NCBI GenBank assembly: GCA_000508305.1
Contig: CP006977.1
Coordinates: forward strand, 714,621 to 778,620
Length of the DNA: 64,000 nucleotides
Reading direction: 5' to 3'
Source of the DNA: Sulfolobus acidocaldarius SUSAZ
GTDB lineage: Archaea > Thermoproteota > Thermoprotei_A > Sulfolobales > Sulfolobaceae
The position numbers and the translations under genes were made by a program. Below are positions 1 to 64,000 of this stretch, in pieces; position 1 is the first letter of the stretch; each line of letters opens with the position of its first letter. The notes under the pieces are model-generated. The model searched no databases, was not told the origin of the DNA, and worked only from the letters and a program-made list of their open reading frames with translations.

Positions 1-1
1 A

Positions 2-1084
2 TTAGTGGAAAATTTAAAGAGAATTAAATATGAAAGATATGAGGTTATAATAGTTTCTGATGATGATGAGTCAAAATTCAGGGAGTATCTTGAGATTAAG
101 TTTCCAGAAAATTTTAGATTAATAAGGAGAGAGAGTAATAGCGGAGGTAAAGCTGGAGCACTTAATTTTGCCTCAAGAATATCTAAAGGAGATTACCTAG
201 TGTTTATGGACGCAGATGCGAGAGTTAAGGAAGATTTTCTTGAGCGTTTAAACAATAAAGACTATGTTGCATGTTCATTAAAAATAATAATTTATGATAT
301 CTCAACCAGTATCCAGTCATATTATGCGGAATTTACAGAGAAGGTTATGGATATGATGTTTAAAGGGCGTAGTAAATTAGGTCTACCTATATTTCCAAAT
401 GGCTCAGCCTTCTCTATCAGAAGGGACACTCTATTGAGTATAGGAGGATGGAAGGAAAACGCGATAGCTGAAGATCTTGAACTTGGAATAAGAATGTATT
501 TGAACAACCTTAGGAACCTATTTTGTGACGATATTGTCGTATTTTTGAAATCGCCCTATACACTAATGGATCTTTATAATCAAATACAGAGGTGGTCATA
601 TGGTTCCTCACAACTTCTCAAATCATCATTGAAACTTCTGACAAAAGGTATCAAAGGATTTGAAGGCTTACTATATTCCCAACAATGGGTCATTTATCCT
701 CTGTTTTTCACAGTTCTTGGTGTTTACGGAATACTTACACCCGTGTTTAATATAACTCAAACATACCTCCTGCTCCTCATCCTTATATATGGTATCTCTG
801 TTGTTTTTTACTCTCAGGTACTAAACCAGAAAAGGGTTGATATTAAAATATTGAAGACTATACTAGACGCCTCCATGACTGGATATCTTAAAGGACTATT
901 CGGTTTAAAGTATAAGTGGAGAGTAACTCCAAAAATATTAGATAAAGGGGGTAGATTAATCGAAGATAACAGTATTCCGTTAATAAGCATACCGTTTTAT
1001 TTAATATCCTTTTTCGATGCATCTATGGGTTTTGTACTTTCAAGTATAGTAATTCTATTAGTTGCACTCATTGAATCTTTCTAG
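2..1084 (+). CDS. Membrane-bound family 2 glycosyltransferase (5' truncated by window edge)
   Basis: Processive-type GT2 enzyme that should transfer sugar from a nucleotide donor at the cytoplasmic membrane. Visible motifs: DADAR (the DxD metal/nucleotide site) near residue 70, EDLELG near 158 and QRWSYG (the QxxRW motif of cellulose/hyaluronan-synthase-like enzymes) near 198. The C-terminal third holds several hydrophobic segments. The frame is open to the window edge, and the first strand of the GT-A fold is missing, so the GTG at 5 is probably internal. Acceptor and donor cannot be read from sequence; glycolipid or exopolysaccharide synthesis is an inference. Confidence 0.85.
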   Translation, partial: LVENLKRIKYERYEVIIVSDDDESKFREYLEIKFPENFRLIRRESNSGGKAGALNFASRISKGDYLVFMDADARVKEDFLERLNNKDYVACSLKIIIYDISTSIQSYYAEFTEKVMDMMFKGRSKLGLPIFPNGSAFSIRRDTLLSIGGWKENAIAEDLELGIRMYLNNLRNLFCDDIVVFLKSPYTLMDLYNQIQRWSYGSSQLLKSSLKLLTKGIKGFEGLLYSQQWVIYPLFFTVLGVYGILTPVFNITQTYLLLLILIYGISVVFYSQVLNQKRVDIKILKTILDASMTGYLKGLFGLKYKWRVTPKILDKGGRLIEDNSIPLISIPFYLISFFDASMGFVLSSIVILLVALIESF

Positions 1085-2167
1085 TCATGCTGAATGAATT
1101 TCAACTATATCTCCGTCTTCCAAAACGTGATCCGCACCTACTTTCTGACCAGGGAATTTCACCGATTTCCCCCAAACTCTTGCATACCCAAATCCTTCAG
1201 CTAATTCATTATGCAGTTTTCTAGCAACCTCAACAACTGTGGTTCCCCTCTTTACTATTAAGGGTTCCATGGAGGGTTTATCCTTTGGTTCTTTAGTGTA
1301 AACCCTTATTACATCAAGTATTTTGAATATTGCCTCTCTTAATCTATCTGTATCGTTTATTCTTATTACGAGTATCCCCTCTTCTGTGGTAAATTCTTCG
1401 TTGGATACTATTATTGCAGGTTTATATAGGCTAGTGCCGAAAACTTCTCTTTCAATATCATCAAGAGTTACCTCGCCTATTATTTTCACTAAAGCATTTC
1501 TAATACCAAAGCCCTCTAAATACCTTCTTACGTCGTCCTCATTAGTGTTAACTAATTTACCCATATTAACTATTCTTATCCCTAATCTCCCATACCTAGT
1601 TCTATCTATGATTACCTTCCCCTTTGGTTTTCTAAGAAAAATACCGTTGTTTTCTAGGTTGTCTCTTATTGATTTATATTCTTCCTTGTCCTTAACAACT
1701 ATTAATATTCCATCGCTATTTTTTGTCAGTCCTAGAACTCTTCCTATTAGACTTTTTGCCTCAAATATTAGCGGAGGGGTATTTAGCAATTGAATCTGCA
1801 CATCAAGGTACTTCATCATACCCGGTACTGGTAAATCCCGAGGATCTATTTTTACATTTGTGAGTTCTCTCATTAACCTATTTTTAAGCTCGTAGTCTCC
1901 CAATAACACAACCTGTCCAGCTCCCTCTTTTTCAATGAAGAATTGGAGACCCCTTTTTACTGAGGAGCTCTTCCTCCTCTCTAATTCAGCCTCGTCCTTG
2001 AGCTCTGCTAGTCTTCTTTTCGCCCAGTAAACTAGATTTTCTGTCCCTTTGTGCTTAGGTATTGCACTAAGGAACTCTTGAAGAGCCCTGATTTTCTCCT
2101 CTGGGGTTTTAGCGTCCATATATTTTATCCATTTAGCCTTAGCCTCAGCTGGTAAGTTAGTTACCAT
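1085..2167 (-). CDS. TGS-domain protein with degenerate DRG/Obg-like GTPase domain
   Basis: About 360 aa. The C-terminal ~80 residues are a clear TGS domain (GTTVVEVARKLH to VLEDGDIVEIHSA), as at the end of DRG/Rbg translation GTPases. The N-terminal part has the charged helices typical of DRG proteins. The G domain has lost its signature motifs: where GxxxxGKS should be there is GDYELKNRL, the usual DxPG reads NTPP, and no NKxD is visible. GTP hydrolysis is therefore doubtful. I chose ATG 2167 over TTG 2197; it overlaps rnhB by 11 nt. Last gene of the aIF2-beta/NMD3/rnhB cluster, which suggests a translation-linked role. Confidence 0.75.
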   Translation of the reverse strand: MVTNLPAEAKAKWIKYMDAKTPEEKIRALQEFLSAIPKHKGTENLVYWAKRRLAELKDEAELERRKSSSVKRGLQFFIEKEGAGQVVLLGDYELKNRLMRELTNVKIDPRDLPVPGMMKYLDVQIQLLNTPPLIFEAKSLIGRVLGLTKNSDGILIVVKDKEEYKSIRDNLENNGIFLRKPKGKVIIDRTRYGRLGIRIVNMGKLVNTNEDDVRRYLEGFGIRNALVKIIGEVTLDDIEREVFGTSLYKPAIIVSNEEFTTEEGILVIRINDTDRLREAIFKILDVIRVYTKEPKDKPSMEPLIVKRGTTVVEVARKLHNELAEGFGYARVWGKSVKFPGQKVGADHVLEDGDIVEIHSA

Positions 2168-2795
2168 CTCTTTTTCTAATATAATAATTAGGTGCAATGT
2201 CTTGTAAAATTTTCCAACTTCTCCTTATTATGGGTAAAGCACATGTGGGTTGTTTCGAATATAGGTCTTTAATCCATTCTACTGTTTTTTTATCCCCAGG
2301 ATATCCGCTTCCAAAGTCACCATACGTCTTCTTTAGCTCATTTATTATGCTGTCTCTTACTACTTTTGCTATTATACTCGCTGCACTTACCTCTACATAT
2401 TTTACATCAGCATTATTTTCCACTCTAGGGGAAGAATTGATATTAATGATCTCTCTTTCCACAGCATTAGCATTACCAACTTTATCGACAGTCACTATGG
2501 AAGGATTGTAGACAGACATGGAGTGAATTATCTGTATCATAGCCCTATAGGTAATTTCATTGAGATTTTCGGAATCTATCTCTTCAGGATACGCTTTCAC
2601 CACGGAAATAGCATAACTGTACTCTAAAATCACGCCGAAAAGATATTCCCTTTTCTTCCTGGTTAATTTTTTACTATCTTTTACACCTATTTCACTCAGA
2701 AATTTTAAAAAATTACTATCTATTGCGACGCCTGCTACGACCATAGGTCCTATAAGGGATCCTCTTCCCGCCTCATCGATTCCGACTAAAATCAT
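2157..2795 (-). CDS. rnhB: Ribonuclease HII
   Basis: Cleaves the RNA strand of RNA/DNA hybrids, including single ribonucleotides in DNA. The N-terminus GIDEAGRGSLIGPMV is the family signature with catalytic Asp7 and Glu8. SKKLTRKKR and the later VEVSAASIIAKVVRD with GSGYPGD are the remaining conserved blocks. At 212 aa it has the normal archaeal length. It overlaps the NMD3 gene upstream by 4 nt, so the two are probably co-transcribed. Confidence 0.95.
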   Translation of the reverse strand: MILVGIDEAGRGSLIGPMVVAGVAIDSNFLKFLSEIGVKDSKKLTRKKREYLFGVILEYSYAISVVKAYPEEIDSENLNEITYRAMIQIIHSMSVYNPSIVTVDKVGNANAVEREIININSSPRVENNADVKYVEVSAASIIAKVVRDSIINELKKTYGDFGSGYPGDKKTVEWIKDLYSKQPTCALPIIRRSWKILQDIAPNYYIRKRDGN

Positions 2796-3496
2796 ATTCT
2801 TACTGATATTACTAATTTAGCACTCTTTTTTCCATTTTTCATCCTTTCATCTTGAAAACTCTCTGTAATCTTAATATCCTTTATTGTAGACATTAAAGAG
2901 GACACTAGTCTTTTTGCAACTCCTTTATTTATGAAATAGTAATCTATTCCCTCTCTACCTTCAATCACATCTGACAGATTGGTAATGACTTCCTCATTGA
3001 AAAAGGATTCAAATACAGTCCTCTTACTTTGTGTGAATTCCCCAGTTTTAGTTCTCAGTTGTATTATAGCCTCATAATATCGTGACTTCCTTCTGAGGCA
3101 TGAAGGGCATAAAACTCTATCAACCTTTAAACTTATGGTCCTTGTAAGTCTAAAATCTCTATTACCTATTTTTCCTCGTATGTCTACATCTATGAATGGA
3201 TGGTCATTATAATCTAACCATTGTTTCACTATTGTATATTCCACATCAGTTACGTTTGGATCTGTTTTGATATTCCTATCGATTTCACGATAAACTATGG
3301 AAGTTAAAGGGTCTTGATCTGTACTTTTTATCCACCTTCCTGAGACCCATTCAGATCCACAAACCTTACAGTATTTTCCTTGAATTTCAGTTGGTACTGT
3401 TATTAATTCCTTGATTTTCATGTAACAGTCTATGCATAATCTATCAATTAATTCCACGTTTTCTTTTCCGCATGATACACAAAAGTGTCTACTCAC
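2792..3496 (-). CDS. Archaeal NMD3 family protein
   Basis: Homologue of the N-terminal part of eukaryotic NMD3, the 60S-subunit export adaptor; in archaea it is thought to act in large-subunit assembly. It carries two N-terminal CxxC pairs (FCVSCGKEN and LCIDC), a third at YCKVCGSEW and a fourth at LCPSCLRRK, consistent with zinc binding. At 234 aa it lacks the eukaryotic C-terminal export extension. It overlaps DUF424 by 4 nt and rnhB by 4 nt in a translational operon. Confidence 0.88.
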   Translation of the reverse strand: MSRHFCVSCGKENVELIDRLCIDCYMKIKELITVPTEIQGKYCKVCGSEWVSGRWIKSTDQDPLTSIVYREIDRNIKTDPNVTDVEYTIVKQWLDYNDHPFIDVDIRGKIGNRDFRLTRTISLKVDRVLCPSCLRRKSRYYEAIIQLRTKTGEFTQSKRTVFESFFNEEVITNLSDVIEGREGIDYYFINKGVAKRLVSSLMSTIKDIKITESFQDERMKNGKKSAKLVISVRI

Positions 3497-3852
3497 GATT
3501 CTAAGTTATATATTTGCGCAAATTTAATTCCTTTCACTTCAATAACTCCTTCCTTTGCCACAAATCCCCTTTTTATAGCTTCCTCCACAACTTTATTACC
3601 AACTATACTTACAGCTGTAGCACTATTTATCAGGGAAAAAGCATATTCTAACCCTACTTCTTGACCACCAAAGAACTCCTCATTAACCACTAGTCTAAGA
3701 TTGTTCTCCTCAAATGTCTTACCTAAGGTTTCTCTTTCACAGATGTTAACAAGAGTGTAATTGTCTCTCTTTATGACGTTCAGTATTACTCTATCGTTCA
3801 AAACTGTTTCACCGGTGTTTGAGCTCCACAGGCTAAGCAAGATATAATCCAA
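3493..3852 (-). CDS. DUF424 family protein
   Basis: 119 aa archaeal protein that matches the DUF424 family, commonly found beside aIF2-beta. Motifs: ICERETLGKTFEE, NEEFFGGQEVG and a hydrophobic stretch SLINSATAVSIVGNKVVEEAIKRG. No catalytic residues are evident and the function is unknown. It overlaps the 3' end of aIF2-beta by 55 nt in another frame, unusually long for genes that are both conserved, which suggests translational coupling. Confidence 0.85.
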   Translation of the reverse strand: MDYILLSLWSSNTGETVLNDRVILNVIKRDNYTLVNICERETLGKTFEENNLRLVVNEEFFGGQEVGLEYAFSLINSATAVSIVGNKVVEEAIKRGFVAKEGVIEVKGIKFAQIYNLES

Positions 3853-4223
3853 ACCTTCTTATCTCTCTTTAATATAGTATCAAAACTTCTGCATGTACTG
3901 CACTGTACGTACATTTTCAAAAACCTTTCCATAAGCATAGTCACTACCTGAGACGAAAATTTTCCTTGAATCACAAGTTGACCATTTTCTCCTAAGCTCC
4001 CAGGTGCAGCTAGTTCCTTAAGTAAATATCTCATACATAATTTATCCTCTCTCCTTATCCTATCACAATATTCGCTGAAGTTTCTGATTATCGTTGTATT
4101 TCCCACTTGTAGTACGATTAGGTTAGGTAAGTTTTGTTGCCCTGATTTTTGTGCCTTGTCTGGTAGCCTATCATATAATCTATCTAACAACTGCTCGTAA
4201 TTCTTATCGACTTTGATTGTCAC
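3798..4223 (-). CDS. Translation initiation factor aIF2, beta subunit
   Basis: Subunit of the heterotrimeric factor that delivers initiator tRNA to the 30S ribosome. The central domain (about residues 25-100) is followed by a C-terminal zinc ribbon with Cys108, Cys111, Cys129 and Cys132. At 141 aa it has the standard archaeal length, without the lysine-rich N-terminus of eukaryotic eIF2-beta. First gene of a five-gene minus-strand cluster and divergent from the methylthiotransferase gene, with 39 bp between the two starts. Confidence 0.95.
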   Translation of the reverse strand: MTIKVDKNYEQLLDRLYDRLPDKAQKSGQQNLPNLIVLQVGNTTIIRNFSEYCDRIRREDKLCMRYLLKELAAPGSLGENGQLVIQGKFSSQVVTMLMERFLKMYVQCSTCRSFDTILKRDKKVWIISCLACGAQTPVKQF

Positions 4224-4262
4224 AACTAATCTTAAGAGTTTGAAGTTTAAAATACTTAATCT

Positions 4263-5528
4263 ATGCGAGTGTACATTGAAACTTATGGGTGTGCTCTAAA
4301 CAAAGGAGACAGCTACATTATGATGACTTTACTTAAGGACAAGGGGCACGAGATAGTTGACAATATACAAGATGCCGAAATCTTGGTAATAAACACTTGT
4401 GCTGTGAGGTTAGAGACTGAGGAAAGAATGAAACAACGAATCAAAGAGTTGAAAAAATATAATGACAAAAGACTGGTTGTGGCAGGCTGTTTAGCAAGTG
4501 CTGAACCTGCTGTCGTAGTGAGCTTAGCTCCTGAGGCATCTGTTATAGGACCACAAAGCGTGCAAAAGATAGTAGATGTAGTGGAGAACAGTAAGCAACG
4601 TCAAGTTTATCTGAATGAGGATAAGCCACTTATTACACCCAAGGTATTTGACGGTAAGATTGCTATATTACCTATAGCTGATGGTTGCGCAGGGGATTGT
4701 AATTTCTGTATAACAAAATTAGCAAGGAGAAAGTTAAGGAGTTATCCACCACATTTGATAGTCGAGAGTGTGAGAGATGCAGTTAAGAAAGGAGCAGTTG
4801 AAATAGAACTATCTGGTCAAGACACTGCAGCTTACGGGCTAGATCTGGGTCAGATTAAACTTTCGGATTTGGTGGGGAAAGTAACTGAGGTAGAAGGAGA
4901 CTTCATGATTAGGATTGGTATGATGACACCTGAACAGGCTATGAGAAATATAGATGGAATTATAGAGGTGATGAAAGAAACCAAGGTGTACAAGTTCATT
5001 CATTTGCCCGTTCAGAGTGGAGACGACAATGTCTTAAAACTTATGAATAGAAAGTACACAGTAGATGAGTACAAAGACTTAGTTAAGGAAATACGTAAAA
5101 AGGTACCTATTGTGAACATAACCACAGATATTATCATTGGACACCCTGGTGAAGACGAGAACGCTTTTAGAAACACTTTAGAGCTAATGAGAGATATCAA
5201 ATTTGAACGTGTTCATTTAGCAATGTATTCTATACGCCCTAATACTAGAAGTGCTTCCATGAAACAAGTTCCTGATCCAGTGAAAAAAGAGAGAATTCAA
5301 ATTGCAAATAAGCTTTATGAGGAATTGGCGTATGAAGTGCACTCAGACTATTTAAATTCAATAGCCTCAGTAATTACAACAGAGTATGGAAGAAAGGGTT
5401 CTGTGATTGGTAGAACACTGAATTACATTCCTGTAGTCATAAGGCAAAATGTTGAATTAGGAAAAAGAATTAATGTGAGAATAAATGAAGCTTCCTTCTA
5501 CGATTTAAGAGGCGAACCTATTTCTTAA
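4263..5528 (+). CDS. tRNA t6A37 methylthiotransferase (radical SAM, CDKAL1/MtaB-like)
   Basis: Converts t6A to ms2t6A at position 37 of tRNAs. The N-terminal UPF0004 domain has three cluster-binding cysteines (C10, C46, C76). The radical-SAM CxxxCxxC motif is C142-C146-C149, and a TRAM-like C-terminal domain follows (about 355-421). 421 aa is normal for the archaeal and eukaryotic e-MtaB group. A single gene with its own promoter in the short gap upstream. Confidence 0.92.
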   Translation: MRVYIETYGCALNKGDSYIMMTLLKDKGHEIVDNIQDAEILVINTCAVRLETEERMKQRIKELKKYNDKRLVVAGCLASAEPAVVVSLAPEASVIGPQSVQKIVDVVENSKQRQVYLNEDKPLITPKVFDGKIAILPIADGCAGDCNFCITKLARRKLRSYPPHLIVESVRDAVKKGAVEIELSGQDTAAYGLDLGQIKLSDLVGKVTEVEGDFMIRIGMMTPEQAMRNIDGIIEVMKETKVYKFIHLPVQSGDDNVLKLMNRKYTVDEYKDLVKEIRKKVPIVNITTDIIIGHPGEDENAFRNTLELMRDIKFERVHLAMYSIRPNTRSASMKQVPDPVKKERIQIANKLYEELAYEVHSDYLNSIASVITTEYGRKGSVIGRTLNYIPVVIRQNVELGKRINVRINEASFYDLRGEPIS

Positions 5529-5561
5529 AAGATTTTAAACTATTGAAATAAACTACATCAC

Positions 5562-6740
5562 ATGAATAATGTATATATATTATCTGCAGTTAGAACTCCT
5601 TTGGGGAAATTCGGAGGATTACTTAAGGATATTTCTCCATCAGAATTAGGGTCAGTTGTAATTCGAGAGGCTGTTAACAGGGCTAAAGTTGATCCTAAAC
5701 TAATTGACATAGTTATAATGGGAAATGTTCTTAGAGCTGGTCATGGTCAAGATTTAGCCAGGCAGGCATCTATAAAAGCCAGTATACCTGCAAAAACAGA
5801 CGCTTATTGTGTAGATATGGTTTGTTCATCAGGTATGATAAGTACAATAAATGCAGTCCAAATGATAAAAAGTGAAGATGCAGACATCGTTGTTGCGGGC
5901 GGAATGGAAAGTATGAGTAGAGCTTCATTCGCAATAGGTAGTGAAATAAGATGGGGAACGAAAATGCTCATGAACAAGTCATTAGACATTATCGATACAA
6001 TGATAATAGATGGTCTTACTGATCCTTTTAATTTTAAGGTTATGGGTCAAGAGGCTGATATGGTAGCAAGAGAACATGAAATCACCAGAAGAGAGCTCGA
6101 TGAGGTTGCTTATGAAAGTCACAAGAGGGCATCCATAGCCACAGAAAAGGGATACTTTAAAGACGAAATAGTGCCCCTTAATGTGGATGGTCGTATTGTA
6201 GATAAGGATGAAGGAATTAGGGCGGACACTACACCTGAAAAGCTTCTTCAACTCAAGCCTGCTTTTGGTTCTGACGGACTTCATACAGCAGGTAACTCGT
6301 CGCAAATAAGTGATGGTGCTGCTGCTCTGGTTTTCGTGAGCGAAAGTGCAGTCAGGAAATTCAAGTTAGAGCCGATAGCCAGAGTAGTGGGATATAGTTG
6401 GATAGGTATTGAAAGCTGGAAATTCCCTGTGGCGCCAATATATTCAGTTAAGAAGCTCCTGGATAAAATTAACATTCCATTATCTAAGTTTGATTATTTT
6501 GAAAACAATGAAGCCTTTGCCGTGAATAATGTGTTGTTTAACAGATATTTAGGTGTATCTTATGATAAGTTGAACGTTTATGGGGGAGCGATAGCACTGG
6601 GTCACCCTATAGGTGCCAGTGGGTCAAGAATACTTGTCACATTACTGAACGTTCTGAAGAAAATGAATGGAAAATACGGTATTGCGAGTATATGTCACGG
6701 AATAGGTGGTTCCACAGCAATAGCAGTAGAACTACTATAG
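5562..6740 (+). CDS. Thiolase (acetyl-CoA C-acetyltransferase)
   Basis: 392 aa thiolase with all catalytic blocks: the nucleophile Cys near residue 88 in DMVCSSGM, the NEAFAVNN block, GHPIGASGSR with its catalytic His, and the C-terminal CHGIGGST cysteine. The complete active site separates it from the shorter SCP2-type archaeal thiolases linked to HMG-CoA synthase. Likely direction is acetoacetyl-CoA cleavage or formation. It stands alone 33 bp after the methylthiotransferase gene, without other beta-oxidation genes nearby. Confidence 0.9.
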   Translation: MNNVYILSAVRTPLGKFGGLLKDISPSELGSVVIREAVNRAKVDPKLIDIVIMGNVLRAGHGQDLARQASIKASIPAKTDAYCVDMVCSSGMISTINAVQMIKSEDADIVVAGGMESMSRASFAIGSEIRWGTKMLMNKSLDIIDTMIIDGLTDPFNFKVMGQEADMVAREHEITRRELDEVAYESHKRASIATEKGYFKDEIVPLNVDGRIVDKDEGIRADTTPEKLLQLKPAFGSDGLHTAGNSSQISDGAAALVFVSESAVRKFKLEPIARVVGYSWIGIESWKFPVAPIYSVKKLLDKINIPLSKFDYFENNEAFAVNNVLFNRYLGVSYDKLNVYGGAIALGHPIGASGSRILVTLLNVLKKMNGKYGIASICHGIGGSTAIAVELL

Positions 6741-6784
6741 CTTTTTAGGTTTTGTGTTTTAATTATGATTGGTGGTAGACTAGT

Positions 6785-7111
6785 TTGGCAAAGAAAAAGT
6801 CGAATACAGAGCAACCTACAAGAGAGGTTGTCAAGCCTATAGAAGGCGAGGTAATATGTGTTGTAAAGAAGCTTTTTGGAGGAGAACATGTACAGGTCAT
6901 ATGTACTGATGGAAAAGAGAGACTAGGTAGAATTCCAGGCAAACTCAAAAAGAAAGTCTGGATAAGAGAAGGAGATGTGGTTTTGGCTGCCCCTTGGGAC
7001 TTTCAGCCTAATAAGTGTGACATAGTATATAGGTATACGGAAAGTGAAGTAAGAAGATTAGTGGAAGACAAGGTCATCAGCCAGGATGTGATAGAACAGC
7101 TCAGAGGATAA
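6785..7111 (+). CDS. Translation initiation factor aIF1A
   Basis: OB-fold factor that occupies the A site during initiation. 108 aa with basic N-terminus MAKKKSN, OB-fold core [18 protein letters not shown] and [19 protein letters not shown], then the conserved AAPWDFQ. Starts with TTG; no ATG lies upstream in frame before the preceding gene. Followed after only 4 bp by the Rio1 gene, so an operon of initiation and small-subunit biogenesis is likely. Confidence 0.95.
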
Positions 7112-7115
7112 TTCT

Positions 7116-7871
7116 TTGTCACGAAACAAAAGGAGAAAAGAGGAAAAAAGAATCAAAGATGCTGATTTATTTAAAGTGGTTGATTCCACTCTAGATACAA
7201 GAACTTATTCCGATTTATATTATATTTCAAGAAAATTAAATATAAAAACTATTTATGGTGCAGTTTCAGCTGGTAAAGAGGCAAAAATATATCCAGCCCT
7301 AACTGAGAATGAAGAGTGGTATGCAGTAAAAATTTATTATGTTTCTACTGCATCAAGCAAAAGAGCCATAGAGAGGTATACTTTTGGTGATCCGAGGTTT
7401 GAAGGTGTAAGGGCTTCAAATACATTAAAACTTATAGAAGTATGGGCTAAGAAAGAGTTCAAAAATCTCTCTAAAATGTATGATTCACATGTCTCAGTAC
7501 CTAAGCCGATATACGTTCACAAGAACATTTTAATTATGGAATTCATAGGTGATAACGGTGTTAGAGCACCATTATTGAAGGAACTACGTTCTGAAGACGT
7601 CAATGAGGACTTGTATAAAACTATAATAGATCAAATTGTCATAATGGCGAATAAAGCAGAATTAGTTCATGGGGATCTAAGTGAATATAACATTATGGTT
7701 TTTGATGGTAAACCGTATATAATAGATGTTAGCCAAGCCATAGATTTGATTCATCCTAACGCGAGGGAATTTTTAGTCAGAGATATTCGAAATATTAATT
7801 CTTTCTTTATGAGTAATGGTATAAATGTGATGAGCGAGGCGGAAATATTAACTCGCTTTATCAAAATTTAA
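7116..7871 (+). CDS. RIO1-type serine/threonine protein kinase
   Basis: Atypical kinase needed for late small-subunit (pre-30S) maturation. Visible: glycine-poor P-loop GAVSAGKEAKIY, catalytic loop HGDLSEYN and metal-binding IDVSQA, all typical of RIO kinases. TTG start just after aIF1A. 251 aa is the usual archaeal RIO1 length. Lies between aIF1A and the Dim2-like KH protein; all three act on the small ribosomal subunit. Confidence 0.93.
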   Translation: MSRNKRRKEEKRIKDADLFKVVDSTLDTRTYSDLYYISRKLNIKTIYGAVSAGKEAKIYPALTENEEWYAVKIYYVSTASSKRAIERYTFGDPRFEGVRASNTLKLIEVWAKKEFKNLSKMYDSHVSVPKPIYVHKNILIMEFIGDNGVRAPLLKELRSEDVNEDLYKTIIDQIVIMANKAELVHGDLSEYNIMVFDGKPYIIDVSQAIDLIHPNAREFLVRDIRNINSFFMSNGINVMSEAEILTRFIKI

Positions 7872-7882
7872 TATGAGTAACT

Positions 7883-8422
7883 ATGATGTATGTGACTGTA
7901 CCAGATGAGAGGCTTGATTTAATTAAAACTTTATCAAAACGTATTGAAGAAATAAGTAATACTACCATTAATTTTGACGAGGTGACTAAACAGATCAGAG
8001 TTATTCCAAAGGATAATAATTCATATAACGCCATGAAAGTTATATCGGTAATAAACGCCTTAGGTTTTGGTTTCGAACCAAATGATGCTATGAGACTAAT
8101 GAGTGATGATTATGGACTTGAAATCATAAACTTAAAGGAATTCACTAATTCAGTAAATTCTTTGAGGAGGATAAAAGGTAGGGTGATAGGTGAAAAAGGT
8201 AAAACTAAGAGGACAATAGAAGAATACACAGGTGTTATTGTCCTGGTAAAGGACCATGAGATCGGACTTTTGGGAAACATAGAGCAATTAAGTATTGCTA
8301 AAAGGGCTATCGAATTACTTATTGAGGGTAAAGAGCACAATACTGTGTACAAGTACTTGGATAAGGCAGAAAGCTACGCTATGTTATCTAACGCTAATAG
8401 AAATTTAAAGGAAGGTCTCTAA
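7883..8422 (+). CDS. KH-domain RNA-binding protein, Dim2/Pno1-like
   Basis: 179 aa protein with two KH-like domains; the second carries the GxxG-type loop in RRIKGRVIGEKGKTKRTIEEYTG. Archaeal Dim2 homologues bind near the 3' end of 16S rRNA and assist 30S maturation, partnering with RIO kinases. The upstream Rio1 gene ends 11 bp before it, supporting that role. The start is one of two adjacent ATG codons. Its last 18 nt overlap the convergent nuclease-like gene. Confidence 0.88.
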   Translation: MMYVTVPDERLDLIKTLSKRIEEISNTTINFDEVTKQIRVIPKDNNSYNAMKVISVINALGFGFEPNDAMRLMSDDYGLEIINLKEFTNSVNSLRRIKGRVIGEKGKTKRTIEEYTGVIVLVKDHEIGLLGNIEQLSIAKRAIELLIEGKEHNTVYKYLDKAESYAMLSNANRNLKEGL

Positions 8423-8941
8423 AAGGCTTAGTGCGTCCCTGTTATATCTTGTAGTATAGATTTTTATTACTTTTTCATAGCTGCTAAGAATTGTCTTGTA
8501 TTTATCATCAGAAGTTATTTCCTTTAGTTTTTCTACATTGTTACTGTAAATATACCTAAAAACATTAAACAGTAATCTTTTAGGTTCGCTCAAGACCTCT
8601 TCCGTATTAAATAAATGGGGGCTCGGAGTCATGACCAATGTCAAGTGGGTTCCGTCCAATCTGGCTATCATTGCTATCTTATGTGCGCTATATTCCCTGG
8701 TAGGTGATTTTTTTGTCGCCTTTACTTCCACATAATATTTACTTCCATCTTTTTCTGCTTCTATATCATGTGTTGGTAGATCAACATACTTGACATTCAT
8801 AAAATTCATATCCTGTAAAACTTTCATTGCTTTCATTTCCATAGCGAACCCGAGAATTATTCCCCTCGCCTTATCAATCGCGTACTCAATTTCATCATCA
8901 GTCAAATCATATTCTTGTCTTAACTCTTCTAATATTCTCAC
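8405..8941 (-). CDS. PD-(D/E)XK nuclease-like protein
   Basis: 178 aa protein that I do not recognise beyond its core. Residues 53-75 fit a PD-(D/E)XK nuclease site: Asp59 followed by YVEVKATKKS with Glu72 and Lys74. A helical N-terminus precedes it. Such folds occur in DNA repair, restriction and tRNA-intron enzymes. Convergent with the KH gene, overlapping by 18 nt. A DNA or RNA repair role is inference only. Confidence 0.65.
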   Translation of the reverse strand: MRILEELRQEYDLTDDEIEYAIDKARGIILGFAMEMKAMKVLQDMNFMNVKYVDLPTHDIEAEKDGSKYYVEVKATKKSPTREYSAHKIAMIARLDGTHLTLVMTPSPHLFNTEEVLSEPKRLLFNVFRYIYSNNVEKLKEITSDDKYKTILSSYEKVIKIYTTRYNRDALSLLETFL

Positions 8942-8978
8942 ATGATATATTTTTAATAATCATTTAAAAGTTTTAGTA

Positions 8979-9971
8979 TTAGCATTTAATTTTAGTCTCT
9001 CCTAGTTTTCTTTTTCCTTCAGATCTAATTTTAGATATTTCATCGCCTTTAACATTTATCGCATCATTTCCGAATCTCGAGAACAAATCAAGCTCAAAAT
9101 TATATTCAGTGTAAACTCCCATTTTATTTAGTTTTTCATTAGCATCCTCTAGTGATTCAGAATCTTTGATGACTTTAGCTATAGGAGAAGTCTCATAAAC
9201 TATTTTGGGTTCCATGAAAAACATCACTGCGGAGATGGGTGTAACAAAGACTCGTCTAGTATTGTTTCTTATGCTAACTTCCCCGTATAGTCCTCTGAAA
9301 GCTTCCAAGGGTATCTTAGAAGCTTCAGTTGTAACAACGTTTAATATCTCGTCTAGCTTTCGTGATATTTCCTCGTCTATTCCCTTTATATCCTTTAAAC
9401 CACCTCTGCTCGCTATCTCTGCTATTCGCCTTAAGATATAATCTTGTTGTAGTTCACCATCACTACCAGCACCAATTGTGGCTAAAACAGATTTGGTTTT
9501 AGTTTCGGTTAAAACATTAAGCATGATGAAATCAATCAATGGACTTCCTAACGTTTCCTCACAACCTTTTGCCATTACGTCTCCTCCCGCATCTACTCCT
9601 ACTATTACATCTATTCCTTCCTTTAACGCGAATTCATCAATCATTCGAGCTATCTTTCTAATTCCTTCACGAATACAAATTGAGTACCCCTCACTTATAT
9701 TAAGGACTTTGAGTACTTTCACGATCTGAGGGATAACTACTCTACCATTTCTGATAGAATAAGAGTTCCTGTTCAATTTAGTAATTACATCATTCAAGTT
9801 ATCTGCGTTCATGAACTCGCATATAGGTCCAGGTAAGGGATCCTCAATATACCTTTCCCATGTAACTGCTCCAAGTATAGTATCGTAACCTAGGCGTTTG
9901 TAATACTCATAAGCGATGTACGCTGATACTACATCTCCCCCTCCTCCCAGACCAAAGATAAAGGCTTTCAC
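8979..9971 (-). CDS. DUF1152 family protein
   Basis: 330 aa protein of an archaeal/bacterial family of unknown function. The N-terminus FIFGLGGGGDVVSAYIAYEYYKRLGY is glycine-rich and Rossmann-like, and IVGVDAGGDVMAKGCEETLGSPLID is the strongest conserved block. The family is sometimes described as nucleotide-binding; no substrate can be deduced. Its own promoter lies in the divergent gap before 10.1 kb. Confidence 0.8.
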   Translation of the reverse strand: MKAFIFGLGGGGDVVSAYIAYEYYKRLGYDTILGAVTWERYIEDPLPGPICEFMNADNLNDVITKLNRNSYSIRNGRVVIPQIVKVLKVLNISEGYSICIREGIRKIARMIDEFALKEGIDVIVGVDAGGDVMAKGCEETLGSPLIDFIMLNVLTETKTKSVLATIGAGSDGELQQDYILRRIAEIASRGGLKDIKGIDEEISRKLDEILNVVTTEASKIPLEAFRGLYGEVSIRNNTRRVFVTPISAVMFFMEPKIVYETSPIAKVIKDSESLEDANEKLNKMGVYTEYNFELDLFSRFGNDAINVKGDEISKIRSEGKRKLGETKIKC

Positions 9972-10102
9972 ATGATTTTTAACTCTTATCCCATTTTATA
10001 CTTTGGTATAGCTAATGAGAAGTTAGCATAGTAATAGATTTACTCTTCGTGTATTATCTGATGCTTACTTTTAATCTTTATGTAGTACATAGCGTATATA
10101 CA

Positions 10103-10639
10103 ATGAGCGATGTAATTGATTTAAATTCAAATGAAGTATCAAGTTACTATACCTATGAACCTGACCTAAAAATAGGAGAAGCGTTGGCACATATTGTAGC
10201 AGCAGCCTCAATAGTTGAAGAGCTTGAGGGAGAGAGTGAGGAAGTAAAAGAGACGGTGAGAAAATATACTGATGCGTGGATAGTGGCAGTAGCACCATTA
10301 GATTATGTCCCCGGCATGGCTGAGGTCGTAGGGAGTAAGATTAATAAGAAACTGACTAAGATATTTCCAGACATATCTGAAGACGAGCTAGGAGAAACAT
10401 TTGAAATTGTTATAGAGGCTAAAAGGAAACTGGAAGAAGGTCAAGTACCTTTCAATTATCAGGAGGTGGAAGTGAGGACCGAAAAAGTCCTGCGTGCTCT
10501 TGGTGTAGATTTATCTTACATTCAAAAATTTATAACTGGAGATCTTAATAAACGATTATTGAGGCTTATCTCAATATTTGTGTTAGCTATAGGGATAGCA
10601 AGTATTTGGGATCAGAAATGGATAGCGGAATATCAATAA
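10103..10639 (+). CDS. Conserved Sulfolobales helical protein, unknown function
   Basis: About 178 aa from ATG 10103, chosen over an upstream TTG at 10049 because the extra 18 residues are uncharged and look like translated leader. Mostly acidic and helical (GEALAHIVAAASIVEELEGESEEVKE), with one hydrophobic stretch near the C-terminus (LISIFVLAIGIASIW) that may be a membrane anchor. No known domain recognised. Its 3' end overlaps the following zinc-finger gene. Confidence 0.65.
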   Translation: MSDVIDLNSNEVSSYYTYEPDLKIGEALAHIVAAASIVEELEGESEEVKETVRKYTDAWIVAVAPLDYVPGMAEVVGSKINKKLTKIFPDISEDELGETFEIVIEAKRKLEEGQVPFNYQEVEVRTEKVLRALGVDLSYIQKFITGDLNKRLLRLISIFVLAIGIASIWDQKWIAEYQ

Positions 10640-10932
10640 CAGCGGAAAAGTTAGTTGAGGTAACCACAAAGTATGCTAGTAAGATCTCTGTTAAGGACGA
10701 GGAGATAGAGAGACTTGTAGGAATTTCAATGAGAAATATTGCAAAAACCTCAGTACAAAGGGTGTCTTTTTGGCTAGTAGAGGAAAGGGGTAATTTACTT
10801 TACTGTAAATTGTGTAACAAGGGTCCATTTACTAAGAAGGGTCTCTATTTACACTTACTTCGTCTTCATAAAGACGAGATTAAAGCCTTGATAGAAGATG
10901 AATTAAAACATGAGATAAAGGCTATCTTATAG
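10618..10932 (+). CDS. Small C2H2 zinc-finger-like protein
   Basis: 104 aa from ATG 10618 (a TTG at 10606 is possible). The C-terminal half contains YCKLCNKGPFTKKGLYLH with a second His in LHLLRLHKDE, a single C2H2-type finger; the N-terminal part is helical. It overlaps the preceding gene by 22 nt in another frame, which suggests translational coupling. A DNA- or RNA-binding role is inferred from the finger only. Confidence 0.65.
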   Translation: MDSGISITAEKLVEVTTKYASKISVKDEEIERLVGISMRNIAKTSVQRVSFWLVEERGNLLYCKLCNKGPFTKKGLYLHLLRLHKDEIKALIEDELKHEIKAIL

Positions 10933-12057
10933 GTTTGATAATGCTCTATCCAGGTCTTCAATTAAATCTTCTATTTCCTCTATACCTACAGAAAGTCTCA
11001 ACATATTAGGCGTAATTCCAGCCAATTTCCTTTCTTCTGGTGTTAAACTCCTGTGGCTCATTGTTGCAGGATGAGATATAGTGGAGTTCACACCCCCTAA
11101 TGTTTGGGCAGAAAGTATTACATTAAGTCTATTCATTAATTTTATGGAGTCTTCTTGAGAACCTTTGATTTCGAAGCTCACAACTCCCCCGTTTGCCTTC
11201 AAAACTTTCCTGGCTGTATTATAATCAGGATGCACCTTTATTCCGGGATAATATACTCTGGATACTTTCGGATGCTCTTGGAGAAACTCCGCTATCTTTT
11301 GTGCATTAGAATTTATAACATCCATTCTTACCTTCAGTGTCTTCATTCCTCGTATAGTGAGATATGATGCATGTGGATCTGCAGATGTACCTAAACTCCT
11401 TCTGGTAAGATCAATTTTATTCATTAATTCGTTGTTACCACAAGCCACTCCTATTATTACATCATTATGTCCTGCAATGAACTTTGATCCACTATGTACT
11501 ACAATATTTGCTCCTTGGACAATAGGTTTCTGGTTTATTGGCGTAGCGAACGTTCCGTCTACAACCAATAGCATATTATTTTCTTTACATATTTTAGCCA
11601 ACTCAGGCAAATCTACAACCCTTAATGTGGGGTTTGAAATACTCTCCACAAATACCATATCGTATTTTTTCTCCTTAGCTTTCTCTATGACTTCTCCAGG
11701 TTCAGCAACTTCAGCTCTTACACCCCAATTTTTCATAAATTCAGTGAAGAATTTGTACGATCTACCGAACATGTCCCTATGAATGAGGACTGATGAATTT
11801 GGTTTTAACAGGGTAAAAGCTACCGTAGATATTGCTCCCATACCTGAGGAAAATACTACACCCATTTCTGCTTCTTCTAAATTAGCAACCATCTCTGCCA
11901 ACTTTAGTACAGTTGGATTTGCCTCTCTTGTATATCTAAATTTCTCTCCAACAGGAAATTCAAAGGACGTGGTCTGATATATTGGAGTGGTAATAGCGCC
12001 AGTTTTTTCGTCTGTTCCTTCAAATGTAGCTTTAGTTCCATCTCTCAACCCATGCAC
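10927..12057 (-). CDS. Cystathionine gamma-synthase/lyase-type PLP enzyme
   Basis: 376 aa trans-sulfuration enzyme of the Cys/Met metabolism PLP family. Key blocks: YTREANPTVLKLAE, the FSSGMGAIS phosphate-binding loop and HSGSKFIAGHND with the PLP lysine. Sequence alone does not separate gamma-synthase, gamma-lyase and O-acetylhomoserine sulfhydrylase activities. GTG start, overlapping the 3' end of homoserine kinase by 26 nt, which favours a methionine or cysteine role drawing on homoserine. Confidence 0.88.
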   Translation of the reverse strand: MHGLRDGTKATFEGTDEKTGAITTPIYQTTSFEFPVGEKFRYTREANPTVLKLAEMVANLEEAEMGVVFSSGMGAISTVAFTLLKPNSSVLIHRDMFGRSYKFFTEFMKNWGVRAEVAEPGEVIEKAKEKKYDMVFVESISNPTLRVVDLPELAKICKENNMLLVVDGTFATPINQKPIVQGANIVVHSGSKFIAGHNDVIIGVACGNNELMNKIDLTRRSLGTSADPHASYLTIRGMKTLKVRMDVINSNAQKIAEFLQEHPKVSRVYYPGIKVHPDYNTARKVLKANGGVVSFEIKGSQEDSIKLMNRLNVILSAQTLGGVNSTISHPATMSHRSLTPEERKLAGITPNMLRLSVGIEEIEDLIEDLDRALSNL

Positions 12058-12952
12058 CCCCTGCTATCTTAGCTTCCTTGACTAAACACTTCTGAGAGTA
12101 TGTTTCACAGATTTCAAGTCCATCCTTTTTAATTTTGTTTTTATCAGTATATTCATCAACGAACACTGCAATTGTAGGACCAGCCCCACTTACACATGCA
12201 CCAATTGCGTTATTCTCTATTGAAATTCTCTTAAGTTTTTCATAGTGTGGGAAAAGTGGACTCCTCGCTACTTCTACTATCTCGTCATTCAAACCCAATC
12301 TTAATAAGTCCCTATCACCTTTAATAAGTCCTAAAATTGTAGAGGAAAGATATCTTGAATTTCTAACCATCTTACTTAATTCCACATTACGGGGAAGCAT
12401 TTCACGTGCCTTCTTAGTTTTATCCTTAAGCTGTAAAACTGGAATGAATAGTAATAAGGAGAAATTTAAGTTAACTGGGATGGGCGAAACTGTAACTGGT
12501 TCAGTATTTAATACAGCTACTACCCCTCCATAAACACTTGCCGCAACATTATCAGGGTGAGCAGAGCCTGAGGATGCTATTTCTCCGATCATTGAGGCTC
12601 TCACTAACTCTTGCTTATCTAAACCTAATTTAAGCAAATTATTTACACCAACTACAGCTGCGACAGCAGAAGCTCCGCTGCTTCCTAGCCCTAAGCCTGC
12701 AGGTATTCCTTTAATAACTTTTATTTTAACTTTGACTTTCACATCAAGTTCGTTCAATAACTTGTATACTGCATACGAAGCTGAGTTCTTATCTACCTCA
12801 TTGGGAACACCATCACCAGTGACGAGAACTTGTAAAGTTGAGTTTGGAATCGCTTCCATTTCAACACTGTCTTCGAAGGCGTCATGTGCTAATGCCAATA
12901 TGTCGAATCCTGCTCCAAGATTAGCTGAAGAGGAGTATGCTTTAATTAACAT
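12032..12952 (-). CDS. thrB: Homoserine kinase
   Basis: GHMP-family kinase that phosphorylates L-homoserine on the way to threonine. The ATP loop GIPAGLGLGSSGASAVAAV is intact, the N-terminal SSANLGAGFDILALA is the homoserine kinase signature and VSGAGPTIAVFVD is the C-terminal GHMP block. 306 aa is normal. The partner threonine synthase lies 47 kb away in this window; the neighbouring PLP enzyme uses a homoserine-derived substrate. Confidence 0.92.
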   Translation of the reverse strand: MLIKAYSSSANLGAGFDILALAHDAFEDSVEMEAIPNSTLQVLVTGDGVPNEVDKNSASYAVYKLLNELDVKVKVKIKVIKGIPAGLGLGSSGASAVAAVVGVNNLLKLGLDKQELVRASMIGEIASSGSAHPDNVAASVYGGVVAVLNTEPVTVSPIPVNLNFSLLLFIPVLQLKDKTKKAREMLPRNVELSKMVRNSRYLSSTILGLIKGDRDLLRLGLNDEIVEVARSPLFPHYEKLKRISIENNAIGACVSGAGPTIAVFVDEYTDKNKIKKDGLEICETYSQKCLVKEAKIAGGAWVERWN

Positions 12953-12985
12953 GTTGATGATTCTGTCTTTTCAGATTAAAAATGT

Positions 12986-14611
12986 TTAACCCCTAAAATA
13001 TTTCTTAATATCTTGATTCCTTACAATAATTTCTAATTTTTCCTTACCTATTACTTTACCGTCCTTATGGAACGTAGCTGGGATAATAATTTTTGCCTTA
13101 TCCATTAGTTGTAGGGCAACTGAAGGATATCTTAATTTGACTACAGGGTCTTTTACTAATTTACTTAATCCTACCCACTCTAGGTAGCCCACGTACTCAT
13201 TACCTTCGCCTGTCTCTATAATGTTTCTCTCCTTACTTAAATCTCCCTTAAAGTTAGAATCATATAAATTACTTATTACGATAACATCCCCTATACCGTA
13301 TTTGATTGCCTTAAGTCCTATATAAGATCCAAAGGGTAGCACTCTAAATCCTCTTGGATATAGCGTAGGCTCTTCTTCACCTATGTATACGGGTCTCTCA
13401 TCTAATGATCTAAGGTAAACACTTACCTCACTTCCCTCTTCTATATTTTCGCCTGGGTTTACAATAATGTAACCGTCTGCAGTAGAAAAAACTCCTATCA
13501 TGTAGCTGTCAAAAGGCATCCCTATAGCATAATATTTTCCATCTTTTTTAATTAAATAGACTGGAATATATGTGGTCCTATTATAATCTGATTTTACTTC
13601 ATTTATTATAGTTGCCTTTATGGTATATCTATAGGAAGAAATGTTATACATTATATCTATATATTTATCAACTACTTCTTCATTTATCACCATTGTAGAT
13701 GTTATATTTCCTGGTAATCCGAAAACAGGTTTACCCTTAATTTCTGCTAGTATTGCAGGCTTTCCTGGTTTTATTTTTAAGCCATGAACTATAATTTTAC
13801 CTTCCTCTTTGATCACTTGATGTACATAATCTTTTTCTCCTGCACTTGACCCCCCTGTTACTATGACGATGTCTGCTTTTTCTATGCCTTCCAGTATCTC
13901 TCTTCTAATTAATTCTTTATCATCGTTTACATGTGTCCTTTTTATAACCTCATAGCCTTTAGATAAGTAATAAGCTTGCAAGTAGTACGAGTTACTCTCA
14001 TAAATCTTTCCTGGATCAAGGTCTTTACCTGGTTCTACTAATTCATCTCCAGTAATAATAATATATATCCTTGGTCTTTTGTAAACTAAAACTTGCCTTA
14101 TTCCAATTGATGCTAAAAGGGCTATCTTATAAGGGTTTAATCTCTCACCTCTTCTTACCACCAATGTTCCCTTAGGTATGTCTGTACCGATCCAACCTAT
14201 GTTTTCACCAAAACTTAATTTCTTACTTACCTTTACCTTGTTCCCCTCAATTACTGTATTTTCAACCTTAACGACTGCTGTTGCCCCTTCAGGAATTGGT
14301 GAACCAGTGTCCACTTCGACTGCTTCTCCATTGCCTATCCTGATCTCCTTATATTCGCCAATTCTAATCTTATCTATTACTGTAAATTCCCCAGGGCAAT
14401 GGTCATGCTTTATCGCAAATCCATCAACTGTGGATCGAGAGAAAGGGGGTAAAGGTATGTCAGATATTATGTCCTCAGCTACAATCCTGTTTAACGAGTC
14501 TTCAAGATTTATCCTTTCCACTTCTAATTGCTTTACTCCAAATTCGTTTAGGAATTTAGCTAGAGCATCCTGAGGATAAAGTAGTTCTGAATCCTTAAGA
14601 ATCGCTCTCAT
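12986..14611 (-). CDS. moeA: Molybdopterin biosynthesis protein MoeA with C-terminal extension
   Basis: Inserts molybdate or tungstate into molybdopterin. Residues 1-400 are a typical MoeA: PPFSRSTVDGFAIK, DTGSPIPEGATAVV, ITGDELVEPG, VTGGSSAGEKDY and FGLPGNITSTM. About 130 further residues follow, shorter than the LysR-type substrate-binding module seen in some archaeal MoeA fusions but in the same position. This cofactor is needed by the two molybdenum-hydroxylase subunits later in the window. Confidence 0.9.
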   Translation of the reverse strand: MRAILKDSELLYPQDALAKFLNEFGVKQLEVERINLEDSLNRIVAEDIISDIPLPPFSRSTVDGFAIKHDHCPGEFTVIDKIRIGEYKEIRIGNGEAVEVDTGSPIPEGATAVVKVENTVIEGNKVKVSKKLSFGENIGWIGTDIPKGTLVVRRGERLNPYKIALLASIGIRQVLVYKRPRIYIIITGDELVEPGKDLDPGKIYESNSYYLQAYYLSKGYEVIKRTHVNDDKELIRREILEGIEKADIVIVTGGSSAGEKDYVHQVIKEEGKIIVHGLKIKPGKPAILAEIKGKPVFGLPGNITSTMVINEEVVDKYIDIMYNISSYRYTIKATIINEVKSDYNRTTYIPVYLIKKDGKYYAIGMPFDSYMIGVFSTADGYIIVNPGENIEEGSEVSVYLRSLDERPVYIGEEEPTLYPRGFRVLPFGSYIGLKAIKYGIGDVIVISNLYDSNFKGDLSKERNIIETGEGNEYVGYLEWVGLSKLVKDPVVKLRYPSVALQLMDKAKIIIPATFHKDGKVIGKEKLEIIVRNQDIKKYFRG

Positions 14612-14646
14612 AAAAATATATTCAAAAAACTACATAATATCTTTAC

Positions 14647-14934
14647 TTACATAACGATTAATGCGGCTTTTTTCAACTCGTCCAATACAGTTAAAATTGG
14701 CTCTCGAACTTGATCAGACGGAAGATTTGTATCATTACTCGCTCTGTCAACAATCTCGGTCACAGTTCGATTACCATCACATAATTCCCAAACATAATAA
14801 GCTATAGGTGCAAGCTCATAAACCTTCTCTTCGGATAACTTTATCACGTAGCCTTCTTCTTCTCCACTTTTAGTTACATCAATCAGTTCTCCTACCTTTT
14901 GTGGCTTAAGATCTTTTACTTCATCAAAATTCAT
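14647..14934 (-). CDS. PqqD-like peptide chaperone family protein
   Basis: 95 aa winged-helix-like PqqD-family protein; YELAPIAYYVWELCDGNRTVTEIVDRAS is the usual core. In RiPP pathways PqqD binds the precursor peptide and hands it to a radical SAM enzyme, but no such enzyme or precursor is nearby. Its ATG overlaps the SSB stop by 4 nt, so the two are probably co-expressed. The function here is unknown. Confidence 0.75.
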   Translation of the reverse strand: MNFDEVKDLKPQKVGELIDVTKSGEEEGYVIKLSEEKVYELAPIAYYVWELCDGNRTVTEIVDRASNDTNLPSDQVREPILTVLDELKKAALIVM

Positions 14935-15371
14935 TCATCTTCCTCTCCTTCGCTCTCTCTCCGCGGCCTAAATCCACCTCTTCTTCCTCCGAATCTTCTG
15001 CCTCCTCTTCCTCCTCCTCTGTATTCTCCTGCAGAAGGTGTTGTTTCAGGTATGGATTCAGCCTCGGGTATATTGTTATCCTCAGCCTCAGAAACATTAG
15101 ATTTGCTTCCTGCATTTAACTGTACTTTACCCTTATAAGCCGTAGTCCATGCATTTGCAATTTTTATCACAGAACCAGATTTAATAGTTCCAGCAAGATT
15201 TCCCCATAAAGTTAGTTTTATTCTACCTGTTTCATCTCCGACAACTGCTTCGCTTATAGTTCTTGTCCCATTCTTTGTTTGTATAACTCTTGGCTCGCTT
15301 GCTTCTATTACTCTAACAGTTATATTTACATTTTCCATTCCAGGTTTTAAACTATTTACCTTGTCTACCAT
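14931..15371 (-). CDS. ssb: Single-stranded DNA-binding protein (Sulfolobus type)
   Basis: 146 aa, matching the roughly 148-residue crenarchaeal SSB: one OB fold (about residues 1-115, with VIEASEPRVIQTKNGTRTISEAVVGDETGRIKLTLWG) followed by a flexible tail rich in Gly and Arg that ends in acidic residues, as in bacterial SSB tails that recruit partners. Acts in replication and repair. First gene of the minus-strand series ending with the cystathionine enzyme. Confidence 0.95.
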   Translation of the reverse strand: MVDKVNSLKPGMENVNITVRVIEASEPRVIQTKNGTRTISEAVVGDETGRIKLTLWGNLAGTIKSGSVIKIANAWTTAYKGKVQLNAGSKSNVSEAEDNNIPEAESIPETTPSAGEYRGGGRGGRRFGGRRGGFRPRRESEGEEDE

Positions 15372-15503
15372 TTATTCTCGACTCACGAATTTTGTAAATA
15401 ATATCTCTCTATTCAGGTATAAAAATCTGTGTTATAATCCTATTGAGAGTTACTAACATTTGTTTTTAAGCTAGTAGATTATAAGATTAAATTGGGATAG
15501 TCT

Positions 15504-16664
15504 GTGAGTAATAGTGTTAATGCCAATCATCTATTAGATTATCCAAAGAAATTTTTAGAAATGCTATCTGCCCCGTTTGTAGGCAGAGAAGAGGAAGCAA
15601 GAGTATTAACATTAGCATTGCTTTCCAAAGAGCACGTAATACTAATTGGTGAGCCAGGAACTGCCAAATCAGCTTTAGCTAGAAGAGCGGCAGATCTAAT
15701 GAGTGCGAAGTTCTTCATGTATTTGTTAACCAAGTATACGGAGCCTGCAGAATTATTCGGAGCATTAGATGTTAATGCGCTGAAGCAAGGCATATACAAA
15801 AGGATTACCAAAGACAGATTACCAGAATCAGAAATTGCCTTTCTCGATGAGATTTTTAATGCAAATTCTGCTATATTAAACGCGCTATTATCCTTATTAA
15901 ATGAGAGAGTTATATATGACGGTTATAACGTTATAAAAGTTCCTCTACGAACACTAATAAGCGCAAGTAACAGGGTTCCAGATGAACCAGAATTAGACGC
16001 ATTATATGATAGACTGTTGTTAAGGCACTACGCAAGACCAGTAAGTGAAGATCAGTGGAAGGACCTTATAAATTCAGCATGGGACTATGAGTTTTCAGAC
16101 AAATGGCATATAAGTCAAACAATCATGACCATATCTCAATTAGACGAATTATACTCTCTAATACCTCAAGTAGATCTGTCTGCTGTAAAATCGAAACTAC
16201 TAAAGCTTTACGCAATGTTAGAGGAAAAAGGTATACATTTAACGGATAGAAGAAAGGGAAAAGTTTTGAAGATAGCTGCATCTCATGCTTTACTAAATGG
16301 TAGGTTGAAGGCTATAGAAGAGGACTTGATTGTTCTGAAGTATATTGCACCCAAAGAGATTGATGATTTTGAAAAGGTGTCCGCCCTATTATCAGAGGAA
16401 TTAAAAACACCAATTAAGTACATGAAAGAACTTAATGAAATCTACTCTAACATAAAAGAGGCAACAAAATATGTGGATGCTGCTAATGAGTCTGATCCCA
16501 GGTTAGTGGAGTTAATAAGGAGCCTAAGAGCTACGAGGGATAGGGTAATCGCTTTAGGTAAGGAAAGCGGAGATGAAAAAGTGGAAGAATTCTCGAAAGA
16601 TGTAATAAATGAAATAGATAAGTTATTAGAAAAAGTTGCAAGAAAGCTGGGGATATATCCTTGA
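15504..16664 (+). CDS. MoxR-family AAA+ ATPase
   Basis: 386 aa AAA+ protein with Walker [11 protein letters not shown], Walker [12 protein letters not shown] and sensor-1 region [18 protein letters not shown]. MoxR/RavA ATPases act as chaperones that mature or remodel complexes together with a VWA partner. GTG start. Its stop overlaps the start of the VWA gene by 4 nt, the standard MoxR-VWA pairing. Confidence 0.92.
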
Positions 16665-18016
16665 GCGAGGATGGTTTTTTAAGAGGAGTCGATTATTTAG
16701 ATCCCTTAGTTAAATATAGAGGAGAAAGGTTAGGTTACACTCTTAAGAAACTCACTGGTAAAGATCTTCAACTAGAAGATGGATTTTTAGTAGATACTTA
16801 TTACATTCACTATTTACCTATGCCAATTCCAGTTACAAAAGAAGAAGTAAACAAAGGAAAAGAGGTAATGTATAACTTCATTAACATGATGTTGGATTCT
16901 GAGTTGGTTATAAAGAATAGAAACTACTCCATTGCTAACTCAGCAGTTAGTATGGCTCTATCTGTAAGTTACATTCAAAATTTGATTGAGGAGCTAGAGA
17001 GAATCAAAAGAACATCGCAATCCCAAGAAGAGAGGGAAATGGCAGAACAAATATTAAACGGTCTAATGAAGGGGAGTGGCGGAAAAGAGAGCAATACCAA
17101 AAATAATGAGGAGAATCAAAAGATGGAGAGACTAATGAAACAAGTACATGAAAAAGCGTTGAGTAAAGCAGTGGAAGACGCTGAGGCAGTAAAGAACATG
17201 CAAAGAATAGTAGGAGGAAATGGTGCAGGTACTGGTTCTATACTTAACTTTGAAGGAGAGATTCACGAGGTCTTGAGGTTGGCGAGAAACACCGAGATTA
17301 AGAAGATATTGGAGTTCCTAAATGGAATGCCAAGGTTAGGTAGCTACACTAAGAAGAGGACTGTAAGATATGCTAGGGGAGAATTACACGGTTATGAGAA
17401 GGGTTCCGATTTAGAAAGAATCGTTTATTCAGAGTTAGCGTTACCTGACGAGTTATTTTATGTGAAATTTGCTGACTCGGACTTACTATTATATCAGAAG
17501 AAGATTAAGGAAGCGTTAGGTCCTATATATTTACTTTTGGATAAATCTGGAAGTATGGATGGCGAGAAGATCATTTGGGCAAAAGCCGTTGCCCTATCCT
17601 TATATAATAGGGCAAGGAGGGAGAATAGAGATTTTTACATTAGGTTTTTTGATAATATACCATATCCATTGATAAAAGTTATGAAGAACGCTAAGAGTAA
17701 GGATGTAATAAAAATGATTGAATATATAGGCAAAATAAGAGGTGGGGGAGGTACTGATATAAGTAGATCCATAATTTCAGCATGCGAGGACATAAAAGAA
17801 GGGCATGTTAAGGGTGTTAGTGAGGTGATATTACTAACAGACGGTGAAGATAAGATAGCTGAAACCACAGTCAGAAGGTCATTAAGAGAGGCTAACTCTG
17901 TTTTAATAAGCGTTATGATTAGGGGAGATAATGCTGACCTACGTAGGATTGCGGATAAATATCTAGTAGTTTACAAACTTGATCATGACGATTTATTGAG
18001 AGTTGTTGAAACTTAA
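16661..18016 (+). CDS. VWA-domain protein (MoxR partner, ViaA-like)
   Basis: 451 aa. The C-terminal ~180 residues form a von Willebrand A domain with an intact [14 protein letters not shown], then GGGGTDIS and LLTDGED. The N-terminal 250 residues are helical and charged. Works with the upstream MoxR ATPase as a metal-dependent adaptor; the client is unknown. TTG start overlapping the ATPase stop. Confidence 0.88.
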
Positions 18017-18017
18017 A

Positions 18018-18100
18018 ATTAGAGGAGGCCTCAGTATCATTCTCCGTTAATACGGTGTCAACTGAGTATGGCCGTTAATAATATTTTTATAAAGGGATGG
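18018..18100 (+). terminator. Structured convergent intergenic region with T-run
   Basis: Between the convergent VWA and sdhD genes. GGCC plus TCAGT (18027-18035) can pair with ACTGA plus GGCC (18061-18073, with a 4-nt bulge), enclosing a CCGT/ACGG hairpin at 18044-18055. The 9-mer CCGTTAATA occurs at 18044 and again at 18072, and ATATTTTTAT follows. Probably the 3' end of the moxR-VWA transcript; a small structured RNA is the alternative. Confidence 0.45.
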
Positions 18101-18130
18101 GATAAAAATTTATTGATGTTGAACGATCCG

Positions 18131-18147
18131 AACACTGAGTTAGTGTT
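18131..18147 (-). terminator. Hairpin at the sdhD stop codon
   Basis: AACACT and AGTGTT form a perfect 6-bp stem with a 5-nt loop straddling the sdhD stop; a T-rich stretch follows about 25 nt downstream on the minus strand. A plausible end for the sdhABCD transcript. Confidence 0.35.
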
Positions 18148-18508
18148 GTGATGAAGAACTTTTTGCTGAATTAACGTAATCTCGTAAAAACTTCATATCT
18201 TCCTCTAAGCTTTTTTCATTTTCTTCTTTAATCCACATTAATCCTCCTGCAGCATCTACAAGTTCACCCTTTATTTTCAAGTCCTTAGTTTTTTCTTTCC
18301 AATTAAAAACATATTTAGAAACGACGAAGACGTAAATATCGCCCTCATTTCTTAGGTGTATCTTTCCTGAATATAGATCTCCAACCGTATATTCAATTTC
18401 TTTTGCAAAAGGTTCTTTACCTGGTCTTTCACTTACTGGGTACCAGTTCCTCTTCACATTTCCGCCAATTTTTGTGATTACATTGGATATATTTTCTTCA
18501 ACACTCAT
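18140..18508 (-). CDS. sdhD: Succinate dehydrogenase subunit D
   Basis: 122 aa, soluble, with no transmembrane helix, unlike the haem-binding SdhD anchors of mitochondria. This matches the small fourth subunit of the Sulfolobus SdhABCD complex. Identification rests mainly on its place as last gene after sdhC (stop and start adjoin) and its size. Probably helps attach the complex to the membrane; mechanism unknown. Confidence 0.85.
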   Translation of the reverse strand: MSVEENISNVITKIGGNVKRNWYPVSERPGKEPFAKEIEYTVGDLYSGKIHLRNEGDIYVFVVSKYVFNWKEKTKDLKIKGELVDAAGGLMWIKEENEKSLEEDMKFLRDYVNSAKSSSSQH

Positions 18509-19380
18509 TATACTATACCCCTTGATGCAAGAACCTCTTGGGCTAGTTTAGATATTCCTAGTTCTTCGGGGCTAAATCCAAATGCTAATCCTAATAACTG
18601 GGTTACATATATTGCTGGAACCACCCAATTCACATTGAATTCAGCTTTTATTCTCAGCTGTAAGTTGTCTAGCTGTAAATGACATAGGGAACAAGGGTGA
18701 ATTATTATATCTGCTTGCTCCTCCTTTGCACTCTTAAGTACGCCATAGGCTAACCTTAAACCAACTTTAGGATTGCTACCCATTAGGGGAAAACCACAGC
18801 ATGATTTTGCTGCTTTAAAGGAGACTGGTGTTGCTCCTGTCACTCTGATAAGGTCTTCCATACTATGAGGGTTAAATGCAGGCTCGAAACCCATTATTTC
18901 TTCTGGTCTGAGCATTTGGCATCCGTAGTAAGCTCCTACTTTAAGACCTGTCAGTTGTCTCTTTATCCTTTCCCTTATCTTTTGTAATCCTACATCTCTT
19001 ACTAATACCCACACTATATGTTCTGCCTGAGCGCTACCAGAATAACTTACACTGGTTCCTTTTATCCTGTCATCTACTTCCTTTTTCAAGTCCTTGTTTT
19101 CTTTGTACTTATGTGTGGCTAATCTATGACTTTGTAGACAAACACTGCATGGTGTAACCATCTTTTGATAGCCCATCTTTTCGACTATTGAGAGGTTTCT
19201 CAAGTTTAATGCTACATGTCCTACTTCATCATATTCATCATAAAATCCTCCGCCACAGCAGTTCCAGTCTTTCACCTCATCTAATCTAAGTCCTAATGTT
19301 TCGAATACTTTTTTTGTAGCTATATCTATATCTTTAGATAAACCGTGTGCCGTACAACCTGGGTAATATGCGTATGCCAT
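18508..19380 (-). CDS. sdhC: Succinate dehydrogenase subunit C (CCG-domain type)
   Basis: 290 aa, with two cysteine-rich CCG domains as in heterodisulfide reductase HdrB: YYPGCTAH with WNCCGGGF and TPCSVC, then YYGCQML with SCCGFPLMG and HPCSLC. These bind an unusual cluster and zinc. There are no membrane helices; amphipathic segments near the C-terminus may attach it to the membrane. Defines the type E succinate:quinone reductase of Sulfolobus. Confidence 0.93.
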
Positions 19381-19383
19381 AAC

Positions 19384-20337
19384 TTATCCCCTTAATAATT
19401 TTCTTACTTCTTGGATGTTTTCCACTGCCTTCTCTTTCACTAGAGCATATTTAAGTTTTCCTGATTGCATAAGGAATATCATTTCTTTCATAGAGCCTAA
19501 TAGACCATACGTGGATAAGTAAACTCTGGAACCCATTATCTTGCCTGAGTCAAATATCGAGCTATGAACTGCCTCAGTGTGTTTCTCACCTGTCTTTATA
19601 ACCTCAGTCTTATCCTTTGCAAGCCTACTAAATGCTCTTGTTTTCTTTATTGCTGTAACAGGCTCTATATCTCTAGGACATACATTGTAGCACATATAAC
19701 AGTAAGTACATCTCCAAGCACTGTCTATAAGTATCTTCAATCTTTCCTCTGTTATAGTATCCCTAGGATCTGCCAGGAATCTGAAACCTTTTGCATGGGC
19801 AGCTGGACCTAAGAACTCAGGATCCTCTTGAACTGCTGGGCACGCTGATACACATAATCCACACCATATACACTGGGCAAATTTCCATAATACTTTTTGA
19901 TCTTCTGGCTTCAGTCTGTGTTCAGCCTTACCTTCTAATACTTCATTACTTGGATATAATCTAGGCTTTACCTTATGCATCCTATTATAAAAGTCGTCCA
20001 AATCTACCACTAAATCTTTAACAGGTTTGAAATAATCCATGGGCTCAATGGTTATAACATTACTACCATATTTCTTTATGACATCAAGTACTAGAGTCTT
20101 ACATGCCAATTTAGGTTCTCCATTTATTTTCATTCCACAGCTTCCGCAAACCGCCATATGGCAAGAAGCTCTATATGCTAAAGTTGGATCCTGCTCGCTT
20201 TTTATCCTCCTTAGTGCCTCAGTAAATTGAGTGAACCTATCTACCTTTAGCTTATATTCTTGCCAATAGAATCCTTTCTCTTGTGTGTATCTCTTAACTT
20301 TTATTACAACCTCTGCTTCTTCATTCTTTAGGGACAT
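19384..20337 (-). CDS. sdhB: Succinate dehydrogenase iron-sulfur subunit
   Basis: 317 aa. N-terminal plant-type ferredoxin domain with [13 protein letters not shown] and a later LAC for the [2Fe-2S] cluster; C-terminal domain with [12 protein letters not shown] and [12 protein letters not shown]. The extra cysteine in the last motif suits a [4Fe-4S] where other enzymes hold [3Fe-4S], as known for Sulfolobus. Passes electrons from SdhA to SdhC and quinone. Confidence 0.95.
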
Positions 20338-20338
20338 C

Positions 20339-22039
20339 TTAATACACCCTTTCTTCAGGTTTCCATTTGGTCATTTTAACTGGCTTATAAGTTATTTCTA
20401 CAGTGTTTCCTGATAGATATGCTATGGTGTGTTTGAGCCAGTTTTGATCATCTCTCTTTGGATAGTCTGTTCTGTAATGGGCTCCTCTTGATTCCTTTCT
20501 GTTTAAGGCAGTACTTGCGATTACCAAACCTAGGTCAATCATATTCTTAAGTTCTAGGGCGTTATAAAACTCTGTATTGTAAACTTTGCTTTTGTCCAAT
20601 ACGTACATATTCTTCATTTGTTCCCTCAGCTTTAGGATTTCTGAGACAGCGTTCTTTAACCCATTTTCATCCCTGTATATTCCTACGAACTCCCACATGT
20701 AATCTCTCAATTTTTCTAATATATCACCGAAATGAACACCAGATTCTTTCTTTACAATATCATATGCACTCTGTTCAGCCTTTTCAGCCTCTTTGTCTAT
20801 ATCTGATGATGGTTCTGTAAAGGACTGTAAGAATTTAACTACCTCATTTCCTGTCTCTCTTCCAAAAACTAATGTTTCTAGAAGAGAATTAGACCCCAGT
20901 CTATTAGCTCCGTGTACAGATACACAGGCTGCCTCTCCAGCTGCAAACAACCCTATTACATCTGGGTTCTTACCTGTAATATCAACATCTATTCCTCCCA
21001 TATAGTAATGATGAGCCGGTCTTATGGGAATCAACTCCTTAGTTGCGTCCACTCCAGAGAATGTCTTTGCTGCCTCATAAGCTAAGGCTAATCTTTCTTT
21101 TATGTACTCTTCACCTAAATGTGATATATCTAACCCTACATATCCACCTGGAAAACCACGTCCTTCCTTAATCTCAGTTATTATAGCTCTTGAAACTATA
21201 TCTCTTGGTGCTAGGTCTAACTTCTTTGGAGCATATCTAGTCATAAATCTTTCTCCTTTAGCGTTCTTTAAAACCGCGCCTTCACCTCTAGCTGCTTCAC
21301 TTATTAGAATATCAGATGGATATAACGCTGTGGGATGGAATTGGACAAACTCAGGATCCTTCAGTGCTACTCTAGCTCTTAGAGCCATTGCATAACCGTC
21401 ACCTGTTCCGATATAGCTATTTGTGGTGTGTCTATACAGCATTCCCATACCTCCAGCGGCTATGACAACTGCCTTAGCCTTAAAGAAGAATGGTATCATG
21501 TTTCTCATATCAAAAGCTACTACTCCTCTTACCCTACTCTCATCTCTAATTAACTCCCAAGCAAACCATTCGAAATAAAAGTCTACTTTTCCAGATCCTG
21601 AAGTCCTCTCGTACAAAGTATGAAGTAATGCCATACCTGTTTTGTCTCCAACGAATCTAGTTCTTGGATAGGTCTGACCACCGAAGTATCTTAAGGCTAT
21701 CCTTCCATCTGGCTGTCTGTTAAATAATGCTCCCCACTTTTCTAGCAACTCTACAATTTCACCCGACTTATAGGCTAGCAGTTCAGCAGCATCCTGATCT
21801 ACTAAATAATCTCCTCCTTTTATTGTATCATATGCCATATAGTCAGGACTATCATTAGGATCTGAGTTACCATTTACGTAGGCTGCTATACCTCCTTCTG
21901 CGGCAGCTGAGTGAGATCTAGTAGGAAATACTTTAGATATTACTGCAGCAGAATAGCCAGCCTTAGATATCTCATGTGCAGCCATTAAACCGGCTAGACC
22001 AGCTCCTATAATCACGGCGTCATAACTTAGCTTTTCCAT
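20339..22039 (-). CDS. sdhA: Succinate dehydrogenase flavoprotein subunit
   Basis: 566 aa FAD subunit oxidising succinate to fumarate. The GAGLAG dinucleotide motif is at residues 12-17, [12 protein letters not shown] includes His43 as the expected covalent FAD attachment site, and [19 protein letters not shown] and [15 protein letters not shown] form the dicarboxylate site. First gene of sdhABCD, and one base separates it from sdhB. Confidence 0.96.
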
Positions 22040-22060
22040 ATTTGATTTAAACTAGTTAAA

Positions 22061-22070
22061 AGATAAAAAG
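22061..22070 (-). promoter_or_regulatory. TATA box of the sdhABCD operon
   Basis: CTTTTTATCT on the minus strand is centred about 26 nt before the sdhA ATG, the spacing expected for a leaderless transcript in Sulfolobus. Confidence 0.5.
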
Positions 22071-22076
22071 TATTTG

Positions 22077-22868
22077 TTATACCAACTCTGTTAATGTATT
22101 AACCACAAATTTTGGTTTTATATCCGATGCCTCCAAGTCCTTCCTTGTGTTTATACCAGTTAAAACTAACACAGTGTCTATATTAGCATTTAATCCCATT
22201 TTTATATCAGTTTCTAACTGATCCCCAATCATTATTGCTCTAGAAAAATCTGTCAATCCAGCAATCTTGAATGCTACTTTTATCATCCAGATGTTGGGTT
22301 TTCCTGCTATGAAATCAGGATTTCTCTTTAACGCATAAATTATTGTTGAGGCTATTGCGCCTGCTCCTAATTTAAGCCCATCCTTAGACGGCCATAATCT
22401 ATCCATGTTAGTGACTATGAACTTAGACCCTTTATATACTGATCTCATCGCTGTTGACAATTTTTCATAAGTACTTAACCTATCAAGACCAATAACTACT
22501 GCATCAGGTGTCTCCTCATTAGCTTCTCTTATACCCAATACTTCAAATCCAAAGTTTTTCAATTCCTCAATTAATCCTTCTTCGCCAACCACAAAAACTG
22601 TCTTAATGTTTGTCTGCTCCTTCATATATATCGCAGTTGCTGTACCACTAGTAACAATATATTCTGGACTTATCTTCAAGCCTAAATAGCTTAATTGCCG
22701 TGATAGTAAGACTCTACTGAAGCCTGAATTATTAGTTAATAAAAGTACCTTCTTACCGGCTTCCGACAATTTCTTGATTGCTAAAAAGTTTGGCCATATC
22801 GGTTCTCCTTCTCTCAGTATGACACCATCTATGTCACTTATAATTAGATCATAGTTATATAAGCTCAT
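22077..22868 (-). CDS. HAD-superfamily phosphatase, NagD/4-nitrophenylphosphatase type
   Basis: 263 aa class IIA HAD hydrolase. Motif I is SDIDGVIL (Asp12 and Asp14), motif II LLTNNSG, and the C-terminal [13 protein letters not shown] supplies the metal-binding Asp residues. [12 protein letters not shown] is the NagD-type block. Likely a broad sugar- or nucleotide-phosphate phosphatase. Its start overlaps the 95-aa gene upstream by 14 nt. Confidence 0.88.
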
Positions 22869-23142
22869 TTTTCTCTAGCTCACTAATTTTTTCTAGGAGT
22901 TTTGGTACAAGCTCTTTCTCATCTCTTATAAATCCATAGTATCCAAATGGATAATATTCCAGTTCCTCACAGTCCCACGAACCGGCATAAGAGGGTGTAA
23001 CCTTGAAATAAAGTGAATGTATTCCTCTATACAAAGCTATTATAATCACTTTACCTTTCTTCTCAGCTATGTAGACTTCACAATCATTAATTTTATGTCT
23101 AACAAGCCTATCGACACCTATATCATCTTTTGATAGCAACAT
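22855..23142 (-). CDS. Small conserved protein, unknown function
   Basis: 95 aa, no recognised domain. Residues 15-60 look like alternating beta strands with aromatic residues ([30 protein letters not shown]), then a charged C-terminal helix. Overlaps the HAD phosphatase gene, so both are probably one transcript. Divergent from the DUF2070 gene with 29 bp between starts. Confidence 0.6.
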
Positions 23143-23171
23143 TTAAATTTCACCTGCTGGCGTAAGAGAGT

Positions 23172-24758
23172 GTGAATTCTGAAACTACTGCTAGAAAGTA
23201 CTACTCTAAGTTAAAAAGGCTACCTAGCTTTAGGATACTTTTCAGTATATTTGTAATAGAATTTGCATTACTTTTGATTAGAAGTTTAGAGTTTGGAATA
23301 CTGTATATAATACCGTTTTTAATTTACCTACTTTGCGTGCTTTTGATTATTAGAGAGATTAAACTTTCAATATTTCTTGGGCTATTAACTGAGTTTGTTT
23401 ATCTCATATTTTCATTATTTACTTACCAGACAGTATTTGCATTTGGTATTCTCGCTCCTTTCTTCGGATATCTTATGCTGGGAAAATTATCTGAGTTGAA
23501 AGCTACTCTCTCAGTCTTTGTGACCTCCTTTCTTCCATCCCTTATCAGTGGACTAAATTATTACGTGTTACTATACTCACTTATAATCGCAGTTGTTTTT
23601 CATTTTTATATTCATATAGTTAATGTAAGAGGAGAGAGGATTACAGGGTTCAAATCTCTAACCCTATTACGCCCTTTTCTGATGTCAGTAATGAGGAATG
23701 ATAATAAACTGGTGGAAAAATTCCTTGATGGTGTAGGTACTAAGATCGTAACCAATGTAGGTATGTTCAAAATAGGTAATCATCATTTTATAATACCCAA
23801 AATCCACTATGGTCTAAATGGTGAGATAGGAAGTTCCAAATTTATCTATCAACTTGAATCTATAATTCCAAATGTTATTGTTTTCCATGGACCTGGTGAC
23901 CATGAACTAGATCTAGTTACCTCCTCTGAGTCAAGAAGAGTAGCAGATTTTATTGGAAATGAAATTAAGGATGGCAAATGGTTATCTCAGAAGTTTTATG
24001 GGATTCATGTATGGTATAATTGTGGTTTCAGGGGAGTAACTTTAGTGTTCTCAGATTCTACATTAACTTTCCTGGAGAGACCAGGTCTGGGAATTGATGA
24101 TCTTCCTGTGAAGTTATGGGAGAACTCAGTAAAGTATAATGACTACATAATAGATTGTCATAACGAATATCTTAAGGAGGAACTGCCGTTAAATTCAAGG
24201 GAATGTATAATGCAAGGGATTAATTACGCTAAAAATGTTCTAAGGGAGAGAAGAGTAGAGAGAGCATTAAAAATTGCAATTGAAGAGAGATCCATAAGTA
24301 ATCCTGAAGGTCTTTGTAGCAATAAAATTAAAGTTGCTGCCCTATCTGATGGAAATACAACTGTGGGTATTGTTTATTTATATGCTAACAATGCTGATCC
24401 CTCACTTACAAAGTCTTTAAGAGAGAGTTTGGGAAAATACGTAAGTATTCCCCTACTTATAACTCCAGACGATCATTCGTGCACAGGCTCTGAGTTGGGA
24501 AATCTTTATACTCCAGCCCAATTCTCTCCTGAGTTACCATCATTAGCCGAGAAAGCTTTGAATGATGCTCTAAATAAACTTCAGGATTGTGAGGTTGGCT
24601 TCAATAGGCTTGACTTAAAAGGGGTAAAAGTAATAGGTAAAATAATTTCGTCTTTCGTAGTAGCTCTGGAGGAAATAGGAGGTTATGTTATGAAAACATT
24701 CTGGATACCTTTAGTCTTACCACTATTTCTTTCAATTATTTTTATAGTACTAACTTAA
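23172..24758 (+). CDS. DUF2070 family membrane protein
   Basis: 528 aa. The first ~150 residues are strongly hydrophobic, with about six membrane segments; a large soluble domain follows with [26 protein letters not shown] and [11 protein letters not shown], which have Asp/His pairs suggestive of a metal site, and a final C-terminal helix. Matches the archaeal DUF2070 family of unknown function. GTG start. Overlaps the convergent geranylgeranyl reductase gene by 9 nt. Confidence 0.85.
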
Positions 24759-26108
24759 ACTTTTGTTAAACTCTGTTAGAACATTGTCAACTTCTCTTTT
24801 CCAACTACCTAAAGATGAAGGGGATCTTGGATAATTCAGATATAATTCCTTTATTTTCTTCATAGACTCTGCAACTGCCTTTAGCTTCAATAATAAAGAG
24901 GGTCTACCCAAACCAGAGATTACTCTCATCGCCTTATCAGCAACAGATAAGTGAAGATCTCCCTTTTCACTTGCTTCCAGCAGATCCTCTTCTTTTATAA
25001 TCTTCTTTTTCATTCCATAGTTTATGTCGTCATTACTAAGTTTCTGAAGGAACCTCCTAAATATGTCTAGGCTGGCTTGTTTTGCTCCATACTCATTTAC
25101 ATAGCAAATATTCATATCCCATAATCCTGAAGCTGAGAAATCTCCTGTCTCAAAGGCAGAGAGTATAGCTTTAGCTGCACAATATCCAGATATCATGGCT
25201 GAACCTTTTCCTCCACCATGAACAGGGTTTACAGTAAATCCTGAATCTCCTATAACTATTATACCGTTCCATGCCATTGTATACAACGGTCTTCTGGTGG
25301 GAACCAATGCACCTCCTTTAACCAATAATTTACTTTTATCCACATCGGCTGCATACTTATCTAGATATTTTTTATAATACTCATGAATGCTTGCATATCC
25401 CATACCACCCTGAATTCCAAGACCGACATTGACTTTATTCTTCCCTTTAGGGAAGTACCACCAATAACCGCCTGGAGAGGTCTCTTGATCTATAAATATT
25501 CTCAAGTAGTCATGATCCTCTATCTCGTCCTTAGTCAGTAAAACCTCTCTATAAGCTACATCTGCATCCTTATCATCTAGGTCTTCTGTTACGGGTAGTT
25601 CGGGTGGTAATTTACTCCTGAAACTTCTCGAATATCCCGTAGCCTCAACAACTACCTTCGAGTATACTGTAAGTTCCTCATTAGTTCTTCTATTAAAGAG
25701 GACTGCTCCTTTTACATAACCATCTCCAAATATGGGTTTCATTGCAGTCGTTAGGTCCCAAATCTCAACTCCTCTATCCTGTGCCTCTTTAAGAACTCTT
25801 TGATTGTACAGCGGAGCATTTAGTTCAAAACCCTCTCCATTTACTGTCCATACTGTCTGCATATCAGGGCTGTAAAGTTTTATTCCATTTATCTTATTTT
25901 CTAACTCTTCACCCTTAGGGTAAGGCATACCTAGTTTATCAAAATGAGCTTTACTTACTGCGTCCCCACAAGGTTTGTCTCCTATTCTGTTCCAAGGTTT
26001 ACTATCCACTAATAATATTTTAAGACCTCTTCGGGATAATTGGTAAGCAGCTGAAGAACCAGCAAAACCTCCTCCGATTATCAGAACGTCATATTTAAGT
26101 TCCTTCAA
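24750..26108 (-). CDS. Geranylgeranyl reductase (archaeal lipid saturation)
   Basis: 452 aa FAD enzyme that saturates the isoprenoid chains of archaeal membrane lipids. [10 protein letters not shown] binds [12 protein letters not shown] holds Cys47, the residue noted in the structurally studied S. acidocaldarius enzyme, and [10 protein letters not shown] with GLGIQGG is the family fingerprint. [16 protein letters not shown] closes the FAD site. Divergently flanked, with its own upstream region of about 55 bp. A shorter paralogue lies at 28.0 kb. Confidence 0.93.
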
Positions 26109-26164
26109 CCATTATCACGCTATAACTTATCTTAAAATCATTATTTAAAGCTTTATATAGAGTC

Positions 26165-26587
26165 TTATGGTTGTACACAGTAGTTCTTTGTTATTATCGC
26201 CTTTATTTTATCAGGAAAAGTATTATATATCTTTATCATGATAGGTCTTGTTTCTTCATCACAATAAATGAGAATACCATTTACGTTATATTCAAGTAAT
26301 TTATCTAACATCTTATTCACTTCATCTCTTTTCCACAAGTGAAGTTCATAACCTATGTCTATATTGTCCAGCATAGCTTCCCTAATGTATCCTACGACCT
26401 CGTGGAACTTTAAGTCTGTAATTATGTTTACAACAACCTTTTTGCTTCCGAGTTTCCTAACATCAGTGAGGACTCTTCTGAAAAAATTATCTAGGTTCTC
26501 AGATGTGACATTTACAATGGAAGCTATTAATGAATAAGGCATTAAATTAGCCATCATAAATGTGGTATTAGTGTTTTTCGCTAGCAT
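26165..26587 (-). CDS. Small conserved protein, unknown function
   Basis: 140 aa. The N-terminal half resembles the thiamine-binding/MTH1187-like alpha-beta fold (MPYSLIASIVNVTSENLDNFFRRV) that usually forms oligomers; the rest alternates strands and helices and ends in YCVQP. The resemblance is weak and could be chance. Minus strand, behind the geranylgeranyl reductase region. Confidence 0.5.
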   Translation of the reverse strand: MLAKNTNTTFMMANLMPYSLIASIVNVTSENLDNFFRRVLTDVRKLGSKKVVVNIITDLKFHEVVGYIREAMLDNIDIGYELHLWKRDEVNKMLDKLLEYNVNGILIYCDEETRPIMIKIYNTFPDKIKAIITKNYCVQP

Positions 26588-26647
26588 TTAAAATTACTAA
26601 TTTTCCCGATATATCCTCTTTATAGTATTTCGTCCAATAATTGATAT

Positions 26648-26878
26648 GTGATTGCCCAGGTCTATTATAATAGATTTGATGAAAATATTCTAAGTAAAAT
26701 TAGGGTTCTTAAAAGAATGGGTATTGAGGTAATTTTAGTAAAAGGAGAGAGGAATCTTATATTTATAAATTCATACCTTGTCTGGCGAGATGACGAGAGT
26801 GAAGATATAAGAGATGCTATATACGATGTTAAAATATATGATTTAATTAGGGAAAGCTATATTGGTATTAGTTCCTGA
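26648..26878 (+). CDS. Small hypothetical protein
   Basis: 76 aa from a GTG start. [33 protein letters not shown] reads as a strand-helix-strand unit with normal Sulfolobus codon use, so it is probably a real gene. No domain recognised. Its last 11 nt overlap the convergent phosphoesterase gene. Confidence 0.5.
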
Positions 26879-27407
26879 GTTGTTTTAGGTAATGATTAGA
26901 GTCCGTTATAACTAAATAACCTCTAGAATCTGTTGGAAATTCCCTAGTGATTCCGCCTATATATATTACTCTCGCTAACTTATCTACCTCTAACCTTTTG
27001 TACTGCCCTAGCACAATCCAATCCCAGGGACCTGCACCCATACTTCTCCTTAATTGGTCTATGTCGTTCTGATGTCCATGTACTATGAAGTATTTTACAG
27101 AGGAAACTTCAGCTATGTACATAGTTGTAGCTAATATCTCTTCTCTGTATCTAGGTTCTGCCATAATACACTTTATTGCATGAGGATCCATATCACCCTG
27201 AATGTAAACGATTTGAGCCCAGGGTGCTATACTTCTTATAACGTATAATACATCAATAACTCTTGGACACTCATAGTCCCAATAACACTGAGTAGTATCC
27301 CCATTAAGTACGATAGTCTCTGGCTCTTCCCTCTTTATTATCATGGAAAGAGCGCTCTCTATATGGGGCTCTGGAAATCTAATGTTTCCCATCACCAATA
27401 TTTTCAA
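26868..27407 (-). CDS. Calcineurin-like metallophosphoesterase, partly degenerate site
   Basis: 179 aa. The GD motif (VLNGDTTQ) and the C-terminal histidine block (FIVHGHQND) are present. The first motif, normally DxH, reads GNIRFPE, and the GNHD/E motif reads QGDMD, so part of the two-metal site is altered. It may have changed specificity or be inactive. Divergent from the membrane-protein gene at 27.5 kb. Confidence 0.75.
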
Positions 27408-27513
27408 TATTCCTCAATCTTGTATTATAACAATCAGGCAGTTTTTATACTTTCGTTGAATAAGCTAGCGTTAGAATTTTATAATTCACTATACGCAATA
27501 ATAATGAGTAAAA

Positions 27514-28014
27514 TTGAATACAAGAACAGTCGCGTTACTTTCAATAGTTTTAATATTACTACCATTAATCCCTGCTTACTTACTAAACTTCATAGCCTTT
27601 GTAATTTCATCTGGAATTGGTTTTATAATAGTAATTTACATAATGATCTCTAATAGGACATGGACAGATACCAAAAACAAGGTAGTAGGCACTTACTTTA
27701 GCGGCGTATTTGCAACAGGTGTGGTTTTGGGCGAGTTCCTGGAATTATATTCTGCAACTAGAGAATTTGCATTAGCAGGATTAGTATTTGTACTTCCCTT
27801 TATAGTACAGTTTATCCTGCTAGCTAAGGACATACTGCCTAAACTGGTTAACAAGGATCTCATCTACTTCAGCAATGGATACTTACCAATGCTCATAGTG
27901 ATTATAATAGGTGCATTAGTAGGAAGAATGTTAACTTCATTTTACTCGTTAATAATACTTTACAGTGGGATTATAGTAGTTGCACTATTAGTTTTCTTAT
28001 ACTTTAGGAAGTGA
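27514..28014 (+). CDS. Small integral membrane protein
   Basis: 166 aa with about five hydrophobic segments and few charged loops; no family recognised. Starts with TTG; an ATG ten bases upstream is in another frame and leads to a shadow. The stop is 6 nt from the reductase-like gene that follows, so 27514-29471 looks like one transcript: membrane protein, reductase-like protein, Lrp regulator. Confidence 0.65.
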   Translation: MNTRTVALLSIVLILLPLIPAYLLNFIAFVISSGIGFIIVIYIMISNRTWTDTKNKVVGTYFSGVFATGVVLGEFLELYSATREFALAGLVFVLPFIVQFILLAKDILPKLVNKDLIYFSNGYLPMLIVIIIGALVGRMLTSFYSLIILYSGIIVVALLVFLYFRK

Positions 28015-28020
28015 AGATTA

Positions 28021-29019
28021 ATGAATGTAAGCATTATAGGTGGAGGTCCAGCGGGTTTATCTTTGGCCTGGTTTCTAAGGGGAACAAAATATAATGCAAC
28101 AGTCTATGAGGGTCTAGATAATGTGGGTTATAAGCCCTGCGCATGGGGACTAATAACCGGTGTTGAAGAACTAGTTCCAATATCAAAAGAAGCCATTATA
28201 GGAGAAATAAAGAGATTTAGAATATATCTAAACGGAAAAATAGTCCATGATATAGAGTCAAAGAAGAGACTTGGATACATAATCGATAAGCCCTTGTTCC
28301 TCAGGGATATAGCAGAAAAAGTAAACGTTCAGTATAATTCAAAGGTGACTGAAAGGAAAGGCGAGTATCTCGTAAATGGTAATCAGAAATTAGAGAGTGA
28401 TATGGTAATAAACTCCACAGGACATTACTCACTGTCATTTGATCAAACCATTCCAGCCATCCAATACATTACGGATTATAAGATAGACTCTGATATAGTA
28501 GAATTCTATTTTTACTCAGACCTTTTAGGATATGCTTGGGTGTTTCCAGACAGATATGGGAGTAAGATAGGTATAGGCGGATGGGCTAGTGTAGACTTTC
28601 TAAGACAAAGACTTTCCTCAGTCATTAAGGGTAAGACATTGTTCTTTCATGGTGCTAGGGTAGCGGACATAGGAATTCTTGACGATAGACTTAACGGTAA
28701 ATATGTTGGTGAGGCAATAGGTGCAGTTTACCCTTTGACAGGTGAGGGCATAAGACCCTCAATACTTAGTTCTAAGATGCTTGCAGATTCCCTCTTGAAG
28801 GGAAAAGAGTTTAAGGCTGAGTTTAAATCGTCAAAACTGTACTTCACTATTCAATCTCAAGCCAAGATAATTGAGGGAGTAAAGAAGAAAGTGATTGGAA
28901 CTGATGTTTTATCTAAGATGTTAACTAAAACTGATCCTGATCTAGTTCTCAAGATAGCTATAGGTGATTTTGGAAAACTTGACCTTATTAAAATATTTGG
29001 GAGGTCACTTTTACCATGA
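28021..29019 (+). CDS. Geranylgeranyl reductase-family FAD oxidoreductase
   Basis: 332 aa. [13 protein letters not shown] binds [12 protein letters not shown] parallels the KPCG cysteine motif of geranylgeranyl reductase, and GYAWVFPD with IGIGGWAS matches the substrate block. The C-terminus is shorter than in the 452-aa paralogue at 24.8 kb. Likely reduces an isoprenoid (lipid or quinone tail), but the substrate is open. Overlaps the Lrp gene by 4 nt. Confidence 0.85.
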
Positions 29020-29471
29020 CATATATTCTAGATGATATAGACAAAAAAATACTCTCTATTCTCCAGGAGGACGCAAGGACTCCTTTCTCTAAGATAGCTA
29101 AAATGTTGAATCTTAGTGAATCAACTATACATATGAGAATAAGGAGATTAAAGGAGAAAGGCGTTATTAAAGGTTTTTACGTCGATATAAGCCCTGAAGC
29201 TATAGGGTTAAATGTAGTTGCCTTCATAATGATTAAGGCAGATCCTAAACGATATGAACAGATTCTGAAGAAGATAGCATCTTTCAAAAGTATATTTGAG
29301 GTTTTTGATATTACAGGTGAATATTATTCAATACTAAAAGTTAGGGTAAAAAGTAGGGAAGAATTGGCTAAAATTCTAGATGAAATAGGGAATATGGAGG
29401 GAGTGACCTCCACCTATACCATGTTTGTTTTAAGGACAATAAAAGAGGCTAAAACTATAGATTTTGACTGA
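29016..29471 (+). CDS. Lrp/AsnC family transcriptional regulator
   Basis: 151 aa: N-terminal winged helix-turn-helix ([45 protein letters not shown]) and C-terminal RAM ligand-binding domain with [17 protein letters not shown]. Such regulators respond to amino acids or small ligands as oligomers. Translationally coupled to the reductase-like gene, which it may regulate; no operator was identified. Confidence 0.92.
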
Positions 29472-29525
29472 TCAGTGCGAGAGCTCGTCATCACTTATCT
29501 CAGCCGGTTTTTTAGTCTTCATTTC
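29469..29525 (-). ncRNA. Candidate C/D-box methylation guide sRNA
   Basis: On the minus strand the order is C box ATGAAGA (one mismatch to RTGATGA, 29522-29516), 12-nt guide CTAAAAAACCGG, D' box CTGA (29503-29500), 5-nt spacer, C' box GTGATGA (29494-29488), 12-nt guide CGAGCTCTCGCA, and D box CTGA (29475-29472). Box order and guide lengths match archaeal C/D RNAs, which are numerous in Sulfolobus. It starts at the stop codon of the RimK-like gene and fills the convergent gap. Targets were not identified. Confidence 0.6.
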
Positions 29526-30403
29526 TTCATCTTTTTAATGAGATGCTCAACAATATACTTTGCAGGATTTATCTTTGTAGCCTCATAAAATCCTCCCCAC
29601 AGGGGAGAACCATTCACTTCAAGGATCTTGTAATCCCCACTTTCATCTTCAACAATGTCGATACCAGCGTAGTCTAAGCCTAAAACTTTCATTGATTTAA
29701 GTGTGATCTCTTCAAGATCCTGGTTTACAGTAATTACCTGGGTGAGAGACCCTTGAGCTACATTAGTTTTCCACGAAGATTTATTTATCCTGTAAATTCC
29801 TCCTAATATTCTGTCCCCTACTGCAAATATTCTAATATCTCTCTGTGGTTTGTTAATATATTTCTGAATGTAAATGGGCTGATTTATTGATAGTAGAGAT
29901 TTTGAAACCCTAAAAACTATATCAGGATCTTCAGCTCTTATTGAGCCCAAACCCAAACTGCCCACAACGGGCTTTATGACTACATCCTTCCATTTCATAA
30001 CAAGTCTCATAGCCTCAAATGGATCTTCAACCACAGCCGTCTCAGGAACAGGAATTCCTGCACTCTTTAGCTTAACGAGACTGTAAAATTTATCTCTAGC
30101 TACGAACATAGCATCAGGTCTATTGATTAGTGTTATCCCACTTTTCTCCATACTTCTTAGCGTATCATATCTTCTTATCAATTGTTCAGTTGATGAAATA
30201 AATCCCAGATTTCTTATTAAACCACCATCAATTTCTAATGTGTTACCAGCATAACCATATTCTACTCCGTCTTTAGTTATTATGGTGTTTAGCCTCGATA
30301 TTCTTAGATAGATTGCTGTATGCCCCGCATTTTTTATTTCAAGTAATAGCTGCTTAGCAGCCTCTGTAACTTTCTGAGATTCATGAATGACAGCAATATT
30401 AAT
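29519..30403 (-). CDS. RimK-type ATP-grasp ligase, probable AUU start
   Basis: ATP-grasp enzyme of the RimK/LysX/MptN group that joins an amino acid to a carboxylate. The ATP-grasp core includes [34 protein letters not shown] and [15 protein letters not shown]. The first normal start in frame is TTG 30181, but the open frame continues upstream and encodes [20 protein letters not shown], the typical N-terminal domain. No ATG, GTG or TTG exists there; ATT at 30403 sits 5 nt after a GGTGAT Shine-Dalgarno site and gives 294 aa, the normal length. The substrate is unknown. Confidence 0.8.
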
Positions 30404-30408
30404 ATCAT

Positions 30409-30414
30409 ATCACC
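30409..30414 (-). promoter_or_regulatory. Shine-Dalgarno site deciding the AUU start
   Basis: GGTGAT on the minus strand, complementary to the expected 16S rRNA 3' end, lies 5 nt before ATT 30403. An ATG just after it (30408) is out of frame and leads to a stop after 24 codons. Confidence 0.6.
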
Positions 30415-30439
30415 AAGATTTGACTCGAAAATAATGTTT

Positions 30440-31291
30440 TTATAGTTTTTTAATACCTGCCTCGGTAAGTAACCCCATTGACAGTGTGTCAGGTATTGAT
30501 ATAGCTATCTCATTAAACTTCTCTCTCACATCCAGTTTTGAAAGAAGAGATATGTACTGGGCTGATGCGTTGTTGTATTCACTTTTAACAAATTCCCCAT
30601 ACTTCTTCCCGTACAACTCATACAGTTGTTTGGCACTACCTACAAGCTCCTTAGTTTTACCACTTTCAAAATTAATACAATCAATGTAATCGTCAATAAG
30701 TTGATACATAATTCCAAGATATTTCCCCATATCTAAAAGTAAGTCTAAGTCCTTCTCCCTATCCGCTGTAAATGCAGCCAAAGCTGTGGACAATTTAAAC
30801 AGACTTGATGTCTTTAGTTCAATGGTGCTCAGATATGAGGCAGCAGGACCAAACATGTCTTTGATTGCGCCTATTGCAGTGTCCTTCCATAACTCTAGAC
30901 TAACCTTGAGCGCATTTTCTCCATACCTAGAGATAATATTCAATGCAGATGGAATGAGATAATTTGTTATGAAAACAACCCTCCTATTTGTGTATAATGC
31001 CCAAGCAGATAATTTACCCCTTCTCGTTGTATCATAATCCACTATATCATCCAATGCCAGGGAGGAAGAGTGTAGTATTTCTATGGCTAAGGCAGCGTCT
31101 AGTGAATTACTCAGTTCACCACCTAAAGCTTCAGTAAAAAACATATTTAGCACTGCTCTGTATCTCTTTCCGTCTTTCAGTATGTATTTGCTAACCTCTA
31201 ACATGTCAAGATCCTTGATTTGTGATAGATATTTCTGAATAACATCGTCAATGAGTTGCTTAGTTTTAATCCAATACTCTATGAAGTCCAC
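30440..31291 (-). CDS. Hexaprenyl diphosphate synthase
   Basis: 283 aa trans-prenyltransferase closely resembling, as I recall it, the Sulfolobus hexaprenyl diphosphate synthase: DGKRYRAVLNMFF, AIEILHSSSLALDDIVD with first Asp motif at 81-85, FITNYLIPSAL and the second Asp motif DDYID near 197. It makes the C30 chain expected for caldariellaquinone-type quinones rather than the C20 lipid precursor. Adjoins the 268-aa gene upstream with one base between. Confidence 0.88.
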   Translation of the reverse strand: MDFIEYWIKTKQLIDDVIQKYLSQIKDLDMLEVSKYILKDGKRYRAVLNMFFTEALGGELSNSLDAALAIEILHSSSLALDDIVDYDTTRRGKLSAWALYTNRRVVFITNYLIPSALNIISRYGENALKVSLELWKDTAIGAIKDMFGPAASYLSTIELKTSSLFKLSTALAAFTADREKDLDLLLDMGKYLGIMYQLIDDYIDCINFESGKTKELVGSAKQLYELYGKKYGEFVKSEYNNASAQYISLLSKLDVREKFNEIAISIPDTLSMGLLTEAGIKKL

Positions 31292-31292
31292 T

Positions 31293-32099
31293 CTATAAAC
31301 CTCCTTTAACTTCCTTAAATAAGTATGTTAGAAGGGTTAAATATATTGGCGCCAAAATTGGATCTACATCTAATAACGTTTCTTTAACGTTTATTCCTTT
31401 ACTCCGAAGCTCATTCTCCTTCCTCCTAGTAACTAAAATATCAGCGGAAGTTGTTATGAACTGAACTTCTTTTTGTTGATTAGGTATATGTTCATCGTTG
31501 TAGAGCCAAACGTTTACACTTAAGAATTTATTAATTAAATGCCTTGCGGGGGCGAATACAGGGGAGAGAATTATTTCTCTTCCAAGCTTATTCTCCTTTA
31601 TCTTTTCTTTGAGCCAATCTTCCAATGAATTTATTTCCTCAAGTTCCTTACTAATCTCTCTACTTCTCTTGTCATTAGAGAGTTTAGAAATCTTCCTTAA
31701 GAGGGAGAGGGCAATGTTGATTTCACATAACTCGTCATTATAATTAAAAAGTTGAATCATTCCCTTTGATTTCACATTACTTAGACATGTTATTAGTGCC
31801 CCATGATTCTCTAGAGCCCAAGCCGTGTCTAAAAATTCTGTTATTTGATTCCTGTCATGGATAATTCCTAAGGTATAGTCCTTACTATCCACATAAGGGC
31901 TCTCGAAAAAGAGAAAATCATATAGGTTAACGAGCCTTATAGTCCTCCCTGTTAAGGAGGATAGAGCCCTATGTACTGTGTAGGCTTCCAATTCTGAGTT
32001 CTCTGAATAGACTAGACTAACATTACCAGTTAAGCTTACCTCTGGATCGTAAAATTTTACTTTATTTTTTAAAGTAAAGCTGTTTTCAGGGAATGACAA
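31293..32099 (-). CDS. Conserved crenarchaeal protein, possibly SIS-fold-like
   Basis: 268 aa, not confidently recognised. [26 protein letters not shown] and a later strand-rich half ([36 protein letters not shown]) suggest an alpha/beta fold resembling two SIS-like sugar-isomerase halves, without clear active-site residues. It overlaps the MTA phosphorylase gene by 31 nt and precedes hexaprenyl diphosphate synthase, so the three are likely one transcript. Function unknown. Confidence 0.6.
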
Positions 32100-32881
32100 C
32101 AGCTACACTCTCTTTCATCTGGTTCTTCTGGTAATCTCTTTATAACTCCATAAAGTAATTTTCGCGCCTTCTCAGTGTTCTCAGCCATAACTTTTATCAC
32201 TTCCTCAGCGGTAACAGGTAATTCTGCAAATACATCATAGTCTGTGATCATGGCTATAGTTGAATAGCACATCTGAGCCTCGCATGCTAAATTAACCTCA
32301 GGAACTAGTGTCATGCCTATTATATCCGCCTTAAATACTTCCTTCCATACTCTACTTTCAGCTCTAGAGGAAAACCTAGGTCCTTCAATACAAATATATG
32401 TTCCTCTCTCATGGGTTTGAATTTTCATCTCTCTGGCAATATCTAGAATTATTTTTCTTAGACTGTTACAGAAGGGATCTGCCATACTTACATGTGCCAC
32501 CACAGGTCCGTCAAAAAATGTGTAATCTCTACCCTTTGTCATATCAATAAATTGGTCCGGAATCACAAAGTCACCTGGCTTATAGTCCATTCTCAAGCTC
32601 CCTACTGCTGAGACTGATATTAGCCATTTTACCCCTAATTCTTTAAGAGCCCATATGTTAGCTCTATAGTTAATCTTATGCGGTGGTATCCTGTGACCCC
32701 TTCCGTGTCTAGGGAGGAAAGCCACACTCTTACCTTCCAATTCTCCCAGAAGTATGTAGTCACTTGGTTCTCCATAAGGGGTATAGATCTTAATCTCTCT
32801 AGTGTTTTCAAGAATCTTTGGATCATATAGACCTGAACCACCTATTATTCCTATTTTTGCTTTATCTTTTGTTGTGATCAT
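32069..32881 (-). CDS. mtnP: S-methyl-5'-thioadenosine phosphorylase (MTAP II type)
   Basis: 270 aa enzyme cleaving methylthioadenosine to adenine and methylthioribose-1-phosphate. Motifs: [35 protein letters not shown], and the Met/Asp purine-site block [16 protein letters not shown]. The tail ECSCCHSL keeps the CxC disulfide known from hyperstable Sulfolobus MTAP II. Start is ATG 32881 or the adjoining TTG 32884. The phosphoribosyltransferase gene opposite could salvage the adenine. Confidence 0.93.
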
Positions 32882-32961
32882 CAATCATCTCTTAAAATCA
32901 CCGGGTATAAAAACCATAAAATTGATAAATCTTAACTTATAGTTGTCATGGGAGTTTAAAA

Positions 32962-33582
32962 TTGGTAAAAATTCCTGTGAAAGTGGTAACATGGGAGGAG
33001 GTAGTGGAATGGTCTACTAGACTGGGGGATTCAATAAAGGAGGAAGGATATCAGCCTGATATTATAATTGCGATTGCCAGAGGGGGTTTAGTCCCTGCGA
33101 GGATTGTAGCTGATGTATTAGGGGTTCTAGATATGTTATCTATAAAGGTTGAACATTGGGTAGAAACAGCTTCCCAGACTCCTGAGGCAAAGGTAAAATA
33201 CCCCTATAAGCTTGATCTTAAGGGTAAAAGGGTACTTTTAGTTGACGATATTGCGGACACGGGTGATAGTGTAGTTTTAGCCAAAAAGTTTGTTGAGGAT
33301 AATTTTCTTCCACGGGAAGTGAAAACTGCTACAATGCAATACATTCAGTCAGTTTCAAAATATAAACCAGATTATGTAGGCATGGTGGTAACAGAATGGA
33401 AATGGTTCATGTATCCTTGGAATTACTGGGAAGACGAAATTAACCTAGTGAGGAAGATCCTGAGTAACGGAGGGTCTGATGTGAAAGACATTGAGAGTAA
33501 ATTTGAAGAGAGCTATGGCATAGTGCCTCCTATACCTTTGATTAAGATAATGGACGAAATGAAGAGGAGAAAAATGATGTAG
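32962..33582 (+). CDS. Type I phosphoribosyltransferase (purine salvage)
   Basis: 206 aa. The PRPP loop [14 protein letters not shown] is canonical and [18 protein letters not shown] is the pyrophosphate loop. The family includes adenine and 6-oxopurine transferases and the specificity cannot be settled here. Being divergent from MTA phosphorylase, which releases adenine, makes adenine the favoured substrate. TTG start. Confidence 0.85.
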
Positions 33583-33590
33583 ACTTTTCT

Positions 33591-34698
33591 TTAGTATATC
33601 TTAAATCTTAGCTTACCGATTGCTCCTCCAAATGTCTTTTTAACCCATTCTCCGTCAGGTAATTCGTCTCCTATAACATAAACCTTAGTTCCATAATTTT
33701 CAGCTTCTTGGCTCAACTTTTCAAGTTCGCTCCCTGGTTCTTCATACACTATAAGAGCATCAATGGCACCTAACTGTAATGCTTTTCTAATTTCCTCTAA
33801 GCCATATACTACCATACCATCATCCTTAGCTAAATGATACTTTATCTCTTCCATAAGGTTCTCCACTTCAATATACTTCTGGTTCTTAAGAATATCTTGC
33901 GCTTTCATGATCAGCTCTTTTAATCCCGGTTCTCCTTGATCTGGAATATCAAATAAAGGTTGTAATACTAGTTTTTTAACCCTATAATCCAGTAAATCAG
34001 ATTCATATAGGTCTTTCTTTGCAAATCCCGGTCCGCCAATCAATATTCCCTTCATTTTCTTCATTTCTATGTAAGGCAGAAAGTATTGGTTTACCTTTTC
34101 ACCTACCTCTTTAAGGAAGTTATGGTACATTTCCTCTATTATTCTTTCAATACGTCTCTGTGACTGTCCTCCCATCATATGTTTTCCTGGAACAAATCCC
34201 TCGAACTCGTCAAGGACTTCTACCTTAGTTCCCTTAAGAACACCTATTGTAGCGTAATCCCTTTCCACTATTACTAGCCCGAAAACCTCATTCTCTTCAA
34301 CCATGTCTTCCAAGAACTCCACATGGAAGAATTTGTCTGTCCTATAGAAGAACAGTGGCACTTTCTCTGGTGGTGAGAACATAAAACATTTAAAGTCCTC
34401 ATTATTAAAGTTCTCACCACAAAATATCGCTAAACCATTACCATCTACCTTAGGAATTTGTGTTAGCCTATCAATAGCAGCTTGAATGGCAGTGGTTACT
34501 GCATCTCTTGTTCTTTTCAGTTTTATGTTCTGAGCTATGGAAGCTTCTTGTCTCAATAGATTAAGTATATCAGGAATGGGTCGACCTGGTGGTATGTACA
34601 ACGATAGTAATACAGTCGCAGGGGCACTCCATTTCTTTAATTCTCTTATTAGTGCCTTTAATTCTAATCTGTTTATCTCGTATCTGTCAAAGACTCAT
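33591..34698 (-). CDS. Peptide chain release factor aRF1, apparent +1 frameshift at codon 3
   Basis: Class I release factor reading all three stop codons. The catalytic GGQ ([11 protein letters not shown]) is intact; the codon-reading loop is NIKL, not NIKS. In the main frame the first standard start is TTG 34601, inside the conserved LLSLYIPP strand. The open frame extends back through [20 protein letters not shown], aligning with the eRF1 N-terminal helix, to a TGA at 34697, with no ATG, GTG or TTG. One frame over, ATG 34698 reads M-S-L then TGA at 34689-34687, forming CTT-TGA-C. A +1 shift there gives a 368-aa protein of normal length. Alternatives: a non-AUG start, or a one-base difference in the sequence. 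Confidence 0.9.
34686..34692 (-). promoter_or_regulatory. Candidate +1 programmed frameshift site CTT-TGA-C
   Basis: Identical to the heptamer used by bacterial prfB (RF2). It lies exactly where the frame must change by +1 to join ATG 34698 to the aRF1 frame. GATGAG, which can pair with a 16S 3' end of CUCAUC type, ends one base before CTT, as a possible stimulator. Confidence 0.6.
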
Positions 34699-34798
34699 CC
34701 CTTATCATTTTTATCTACACCTTCATTAACTAATAAGATTGACTGAATCGTAATCGCGGAAAACATTTTTAGTACCATATTCAATAATTAATGGTAGT

Positions 34799-34883
<85 letters not shown>

Positions 34884-35578
34884 TTGTGGGGACACTCTAA
34901 CTCCCCCATTCCTGATGTAAAATTCAACTATCTTGCCTATAGGATCAAAGTAATGTTCCTTTACCTTAACGTCTTGACCTTCTCTAGAGAGTAAACATAA
35001 TACTTGTTCTTTCTCTGACGAATCTTATATTAACAGGCAACGAAAGTTGTATAAGCCATATGTTAATCCAGACGTTTTTATGATAAAGGCTTTAGTACAT
35101 GGGGCAAATACCCTAATTAATCATAGAGTTGAAAATGAACGATAAAAATTCCAGTTAGTAATATTATCTGTTTTACTAGATATAATTATCAATAGAATTT
35201 TTATTCAATAAACTAGAGAGTTAATTCAGGCTTAGCTGAGAGTGTAAAAAAGAGTGATGAGATAGAAAAATAGATAGTTAAATAAAAGACTTCGTAAGTC
35301 AAGAAAGCATTCAAGGGTCAGTTATGATGAGTTTCTGTTAATAAAATTCAAATTGATTGCTACAAGATCCATGTCACAATATATTTGTGGAATTTTGATT
35401 TGCGCATATGATTCATATATGGCTTATATACAACACATAAGATGTACGCATAACGAGGCTAAATGATCCGCTTACAAAAAGCGGTTTAGTAATATTTAGT
35501 ACGTCTTGCACTTTCTAAAGAAAACACCTACAAATTGACTAGCTTCATTTAAAATTCTAAGTTTTTTCTATTAACGTA
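34884..35578 (+). other. Long AT-rich region without a convincing gene
   Basis: About 700 bp downstream of the tRNA. Only short frames are present and none has coding character. A perfect 6-bp hairpin (CCGCTT-ACAAA-AAGCGG) lies at 35468-35484. No repeat of the tRNA 3' end was found, so there is no evidence of an integrated element. Confidence 0.5.
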
Positions 35579-35767
35579 ATGAGAGTGAAGCGGGTTCTAA
35601 TACCAGATATATTTCTCGTTATCGTTAATCTGTCTTCATTAACTCTAACAGCCAGCGCTTTCATGATAACAATATCTCAAGTACCTCATAGCTTACCAAT
35701 AGGAACTGGAATCCAACTTATCTGCAATATTATTCGTCATAGTATTGTGGGAGAAAACAACAATTAA
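35579..35767 (+). CDS. Doubtful short hydrophobic ORF
   Basis: 62 codons beginning MRVKRVLIPDIFLVIVNLSS, a basic start followed by a hydrophobic stretch like a signal peptide or membrane segment. An AT-rich box (ATTTAAAATTC) lies about 30 nt upstream. It may be the decayed N-terminus of a membrane or secreted protein belonging to the pseudogene region that follows. Confidence 0.25.
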   Translation: MRVKRVLIPDIFLVIVNLSSLTLTASAFMITISQVPHSLPIGTGIQLICNIIRHSIVGENNN

Positions 35768-35794
35768 AATCCTTCTGGGTGAGGATGGGGAAGA

Positions 35795-38700
35795 ATGAAG
35801 TCCGTCTTTATATTCCTAATATTACATATATTAAAAGGGACTATTGCCCCAGTCCTCACGATAGGCTCCTCATCAACCCCTCCGCCAGAGTGGTTAGCGC
35901 AAGCTGTAAATACCCAGATAAATCAGCTGTGGGCAAAATACCCTACTGGACTTTACGCATTCAAGGAGGCATAAACAGCAAATAATAATTTCTGGTTAGA
36001 TGATCAAGCTAAGTTCCTACAGAGCATTGCTCCTTATTGGCAGTCGTATTCCACTTATGTTAGCTCAATATTGCAGTTTCTACAGCAAGGTGATATTAAT
36101 GGATTGTTTATAAAGAGGTTTGAGTATCCAAGTCTTCAGAACCTTGGCACAGATACGTGGACTAATGGGTTTGAAATCCTTAGGGGCACCCCTTATCTGG
36201 AAATTTCTCTATTTCAACTTACTATAATCCCGCCTTACCCCTAACATTCCTATCGCCTATAATAATCCAGTTGCCCAATGGCGTTCTTGTTAACGTTAAT
36301 CAGGGAATGGAAAACATAGTTATTGATGGGGGATTTGGTGGGTCTGAGGGGCAAAATCCTCCATGGATATCTTTTAATGGTACTGTTGCAAACGGTTCTA
36401 TTGTTATACTTATTAAGAATGCAAAGACTTACCTGAACCTAACAGGACCAACATTTTTCGGGACTCCCAGCGAGAGCCTCTACGTCAACTTCCCCGTAAT
36501 CAATCGCCTTCAATCCCCATACCCTATACAATTCATGAACGGGGTAGGAGGGCAGTATAACTACCAGCAAAAATTTGTTCCAATTAATTTCACAATCCTT
36601 GTTCAAGGATATGGATTATTCTATTTCACATTTATTTGGGCTCCCAATGTCCAAGGGTATCCCGGCAATACTTTATATGCCTCATTCGTGCCTGTTTATG
36701 TTAACTCGAATACATGGACCCAAATTACGATACCTATCTTACAGCAAGATGTTCCCGCAAGCGTGGGGATAACTCTACCACCATACCTGATGGCAGTAGG
36801 ATTTACTGCAAGCTCTGCAGGAACATCGATAAGCGGGACTTTCCCATCTAGAACTGAACCCAGCGGGGTTTATATTACGGATTTGTTAACCAATGTACCA
36901 ACGACCTATAGTCCTCAATTTTCCATCACCCAAGAAGACGATTCTGTTATATAGAACGAATCTTGGAAGAGTGACTACTATGGTGTTACTTTCTGGTATG
37001 CATGGATCTTGAATGATAGCAATACGCTCATCGGTCTAGGTTACATTCCATTAGCTAACGCTACAATATATTTCCCCTTCAATCAACTCTCGACGTTAAG
37101 TACTGGTTACACGGAACTAGTTACACAGAACCAAGGACTTATCAAAAACTACCAGAACATCAGTAACATTTCGTGGTCTTATTTCACAAATGTCAACGTA
37201 GGGAAAAGGATGTTGCTTTCTACTAACTATGCACCTAATTGGATCGGGTCGTTACAGCTACTGTTTGTGTTCCCAGGCGCCTCTGCCACTAGTCAGTACA
37301 TCAATGTACTAGGATATTCAGCGTATGCAGGGGACCCCTACCAGGTTAGAAACACGCTTTACTTTAACTCAACATTTAGCACCCCTCCAGGGATGCATCA
37401 GTGTGTTCAGGTAGCCTACAGAGCGCCTAACAGTTCTTGGTACTTTACATTTGACCTTTATCCTAGCGTCGATTACATCCCAGACCCCCAATAGCGTCGT
37501 TAATCTAATGTTGAACTGCACAAAGTACTATGAATATGCAGACTTAGGGATGGAATACTACGAGGGCGAGATAATTTACGCTCTAGCATTACTTGGGGAG
37601 TACGGGAATTCTCAGGCTTTACAAATGGCGGAACAAGCATGGAGTGCATACTATTCGTTATTACAACAGTACAACGGATAAACCTACACATCCTCATTAG
37701 CCATCTTTATCCTAGCCACGAAAGTGTTATATCAGGTCATGGGAAGCTCAGAGTACTCTTCAGCTCTTAACCAATTAGGCTCATGGCTATTGCAATATCA
37801 AAATGCGAGCAGATGTGCCTACTATTATTTTCCAATGTGGTACCATAAAATAAATACAGACTTAAACGTAAATGGATTCAATAGTTACGGATTTATTATC
37901 AATCAGAGTAGCAGCGTGTGAGTAGGTTATGTAATGGGCGGGACCCAAATAAGGGTGAACTTCTTTGAGGATATTCCGCTTAATACCAGCTATGCTATTT
38001 ACTTGCTAGATAAGGGTAACCTCTCATTCACTTATCAAAATACGTTAAACGTCTCAGGGACCTTTACTGCAACGCTATGGATGAACGCGCAGACTGCAGG
38101 GACTTTAGCTAATATCACTGTAACAGTTCAGATCGCTAATAACGGAAATGTACTCCAGATAATAGGATCCAGAACTTTGACTAACGTAAAGCTCCAAGGA
38201 GGGGCGGGGAGTCCGCTCTTCTATCCTGTGACAATCCGGTTCCCGGTTCTAACTACAGTGGACGCTCCACCGTCTAGCACTATTATAGTAGGGTTAAACA
38301 TCAATGGCACTAACACAGTATACGTGTTAGTGGACTCGACGAATGGACCATCAAATATAACCATCCCCCTCTCATGGAAGAACCCGTTTTTTGGTGAGTT
38401 TACGTTACCTGAAATAGAAAATCCTAACCCTGCAGTGAAGAACTACCCACAGCCTTACTTATTGGATGTAGTAGCTCTTTCCGGATTGGCATTAGTGACA
38501 GAGAATCGGCAAGCCTTGTCTTTTAAGGCGGGGTGAGGTTTTTATAGTATCGTTAAGATGTTAAATTTGGTTAAAATGGTGCGTGAGGAAACCTATGGAA
38601 ATGGGTATTATTAGTTCAATTAAGTGTCCTCATGCTGAAAAACAATATCCTTGAGTCTCAAGGAGGGTGGAATGAGGGTTTGACCAGAGGGATAGGGGTA

Positions 38701-39614
38701 AAGTGGCTGAAGACCTAGCCTTTGGTTTACCGCTGGATGTGTGGAGTGGGGTGGGTGATACTCACTAGTTATGAGACGATGAGGGTGAAGGCGGTAAATC
38801 ATAAACCTGTGAATCGCTCTAAAGGAACCCTTTAGGGCGGGAAGGAGGTCAGTCTCTACAAAACTACTGGAAACACAACATATCTGCAGAGGGCAGAACT
38901 GGTAATGAACTCAATCCACTATGGACCTGTGCCAGAATCAGGGTATCAGGTGTTAGGAATAAACACTTTCCAAGCAAATAGGTTATGGGTCTATGCTAGC
39001 TACTCAAGAGTCGATGCCGATGCTTATACGTATAAGAGCGAATTAACGGCAGAATTTGCTCTAGCTATGGACAACTATACTATAGCCTCCCTAGCTCTCA
39101 CTGACGTGTGGTGGAGGACCGTCTACAATTACTCAGGTCTCTTAGCCTTGTATGTGGGGAACAATCAGCGATCTGACTTTCAGATAAATTCAGAGACTCA
39201 GCCTTGGGGAGTAGCTACCATTGAGTCCCTATCAGCAATTAATGATACGTTGTACCCATACTATATCTCGAATCTAGGGAACTTCAACTACACGACGAAC
39301 ATGCAGTGGAACGGGACTGCACTTATAATTGACATATATATGCATAGTGACAACTCTACAACACTTTACTTCCACACGATATATGATAGATTTAACATAC
39401 TCGTAAACGGGCAACATGTTAAGTATGTACAGTCTTTCAATGTTATGCATTTTCTCGCAATTTAAGACAGGGACAGAATACAATAATAATAGTCCCTAAT
39501 CCTTCAACAGAGAAGAACAATATTACCGGGAGTGTGATCATCTATGTTATCCCGATAGCTCTTGTAAGTATCTTTTTCTTAATATTTTGGGCATTAAGAA
39601 GGGGTAAAAAGTAG
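35795..39614 (+). pseudogene. Decayed large secreted, membrane-anchored protein gene
   Basis: Joined frames read as one protein of about 1,160 residues: hydrophobic leader (MKSVFIFLILHILKG), helical region (WLDDQAKFLQSIAPYW), strand-rich domains with many N-x-S/T sequons, a helical repeat-like part (YYEGEIIYALALLGEYGNSQ), and a C-terminal membrane anchor with RRGKK. Lesions: in-frame stops at 35972, 36952, 37679 and 37919, frameshifts near 36185, in the C-run near 37485 and near 39448, and an inserted element at about 38531-38855. G+C and codon use differ from neighbours. Possibly an extracellular enzyme with an alpha/alpha toroid; function not recognised. Confidence 0.8.
38531..38855 (+). 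mobile_element. IS200/IS605-type non-autonomous element (MITE-like, TnpB 3' end)
   Basis: About 325 bp between pseudogene halves ending ALSFKA and resuming YKTTGNTTYLQRAE. Its right part carries a decayed TnpB tail (AFGLPLDVWSGVGDTH, DDEGEGGKS across stops) and ends GAATCGCTCTAAAGGAACCC then GGGCGGGAAGGAGGTCAG, which resembles the right end and omega-RNA guide region of IS605/IS1341 elements. The left part has a short start-like ATGGTGCGTGAGG frame. The size is like the roughly 320-bp SMN1 MITE described in Sulfolobus; that identity is from memory and unproven. No target duplication seen, as usual for this family. Confidence 0.65.
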
Positions 39615-39671
39615 TAAGTTCTAGGCTGATTACGGTCTGTCGATAAAAAGTAAATTATAGCTTTAGTCAGT

Positions 39672-40724
39672 TTATGCTGTAGCTCTACTCTTGTTACCTA
39701 AAATCTTCTTCTCACCAAAATACATGGCAACTAACGTAATCATTGAAAATAATGTCATTCCACCTGCAACATAATCGCTGACTGTACCTACAACCGGGAC
39801 TACTGCACCTTCTATGGACGCAATATTTATTGATGCACCTGTGTTCTTAGAGTTGAATACTTTAGGTACAACACTCGTAATGGTTATTCCGAACATTACA
39901 AGAGGTATTATTAAAATAGGGCTCCCTGTAACGAAAAACAAAAACCCAAATATACCTGCTGATATGCCTGAAAGGGTGAACGCTACTTTGTAGTTGATCA
40001 CTGAATTAACGATGTACATTGGAAGTGAAAGAACATAGGCTAAGAGTAGTAGTTCTAATTCTCCCTGTCTTTCAAGTATCTGTGGTGCTAATGTTAATAT
40101 AAAACTAGGCTCCAGTGTCAAGAGAAATATCATAATTGTGTACAACGATATGTGGTTATCTGGTATGTTATGATCTTCAGCCTTGAATTTGAGAGTATAT
40201 TTTCCTAGAAGGGCTAGTGGTAAGCTTATGACTCCGACAGCATATATTGAGCGCCAATTATCTAATAAACTATAAGACGCCTGTGCAAATATCCATCCTA
40301 TTGCCCATCCGCTCAATGCTAGACCAATAACTATTCTGTTACCTGATCTGACAGCTTGATCTATGGACAATGAAGCTACTATTCCAAAAATAATCCCTAA
40401 TGTAAATCTAAGCCACATTATAAGGATATAATTTACATTAGTTACACTTAGAAGCAAAGAAACGATACCGAGGATTGTTAAGGAAAGTGAAAATATCATA
40501 TCCGATTTTACTATCCGAATTATTCTTTGGTATATTAGTGCCCCAATTAGCCTTCCGAGAAACGGGATGGAAACGAGTACGTAGGATAACCATGTAGGTA
40601 GAGAGAATTGATCTATAACGTAAGCTGAGGACACTATCAAATAGGCTGGTATAACGTAGCCGATTATAGAAGTAATCGCTATTTTGTATGCCTCCATTTT
40701 TCTCTTCCTAGTCTGCTTATACAT
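39672..40724 (-). CDS. MFS-type transporter
   Basis: 350 aa with about 10-11 membrane segments. The loop after TM2 carries GRLIGALIYQRIIRIVKSD, similar to the MFS loop motif with basic residues, and the central loop (KFKAEDHNIPDN) separates two halves. Shorter than the usual 400 aa with 12 segments. The substrate is unknown. The gene is intact, unlike the pseudogene beside it. Confidence 0.75.
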   Translation of the reverse strand: MYKQTRKRKMEAYKIAITSIIGYVIPAYLIVSSAYVIDQFSLPTWLSYVLVSIPFLGRLIGALIYQRIIRIVKSDMIFSLSLTILGIVSLLLSVTNVNYILIMWLRFTLGIIFGIVASLSIDQAVRSGNRIVIGLALSGWAIGWIFAQASYSLLDNWRSIYAVGVISLPLALLGKYTLKFKAEDHNIPDNHISLYTIMIFLLTLEPSFILTLAPQILERQGELELLLLAYVLSLPMYIVNSVINYKVAFTLSGISAGIFGFLFFVTGSPILIIPLVMFGITITSVVPKVFNSKNTGASINIASIEGAVVPVVGTVSDYVAGGMTLFSMITLVAMYFGEKKILGNKSRATA

Positions 40725-40945
40725 TCCTAAGAAAATTTAAATTTAGTATCGTATAAGTTTAAATCTACTTTGAAATCTTAGAAAACAGAATTACAGTAAT
40801 GTTTTTTGTTAGAATCAAGTGTTTGAAGAATAATAGTCAAAAGTGAATATTTTTCAAAATTTTCCTGCTCAAATTCACGTCGATTTAAATTAGTTGTCAG
40901 ATAAAAGTTGGAAAAGTCTTATAAGGTAGTCTCAAATTTAGGCAT
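40725..40945. other. Divergent intergenic region
   Basis: 221 bp, very AT-rich, between the MFS gene and a 70-aa gene. It should hold both promoters; CTTATAAGG at about 40918 lies about 24-26 nt before ATG 40946 and fits a leaderless TATA box. Nothing else seen. Confidence 0.45.
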
Positions 40946-41158
40946 ATGAATCACTTAATAGTAGTCACTTTAACCGAGGGAGAAATTGAAAATAACAAAG
41001 AAAAATTGTCCAATATATTGAAAAAGTTAAGAGTTAACGATGAGTTAATTTTGTTAAGCAAACTTGATGTTTCTTATATGTTTAAGGGATATAAGATACT
41101 GGAAAAAAATAAAGATGATGAAGAAGGAATATGGATTCTGAGGGTAAAAAAGAATTAA
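40946..41158 (+). CDS. Small hypothetical protein
   Basis: 70 aa, beginning MNHLIVVTLTEGEIENNKEKLSNILKKL: a beta strand, then a charged helix, then strands around ELILLSKLDVSYMFKGYKILEK. It has a well-placed TATA box for leaderless expression. No family recognised. Confidence 0.5.
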   Translation: MNHLIVVTLTEGEIENNKEKLSNILKKLRVNDELILLSKLDVSYMFKGYKILEKNKDDEEGIWILRVKKN

Positions 41159-41465
41159 TTGTAAACAATATTATCTAACTTTAATGTGAATTTACAAAAA
41201 ATTATTATCAAGTGATTGAAATTCTTCTATAGATAAAGAATAACCTTGGGCGAAGGAGATATATGGTAACACTTAAGGGGTAATACTGCATGAATACAAA
41301 TTTTTTTCATTTTTTCCACGATGAGTGATTAACTCTTTTGTTACCACTCGATCCTAAAATTATATATTATTCAATTATTTACCACGAACTTTGCGTAAAT
41401 ATTTATCAATTTTTATGTGAGTATGGCTTAATAACTTGTTATTTCACAATTAAAAATAGACCTAT
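41159..41465. other. Intergenic region with inverted repeats
   Basis: 307 bp with no ORF of note. TGGTAAC at 41264-41270 and GTTACCA at 41340-41346 form a perfect 7-bp inverted repeat 69 bp apart; the right arm is also part of a local hairpin, GAGTG...TTAAC with GTTA...CACTC (about 41324-41350). The role is unknown. Confidence 0.35.
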
Positions 41466-41528
41466 ATGGCAAAGAAGAAGAAGGAGCAACAGCAGTCTGG
41501 TCAACAATCAGGTGGACAAAAGAAATAA
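41466..41528 (+). CDS. 20-residue Lys/Gln/Gly-rich microprotein
   Basis: ATG at 41466 to TAA at 41526-41528 encodes MAKKKKEQQQSGQQSGGQKK. Composition is extreme (seven Lys, six Gln, four Gly), predicted disordered and strongly basic. A TATA-like CTTAATAAC lies about 35 nt upstream, and a T-rich stretch (TTTTTATTTTT) soon after the stop looks like a terminator, so this is a compact transcription unit. Similar basic tails occur on ribosomal proteins; it may bind RNA. Function unknown. Confidence 0.5.
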   Translation: MAKKKKEQQQSGQQSGGQKK

Positions 41529-41676
41529 TGTGACCTACCATTTTTATTTTTAACTCAAGATAATTTTTTTCTATTTCTCCTTTTTCATAAGTTATACTGA
41601 TGTTAGTACTTAGACTTAATCTAAGTTGTTATCGTGGATCGAATTCTCTATTAGTGTATATTCTTTCAACTATTTT

Positions 41677-41719
41677 TCGATTTCGATAGATTTATATTTT
41701 AGGATATCGATTTCGATAT
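41677..41719 (+). promoter_or_regulatory. Duplicated palindromic operator of the PadR-ABC operon
   Basis: The perfect inverted repeat ATATCGA-TT-TCGATAT (41704-41719) ends one base before the PadR ATG. A second copy of its core, TCGATTTCGATA, is at 41677-41688, exactly 30 bp upstream (about three helical turns). The TATA-like TTTATATTTTA lies between them. Binding of a dimer to both would block TBP access and the start site: an autoregulation design. Confidence 0.7.
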
Positions 41720-41720
41720 T

Positions 41721-42128
41721 ATGAGTGAGTTACTGGCAAGACAGAAAGGTAGATTAAGACTCCTAATTCTCTGGCTCTTATATCAGTCCCCTAAAAGAGG
41801 GATAGATATCATTGACGATATATATAAAATGAGTTGGGGTATGTGGAGACCATCTCCAGGTTCTGTCTATCCATTATTAAATAAGCTTCTGGAGGAAGGA
41901 GCGGTAAGAAAAGAAGGTGGGGATAGATATCAGATAACGGATAAAGGTATAAAGGAAATAGAGCATTTCATACTGGTTAGAAACAGAAGTAAAACCGAGG
42001 ATGCCATAGAGGAACTACAGGGTTTACTTAATTTCTTCAAGGAAATAAATAGAGAGGAATTAGCGCTCCATAAGGAGAATATTATAGATATACTAAAGAA
42101 AATAGAAGAGGTGATAAGAAATGCGTGA
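41721..42128 (+). CDS. PadR-family transcriptional regulator
   Basis: 135 aa: winged helix (LLILWLLYQSPKRGIDIIDDIYKMSWGMWRPSPGSVYPLLNKLLEEGAVRKE) and a C-terminal dimerising helix. PadR proteins usually repress exporters and release DNA when they bind a drug-like ligand. The ABC ATPase start overlaps its stop by 8 nt, and the duplicated palindrome just before its ATG is the likely operator. Confidence 0.9.
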   Translation: MSELLARQKGRLRLLILWLLYQSPKRGIDIIDDIYKMSWGMWRPSPGSVYPLLNKLLEEGAVRKEGGDRYQITDKGIKEIEHFILVRNRSKTEDAIEELQGLLNFFKEINREELALHKENIIDILKKIEEVIRNA

Positions 42129-43119
42129 GAACATAATTGAAGCGATCAACTTAACCAAAAGGTTTGGAAAATTTACCGCAGTAGACCATGTTAGTTTTAA
42201 GGTTCTTGAGGGAGAAATATTTGGTTTTTTAGGACCTAACGGCGCTGGTAAGTCTACTACAGTAAAGATGCTGACAACTGTCCTTAGACCCTCAGAAGGC
42301 ACTGGAATAGTAAATGGGTATGATATCGTTAAACAGCCTTCATTGGTTAGGAGATCTATAGGAGTTGTACCTCAAGAGTTCACAGCTGATGAGGATTTAA
42401 CGGGTTGGGAGAATATCATGATGATGGCTGGTTTATACGGTATTCCAAAGGACATAGCGAATGAGAGAGGTAAGGAATTATTGGAACTAGTTGAACTTAC
42501 CAACGCTGCTAATAGAAAAGTTGAGACTTACTCAGGAGGAATGAGGAGGAGATTAGAGATAGCCATGTCACTAATTAGTAGACCTAAAATCCTATTTTTA
42601 GATGAGCCTACAATTGGTTTAGATGCTCAAACAAGGGTATCTATTTGGAAATACATTCTAGAACTTAAAAAAGAACAAGGTATGACAATATTTGTGACCA
42701 CCCACTATTTAGAGGAAGCTGACAATTATGCTGACAGGATAGCAATTATTGATCACGGAAAAATTATAGCAATTGGAAGTCCTAAAGAGCTCAAGGACAA
42801 AATAGGTGGTGATATCATCAGTCTAAGTACAAGTGATAATGAGTTAGCCCAACAGTATATCAAAGCAGTTGAGGGCGTAAAGGAGCTGAAAGTCATGGAT
42901 GGTATGATAAGGGTTAAGGTGGAAAGAGGAGAGGAGATAGCACCTAAAATTATGGAAGAGTTAATAAAGAAAGGAATAAAGGTCGGTAAATTATACATTA
43001 CTGAGCCAACTTTAGATGAGGTCTATATGGAATATACTGGAAGGAAAATGAGAGATCAAGAAGCAGGTGAAGGAGAGATGTTTGCGTTGAGAAGAACTTT
43101 AAGGAGGGCGAGAGGATGA
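42121..43119 (+). CDS. ABC-2 type exporter ATP-binding protein
   Basis: 332 aa, DrrA-like. Walker A GPNGAGKSTT, signature YSGGMRRRLEIA, Walker B ILFLDEPTIGLD, H-loop VTTHYLEEAD. The C-terminal ~100 residues form the DrrA-type domain (LYITEPTLDEVYMEYTGRKM). Overlaps the PadR gene and the permease gene by 4-8 nt. Drives export of a hydrophobic compound or drug together with the next gene. Confidence 0.93.
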   Translation: MRENIIEAINLTKRFGKFTAVDHVSFKVLEGEIFGFLGPNGAGKSTTVKMLTTVLRPSEGTGIVNGYDIVKQPSLVRRSIGVVPQEFTADEDLTGWENIMMMAGLYGIPKDIANERGKELLELVELTNAANRKVETYSGGMRRRLEIAMSLISRPKILFLDEPTIGLDAQTRVSIWKYILELKKEQGMTIFVTTHYLEEADNYADRIAIIDHGKIIAIGSPKELKDKIGGDIISLSTSDNELAQQYIKAVEGVKELKVMDGMIRVKVERGEEIAPKIMEELIKKGIKVGKLYITEPTLDEVYMEYTGRKMRDQEAGEGEMFALRRTLRRARG

Positions 43120-44000
43120 AGACACTAGAACGTAATGAAGAAAGGGTAAACATGTCTCCATTGCACGGTCTATTCACCTTATTAAACAGAGAGCTTAAAA
43201 AGTGGTATAAGGACATTGTAGTCTTACTGTTATCTATAATACAACCCATCCTCTGGATAGGACTATTTGGGAAAGCTATGAACCTAGCCAGCATATTTAG
43301 CGGTACATCATTTAATATCCCTGGCTTAGATATTCCTAAGCAAGTTCTAGACCAGATAGCTCAACAAGTGTTAGCGCAAACATTTGGAACATCAGATTAC
43401 TTCTCATTTTTAGCTGCGGGCATGTTATCATTCATTGCTCTATTCACCTCAATGCAAAGTGGTATGTCTATAGTGTGGGATAGAAGATTGGGTGTTTTAG
43501 ATAGATTGCTAACTACTCCTATTTCAAGAGCCAATATATTGATGGCTAAGGTATTTTCATCGGTTATTAGGTCTTTAGTTCAGTCAAGTATAGTACTAGC
43601 TATCGCAGTCCTATTGGGCATGAGTTTCAGAGTGGGTATCTCTCCTTTAGACTTTCTAGGGTCTTATGCTGCGTTATTTCTAATGTCATTTGGTTTATCG
43701 TCATTGTTTATGATGGTGGCAATAAGGGCTACAACGTGGCAATCACAAATGGCTATCATGAACCTTCTCAATTTACCCCTACTGTTCACTAGTAACGCTT
43801 TCTACCCTGTCGATTCTATGCCCTGGTGGTTAAAACCTGTTGCTGAGATCAACCCACTCACACACTCAAACTCCATAATAAGGAATTTACTATTAGGCAT
43901 TCCAGGGAATTTAGGTATCGACTTCATATATTTAGTAGTCTTTGCACTAATACTGTCAATAATAGGAATAACCCTATCCTGGAAATACCTAAGTTCATGA
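43116..44000 (+). CDS. ABC-2 type exporter permease
   Basis: 294 aa with about six membrane segments. The block WDRRLGVLDRLLTTPISRANILMAKVFSS is the ABC-2 signature of DrrB-like permeases, and NAFYPVDSMPWWLKPVAEINPLTHSNSIIR is the conserved C-terminal region. Partner of the ATPase upstream. Its TGA stop lies within the C box of the candidate guide RNA that follows. Confidence 0.92.
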   Translation: MKTLERNEERVNMSPLHGLFTLLNRELKKWYKDIVVLLLSIIQPILWIGLFGKAMNLASIFSGTSFNIPGLDIPKQVLDQIAQQVLAQTFGTSDYFSFLAAGMLSFIALFTSMQSGMSIVWDRRLGVLDRLLTTPISRANILMAKVFSSVIRSLVQSSIVLAIAVLLGMSFRVGISPLDFLGSYAALFLMSFGLSSLFMMVAIRATTWQSQMAIMNLLNLPLLFTSNAFYPVDSMPWWLKPVAEINPLTHSNSIIRNLLLGIPGNLGIDFIYLVVFALILSIIGITLSWKYLSS

Positions 44001-44052
44001 TGAGCTTGACCGGGAATGAATGGTGATGTAAAGGCACGTGTGCTGATTTTTT
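43995..44052 (+). ncRNA. Candidate C/D-box guide sRNA with T6 terminator
   Basis: C box ATGATGA (43997-44003), 12-nt guide GCTTGACCGGGA, D' position ATGA (one mismatch to CTGA, 44016-44019), 3-nt spacer, C' box GTGATGT (one mismatch, 44023-44029), 13-nt guide AAAGGCACGTGTG, D box CTGA (44043-44046), then TTTTTT. Box order suits an archaeal guide RNA; the weaker D'/C' boxes are a caution. The D guide could pair with CACACGUGCC, which resembles a conserved 16S stretch; not verified. Confidence 0.45.
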
Positions 44053-44071
44053 AAACTTTCTAACCCTATCT

Positions 44072-46192
44072 ATGATTATGTATATAGGTAAGCCTGTCAA
44101 GAGAATCGAAGATGTGAGGTTAATAACAGGAAAAGGTTCCTATGTTGACGATATACAAATACCTGGAACGTATTTCGTGGCCTTTTTAAGAAGTGAATAC
44201 CCTCATGCTAAAATTAAGTTGAAAAAGACTGATGGTGTCTTTACTGGTAACGACATTAATCCTGGAAAAGATTTTCCAATTGCCACAGAGGAGGTAACTT
44301 ATGTAGGTCAACCGATTGCAATGGTTATAGCTAAGGATAGGTATGAGGCATATGACCTACTGGAAAACATTGAAGTGGAATATGAGCCATTAGATTTCGT
44401 AATAGATCCTGAAGTTGCCTTAAAAGATGAGATAAGAGTTTACAGCAAAAGTCAGAGCAACATAGTTTACAGGGAGGTATTCAAAGGGGGAGATGTGGAG
44501 AAAATCTTCAATAGTGCCTACAAGGTAATTAAGGGCAAACTCTACAACCAACGTATAGTAGCATCTCCCCTTGAGACTAGGGGTGCATTAGCCTTCTATG
44601 ACGGAGGTAAGTTGACTTTTTACTCCTCGACACAATCTGCACACTATTTACGGAGAAATTTAGCAGAGTTTCTTGGCTTTCAGGATATTCGAGTGATTCA
44701 GCCTGATGTGGGAGGAGCATTTGGAAGTAAGATAATAGCTCATCCTGAGGAATACGCATTAGCTAAGTTGTCAATGCTAACTAGAAAACCGCTGAAGTGG
44801 ATACCGACGAGAACAGAGGAGTTTCTGTCTGCGGGTCATGGAAGGGATAAATTCTTGGAGTTTGAGACAGCAGTAGACAGAGAGGGTAATGTATTAGGAA
44901 TTAGAGGAAGACTAGTGGGTAATTTGGGCGCACCCTATCCAGATGCGAATGATGATGAGTTGGGAAATGTTCAAAGCGCAACAAAAATGTTACCAGGCAT
45001 ATATAAGATAAAGGGTATTGAGATCGAAGCCATAGCATTAAATACCAATGTTCCTCCCACTCAGTCATATAGGGGTGCAGGGAGACCAGAAGCAACATAC
45101 TTTATCGAGAGAATAATGAATATAGTTGCTGATGAATTAGGAATTGACCAATACGAGATAAGAGTGAAAAATGCTATTGATTCACTACCTTACACAAATC
45201 CGTTGGGCATAAAATATGACTCAGGAAATGTGAAGGGATTACTTGAATATGGTAGAAAGCTCTATGAAAGCCTAAAATCCCAGGGTTGTGTGGGAGTCTC
45301 TTCATATACTGAAATTTCAGGTTTTGGGCCTTGGGAGACGGCAAGAATATTCATAAAATATGACGGAAAAATAACTTTAGTCACAGGTACAGGTCCTCAT
45401 GGTCAAGGTGATGCAACAGCATTTGCTCAAATTGCCGCAGATATTCTGGAGATACCAATAGAAAATATTGAGGTGAGATGGGGAGACACTGAAATTATTG
45501 AGGACGGTATTGGAACATGGGGCAGTAGGACAGTTACTATAGGCGGATCTGCAGTAGTTTTGGCTACCCAACAATTGAAGAAGAAATTAATTGAGGCTGG
45601 TGCTAAGTTGCTAAAGGCTGATGTAGAGGAGGTTGAGTACAAACAAGGGAAGGTTATTCATAAGAGGACCGGAGAATCAGTGGACTTGAACAGGATAGCG
45701 CGCAAAGCCTTTTCCTTTGGAGAGAGCCTTGATGTGACTAGTGTATATAAAGTCGATTTACCACCTACTACCCCATACGGCGTTCATTTAGCTTTAGTAG
45801 ACGTTGATGAGACAGGGAAGGTTATCGTTAAAAAGTATATTGCAATTGATGATGTGGGTGTAGTTATCAACCCTTTGTTGGCTGAAGGTCAGGTAATAGG
45901 AGGCGCCCTTCAGGGGTTATCGCAAGGACTACTAGAGGGTACTGTGTTTAATGATCAAGGTCAACTACTCACTTCTAATTTCCAGGATTATGCTATACCT
46001 ACTGCTGTAGAGTCTCCAGATGTGGAATGGCATAATGTAATATATGGAAAATCATCTCATCCTACTGGAAGTAAAGGTATAGGTGAGGCTGGTGCTATAG
46101 CAGCTACACCAGCTGTGATTAACGCAGTAGAGCAGTGTGTGAAGAAGAGGATTTCGAAAATGCCTGTAAGATTTGAGGATCTGGTGAGTTGA
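44072..46192 (+). CDS. Molybdenum hydroxylase large subunit (xanthine dehydrogenase/aldehyde oxidase family), first copy
   Basis: 706 aa molybdopterin-binding subunit. N-terminal RLITGKGSYVDDI, cofactor loops [19 protein letters not shown] and GTWGSRTVTIGG, and the catalytic Glu in GSKGIGEAGAIAATPA. Such enzymes oxidise aldehydes or heterocycles; Sulfolobus uses one as glyceraldehyde oxidoreductase. No FAD or [2Fe-2S] subunit gene is adjacent, so its partner must be elsewhere. Start is ATG 44072 or 44078. A diverged paralogue lies at 55.1 kb. Confidence 0.9.
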   Translation: MIMYIGKPVKRIEDVRLITGKGSYVDDIQIPGTYFVAFLRSEYPHAKIKLKKTDGVFTGNDINPGKDFPIATEEVTYVGQPIAMVIAKDRYEAYDLLENIEVEYEPLDFVIDPEVALKDEIRVYSKSQSNIVYREVFKGGDVEKIFNSAYKVIKGKLYNQRIVASPLETRGALAFYDGGKLTFYSSTQSAHYLRRNLAEFLGFQDIRVIQPDVGGAFGSKIIAHPEEYALAKLSMLTRKPLKWIPTRTEEFLSAGHGRDKFLEFETAVDREGNVLGIRGRLVGNLGAPYPDANDDELGNVQSATKMLPGIYKIKGIEIEAIALNTNVPPTQSYRGAGRPEATYFIERIMNIVADELGIDQYEIRVKNAIDSLPYTNPLGIKYDSGNVKGLLEYGRKLYESLKSQGCVGVSSYTEISGFGPWETARIFIKYDGKITLVTGTGPHGQGDATAFAQIAADILEIPIENIEVRWGDTEIIEDGIGTWGSRTVTIGGSAVVLATQQLKKKLIEAGAKLLKADVEEVEYKQGKVIHKRTGESVDLNRIARKAFSFGESLDVTSVYKVDLPPTTPYGVHLALVDVDETGKVIVKKYIAIDDVGVVINPLLAEGQVIGGALQGLSQGLLEGTVFNDQGQLLTSNFQDYAIPTAVESPDVEWHNVIYGKSSHPTGSKGIGEAGAIAATPAVINAVEQCVKKRISKMPVRFEDLVS

Positions 46193-46193
46193 A

Positions 46194-46682
46194 TTGAATA
46201 GACATCTCCTTTCTGATAAAGATAAAAGGGATTTTTTATCAAAAGTTAAACAAAAATATAATATTGAGTTAGAGGGTCAGATAGAGGTAGGAAAGGAAAA
46301 GAAAGAGTTGTATTACTTTGTGAATGGTGTACTCTCATTCTTCTCAGAAGAAATTATTCCCACTTTATGTTTTGTTCAAAAGTATAAGCTCGATTTACCA
46401 TATGTTGTAGTCGATGAGGGGGCTGTTAAGAGAGTGACAGACGGCGCGGATTTATTTGTACCAGGCATAGTAAGTTATAATTGTGAATGTAAAGAAGGGG
46501 ATGTGGTCTTAGTTAAGACAAAAACCAACTTACCAATAGCTATAATAAGAGTCATTCTTTATAAAGATAAAGCTATTCAAGATAAAAAGGGTAAGTTCGG
46601 CGTAAACTTACATTACGTGTCTGATAACATATGGGAGATGTGTAATGCTGGGCGTGGTAATCCCAACTTACAACGAAGCTGA
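46194..46682 (+). CDS. PUA-domain RNA-binding protein (MCT-1/DUF1947-like)
   Basis: 162 aa from a TTG start. The C-terminal PUA domain is clear: YVVVDEGAVKRVTDGADLFVPGIVS, EGDVVLVKTKTNLPIAIIRV. The N-terminal region suits archaeal MCT-1/Tma20-like proteins, linked in eukaryotes to initiation and ribosome recycling. It overlaps the glycosyltransferase gene by 38 nt. An RNA target cannot be stated. Confidence 0.85.
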   Translation: MNRHLLSDKDKRDFLSKVKQKYNIELEGQIEVGKEKKELYYFVNGVLSFFSEEIIPTLCFVQKYKLDLPYVVVDEGAVKRVTDGADLFVPGIVSYNCECKEGDVVLVKTKTNLPIAIIRVILYKDKAIQDKKGKFGVNLHYVSDNIWEMCNAGRGNPNLQRS

Positions 46683-47313
46683 AAACATACGTGAGTTAAT
46701 TCCGAGAATTAAGGAGGTAGACAAGAACATAAATATAATAATAGTTGACGATAATAGTCCTGATAACACTTCTGGAATAGCAGAGCAGATGGGGGCAATA
46801 GTTTTCGTCAGAAAGGATGAGAGAGGGATAGGGAGTGCCCTGAAATTTGGTTTAGAGCAAGGGGTTAAGATGGGTTTTAAGAGACTAATAACAATGGATG
46901 CAGATTTGAGCCATGACCCTAAGTATATACCGGACCTAGTATCTAAAGAGGCTGACTTGGTAATAGGTTCCCGATATGTAAAGGGAGGGGCAATTGAGAA
47001 CTGGCCTCTACAAAGGAGATTAATCAGTTCAGGGGCAAACTCAATAGCGAGACTTCTGCTTAGATTTGATGTGAGAGATGCAACATCTGGATATAGAGCT
47101 TACAGTCCTAGAGCCGTTGAGGCAATATCTCCTTGCAAGAGTGCAGACGGCTATGAGTTTCAAATATGTTCTGTTTATCATATATTTAAATCAGGATTAC
47201 AAATCGCTGAGGTCCCAATAAGTTTTCATGATAGAGAGAAGGGGAAAAGTAAATTGGATTCTCAAAAAATTTTCAAGTGGTTTGCTTATGTCCTTAAACT
47301 TTCACTTTCTTAG
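46645..47313 (+). CDS. Dolichol-phosphate mannosyltransferase-like glycosyltransferase
   Basis: 222 aa soluble GT2 of the DPM1 type: VVIPTYNEAENIRELIPRI, VDDNSPDNTSGIAEQ, TMDADLSHDP with the DxD, GSRYVKGG and DATSGYRAYSPRAVE. Forms dolichyl-phosphate sugars for protein N-glycosylation or glycolipids. No C-terminal membrane segment, unlike longer archaeal homologues. Start is ATG 46645 inside the PUA gene. Convergent with the HTH gene, overlapping by 20 nt. Confidence 0.9.
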   Translation: MLGVVIPTYNEAENIRELIPRIKEVDKNINIIIVDDNSPDNTSGIAEQMGAIVFVRKDERGIGSALKFGLEQGVKMGFKRLITMDADLSHDPKYIPDLVSKEADLVIGSRYVKGGAIENWPLQRRLISSGANSIARLLLRFDVRDATSGYRAYSPRAVEAISPCKSADGYEFQICSVYHIFKSGLQIAEVPISFHDREKGKSKLDSQKIFKWFAYVLKLSLS

Positions 47314-47617
47314 TTCCTCTAAATCTACTCAGTTCTTCTTTAAGGAATTCCACCTCTTTCTTTAGAGCTTCAATTTCAGCTGTATGGGTCTCAACTGTCT
47401 TCTTAAGATCAGTAATGTTCTCTGGGTTTTCTCTCTTTAATATCATGTTCTCGTTTTCATCCATTTCAATATATCCCAACCGGTAAAGTTCCCTTGCGTA
47501 TCCTTTTGCAGTCTTTGGTGAAATTTTCAGTTGTAGTGCTAAATCCCTTATGTTAACACTACCTCCCTTTTCTTTGAGTATTGAGATTATATCCTGCAAT
47601 CTTGGGGTAAGTTCCAT
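47294..47617 (-). CDS. Winged-helix protein with C-terminal coiled coil
   Basis: 107 aa from ATG 47617; a longer frame to 47809 has no coding look and runs into the divergent gene. HTH region: LQDIISILKEKGGSVNIRDLALQLKISPKTAKGYARELYRLGYIEMDENENMIL. A heptad-rich coiled coil follows (ETHTAEIEALKKEVEFLKEELSRF). Probably a dimeric DNA-binding regulator; targets unknown. Divergent from the ornithine-cyclodeaminase-like gene. Confidence 0.75.
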   Translation of the reverse strand: MELTPRLQDIISILKEKGGSVNIRDLALQLKISPKTAKGYARELYRLGYIEMDENENMILKRENPENITDLKKTVETHTAEIEALKKEVEFLKEELSRFRGTKKVKV

Positions 47618-47678
47618 ATGTACTGTCTTTTTAGAAAATTTGCTTTTAAGCCATAAGGCATAATTTATAGGGGAGAAG

Positions 47679-48632
47679 TTGGCTATATTGTTGCGAGAAG
47701 TTGACGTAGAGAAACTAGTGAACTTCAAAGATATATACGATTCGCTAGAAAAGGCTTTTAAATACTTATCTAACAAGAACGCCTCCAACACAAAAAGGAT
47801 TAGAACCATATTTCATGGCAGTGTTATGACTTATCAGGCTGGAGCTTTTGATAATTACCTTGGTTTCAAAGTATTTATAAAAGGCACATATTTAGGCGTA
47901 TTATATAGTTTAGACGGCGATATTGTCCTTGTTGTAGAGGCAGACCTACTAAGTAGGATTAGAACTGGAATACTTTCAGTTTTAGTCAGTGATTATTTAG
48001 CAAATAGGAATTATACTTCAGTTGGTATTATTGGTCTAGGTAAACAGGGAGAATTTCAGGTAAAGTCGTTTAATGAACTGAAGAAAGGGGTTACGATTAG
48101 GGCAATCAGCAAGGAGAAAACCGATAAAAACATTAAGAGGCTCCAATCACAAGGATTAAACGTTATTCCAGCAAAGGACTATAAAGAATTATGCTCCACA
48201 TCAGAGGTTATTGTGACTATTACCAGTTCTAAAGATCCCTTCTTAAAACTTGAATTCTTGAACCACGGTACCCATATCAACGCTTTAGGTTCAAATCTCC
48301 CTGAAAGGGCGGAACTCTTTCCTGAAGTTATAAAAGCTTCATCATTAATCGCGGTGGAAGATTTAGAACAGACTAAAGAGGAGGCAGGGGATCTGATACT
48401 AGCTGAAAAGATGAAAATGCTCGATTGGAATAAGGTGGTTTTAATTTCAGATGTGATCAACGGGAAAGTGGGTAGAAGAAGCGATGACGAGATAACAATT
48501 TTCAAATCTACTGGTATCGGACTTGAGGATGTAGCTACCATGAAATTACTCTATGAAAAAGCAAAGAAATATGGGTTAGGAGTTGAAATAGATCTTAGGG
48601 GAAAATGGTCTCAAGAATTGGAAAAGAAATAG
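47679..48632 (+). CDS. Ornithine cyclodeaminase/mu-crystallin family protein
   Basis: 317 aa NAD(P)-dependent enzyme family including ornithine cyclodeaminase and archaeal alanine dehydrogenase. SVGIIGLGKQGEFQVKSF is the Rossmann loop; RIRTGILSVLVSDYL and the THINALGSNLPERAEL block fit the family. The substrate (alanine, ornithine or an imino acid) is not decided. TTG start. It overlaps the aminotransferase gene by 28 nt, suggesting linked amino-acid metabolism. Confidence 0.85.
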   Translation: MAILLREVDVEKLVNFKDIYDSLEKAFKYLSNKNASNTKRIRTIFHGSVMTYQAGAFDNYLGFKVFIKGTYLGVLYSLDGDIVLVVEADLLSRIRTGILSVLVSDYLANRNYTSVGIIGLGKQGEFQVKSFNELKKGVTIRAISKEKTDKNIKRLQSQGLNVIPAKDYKELCSTSEVIVTITSSKDPFLKLEFLNHGTHINALGSNLPERAELFPEVIKASSLIAVEDLEQTKEEAGDLILAEKMKMLDWNKVVLISDVINGKVGRRSDDEITIFKSTGIGLEDVATMKLLYEKAKKYGLGVEIDLRGKWSQELEKK

Positions 48633-49744
48633 AATTATCACCTGTAGAGATGGGTTCTCAAATAGCAAAGAAAGTTGAGATAAATTTAGCCAGCGGAACT
48701 CCAGATCCTAGATTAATGCCCATAAAGGAGATAAGGCAAGCCTATGACGAAGTTTTAGAGGAATTTGGGTCCAAAGTTTTATTTTATCCTGGTGCAGGAG
48801 GTCAAGAAGAGCTAAAAAAGGAAATAGAAAACAATTTTCTCCCATATATTGACTCAGGTATCAAAGGAAATGTTGTAGTTACTAGTGGAGCACAACATGC
48901 AGTTGAGTTGTTAGCTAAATATTTTCTTGAGGACGATACCATAGCAGTAGAAAATCCCACATTCATAGAGACATTTACCCCATTAAAGTTGAGAAGTAAC
49001 GTAGTCTTACCAGTATCCCTAGACGAGGGTGGAATCAAGATTGACGAACTAGAACTTTTATTAAAAGTGGGTAAGATAAGGCTACTGTACGTTATCCCTA
49101 ATTGCCACAATCCTGCTGGTGTAACTATGTGTGAGGAAAGGAGAAAGATCTTGGTGGAATTAGCTGATAAATACGATTTCTACATACTGGAGGACGATCC
49201 ATATAAGCCCATCGCTGGCGTGACTCCTATGACTATTAAGAGTTTAGATAGGAGCGGAAGAGTGATATACATAAGCTCTTTTAGCAAGATCATAGCACCA
49301 GGTTTAAGGGTAGGGTTTATAGTATCGTCCTCGGAGGAAGTGAGTAATAAGATCTCCTTAATAGAGCAAATGGATTTCTCTACATCTACAATTAATCAGT
49401 TTGTTATAGCCAGATTACTGAAGAAAGGTATTGTAAGGGAGAGAAGGAAAAATCTTCACTCTCATTATAAGGAGAAAATGAAAACTCTAATAGACTCCTT
49501 ACATGACAAAGGTTTTAAGGACTTCAATGAACCGCAATGCGGATTTTTCTTACTGCTAGACTTGAAAAAGGACAGTTGGAAAGTCTTCAACGAAGCAGTG
49601 AAACTAGGTTTAAGCTTCGTTCCTGCAAAGCCCTTTTATCTTAGAGGGGGTGAAACTATGGCTAGACTCAGCATTTCTGTGGCTACTGAGGAACAGATAA
49701 AGGAAGGTGTTAAAAGACTAAGAGATGCATGGATTAGAGTGTGA
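48605..49744 (+). CDS. PLP-dependent aminotransferase, class I (LysN/MocR-like fold)
   Basis: 379 aa fold-type I aminotransferase. SGAQHAVELLAKYFL, IPNCHNPAGVTMC with the cofactor Asn, ILEDDPYKPI, SSFSKIIAPGLRVGFIVS with the PLP lysine. Most like the 2-aminoadipate/aromatic group of archaeal aminotransferases. Coupled to the cyclodeaminase-like gene upstream. Its 3' end overlaps PepQ by 11 nt convergently. Confidence 0.9.
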   Translation: MVSRIGKEIELSPVEMGSQIAKKVEINLASGTPDPRLMPIKEIRQAYDEVLEEFGSKVLFYPGAGGQEELKKEIENNFLPYIDSGIKGNVVVTSGAQHAVELLAKYFLEDDTIAVENPTFIETFTPLKLRSNVVLPVSLDEGGIKIDELELLLKVGKIRLLYVIPNCHNPAGVTMCEERRKILVELADKYDFYILEDDPYKPIAGVTPMTIKSLDRSGRVIYISSFSKIIAPGLRVGFIVSSSEEVSNKISLIEQMDFSTSTINQFVIARLLKKGIVRERRKNLHSHYKEKMKTLIDSLHDKGFKDFNEPQCGFFLLLDLKKDSWKVFNEAVKLGLSFVPAKPFYLRGGETMARLSISVATEEQIKEGVKRLRDAWIRV

Positions 49745-50786
49745 AAATATTTTTATCAAGTTTGTTCATTGATATTCCCTTATCTTTCACAAACACCATA
49801 TCCTCTATTCTTATTCCAAATTCTCCAGGCAAATATATCCCAGGCTCAATGGTGAATATCATGTTATTCTTAATTGGTCTCTTATAGTCTGACGAAATAT
49901 ATGGGTCTTCATGTACATCAATACCTATTCCATGTCCAGTTCTATGTATAAAATAAGCCCCAAAGCCGTACTTAGAAATAGTCTGTCTGGCTATCTTATC
50001 TACTTCTGAAGTCTCAACTTTTTCACTTACATACTCCTCAGCTCTCTCCTGTGCTTCCCTAACTATTTCATGGATTTTTAAAACATCCTCATTCGGCTTT
50101 CCTATACTTACTACTCTTGTGGTATCAGTCGCATACCCCTTATATCTAATTCCAAAATCAAATATGATCACTTCATTCCTAGCGACCTTTCTATTTGTTG
50201 CTCTTAGATGAGGCATCGACGTATTAGGACCAGAGGTTATAATTGGCTCGAAAGATGGTTTTACACCTCTCTCTGAAAATTTTTGAATTAACAAGTTGGT
50301 GATCTCAACTTCCTTCATTCCCTCTCTAATTAAGTTAATTGTCTCTAAGAATGCCTCCTCTGCTATCTTTACACCTTCCCTTAGTATCTCTATTTCCTCA
50401 TGACTCTTTATCATTCTTATTTCTTTCAAAACTTCACTTGATTTAACTAGTTGTGATGGCGAGAAATAGTTTAGGATATCTATTGTGAAGGAGGACCACA
50501 TTGTATCATCAATAGCCACCACTCTACCCTTTTGTATAGGGATCTTCTTAAAGGGATTCTCCCCGTCAGTATAAATTATCAAATTATGGTTACTTAGTTG
50601 CTCCTCATATAACTTAGGTACAACAAAGAACTCCTCATTTTGTGTCACGATATAGAATAGAGGTCTCTCCATTTGTTCCTCATTGAAGCCCGTCAAATAC
50701 ATCATGTTACTACCTGGGGCAAGTATAAGATAGTCTATATTTCTAGCTCTTAACTCGTCTCTGACCCGCTCTAATTTGCTCCTCAT
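49734..50786 (-). CDS. pepQ: Xaa-Pro dipeptidase (M24 family)
   Basis: 350 aa. N-terminal creatinase-like domain, then the pita-bread metallopeptidase domain with ligands visible as FDFGIRYKGYATDTTR (two Asp), HRTGHGIGIDVHED (His), FTIEPGIY and GIRIEDMV (two Glu). Hydrolyses dipeptides with C-terminal proline in peptide recycling. Divergent from the deacetylase-like gene, with 41 bp between starts. Confidence 0.92.
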   Translation of the reverse strand: MRSKLERVRDELRARNIDYLILAPGSNMMYLTGFNEEQMERPLFYIVTQNEEFFVVPKLYEEQLSNHNLIIYTDGENPFKKIPIQKGRVVAIDDTMWSSFTIDILNYFSPSQLVKSSEVLKEIRMIKSHEEIEILREGVKIAEEAFLETINLIREGMKEVEITNLLIQKFSERGVKPSFEPIITSGPNTSMPHLRATNRKVARNEVIIFDFGIRYKGYATDTTRVVSIGKPNEDVLKIHEIVREAQERAEEYVSEKVETSEVDKIARQTISKYGFGAYFIHRTGHGIGIDVHEDPYISSDYKRPIKNNMIFTIEPGIYLPGEFGIRIEDMVFVKDKGISMNKLDKNIFTL

Positions 50787-50827
50787 AGAAATTTTATATT
50801 GAATAAGAGTATATAAATGGTTACATC

Positions 50828-51808
50828 ATGATATCACTCATTTATGATGAAACATATTTAAAGCATAAATCATCAGTGTATCATGTCGAGAACCCTGAAA
50901 GGCTAAAAATAGTTCTTAAGGCATTAGAGGGTAGGACAGTCATTAAACCTAAACCAGTTAGTGAGGAAGATGTAAGACTAATCCATAATGAGGATTATGT
51001 TAAGCTGGTAAAAGTGGCATCACAGATGGGAGAGCCATTAGACGCGGATACATACACCAATGAGTTTACGTGGTCTTCAGCGTTATTGGCATTAGGTGGC
51101 TCTTATGTTGCATTTCAGAATGATGCATTTGCCTTGGTAAGGCCTCCTGGTCATCACGCAGGTGTATCAGGGAGGGCTATGGGAGCACCTACATTAGGTT
51201 TCTGCATATTTAACAATGTTGCATATCCGATTGTAAAACTGAAATTGAAGAGGGTTTTAATTATAGATTTTGATGTTCATTACGGTAATGGTACGCAGGA
51301 AATATTTTGGGAAAACCCAGATGTAGTCCACATTGACATCCATCAAGATCCTAGAACATTGTATCCTGGTACGGGTTTTCCTGATATGATTGGAGGGAGA
51401 GAGGCTAGGGGAACTAAAATAAACCTCATTATTCCTCCTTTAGGTGGCGACGATCTTTATGAGGAACTAATTCCAATTATACAATCAGTTATCGATGACT
51501 ACAAACCCAGTTACATCGTATATTCTGCAGGTTTTGATGGATTTGAAAATGACGGTTTAGCAAATTTAAGAGCAACAGAATGGACTTATTACAACCTTGG
51601 GCTCTTGAGTAGAGGATATAAAAGATTTGCAGTGTTAGAAGGCGGATATACTATAGGGCTCGAGAGAGGCTCAAGAGCTTTTGTAAATGGTCTTGAGAAC
51701 GAAAACGTTTCTTACCAGAAGAATCCTAGCAGTGATTCGGTAAGGAGTAAATTTAAGGATACTTTGTACCAAGCAAGAAGGATACTAAGAGATTACTGGA
51801 AAATATAA
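50828..51808 (+). CDS. Histone deacetylase/AcuC/polyamine-deacetylase family hydrolase
   Basis: 326 aa zinc-dependent amidohydrolase. RPPGHHAG contains the catalytic His pair, IDFDVHYGNGTQEIF and SAGFDGFENDG the zinc-binding Asp and His residues, and EGGYTIG the tail motif. Substrates in archaea are unproven; acetylated proteins (such as Alba) or acetylpolyamines are possibilities. Near a dipeptidase and TldD/E. Confidence 0.9.
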   Translation: MISLIYDETYLKHKSSVYHVENPERLKIVLKALEGRTVIKPKPVSEEDVRLIHNEDYVKLVKVASQMGEPLDADTYTNEFTWSSALLALGGSYVAFQNDAFALVRPPGHHAGVSGRAMGAPTLGFCIFNNVAYPIVKLKLKRVLIIDFDVHYGNGTQEIFWENPDVVHIDIHQDPRTLYPGTGFPDMIGGREARGTKINLIIPPLGGDDLYEELIPIIQSVIDDYKPSYIVYSAGFDGFENDGLANLRATEWTYYNLGLLSRGYKRFAVLEGGYTIGLERGSRAFVNGLENENVSYQKNPSSDSVRSKFKDTLYQARRILRDYWKI

Positions 51809-51832
51809 ATTCTAATTAAAGGATAATTATTC

Positions 51833-53218
51833 ATGCTTTCTAATCTACTAAAACGGTTTTCATCTTTCAAGTATGTTGAATTAAGAAAACAGAGAAATTC
51901 TCATTCCCAAATAATAATTTTGAATGGTAGTCCTGTTGGATATATTAAAAGTGTTAATGAGGGATATTCAGTAAGGGTATTCGATGAAAACTACCTTTAC
52001 TTTTCATCATCAGATAAACCAGAGCACTTAACTGCCAGTAAGCTGAAGGTAAAGGGGTGGGAGAAAGGTATTAGTGAAGAAAGTAGAGAAGCAGGTAAGT
52101 ATGAAGTTACCCAAAAGATCAATCTATTGGATATTCCTGTCCAAGACAAAATGAAGGAGTTAAGTGAGTTGGCTAAGAGTATATACTCTTTAGATCTTAG
52201 GTCTAAGATAGTATCCTCTACCATCTATTACATGGATAGCATTGAAGATAAGGAGATAGTTTTTGAAGACGGTACAGAGATAAACAGTAAGATTCCGCGA
52301 GTTAGACTATTTTATTCGATAACCTTGACATATGAGAATAGATCTGCTACAATATTCTCAGAGGCAGTTGGTGGAAGTGGTGGTTACGAGCTAATCAAAG
52401 AAAAAGATCCATATGGTCATTTAGAAAATAAATTAAAGTCAGTAGACAACGTATTGGTAAAGGGAAAATCGGTAACTCCAGGAAGGAAGGACGTGGTTTT
52501 CAGTAATGAGTTGTCAGGAATTATGGCTCATGAATCTGTAGGGCATCCTTTTGAGGCTGACAGGATATTAGGTAGAGAGTCAGCACAGGCAGGACTAAGC
52601 TACCTTGTAGGTAGAAAGATCGGAGAACGAATAGGTAGTGAGGCAGTTAATGTTATGGACAACCCTCTGGTCGATGGTGGTTTAGGATACTATAAAATAG
52701 ACGATGAGGGAGTGAAGGCTCGACCAAAACACCTCATTAAAAACGGAATTATAAATGAACTCTTACAGGATAGATTCTCGGCAAATAAGTTTGGTGTGCA
52801 GAGTAATGGCTCAGCTAGAGCATCAGCTTTCAATAGGGAACCTTTAGTGAGAATGTCTAATACTTATTTTAAGCCAGGTGACTACTCATTTCAAGAGTTG
52901 ATTGAGGACATAAAAGACGGAATATATTTTAAATCTTACATGGAATGGAATATAGACGATTTAAGGATAGGTCAGAGATATGTAGGATTGGAGACTTATG
53001 AGATAAGGAATGGAGAAATTGGTGAACCAGTTCTATTCCCTGTCTTCGAGGGAAGAACATTTGATGTATTAATGTCAATAGATGCAGTTGATAAATCTCT
53101 TGAATTTTTCGGAGGAACGTGTGGTAAAGGCGACCCTGATCAGGGTATTCCTGTATGGTTAGGAGGTCCAAACATGAGAATAAGAAACGTAGTTATAAAG
53201 GTGAGAGGAAATGAATGA
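51833..53218 (+). CDS. TldD-family metalloprotease
   Basis: 461 aa. The zinc motif HESVGHPFE (HExxxH, near residues 232-237) lies in GIMAHESVGHPFEADRILGRESAQAG. TldD is the catalytic half of the heterodimeric TldD/TldE protease that trims unfolded peptides, for example in microcin maturation in bacteria. Overlaps tldE by 8 nt. Confidence 0.92.
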   Translation: MLSNLLKRFSSFKYVELRKQRNSHSQIIILNGSPVGYIKSVNEGYSVRVFDENYLYFSSSDKPEHLTASKLKVKGWEKGISEESREAGKYEVTQKINLLDIPVQDKMKELSELAKSIYSLDLRSKIVSSTIYYMDSIEDKEIVFEDGTEINSKIPRVRLFYSITLTYENRSATIFSEAVGGSGGYELIKEKDPYGHLENKLKSVDNVLVKGKSVTPGRKDVVFSNELSGIMAHESVGHPFEADRILGRESAQAGLSYLVGRKIGERIGSEAVNVMDNPLVDGGLGYYKIDDEGVKARPKHLIKNGIINELLQDRFSANKFGVQSNGSARASAFNREPLVRMSNTYFKPGDYSFQELIEDIKDGIYFKSYMEWNIDDLRIGQRYVGLETYEIRNGEIGEPVLFPVFEGRTFDVLMSIDAVDKSLEFFGGTCGKGDPDQGIPVWLGGPNMRIRNVVIKVRGNE

Positions 53219-54470
53219 GAACCTAATTTCAGCTCTCAATAAACTTAAAGGATTTGATGAGGTTGAAGTAGGCGAGAACAAGGTTAAGAGACTGTTAATA
53301 AAATTTGTAGACAGTGAAGTGGCAACTGTCCAAAAGTTAATTGATGTAAATTACGGAATAATAGTGAGAAAAGGAAATAGGTATTTTATGTACTCAGGCA
53401 CAGACTTGAACGTAGAAGAGGCTAAGAATGGTTTTGAGGTCTCATCAGGAGCTCAATTATACCCAATTTTATCCAAAAACGACAGGGAGTTTGTGATAGA
53501 TCAAAACAATGAAAATTTGGGAGAAATTGTGGAAAAAGAGAAGATAGATGGTATCATTTCTGAGATAGGAAAGGCAGAATTGCCTATATCAGGGGTAATT
53601 AGTGTGTATGAAACCACTACGAATCTAGTTACCTCATATGGCTTCAACGGTTCAGAAAGACGATATAAAATTGATGGGTATGTAAGGGCGTTTAATAAAG
53701 AATATTCAGGTCAATGGGCATTTTTCTCCGAATCCCCTAATGATCTAAAAGACACTATAAAGAAAGCTGTAGAATTCGCCTCAATAACTAATAGAGTGAA
53801 GTTAGACGACGGAAAATACGATGTTGTTATGTCACCTTTAGTTGTAGCAAACCTAATGGGGTTCTTTGCCGATTTTGCCTCAGCCTTTAGCGTAATAACA
53901 GGTTCATCATTCTTAGCTAAATTTAAAGTAGGCGACAGGATTGCCAGTGATCTACTTACTATTTCAGATATACCAATAAGAGCAGGAATTAGATCATTTG
54001 ATGATGAAGCTGAATTTACAAGGGACAAGAAGATTATAGATTCAGGCATATTCCAGTCCCTTCTATTTAATAATGAGTTAGGTCAGCTCATGGGACAAAA
54101 GAGCACTGGTAATGCAGGGATCATCAGTCCAAATGCTTTTGCGATAGACTTGCAGGAAGGAAATATGAAAGTAGAAAGTATGACTTCAGGAAACGTGATA
54201 CTTCTTAATAACGTATGGTATACAAGATTCCAAAACTACTACGAGGGAAGTTTCTCCACAGTAGGTAGGGATGCGGTAGTCGTATATAAAGACGGGAAGC
54301 CTATTGGAGTTGCGGATAGGATAAGAATCTCTGATACATTACCTAATATATTAAGAAATGTTAAAGCGCTATCTAAGGAGAAATACGGTATAAGATGGTG
54401 GGATGCTACACTTCCCACTTATTCCCCTTTCATTCTAGTAGAAAATGTAAATATAAGCAGTTCCAAATAA
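53211..54470 (+). CDS. TldE/PmbA family protein
   Basis: 419 aa partner of TldD; same fold without the HExxxH motif, so non-catalytic. YDVVMSPLVVANLMGFFADFASA and KSTGNAGIISPNAFAIDLQEG are the PmbA-type blocks. Co-translated with tldD. T-rich stretches just after the stop suggest the transcript ends here. Confidence 0.9.
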   Translation: MNENLISALNKLKGFDEVEVGENKVKRLLIKFVDSEVATVQKLIDVNYGIIVRKGNRYFMYSGTDLNVEEAKNGFEVSSGAQLYPILSKNDREFVIDQNNENLGEIVEKEKIDGIISEIGKAELPISGVISVYETTTNLVTSYGFNGSERRYKIDGYVRAFNKEYSGQWAFFSESPNDLKDTIKKAVEFASITNRVKLDDGKYDVVMSPLVVANLMGFFADFASAFSVITGSSFLAKFKVGDRIASDLLTISDIPIRAGIRSFDDEAEFTRDKKIIDSGIFQSLLFNNELGQLMGQKSTGNAGIISPNAFAIDLQEGNMKVESMTSGNVILLNNVWYTRFQNYYEGSFSTVGRDAVVVYKDGKPIGVADRIRISDTLPNILRNVKALSKEKYGIRWWDATLPTYSPFILVENVNISSSK

Positions 54471-54655
54471 GAGTTTTTTCACTCCGTAAATTTACTGAAA
54501 GACCTTGACTGTACTCCTCTCATCAATACTTTTTTCTCTTATTTATGACAGTGAAGTATATCATTGTGTATTATGTCCTTTGTGGTAAAACTTGCTCCTC
54601 TCAGAAATCTTTGTCTCTCATTATATGTTTTTAGGAGGCTTTACAAATACATGAT

Positions 54656-55084
54656 ATGGAACTATTGAAGCTACTGATTGTGGGACTGACAGCTGTGTCT
54701 CCGGTGGGTGAATTACTTGTTGCTTATCCCATTGGTTTAGCTATTGGATTAGATCCATTGATAGCCATAATAACGTGCTCCACGTTTAATCTTTTACCGA
54801 TACCTATACTTCTAAGTTTTGCTGAGTATATCTCTAGGAGATTTCCTAAGTTCTTTAACTGGATTGCTAGTAAGGGTAAGACATATGAGAAGTACATTAA
54901 GTCATTTGGAGTTACCATCTTTCTCTTCTTAACTCCAATAATAGGCGTTTACGCAACTTCAATTTTCATGTTCCTAATAGGATTTAAGAAGAGAATTGCC
55001 TTTCTCGTGCAGGCTTTATCAATATGCATTTACTCAGTTATATTATATTTAGCCGGTTTAGGATTTCTCTCTATTAGGTTTTAA
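54656..55084 (+). CDS. Small multidrug export family membrane protein (COG2426-like)
   Basis: 142 aa with about four membrane segments; VSPVGELLVAYPIGLAIGLDP at the start and FLTPIIGVYATSIFMFLIG match the putative small multidrug export family. No transport evidence is available from sequence. A 185-bp T-rich gap separates it from tldE, and the second molybdenum-hydroxylase gene follows after 36 bp. Confidence 0.75.
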   Translation: MELLKLLIVGLTAVSPVGELLVAYPIGLAIGLDPLIAIITCSTFNLLPIPILLSFAEYISRRFPKFFNWIASKGKTYEKYIKSFGVTIFLFLTPIIGVYATSIFMFLIGFKKRIAFLVQALSICIYSVILYLAGLGFLSIRF

Positions 55085-55120
55085 TAAAAGTTTAAATAAG
55101 TAGGACGTAGAAAATTTTTC

Positions 55121-57166
55121 ATGCGACTAAAGGAACATCATGAGATCATAAGTGGTAATTCAAGATATATTGACGATTTAGTCCTTAACGATATGGTTTA
55201 CCTTGGTGTGGTAAGGTCCACCTATGCAAGAGGGATTATTAAAGGAATCACAGAGCCCTCAGGGGTGGAATTATTTCTTACTCAGGATAGAGTGAAATCA
55301 TTTATTCCTGCCAGACCTGATAGAAGGGCTAAGAATATAGTGAGAATGCCCGTTCTTGCAAATGGCGTGGTTAACTTTGTAGGTCAGCCAATAGTCGCCT
55401 TTATAGTAAAGGACAGGTATGAGATTGAGGACAAGATTGAAGAGGTTTCTATAGATTACGACCCGTTAACTCCCGTTTTGTCTTTAGAAGACGCATTGAA
55501 AAACGAGGTGAAAATTCATCCAGATGGAAATATTGCTTTAGATACTGAAATTGCGGGAGGAGATTTAGAACAGAAATTGAATGCTGATGTTGTTATTGAG
55601 AGGGAATTAAACCAGGACAGATTAGTCGCTAATCCTATGGAACCTAAAGGCTTAGTTGCATATTATGACGGAAGCACTCTCAATCTCATAGGTAGTTTCC
55701 AGTCATCCTTTAGAGTGAAAAGTGATTTACAGGAGGTAATTGGTTTACAGCCCGAGAACATTGTTGTGAGGTCAGCTCCTAACGTAGGCGGTGGATTCGG
55801 AAACAAGGTTCCTGCACACGCAGAATATGTCTTGGCTTCAATTGCTTCAATAATTCTTAAAAAACCCGTTAAATGGATAGAGACTAGAAGGGATCATTTA
55901 ACAAATCCCACTCAAGGCAGAGGAGTCAAATCTAAAGTCAGACTCTATGGGAAAAGAGACGGTACAATACTGGGATTTGAAGGAGAGATAGCTGTAGATC
56001 TTGGAGCATATGCATATTCAATAAATACCACTACTCCATCATTTATTGCAGGTCTCATAGGCAATGTTTACAGAACTAGATTCTCCAAATTTAGAGCTCT
56101 GGCTGTATATACGAATAAACCTCCTACAGGTCCTTATAGGGGAGCTGGTAGACCAGAGGCTGTATTAATTACAGAGACACTTATTGAAGAGTTTGCTGAA
56201 AAAATAGGGAAGGATTCTATAGAAATCAGGGAGATGAACTTAATAGAGGGTAATCACACTACGCCTTTAGGTTATAAAATTGACAAGGCAGGATATAAGG
56301 AACTATTTCTCAAGGGAAAGGAGACTTATAATATGGTCAAAAATAAATATAAGGACAAGGGAGTAGCTTTAGTATTTTTCTCCACTGTAGTGAGGAACTC
56401 CCCTGGTGAGGGCGCTAAAGTTAGAGTAGGAAAGGGAAAAGTTGAGATTTTTGTGGGGACCGGTCCACATGGTCAGGCTCATAAAACTACGTTTTCGATT
56501 TTAGCCTCAGAGACTTTAGGTATTTCGCCAGACATGATTGAGGTCAAAGTTAACGATACGCTATCATTGAAGGAGGGAGTTGGTAGCTTTGGAAGTAGGT
56601 CTGCCTCAGCTGGGGGACTAGCTGTAATAAAGGCGTGCAAAGAATTACTTTCTGATCTAAGAAAAAGGAATATGAGTTTGAACGATGCAATCAATTCAGA
56701 TGGTTATATAGAGTATGAGGTATTTGCGAAGGCTGAAGATATCTACTCTCCCGGTGTTCATATTGCAGTTGTAGACTTTGACAGAGAAATGTGTAAGCCA
56801 AAGGTTCTTGAGTACTACGCTATAGACGATGTGGGTAGGGCTATAATTCCTAGCGAGGTTGAAGGTCAGATAGTTGGTGGAATTCTACAAGGTTTATCGC
56901 AAATATATCTAGAGGGAACACCTTTCGACGAAAACGGTAATCCTATATATTCATCTATAGCTGAGGCAGGAGTCCCTACGTCACTTGATGCCGACTATAA
57001 GGTTTTCCTGGAAATAATTGAAACCCCAACAGTTTACGATAGTAAGGCAAGAGGAGTCGGGGAAGAGGGAACAACTGGAGCCTTAGCCAGCGTATTTATA
57101 GCTCTTGAAAAGTTATTGAAAAAAAGATTTAATGGTACTCCTATATCGTTCTCAGACCTATGTTAA
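55121..57166 (+). CDS. Molybdenum hydroxylase large subunit, second copy
   Basis: 681 aa, same family as the protein at 44.1 kb but clearly diverged. Cofactor loops [19 protein letters not shown] and [12 protein letters not shown] are present, as is the catalytic Glu in [12 protein letters not shown]. Again no FAD or iron-sulfur subunit is adjacent. XdhC follows at 57.5 kb, supporting a role as a cofactor-bearing oxidoreductase. The substrate is unknown. Confidence 0.9.
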
Positions 57167-57229
57167 AATTTCAAATTAAAATTTTAAAATATTCCAGTAT
57201 GATTAAAGTATGAGTTTTTTATTTTAATA

Positions 57230-57243
57230 AAATATATATATAA
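57230..57243 (+). promoter_or_regulatory. Strong TATA box for the four-cysteine protein
   Basis: AATATATATATAAT lies about 26-30 nt before ATG 57266, the spacing of a leaderless Sulfolobus promoter. Confidence 0.55.
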
Positions 57244-57265
57244 TGGTAAAGTTTTATCATTATCT

Positions 57266-57418
57266 ATGCCTAGAAAAACATATACTGTGAGAAAAACGTT
57301 TACTTGTACTTCAGGATATGGTTTGTACGAGTGTGAGGGTGATAAGTGTAAATTAGTTGCCTGTGTCAACAGTGAACCATTAGCCTCTCCCTTAAATCAT
57401 GACATTTTTTCCTTATGA
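57266..57418 (+). CDS. 50-residue four-cysteine protein
   Basis: ATG 57266 to TGA 57416-57418. Begins MPRKTYTVRKTFTC; cysteines at 14, 23, 28 and 33 within CTSGYGLYEC and GDKCKLVAC could bind one metal ion. The run ATATATATATAA ends about 26 nt before the ATG, an ideal TATA position for a leaderless gene. Lies between a molybdenum-hydroxylase subunit and XdhC. Function unknown; a small metal-binding protein is an inference. Confidence 0.55.
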   Translation: MPRKTYTVRKTFTCTSGYGLYECEGDKCKLVACVNSEPLASPLNHDIFSL

Positions 57419-57516
57419 TACGGCTGTTATTTTGAGAACAATCACAATTGATAATTAAGTTGCGTATTTAGAGATTGGTATTAATATTTTTATTGTTAGA
57501 GAGCAAACTTTATAGT

Positions 57517-58326
57517 ATGAGTTCATGTGAGATCTTCCCTTTAATGGCAAAACTTGGAGCAGAAGGAAAACGGTTTGCTCTAGTAAGTATTTTTAAACAA
57601 GACAAGGTGGAGAGAACGATATTTGTTGATGGGAAACCGTTACTTGGTAACCTACCTAGTGAAATAAGTGAACTTGTAAACGAGTCTTTAGAGAAGTATG
57701 TTAAAGTGGATGTGAACACTAATTATGGCAGAGTAGTGATTGAGCCCATTGAACCTAGACCAGGAGTAATAATAGTTGGATCAGGAATGATTGCCAAGTC
57801 TTTGGCTAAGTTAGGAAGTGCTATGGGCTATTATGTTGCTGTAGTTGGTAATGGTGATTTGCCTGAGAAGGAATTTGAGTCATTCACCTCATTTATTTCA
57901 AATCAAATAGAGACATTGGAACAGATAGTTGACAGTAATTCAATGGTTATTGTTGCAAATGAGGGAGGAAAACCATATGATGCTTATGCTACATACATTG
58001 CCCTTAAAAAAGGTGCCAAATATGTAGGTGTTTTATCTAGTGCAAAAAGAGGCGCATTGATAATAGCAGAGGTAATAAAAAGAGGATTAAAAGTGGAGGA
58101 CTTTAAGGATAGGCTGTATGCACCTGTAGGGATTGATATTGGCTCTAAAACTGCAGAGGAAATTGCATTAAGTATTTTGGCAGAAATCATGTTAGTGCTA
58201 CGTGGTGGAAGTCTTAAGCACTTGAGAGAAGTCAAGAATCCATATAAATTCGTTGAGGACGCTTTACAGGGAAAAATTGAAGATAAATGTTTCTTTATAC
58301 CCAAGGCACTAAGTGAACAGGGATGA
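57517..58326 (+). CDS. XdhC/CoxI family molybdenum-enzyme maturation protein
   Basis: About 269 aa from ATG 57517 (a frame from 57475 adds 14 unlikely residues). N-terminal XdhC domain (EIFPLMAKLGAEGKRFALVSIFK), then a Rossmann domain with VIIVGSGMIAKSLAKLGSAMGYYVAVV, and the conserved PVGIDIGSKTAEEIALSILAEIM. XdhC binds and sulfurates the cofactor before insertion into xanthine-dehydrogenase-type enzymes, of which two large subunits are in this window. Overlaps the next gene by 4 nt. Confidence 0.9.
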   Translation: MSSCEIFPLMAKLGAEGKRFALVSIFKQDKVERTIFVDGKPLLGNLPSEISELVNESLEKYVKVDVNTNYGRVVIEPIEPRPGVIIVGSGMIAKSLAKLGSAMGYYVAVVGNGDLPEKEFESFTSFISNQIETLEQIVDSNSMVIVANEGGKPYDAYATYIALKKGAKYVGVLSSAKRGALIIAEVIKRGLKVEDFKDRLYAPVGIDIGSKTAEEIALSILAEIMLVLRGGSLKHLREVKNPYKFVEDALQGKIEDKCFFIPKALSEQG

Positions 58327-58664
58327 TAGATGAGATATTAAATGAAATTAAGGAAAAGGTGAAGAATAAGACAGGTAAGGAGCTGTCTGCAGTAAAGGCG
58401 TCATTTAGGATAAACAATAAGAATAAAGTGGTAGAAACAAAAGGACATACAATTTATATAAATCCTATTTTTATAGAAGGATTTCAAGGTGACCCTTATA
58501 AAATAAGGGACTGCGTTTTAGGTGTGCTTTTAGTGGAATATTTACGTTTGTTAGGTTTTGATGATAACGAGATACTAAATTATGTGAAGAATAATGAAAC
58601 AGAAATTATTAGTTATGTGCAAAAATTATGTAAACCAAAGTGGAGTGTAATGTATTACATTTGA
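58323..58664 (+). CDS. Small conserved protein downstream of xdhC, unknown function
   Basis: 113 aa, charged N-terminal helix (EILNEIKEKVKNKTGKEL), a strand region and helices; ends KPKWSVMYYI. No domain recognised. The 4-nt overlap with xdhC points to joint expression and possibly a role in molybdenum enzyme maturation (inference). Confidence 0.55.
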   Translation: MIDEILNEIKEKVKNKTGKELSAVKASFRINNKNKVVETKGHTIYINPIFIEGFQGDPYKIRDCVLGVLLVEYLRLLGFDDNEILNYVKNNETEIISYVQKLCKPKWSVMYYI

Positions 58665-58789
58665 ATTTCTGCTTATGTACTATTTGTTAATGGCTTTCCT
58701 CTCCAGAATTATGGCTGATATACTGTTGTCTACCTCCAAATAAAATTCAACTTACTAGATGCATAGATATTCTGAATGGCACTTTGGCT

Positions 58790-59803
58790 TTATAAAACCT
58801 TTAGCCCGTTTCCTGTAAGTACTAAGACAGAATTTTCGTCGTCTTTTCTTAAGGACGCATAAACTGTAGCGGAACTATATTCAACGAGTAAGCCTATTTT
58901 AGTAAGCTCATTCCACGCTTCAATTATTTGGTTATCATCTACTACTCTGCACTCACCATACTTTTGTAACACATCTGTCATTTCCTCTAATAGTGCTGGA
59001 TTAGTGGAGACTAACGCATCTGCTATTGAAGTCACTTTAGCTGGCGGTGTATAGCTCAAATTGTTAAGTTTAGCGCAAACTGGCATGACTTGTTTAGTCT
59101 GGACAGCTACTATGGTAGGAATCTTTTCTATGACACCACTTTCCATGAGATGTTTGAAACCAGAGTAGACTCCCATTAAGAGTGTACCAGCAGAGACCGG
59201 TATGAATACTTTCTCAGGAATTTTCCAATTTAGATCCCTGACTATTTCATAAGCTAAGCTCCTGATTCCATCTCTGAAATGGGGTTGAAATACATGGGAG
59301 GCATAATAGGATCCTGAGTTTTCTGCTGCCTTAGTTACGTCATCTCTTGTTCCGCTCACTTTCATCAATTTTGCTCCATAAGCTTCTATCTGTTTAACCT
59401 TATTTCCCCTGGCTGTCTCAGGGACAAAAATAGTTACATTCATGCCTGCTGCTTTTCCGTAAGCTGCAATTGATGCTCCTGCGTTTCCTGAGGAGTCCTC
59501 TACTATATCCTTTATTCCATTAGAAGCCAAGTAAGAGATTAGTGTGACACTTCCCCTGTCCTTATAGGAACCTGTAGGGTTTAAAAAATCCAGTTTGAAC
59601 CAGACTTTTTCCCTTCTAATAAGTGGAGTATTGCCCTCTCCTAAAGTTACCCATTCCTTTATATAGGGAAAATTATCCTTGAGATTTTCCTTTCTGAATT
59701 CAAAATCAATCTCTACCTCAAATACTCCACCGCATTTTTTACATTTTATTTCATGTAAACTTTCTCTTTCCTTTCCACACCTTGAGCATTTAATATTTAC
59801 CAT
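58790..59803 (-). CDS. thrC: Threonine synthase
   Basis: About 337 aa PLP enzyme converting O-phosphohomoserine to threonine. N-terminal zinc ribbon (IKCSRCGKE and IKCKKCGG), [13 protein letters not shown] lysine in [25 protein letters not shown] and a C-terminal LTGNGLK. ATG 59803 is preferred over an upstream TTG at 59827. The substrate comes from the homoserine kinase encoded at 12 kb. Divergent from the HtrA-like gene. Confidence 0.93.
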
Positions 59804-59879
59804 ACTAATAGCCAGATTTCTTACCAACTTAAATTCACCTCAAATAGCTTTAATAGGATTGAAGGCGTAAATTTCTTCT

Positions 59880-60773
59880 ATGGACTTCTCAGCAGTTGTA
59901 GACGATGTATCAAAATCTGTAGTTACCATTCTGACTAAGCAAATAACTTTAGATGATTTTCTTCAACCCTCTGTTGCACAAGGACTCGGCTCAGGATTTT
60001 CTATAGGTAAAGGTCTCATAATGACATCTTACCATGTTATTGGTCAGGCTAGTAGTAGTATGATAATTACGAGGGATGGTTTCAGAGGTGAGGCTGAAAT
60101 TATTGCTGTAAACCCATTCAATGACTTAGCCCTAATAAAGACTGACCTTGATTTAACACCTCTGAAACTAACTGATGACGTAAAGGTAGGTCAAGGCGTT
60201 TTGGCAGTGGGAAGCCCCTTGGGGCTAGATAGTACAACATTTGGTATAGTTAGTAGTGTGGATAGGACTATTCAGTCACCAATTGGAAGTAGCTTGTATG
60301 TTATACAGACTGATGCTGCAGTAAACCCAGGGAATAGTGGAGGTCCTCTGGTTAATACCAAGGGAGAAGTAGTTGGAGTTATAACTGCTATGATACCATA
60401 CGCTCAGGGAATAGGATTTGCAATACCTTCTAGACTTGTAATGAGTTTCATAGAAAACATAAAGAAAAACGGGAGGTATATCAGACCCTACATTGGTGTT
60501 AGAATAATAAAGTTGAATAGAGCTATGGCAGTCTATTTTAATTTGTCAGTAGATGAGGGGGTAATAGTGATAGACGTTGATCCCAGAAGCCCTGCTTATG
60601 AGGCTGGAATTAGGAGAGGAGATGTAATTTACGAGATAAATAGTAAGAAGGTGAAGAGTCAGTTAGATATTATTGCCGGTATCGAGGAGAAGGGATTAGA
60701 TCAAGTAGAACTGGGAGTTTATAGGGGAAAGAATAAGCTTAAAATGAGCATCGAGCCTATAGAACTCTCATGA
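59880..60773 (+). CDS. HtrA/DegP-like serine protease, cytosolic
   Basis: 297 aa trypsin-like domain plus one PDZ domain. Catalytic triad visible as His52 (TSYHVIG), Asp82 (NDLALIK) and Ser153 (NPGNSGGPLV). The PDZ (about 200-295) includes VIDVDPRSPAYEAGIRRGDVI. No signal peptide, so it acts inside the cell, unlike periplasmic bacterial homologues. Protein quality control is the likely role. Confidence 0.93.
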   Translation: MDFSAVVDDVSKSVVTILTKQITLDDFLQPSVAQGLGSGFSIGKGLIMTSYHVIGQASSSMIITRDGFRGEAEIIAVNPFNDLALIKTDLDLTPLKLTDDVKVGQGVLAVGSPLGLDSTTFGIVSSVDRTIQSPIGSSLYVIQTDAAVNPGNSGGPLVNTKGEVVGVITAMIPYAQGIGFAIPSRLVMSFIENIKKNGRYIRPYIGVRIIKLNRAMAVYFNLSVDEGVIVIDVDPRSPAYEAGIRRGDVIYEINSKKVKSQLDIIAGIEEKGLDQVELGVYRGKNKLKMSIEPIELS

Positions 60774-60830
60774 ACCAAATTCATGGTTAGGATTTCCTAA
60801 AGATTTTTATATCCTTTATTTTATTAGAGG

Positions 60831-61454
60831 TTGATGCGCAAATATTATTACTGGATTTTATTGCTTCTATTTCTAATTCTTTCAATATACATTAAACTAA
60901 TTGGGGGAGAGCAGAACATAGGGTTTAATGTAGAACTGTTCAAGCTTATTAACTACAATCAAATAAGTGCACTTAATGGTCTCATGGTGTTCTTAAGTAA
61001 ATACGGTAGAGAGTATGTCTGGATTCCAGTTACTGCATTACTACTCATATTCAAGAGGACTAGAAAAATTGGAATTACACTGGTAATATCCTTTGTAATT
61101 GCAATAATTTTAGGGGAGGTAAGTAAATATTTGATGGCGCAATTGAGACCATTCAATTTTATAAATCCCACGTACCTTCTTGAGCCAAAGCCTACAGATT
61201 ACAGTTATCCATCTGGACATGCACTCATAGTTAGTACAGGTGCTGTTACACTGCTCTTAACATCTCCAAGGTGGATGTGGATACTTGGTATAATAGAGGC
61301 AGTACTTGTTTCTTACTCTAGAGTTTATGTGGGAGTGCATTGGCCATTAGATGTAATTGCAGGTTGGCTGCTGGGCAGTTGGATATCATTTTTATCTGTT
61401 CAGATAGAAAGTACAGGACCTATAAAGAAAATTGAGCAAATGCTGAAAGCATAA
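60831..61454 (+). CDS. PAP2-family membrane phosphatase
   Basis: 207 aa with about five or six membrane segments. The phosphatase signature is complete: [15 protein letters not shown] and [12 protein letters not shown]. Such enzymes recycle polyprenyl pyrophosphate (dolichyl carrier) after glycan transfer, or act on phospholipids. This could link to the dolichol-phosphate sugar transferase at 46.6 kb. TTG start or the ATG just after it. Confidence 0.88.
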
Positions 61455-61535
61455 GCCCATATAGAAAGTTAAAGAAAACGCTCTTTCTTATTTTAATACT
61501 TTTATCTCATGTTTTGTTTGGTAACCATGTTAAGA

Positions 61536-61985
61536 CTATGTTGCTTTTCTCCTGCCTCTTATAACACCTAAGACAATTAGTACAATTCCTATAACTCCTA
61601 ATGCTATAGGTAACAATCCACCTATTATGGCTACTGCAAATACTACTGTAAAAGATCCATAGACGAGTGTATAGTTAACTGTGGCATTTACAGTATTGTT
61701 ATTATAGAACGTAATGGGTTCGGGTCCACTTTTTACAATTGCTATCACATTAGATTGCTCGGTAGCATTTGAAGGTATTGTTACCTTCATCGGAGGGGTG
61801 GCGGAATAATAAACAGATACAAAAAGGTTCTGTGGATATGTTAAATTAAACTCGTTTCCAGGTAAAACAACTACTTTTCCCTGTTGTGTTGTAGTTAAGC
61901 TAGAAAATAATAGTCCTGGTACTAGTAGATACGTTACGATAGCTAGTATTATTATCCCTATTCCTATAACAGTATATCTATGCAT
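61536..61985 (-). CDS. Membrane protein with extracellular Asn-rich loop
   Basis: 149 aa from ATG 61985. Hydrophobic N-terminal segment (YTVIGIGIIILAIVTYLLVPGLLF), a 75-residue outside loop with several N-x-S/T sites (NATE, NNTVNATVNYT), then a C-terminal membrane helix and GRRKAT. Looks like a small surface glycoprotein; no family recognised. Divergent from the ABC ATPase gene. Confidence 0.65.
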   Translation of the reverse strand: MHRYTVIGIGIIILAIVTYLLVPGLLFSSLTTTQQGKVVVLPGNEFNLTYPQNLFVSVYYSATPPMKVTIPSNATEQSNVIAIVKSGPEPITFYNNNTVNATVNYTLVYGSFTVVFAVAIIGGLLPIALGVIGIVLIVLGVIRGRRKAT

Positions 61986-62195
61986 GATAGAATTTATACA
62001 TAACAACTATTTAAGTCATCTATGAATATAGGTCTAAAAATTAAAAGCCTACATGATTTATTTAAATAATAAATACAAATATTTTTCTCCCCTTCGGCTA
62101 CGTTATTTCATTAACTCTTCCCTTAAATTATTACTTTTTAGACTACTGAATGAATAAACATAAATACACGATATTCTTTAATATCATTGTTCAAA

Positions 62196-63107
62196 ATGAC
62201 AATTAAGGTTAAAAATATTTCGAAAAAATATGGTAGGATTACAGCCATACAAGATGTTTCCTTTGAGGTAAAGGATGGAGAAATTGTGGGATACGTAGGT
62301 TTAAACGGTGCTGGTAAGACAACGACCATTGAGATTATATCAGGTGTGAGGTCTCCTGATCAAGGAGATGTGGAAATTGATGGACATAGTATTGTAAAGG
62401 AAAAGAGGGTCGCCTCAAAAAATTTAGGATGGGTTCCTGAATTACCTATTTTTGAGCAGGACGCAAAAGCTTTAGATTACTTCATTTATTTAGCGGGGTT
62501 TTACGGTATTAGTACCGAAGAGGCGAGAAGAAAGGCGCAGGAATTGTTTAGCATGGTCGGGTTAGAAGGGAGAGAGAAGGATAAATTGAAGAATTACTCC
62601 CAGGGAATGAAAAAGAGGTTTGCTCTTGCCGTGTCTATGTTATCAGATCCTAAGAACTTTTTATTCGATGAAGTCTTAAATGGTCTTGACCCACAGGGTA
62701 TTGCATTTTTTAGAGATTTAGCCATACGTTTTAAGAAAGAAGGAAAGGGTGTTCTTTTCTCATCCCATATATTAACCGAAGTAGAGAACATAGCAGATAG
62801 GGTTATCTTTATTCATAAAGGTAGGATAATGAAAGAGATGACAATAGATGAAATCAGAAATTATGCAGGCTCAAGTAATGTCAGGGTCATATTACAGAAA
62901 CCTGACGATACTGTAATAAAGGTAGCTGAAAAGTATGGTATACCTAGAATAGAAGGAAACACACTTTATATATCTGATTTCAAGGGAGACATGCAGAGTC
63001 TGTTTTCAGATCTAGCACAGTATGGAGTTAATGATATTGGAAAGGTAAGCAACAACTTGGAGGAAATATTCTTTAAGATAATAGGTCTTTACAATCAAGG
63101 AGCTTGA
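62196..63107 (+). CDS. ABC transporter ATP-binding protein
   Basis: About 303 aa from ATG 62196. Walker A GLNGAGKTTT, signature YSQGMKKRFALA (variant of LSGGQ common in ABC-2 exporters), Walker B LFDEVLNGLD, H-loop SSHILTEVEN. A C-terminal DrrA-like extension follows. No permease gene is adjacent (a 260-bp gap and then an aminotransferase), so its membrane partner is elsewhere. Confidence 0.88.
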   Translation: MTIKVKNISKKYGRITAIQDVSFEVKDGEIVGYVGLNGAGKTTTIEIISGVRSPDQGDVEIDGHSIVKEKRVASKNLGWVPELPIFEQDAKALDYFIYLAGFYGISTEEARRKAQELFSMVGLEGREKDKLKNYSQGMKKRFALAVSMLSDPKNFLFDEVLNGLDPQGIAFFRDLAIRFKKEGKGVLFSSHILTEVENIADRVIFIHKGRIMKEMTIDEIRNYAGSSNVRVILQKPDDTVIKVAEKYGIPRIEGNTLYISDFKGDMQSLFSDLAQYGVNDIGKVSNNLEEIFFKIIGLYNQGA

Positions 63108-63367
63108 AAAAATAAAAAGTGATCCTGTATACTTTTAAAATGTCAATATTTTGCAATCAATTTGAGTTAAAACATAGACTAAAATTAAGTATTTTCTTTT
63201 ATGAAATCGAATAAAATAGTTTCATCTTTAAATGTTCATCCATTGTAACATGACGAGAAATTGATTCTTATTACCTCAAAAGATTCGTTTTCTGAAATCT
63301 AACATCGTAGTTAATTCGTCGAAAAAATTAAAACTATTAATTTAAGCTTGGGCGATAAATAAAAAGT
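63108..63367. other. AT-rich intergenic region
   Basis: 260 bp between the ABC ATPase and the aminotransferase genes. No convincing ORF, repeat or RNA structure seen. The downstream promoter should lie in the last 60 bp; TTAAAACTATTAATTTAAGC is the AT-rich candidate. Confidence 0.4.
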
Positions 63368-64000
63368 ATGGAAAAGATTAGATGGGTAATAGAAGAAAGT
63401 GAAAAATACCTGGCTAATACAACAAGAGATCCTGAATCCCAACCTTTAGTAATTGACAGGGGAGAAGGCGTTTGGGTCTATGATATTGAAGGAAACAAAT
63501 ATCTAGATTTCACATCGGGTATAGGGGTAAATAATCTAGGTTGGCCCTCTCATCCAGACGTTATAAAGGTTGCCCAGATTCAAATGACAAGATTAGCTCA
63601 TGCAGCTGCTAATGATTTCTATAATATACCCCAGATGGAATTAGCTAAAAGACTAGTTGAACTATCTCCAGGTAATTTCTCTAAAAAAGTATTCTTTTCT
63701 AATAGTGGGACAGAGTCCGTTGAAGCCTCAATAAAATTAGTCAAGGGTACGGGCAGGAAATATCTTATAGCCTTCTTAGGTTCATTTCATGGCAGGACTT
63801 TAGGTTCCTTAGCTCTCACAGCCAGCAAGCCTGTACAAAGGTATTCTGCAGGTCCTTTTTCAATAGGAGTTTTTCATGTTCCCTATCCTAATCCGTTTAG
63901 GAACCCTTGGAAAATTAATGGATATGAGAATCCTGATGAATTAATCGATGCAGTAATAGAATACATTGATTTTTGGCTATTTCAGCACGTTGTAGACCCA
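63368..64000 (+). CDS. Class III aminotransferase (truncated by window end)
   Basis: The first 211 residues of a 4-aminobutyrate/acetylornithine-type aminotransferase: [45 protein letters not shown] and [19 protein letters not shown]. The catalytic lysine lies beyond the window, so activity cannot be checked. ATG 63368; the AT-rich gap upstream should hold its promoter. Confidence 0.9.

Follow-up and report, generated by a model that had tools for sequence, protein, structure and literature searches.

The window, that is the whole stretch of 64,000 nucleotides of Sulfolobus acidocaldarius SUSAZ analysed here, carries on its minus strand a gene (29519..30403) for a RimK-type, MptN-like ATP-grasp ligase of 294 amino acids, which very probably begins with ATT. 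The upstream neighbour on the same strand specifies a hexaprenyl pyrophosphate synthase (30440..31291; NF040936, 450 bits). On the other side a convergent gene on the plus strand (29016..29471) specifies an Lrp/AsnC-family regulator, the best NCBIfam match of which is LysM (112 bits, under the cut-off). This arrangement is conserved: the synthase gene precedes the ligase gene in 27 of 30 orthologous loci (tblastn of the neighbour), and an Lrp-type regulator faces it in 24 of the 30.

The ligase passes the RimK-family cut-offs for PF08443 (106.5 against 21; E-value=1.7e-30) and TIGR00768 (193.1 against 143.4), in agreement with the first-pass annotation, which had named a RimK-type ligase of this length. 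Its best NCBIfam match is MptN (NF040720; 236.4 bits, residues 4-288 on profile positions 3-290), the tetrahydromethanopterin:alpha-L-glutamate ligase. Although this match is full-length and the best in the library, it falls below the curated equivalog cut-off of 350 bits. The LysX/ArgX cut-off (TIGR02144, 275.6 bits) is missed as well, at 166.6 bits; the other two RimK paralogues of the genome pass it (341 and 352 bits) and adjoin an aminotransferase gene and a carbamoyl-phosphate synthase-like gene. The likeliest function would be the ligation of glutamate to a small substrate, pterin-like or of another kind.

At the start of the gene the minus strand reads AATCTT, GGTGA and TATGAT, followed by the codons ATT AAT ATT GCT GTC ATT CAT GAA. 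The Shine-Dalgarno (SD) sequence GGTGA (30410..30414) is separated from the ATT codon (30401..30403) by six nucleotides, which equals five when counted from GGTGAT. The TGA within GGTGA (30412-30410) is in frame with this ATT, so that the ligase frame is closed just upstream. Between this stop and a TTG (30179..30181; codon 75) the frame contains neither ATG nor GTG nor TTG. Both the lack of a canonical codon in the N-terminal part and the position of ATT five nucleotides after GGTGAT had been described in the first-pass annotation, and both hold. Among the long open reading frames of the window the ligase is an extreme outlier, for its first canonical start has a stop-to-stop codon index of 76 and no other frame exceeds 31. 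The ATG genes of the window with a GGTGA-type SD, for example those at 42118 and 53205, share the six-nucleotide spacer, so ATT is placed where a start codon belongs. At this spacing the TGA of a GGTGA SD is an in-frame stop throughout the genome, and the SD itself therefore terminates the reading frame ahead of the start codon.

An out-of-frame ATG (30406..30408) had been considered a possible competitor. It lies one nucleotide after GGTGA, opens a frame of 24 codons and is present only in two Sulfolobus genomes; it is judged irrelevant. A possible TATA box (CTATAAAA, 30438..30445), recognised by its sequence, overlaps the stop codon of the synthase gene, and an A/T-rich stretch resembling it is also present in the orthologues. 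A ligase transcript with a leader of about 10-15 nucleotides would possibly follow from it. A search for RNA structure at the ligase start revealed none (z 0.99).

Start codons of the ligase in Sulfolobaceae

Ligase orthologues were drawn from 30 Sulfolobaceae genomes, the genera of which are coded g1 and so on. The two Sulfolobus genomes make up g1; the genus names behind the other codes, such as Metallosphaera-like for g3, are presumed from sequence. ATT stands at the homologous codon in 19 of the 30 orthologues, in six genera (g1, g4, g5, g6, g7 and g11), and in all 19 it is preceded by GGTGA or GGTGG at exactly six nucleotides. The two g2 genomes carry ATA, SD and spacing being unchanged. 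TTG is the start in g8 and, one codon upstream of the homologous position, in all six g3 genomes. In g10 ATA occupies the homologous codon, but GTGs upstream make the start ambiguous. In none of the 30 Sulfolobaceae orthologues is ATG found at this codon, and the start site proposed at first pass is upheld; relatives outside the family, where readable, have ATG or TTG.

In the orthologue alignment coding conservation sets in abruptly at ATT, the two preceding codons being variable, and in most orthologues a stop lies in frame two or three codons ahead of ATT. Two observations count against an AUU start, namely an in-frame GTG seven codons upstream of ATT in three g6 genomes, and an internal GTG at codon 5 in some genomes.

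The persistence of the codon was compared with that of columns encoding an invariant residue, Met and Trp excluded. The start ATT requires no change on the 19-genome tree, which spans 2.45 substitutions/site; as these genomes were selected for ATT, the value describes persistence inside that set. The 99 invariant-residue columns need a median of five codon changes, only one of them needing none, and four invariant internal Ile columns need two to five. In its nucleotide conservation the start ATT is thus not an ordinary Ile codon. On the whole tree, with g10 excluded, the ligase start needs two changes.

Other AUU-led genes

The pattern GGTGA-N6-ATT occurs 84 times in the genome. Of the 83 occurrences checked, 12 lead into open frames of 60 or more amino acids, and in at least nine of these the next canonical codon lies at least 14 codons downstream. 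The nine, with names read by eye from the sequences rather than assigned by family search, are the ligase, an alpha/beta hydrolase, a type-2 IPP isomerase, a sulfite reductase, a homoserine dehydrogenase, leucyl-tRNA synthetase (LeuRS), PurF, a 243-amino-acid protein and a penicillin-acylase-like protein. The rarity of AUU starts which the first-pass annotation had implied is not borne out, since at least these nine genes have AUU in the same setting. In PurF (contig position 1320371 onward; loci L133 and L271) a protein begun at the next canonical codon would lack the N-terminal Cys. This residue is catalytic in the PurF family.

In an unbiased sample of 464 kb, ATT lay six nucleotides after GGTGA 18 times and opened a coding frame 5 times; of the 557 other non-standard codons in this position, 12 did so (Fisher p 8e-5). 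The canonical codons in this position did so in 7 of 15 (ATG), 3 of 14 (TTG) and 1 of 5 (GTG) cases. At the control spacings of 3, 9, 12 and 15 nucleotides the values for ATT in the same sample were 0/20, 0/22, 1/17 and 1/21. No gene was seen among the ATA (0/33) and ATC (0/14) hits examined in this genome. The raw counts of GGTGA-N6-ATT show no genome-wide enrichment (31 against 37 for reversed controls; 53 against 44); the signal is visible only when a coding frame is required.

In four of these genes ATT occupies the place at which relatives have ATG or TTG. Homoserine dehydrogenase starts with ATT in both Sulfolobus genomes; in most other genomes the codon is ATG or TTG. The IPP isomerase has ATT in g1, g6 and g7, and ATG in most g3 and most g4 genomes. 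PurF has ATT in g1 and elsewhere mostly ATG or GTG, and the alpha/beta hydrolase has ATT in g1, the g4 genomes being divided between ATT (three), ATC (one) and ATG (two).

The start of LeuRS (contig position 1289754 onward, locus L362; relatives at L363-L391) is ATT in g1, g6 and g11, ATA in seven of seven g4 genomes and ATC in three of three g5 genomes, each of these codons lying six nucleotides after GGTGA or GGTGG. ATG was not seen in these five genera; it is present in g2, g8 and g10. In g3 and g7 the spacing is five and a GTG is in frame, which leaves the start ambiguous there. Since the LeuRS start moves among the three Ile codons, the keeping of a weak start can be told apart from the keeping of one particular triplet, and for this reason the LeuRS evidence is stronger than that of the ligase alone.

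Several further loci were noted. The IPP isomerase gene of one relative (genome G163; L270, C1:151402-152005) is split over two frames and contains TGA and TAG, which indicates either a broken gene or an assembly error. Apparent in-frame TAG and TGA codons in alpha/beta-hydrolase orthologues proved to be ordinary terminal stops. Four loci (L162:19061-19639, L155:15813-16664, L161:10009-11379 and L145:11678-12322) include a RadA/KaiC-like gene with a possible CTG start, a succinyl-CoA synthetase-like gene with a possible ACG start, an MFS transporter with a possible TTA start and a methyltransferase with a possible ATT start at seven nucleotides; the CTG, ACG and TTA starts are single, unproven candidates. 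A prephenate-dehydratase-like gene (L150:14050-14898) extends over 109 codons without a canonical start and has no GGTGA. A frame at L153:8965-9357 was rejected as an AUU gene, being a startless ATPase fragment which carries on an upstream frame beyond a frameshift and is probably a pseudogene. The gene for aIF1 was likewise rejected, since it has an ATG start in this genome.

Explanations of the AUU start

The start position, its conservation and its recurrence in other genes are established by comparison of the sequences, and we are confident that translation of the ligase starts at AUU 30403. As far as such comparison reaches, SD-dependent initiation at AUU is uncommon but regular in Sulfolobaceae and serves roughly 0.5% of genes. 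The GGUGA sequence at the optimal six-nucleotide spacing would set AUU in the P site, where initiator Met-tRNA (anticodon CAU) would pair with it by a third-position mismatch; the N-terminal residue would be Met and the rate of initiation would be low. According to work cited in PMC6237735, initiation complexes of S. solfataricus that form on codons other than AUG are destabilised by aIF1. Such starts should therefore be weak and sensitive to aIF1, and the AUU start could be inefficient. A weak start that responds to a fidelity factor in this way would keep expression down to the level required, which is probably why it has been retained over long evolutionary times.

The lack of reversion to AUG suggests that AUU in the ligase, and AUU, AUA or AUC in LeuRS, are kept through selection for weak initiation, a proposition that we consider evenly balanced. 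The wider proposal is put forward tentatively: that Sulfolobaceae hold a stable class of genes, including the RimK/MptN-like ligase and LeuRS, on isoleucine start codons through selection for weak, aIF1-sensitive initiation, which would give archaea a tier of translational control that works through the start codon.

Persistence of a codon may have reasons other than selection for weakness. The strong SD could have made AUG dispensable, with the start drifting by chance to AUU and remaining frozen there as a neutral character of no regulatory meaning. This account is compatible with AUU as the start and competes only with the part played by selection. The exchange of ATG, TTG and ATT among genera in the other genes, as if these codons were interchangeable, speaks for it. 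Against it stand the ligase AUU, unchanged throughout the tree of its 19 carriers, and LeuRS, with Ile codons only within five genera. Annotated prokaryotes switch from AUG to AUU about once in 61,000 cases, and the purifying selection that favours AUG (PMC5622118) would predict reversion of a neutral start. Neutral freezing is a possible explanation, albeit a somewhat doubtful one.

Bacterial infC, the gene for IF3, has an AUU or AUC start which is associated with autoregulation. A comparable loop, in which AUU would tie the ligase gene to the activity of aIF1, finds some backing in the discrimination of aIF1 against non-AUG codons in S. solfataricus (PMC6237735) and in Streptomyces sigR, the GTC start of which is repressed by IF3 (PMC5472188). 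The first-pass annotation had pointed to infC, an analogy which does not carry over, as the product here is an ATP-grasp ligase and not an initiation factor. With aIF1 itself on ATG, and with the AUU genes lacking an obvious common function, such feedback is improbable.

Three further explanations place the start at a codon other than AUU. The TTG at 30181 is the first canonical codon of the ligase frame, and initiation there would yield a protein of 220 amino acids, the upstream part being untranslated. The 74 residues preceding it are conserved nearly like the rest (0.74 for residues 2-74, 0.77 for the remainder) and the MptN profile is matched from its position 3. This TTG is not conserved, the orthologues having TTA, CTT, TTC, CTA, ATG and other codons in its place, and a scan of the window ORFs found no SD for it. 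It is judged not to be the start, and its use is very unlikely.

Hardly more credible is initiation at the GTG inside GGTGA, on a leaderless or short-leader transcript, with a frameshift or termination-reinitiation then leading into the main frame. In many species this GTG is followed by three codons and a stop that overlaps ATT (GTG NNN NNN NAT TAA/TAG), but the overlapping stop is a by-product of ATT followed by AAA or AGA; it is absent in g2, and in g1 the GTG frame ends earlier (GTG ATA TGA). Finally, a sequencing error or recent frameshift, by which a true ATG was lost or displaced, such as the out-of-frame ATG five nucleotides upstream of ATT, can be dismissed, since the same ATT at the same spacing, and no ATG, is seen in the other Sulfolobus genome and in 17 more from five further genera, an agreement of independent orthologues that excludes an indel.

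Comparison with known systems

A search of open-access literature revealed no paper that describes AUU starts in Sulfolobales; their novelty is on this ground likely, not certain. Gene finders and reviews assume that archaeal genes start at AUG, GUG or UUG, and in one such review (PMC7531240) only these three are named and no mention of AUU was found. With AUU recurring as a start, annotation probably shortens or overlooks real genes of a model archaeal family, essential ones such as that for LeuRS among them. The AUU genes also offer a testable system for the tolerance of near-cognate codons by a eukaryote-like machinery (aIF1, aIF1A and aIF2) under the guidance of an SD helix, and they bear on the question whether archaea regulate through start-codon strength.

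In SD and spacing the AUU genes match the SD-led Sulfolobus genes that start in the ordinary way at AUG, GUG or UUG. Streptomyces sigR, with its GTC start (PMC5472188), resembles the ligase as a gene for something other than an initiation factor which is kept on a weak start and was missed by annotation; it differs in the codon and in the domain of life. With bacterial infC the ligase shares an SD-led start at a conserved near-cognate codon that departs from AUG in the third position. Unlike infC, the AUU starts described here are archaeal, belong to several metabolic genes and have no link through their products to initiation, the factor aIF1 being translated from ATG.
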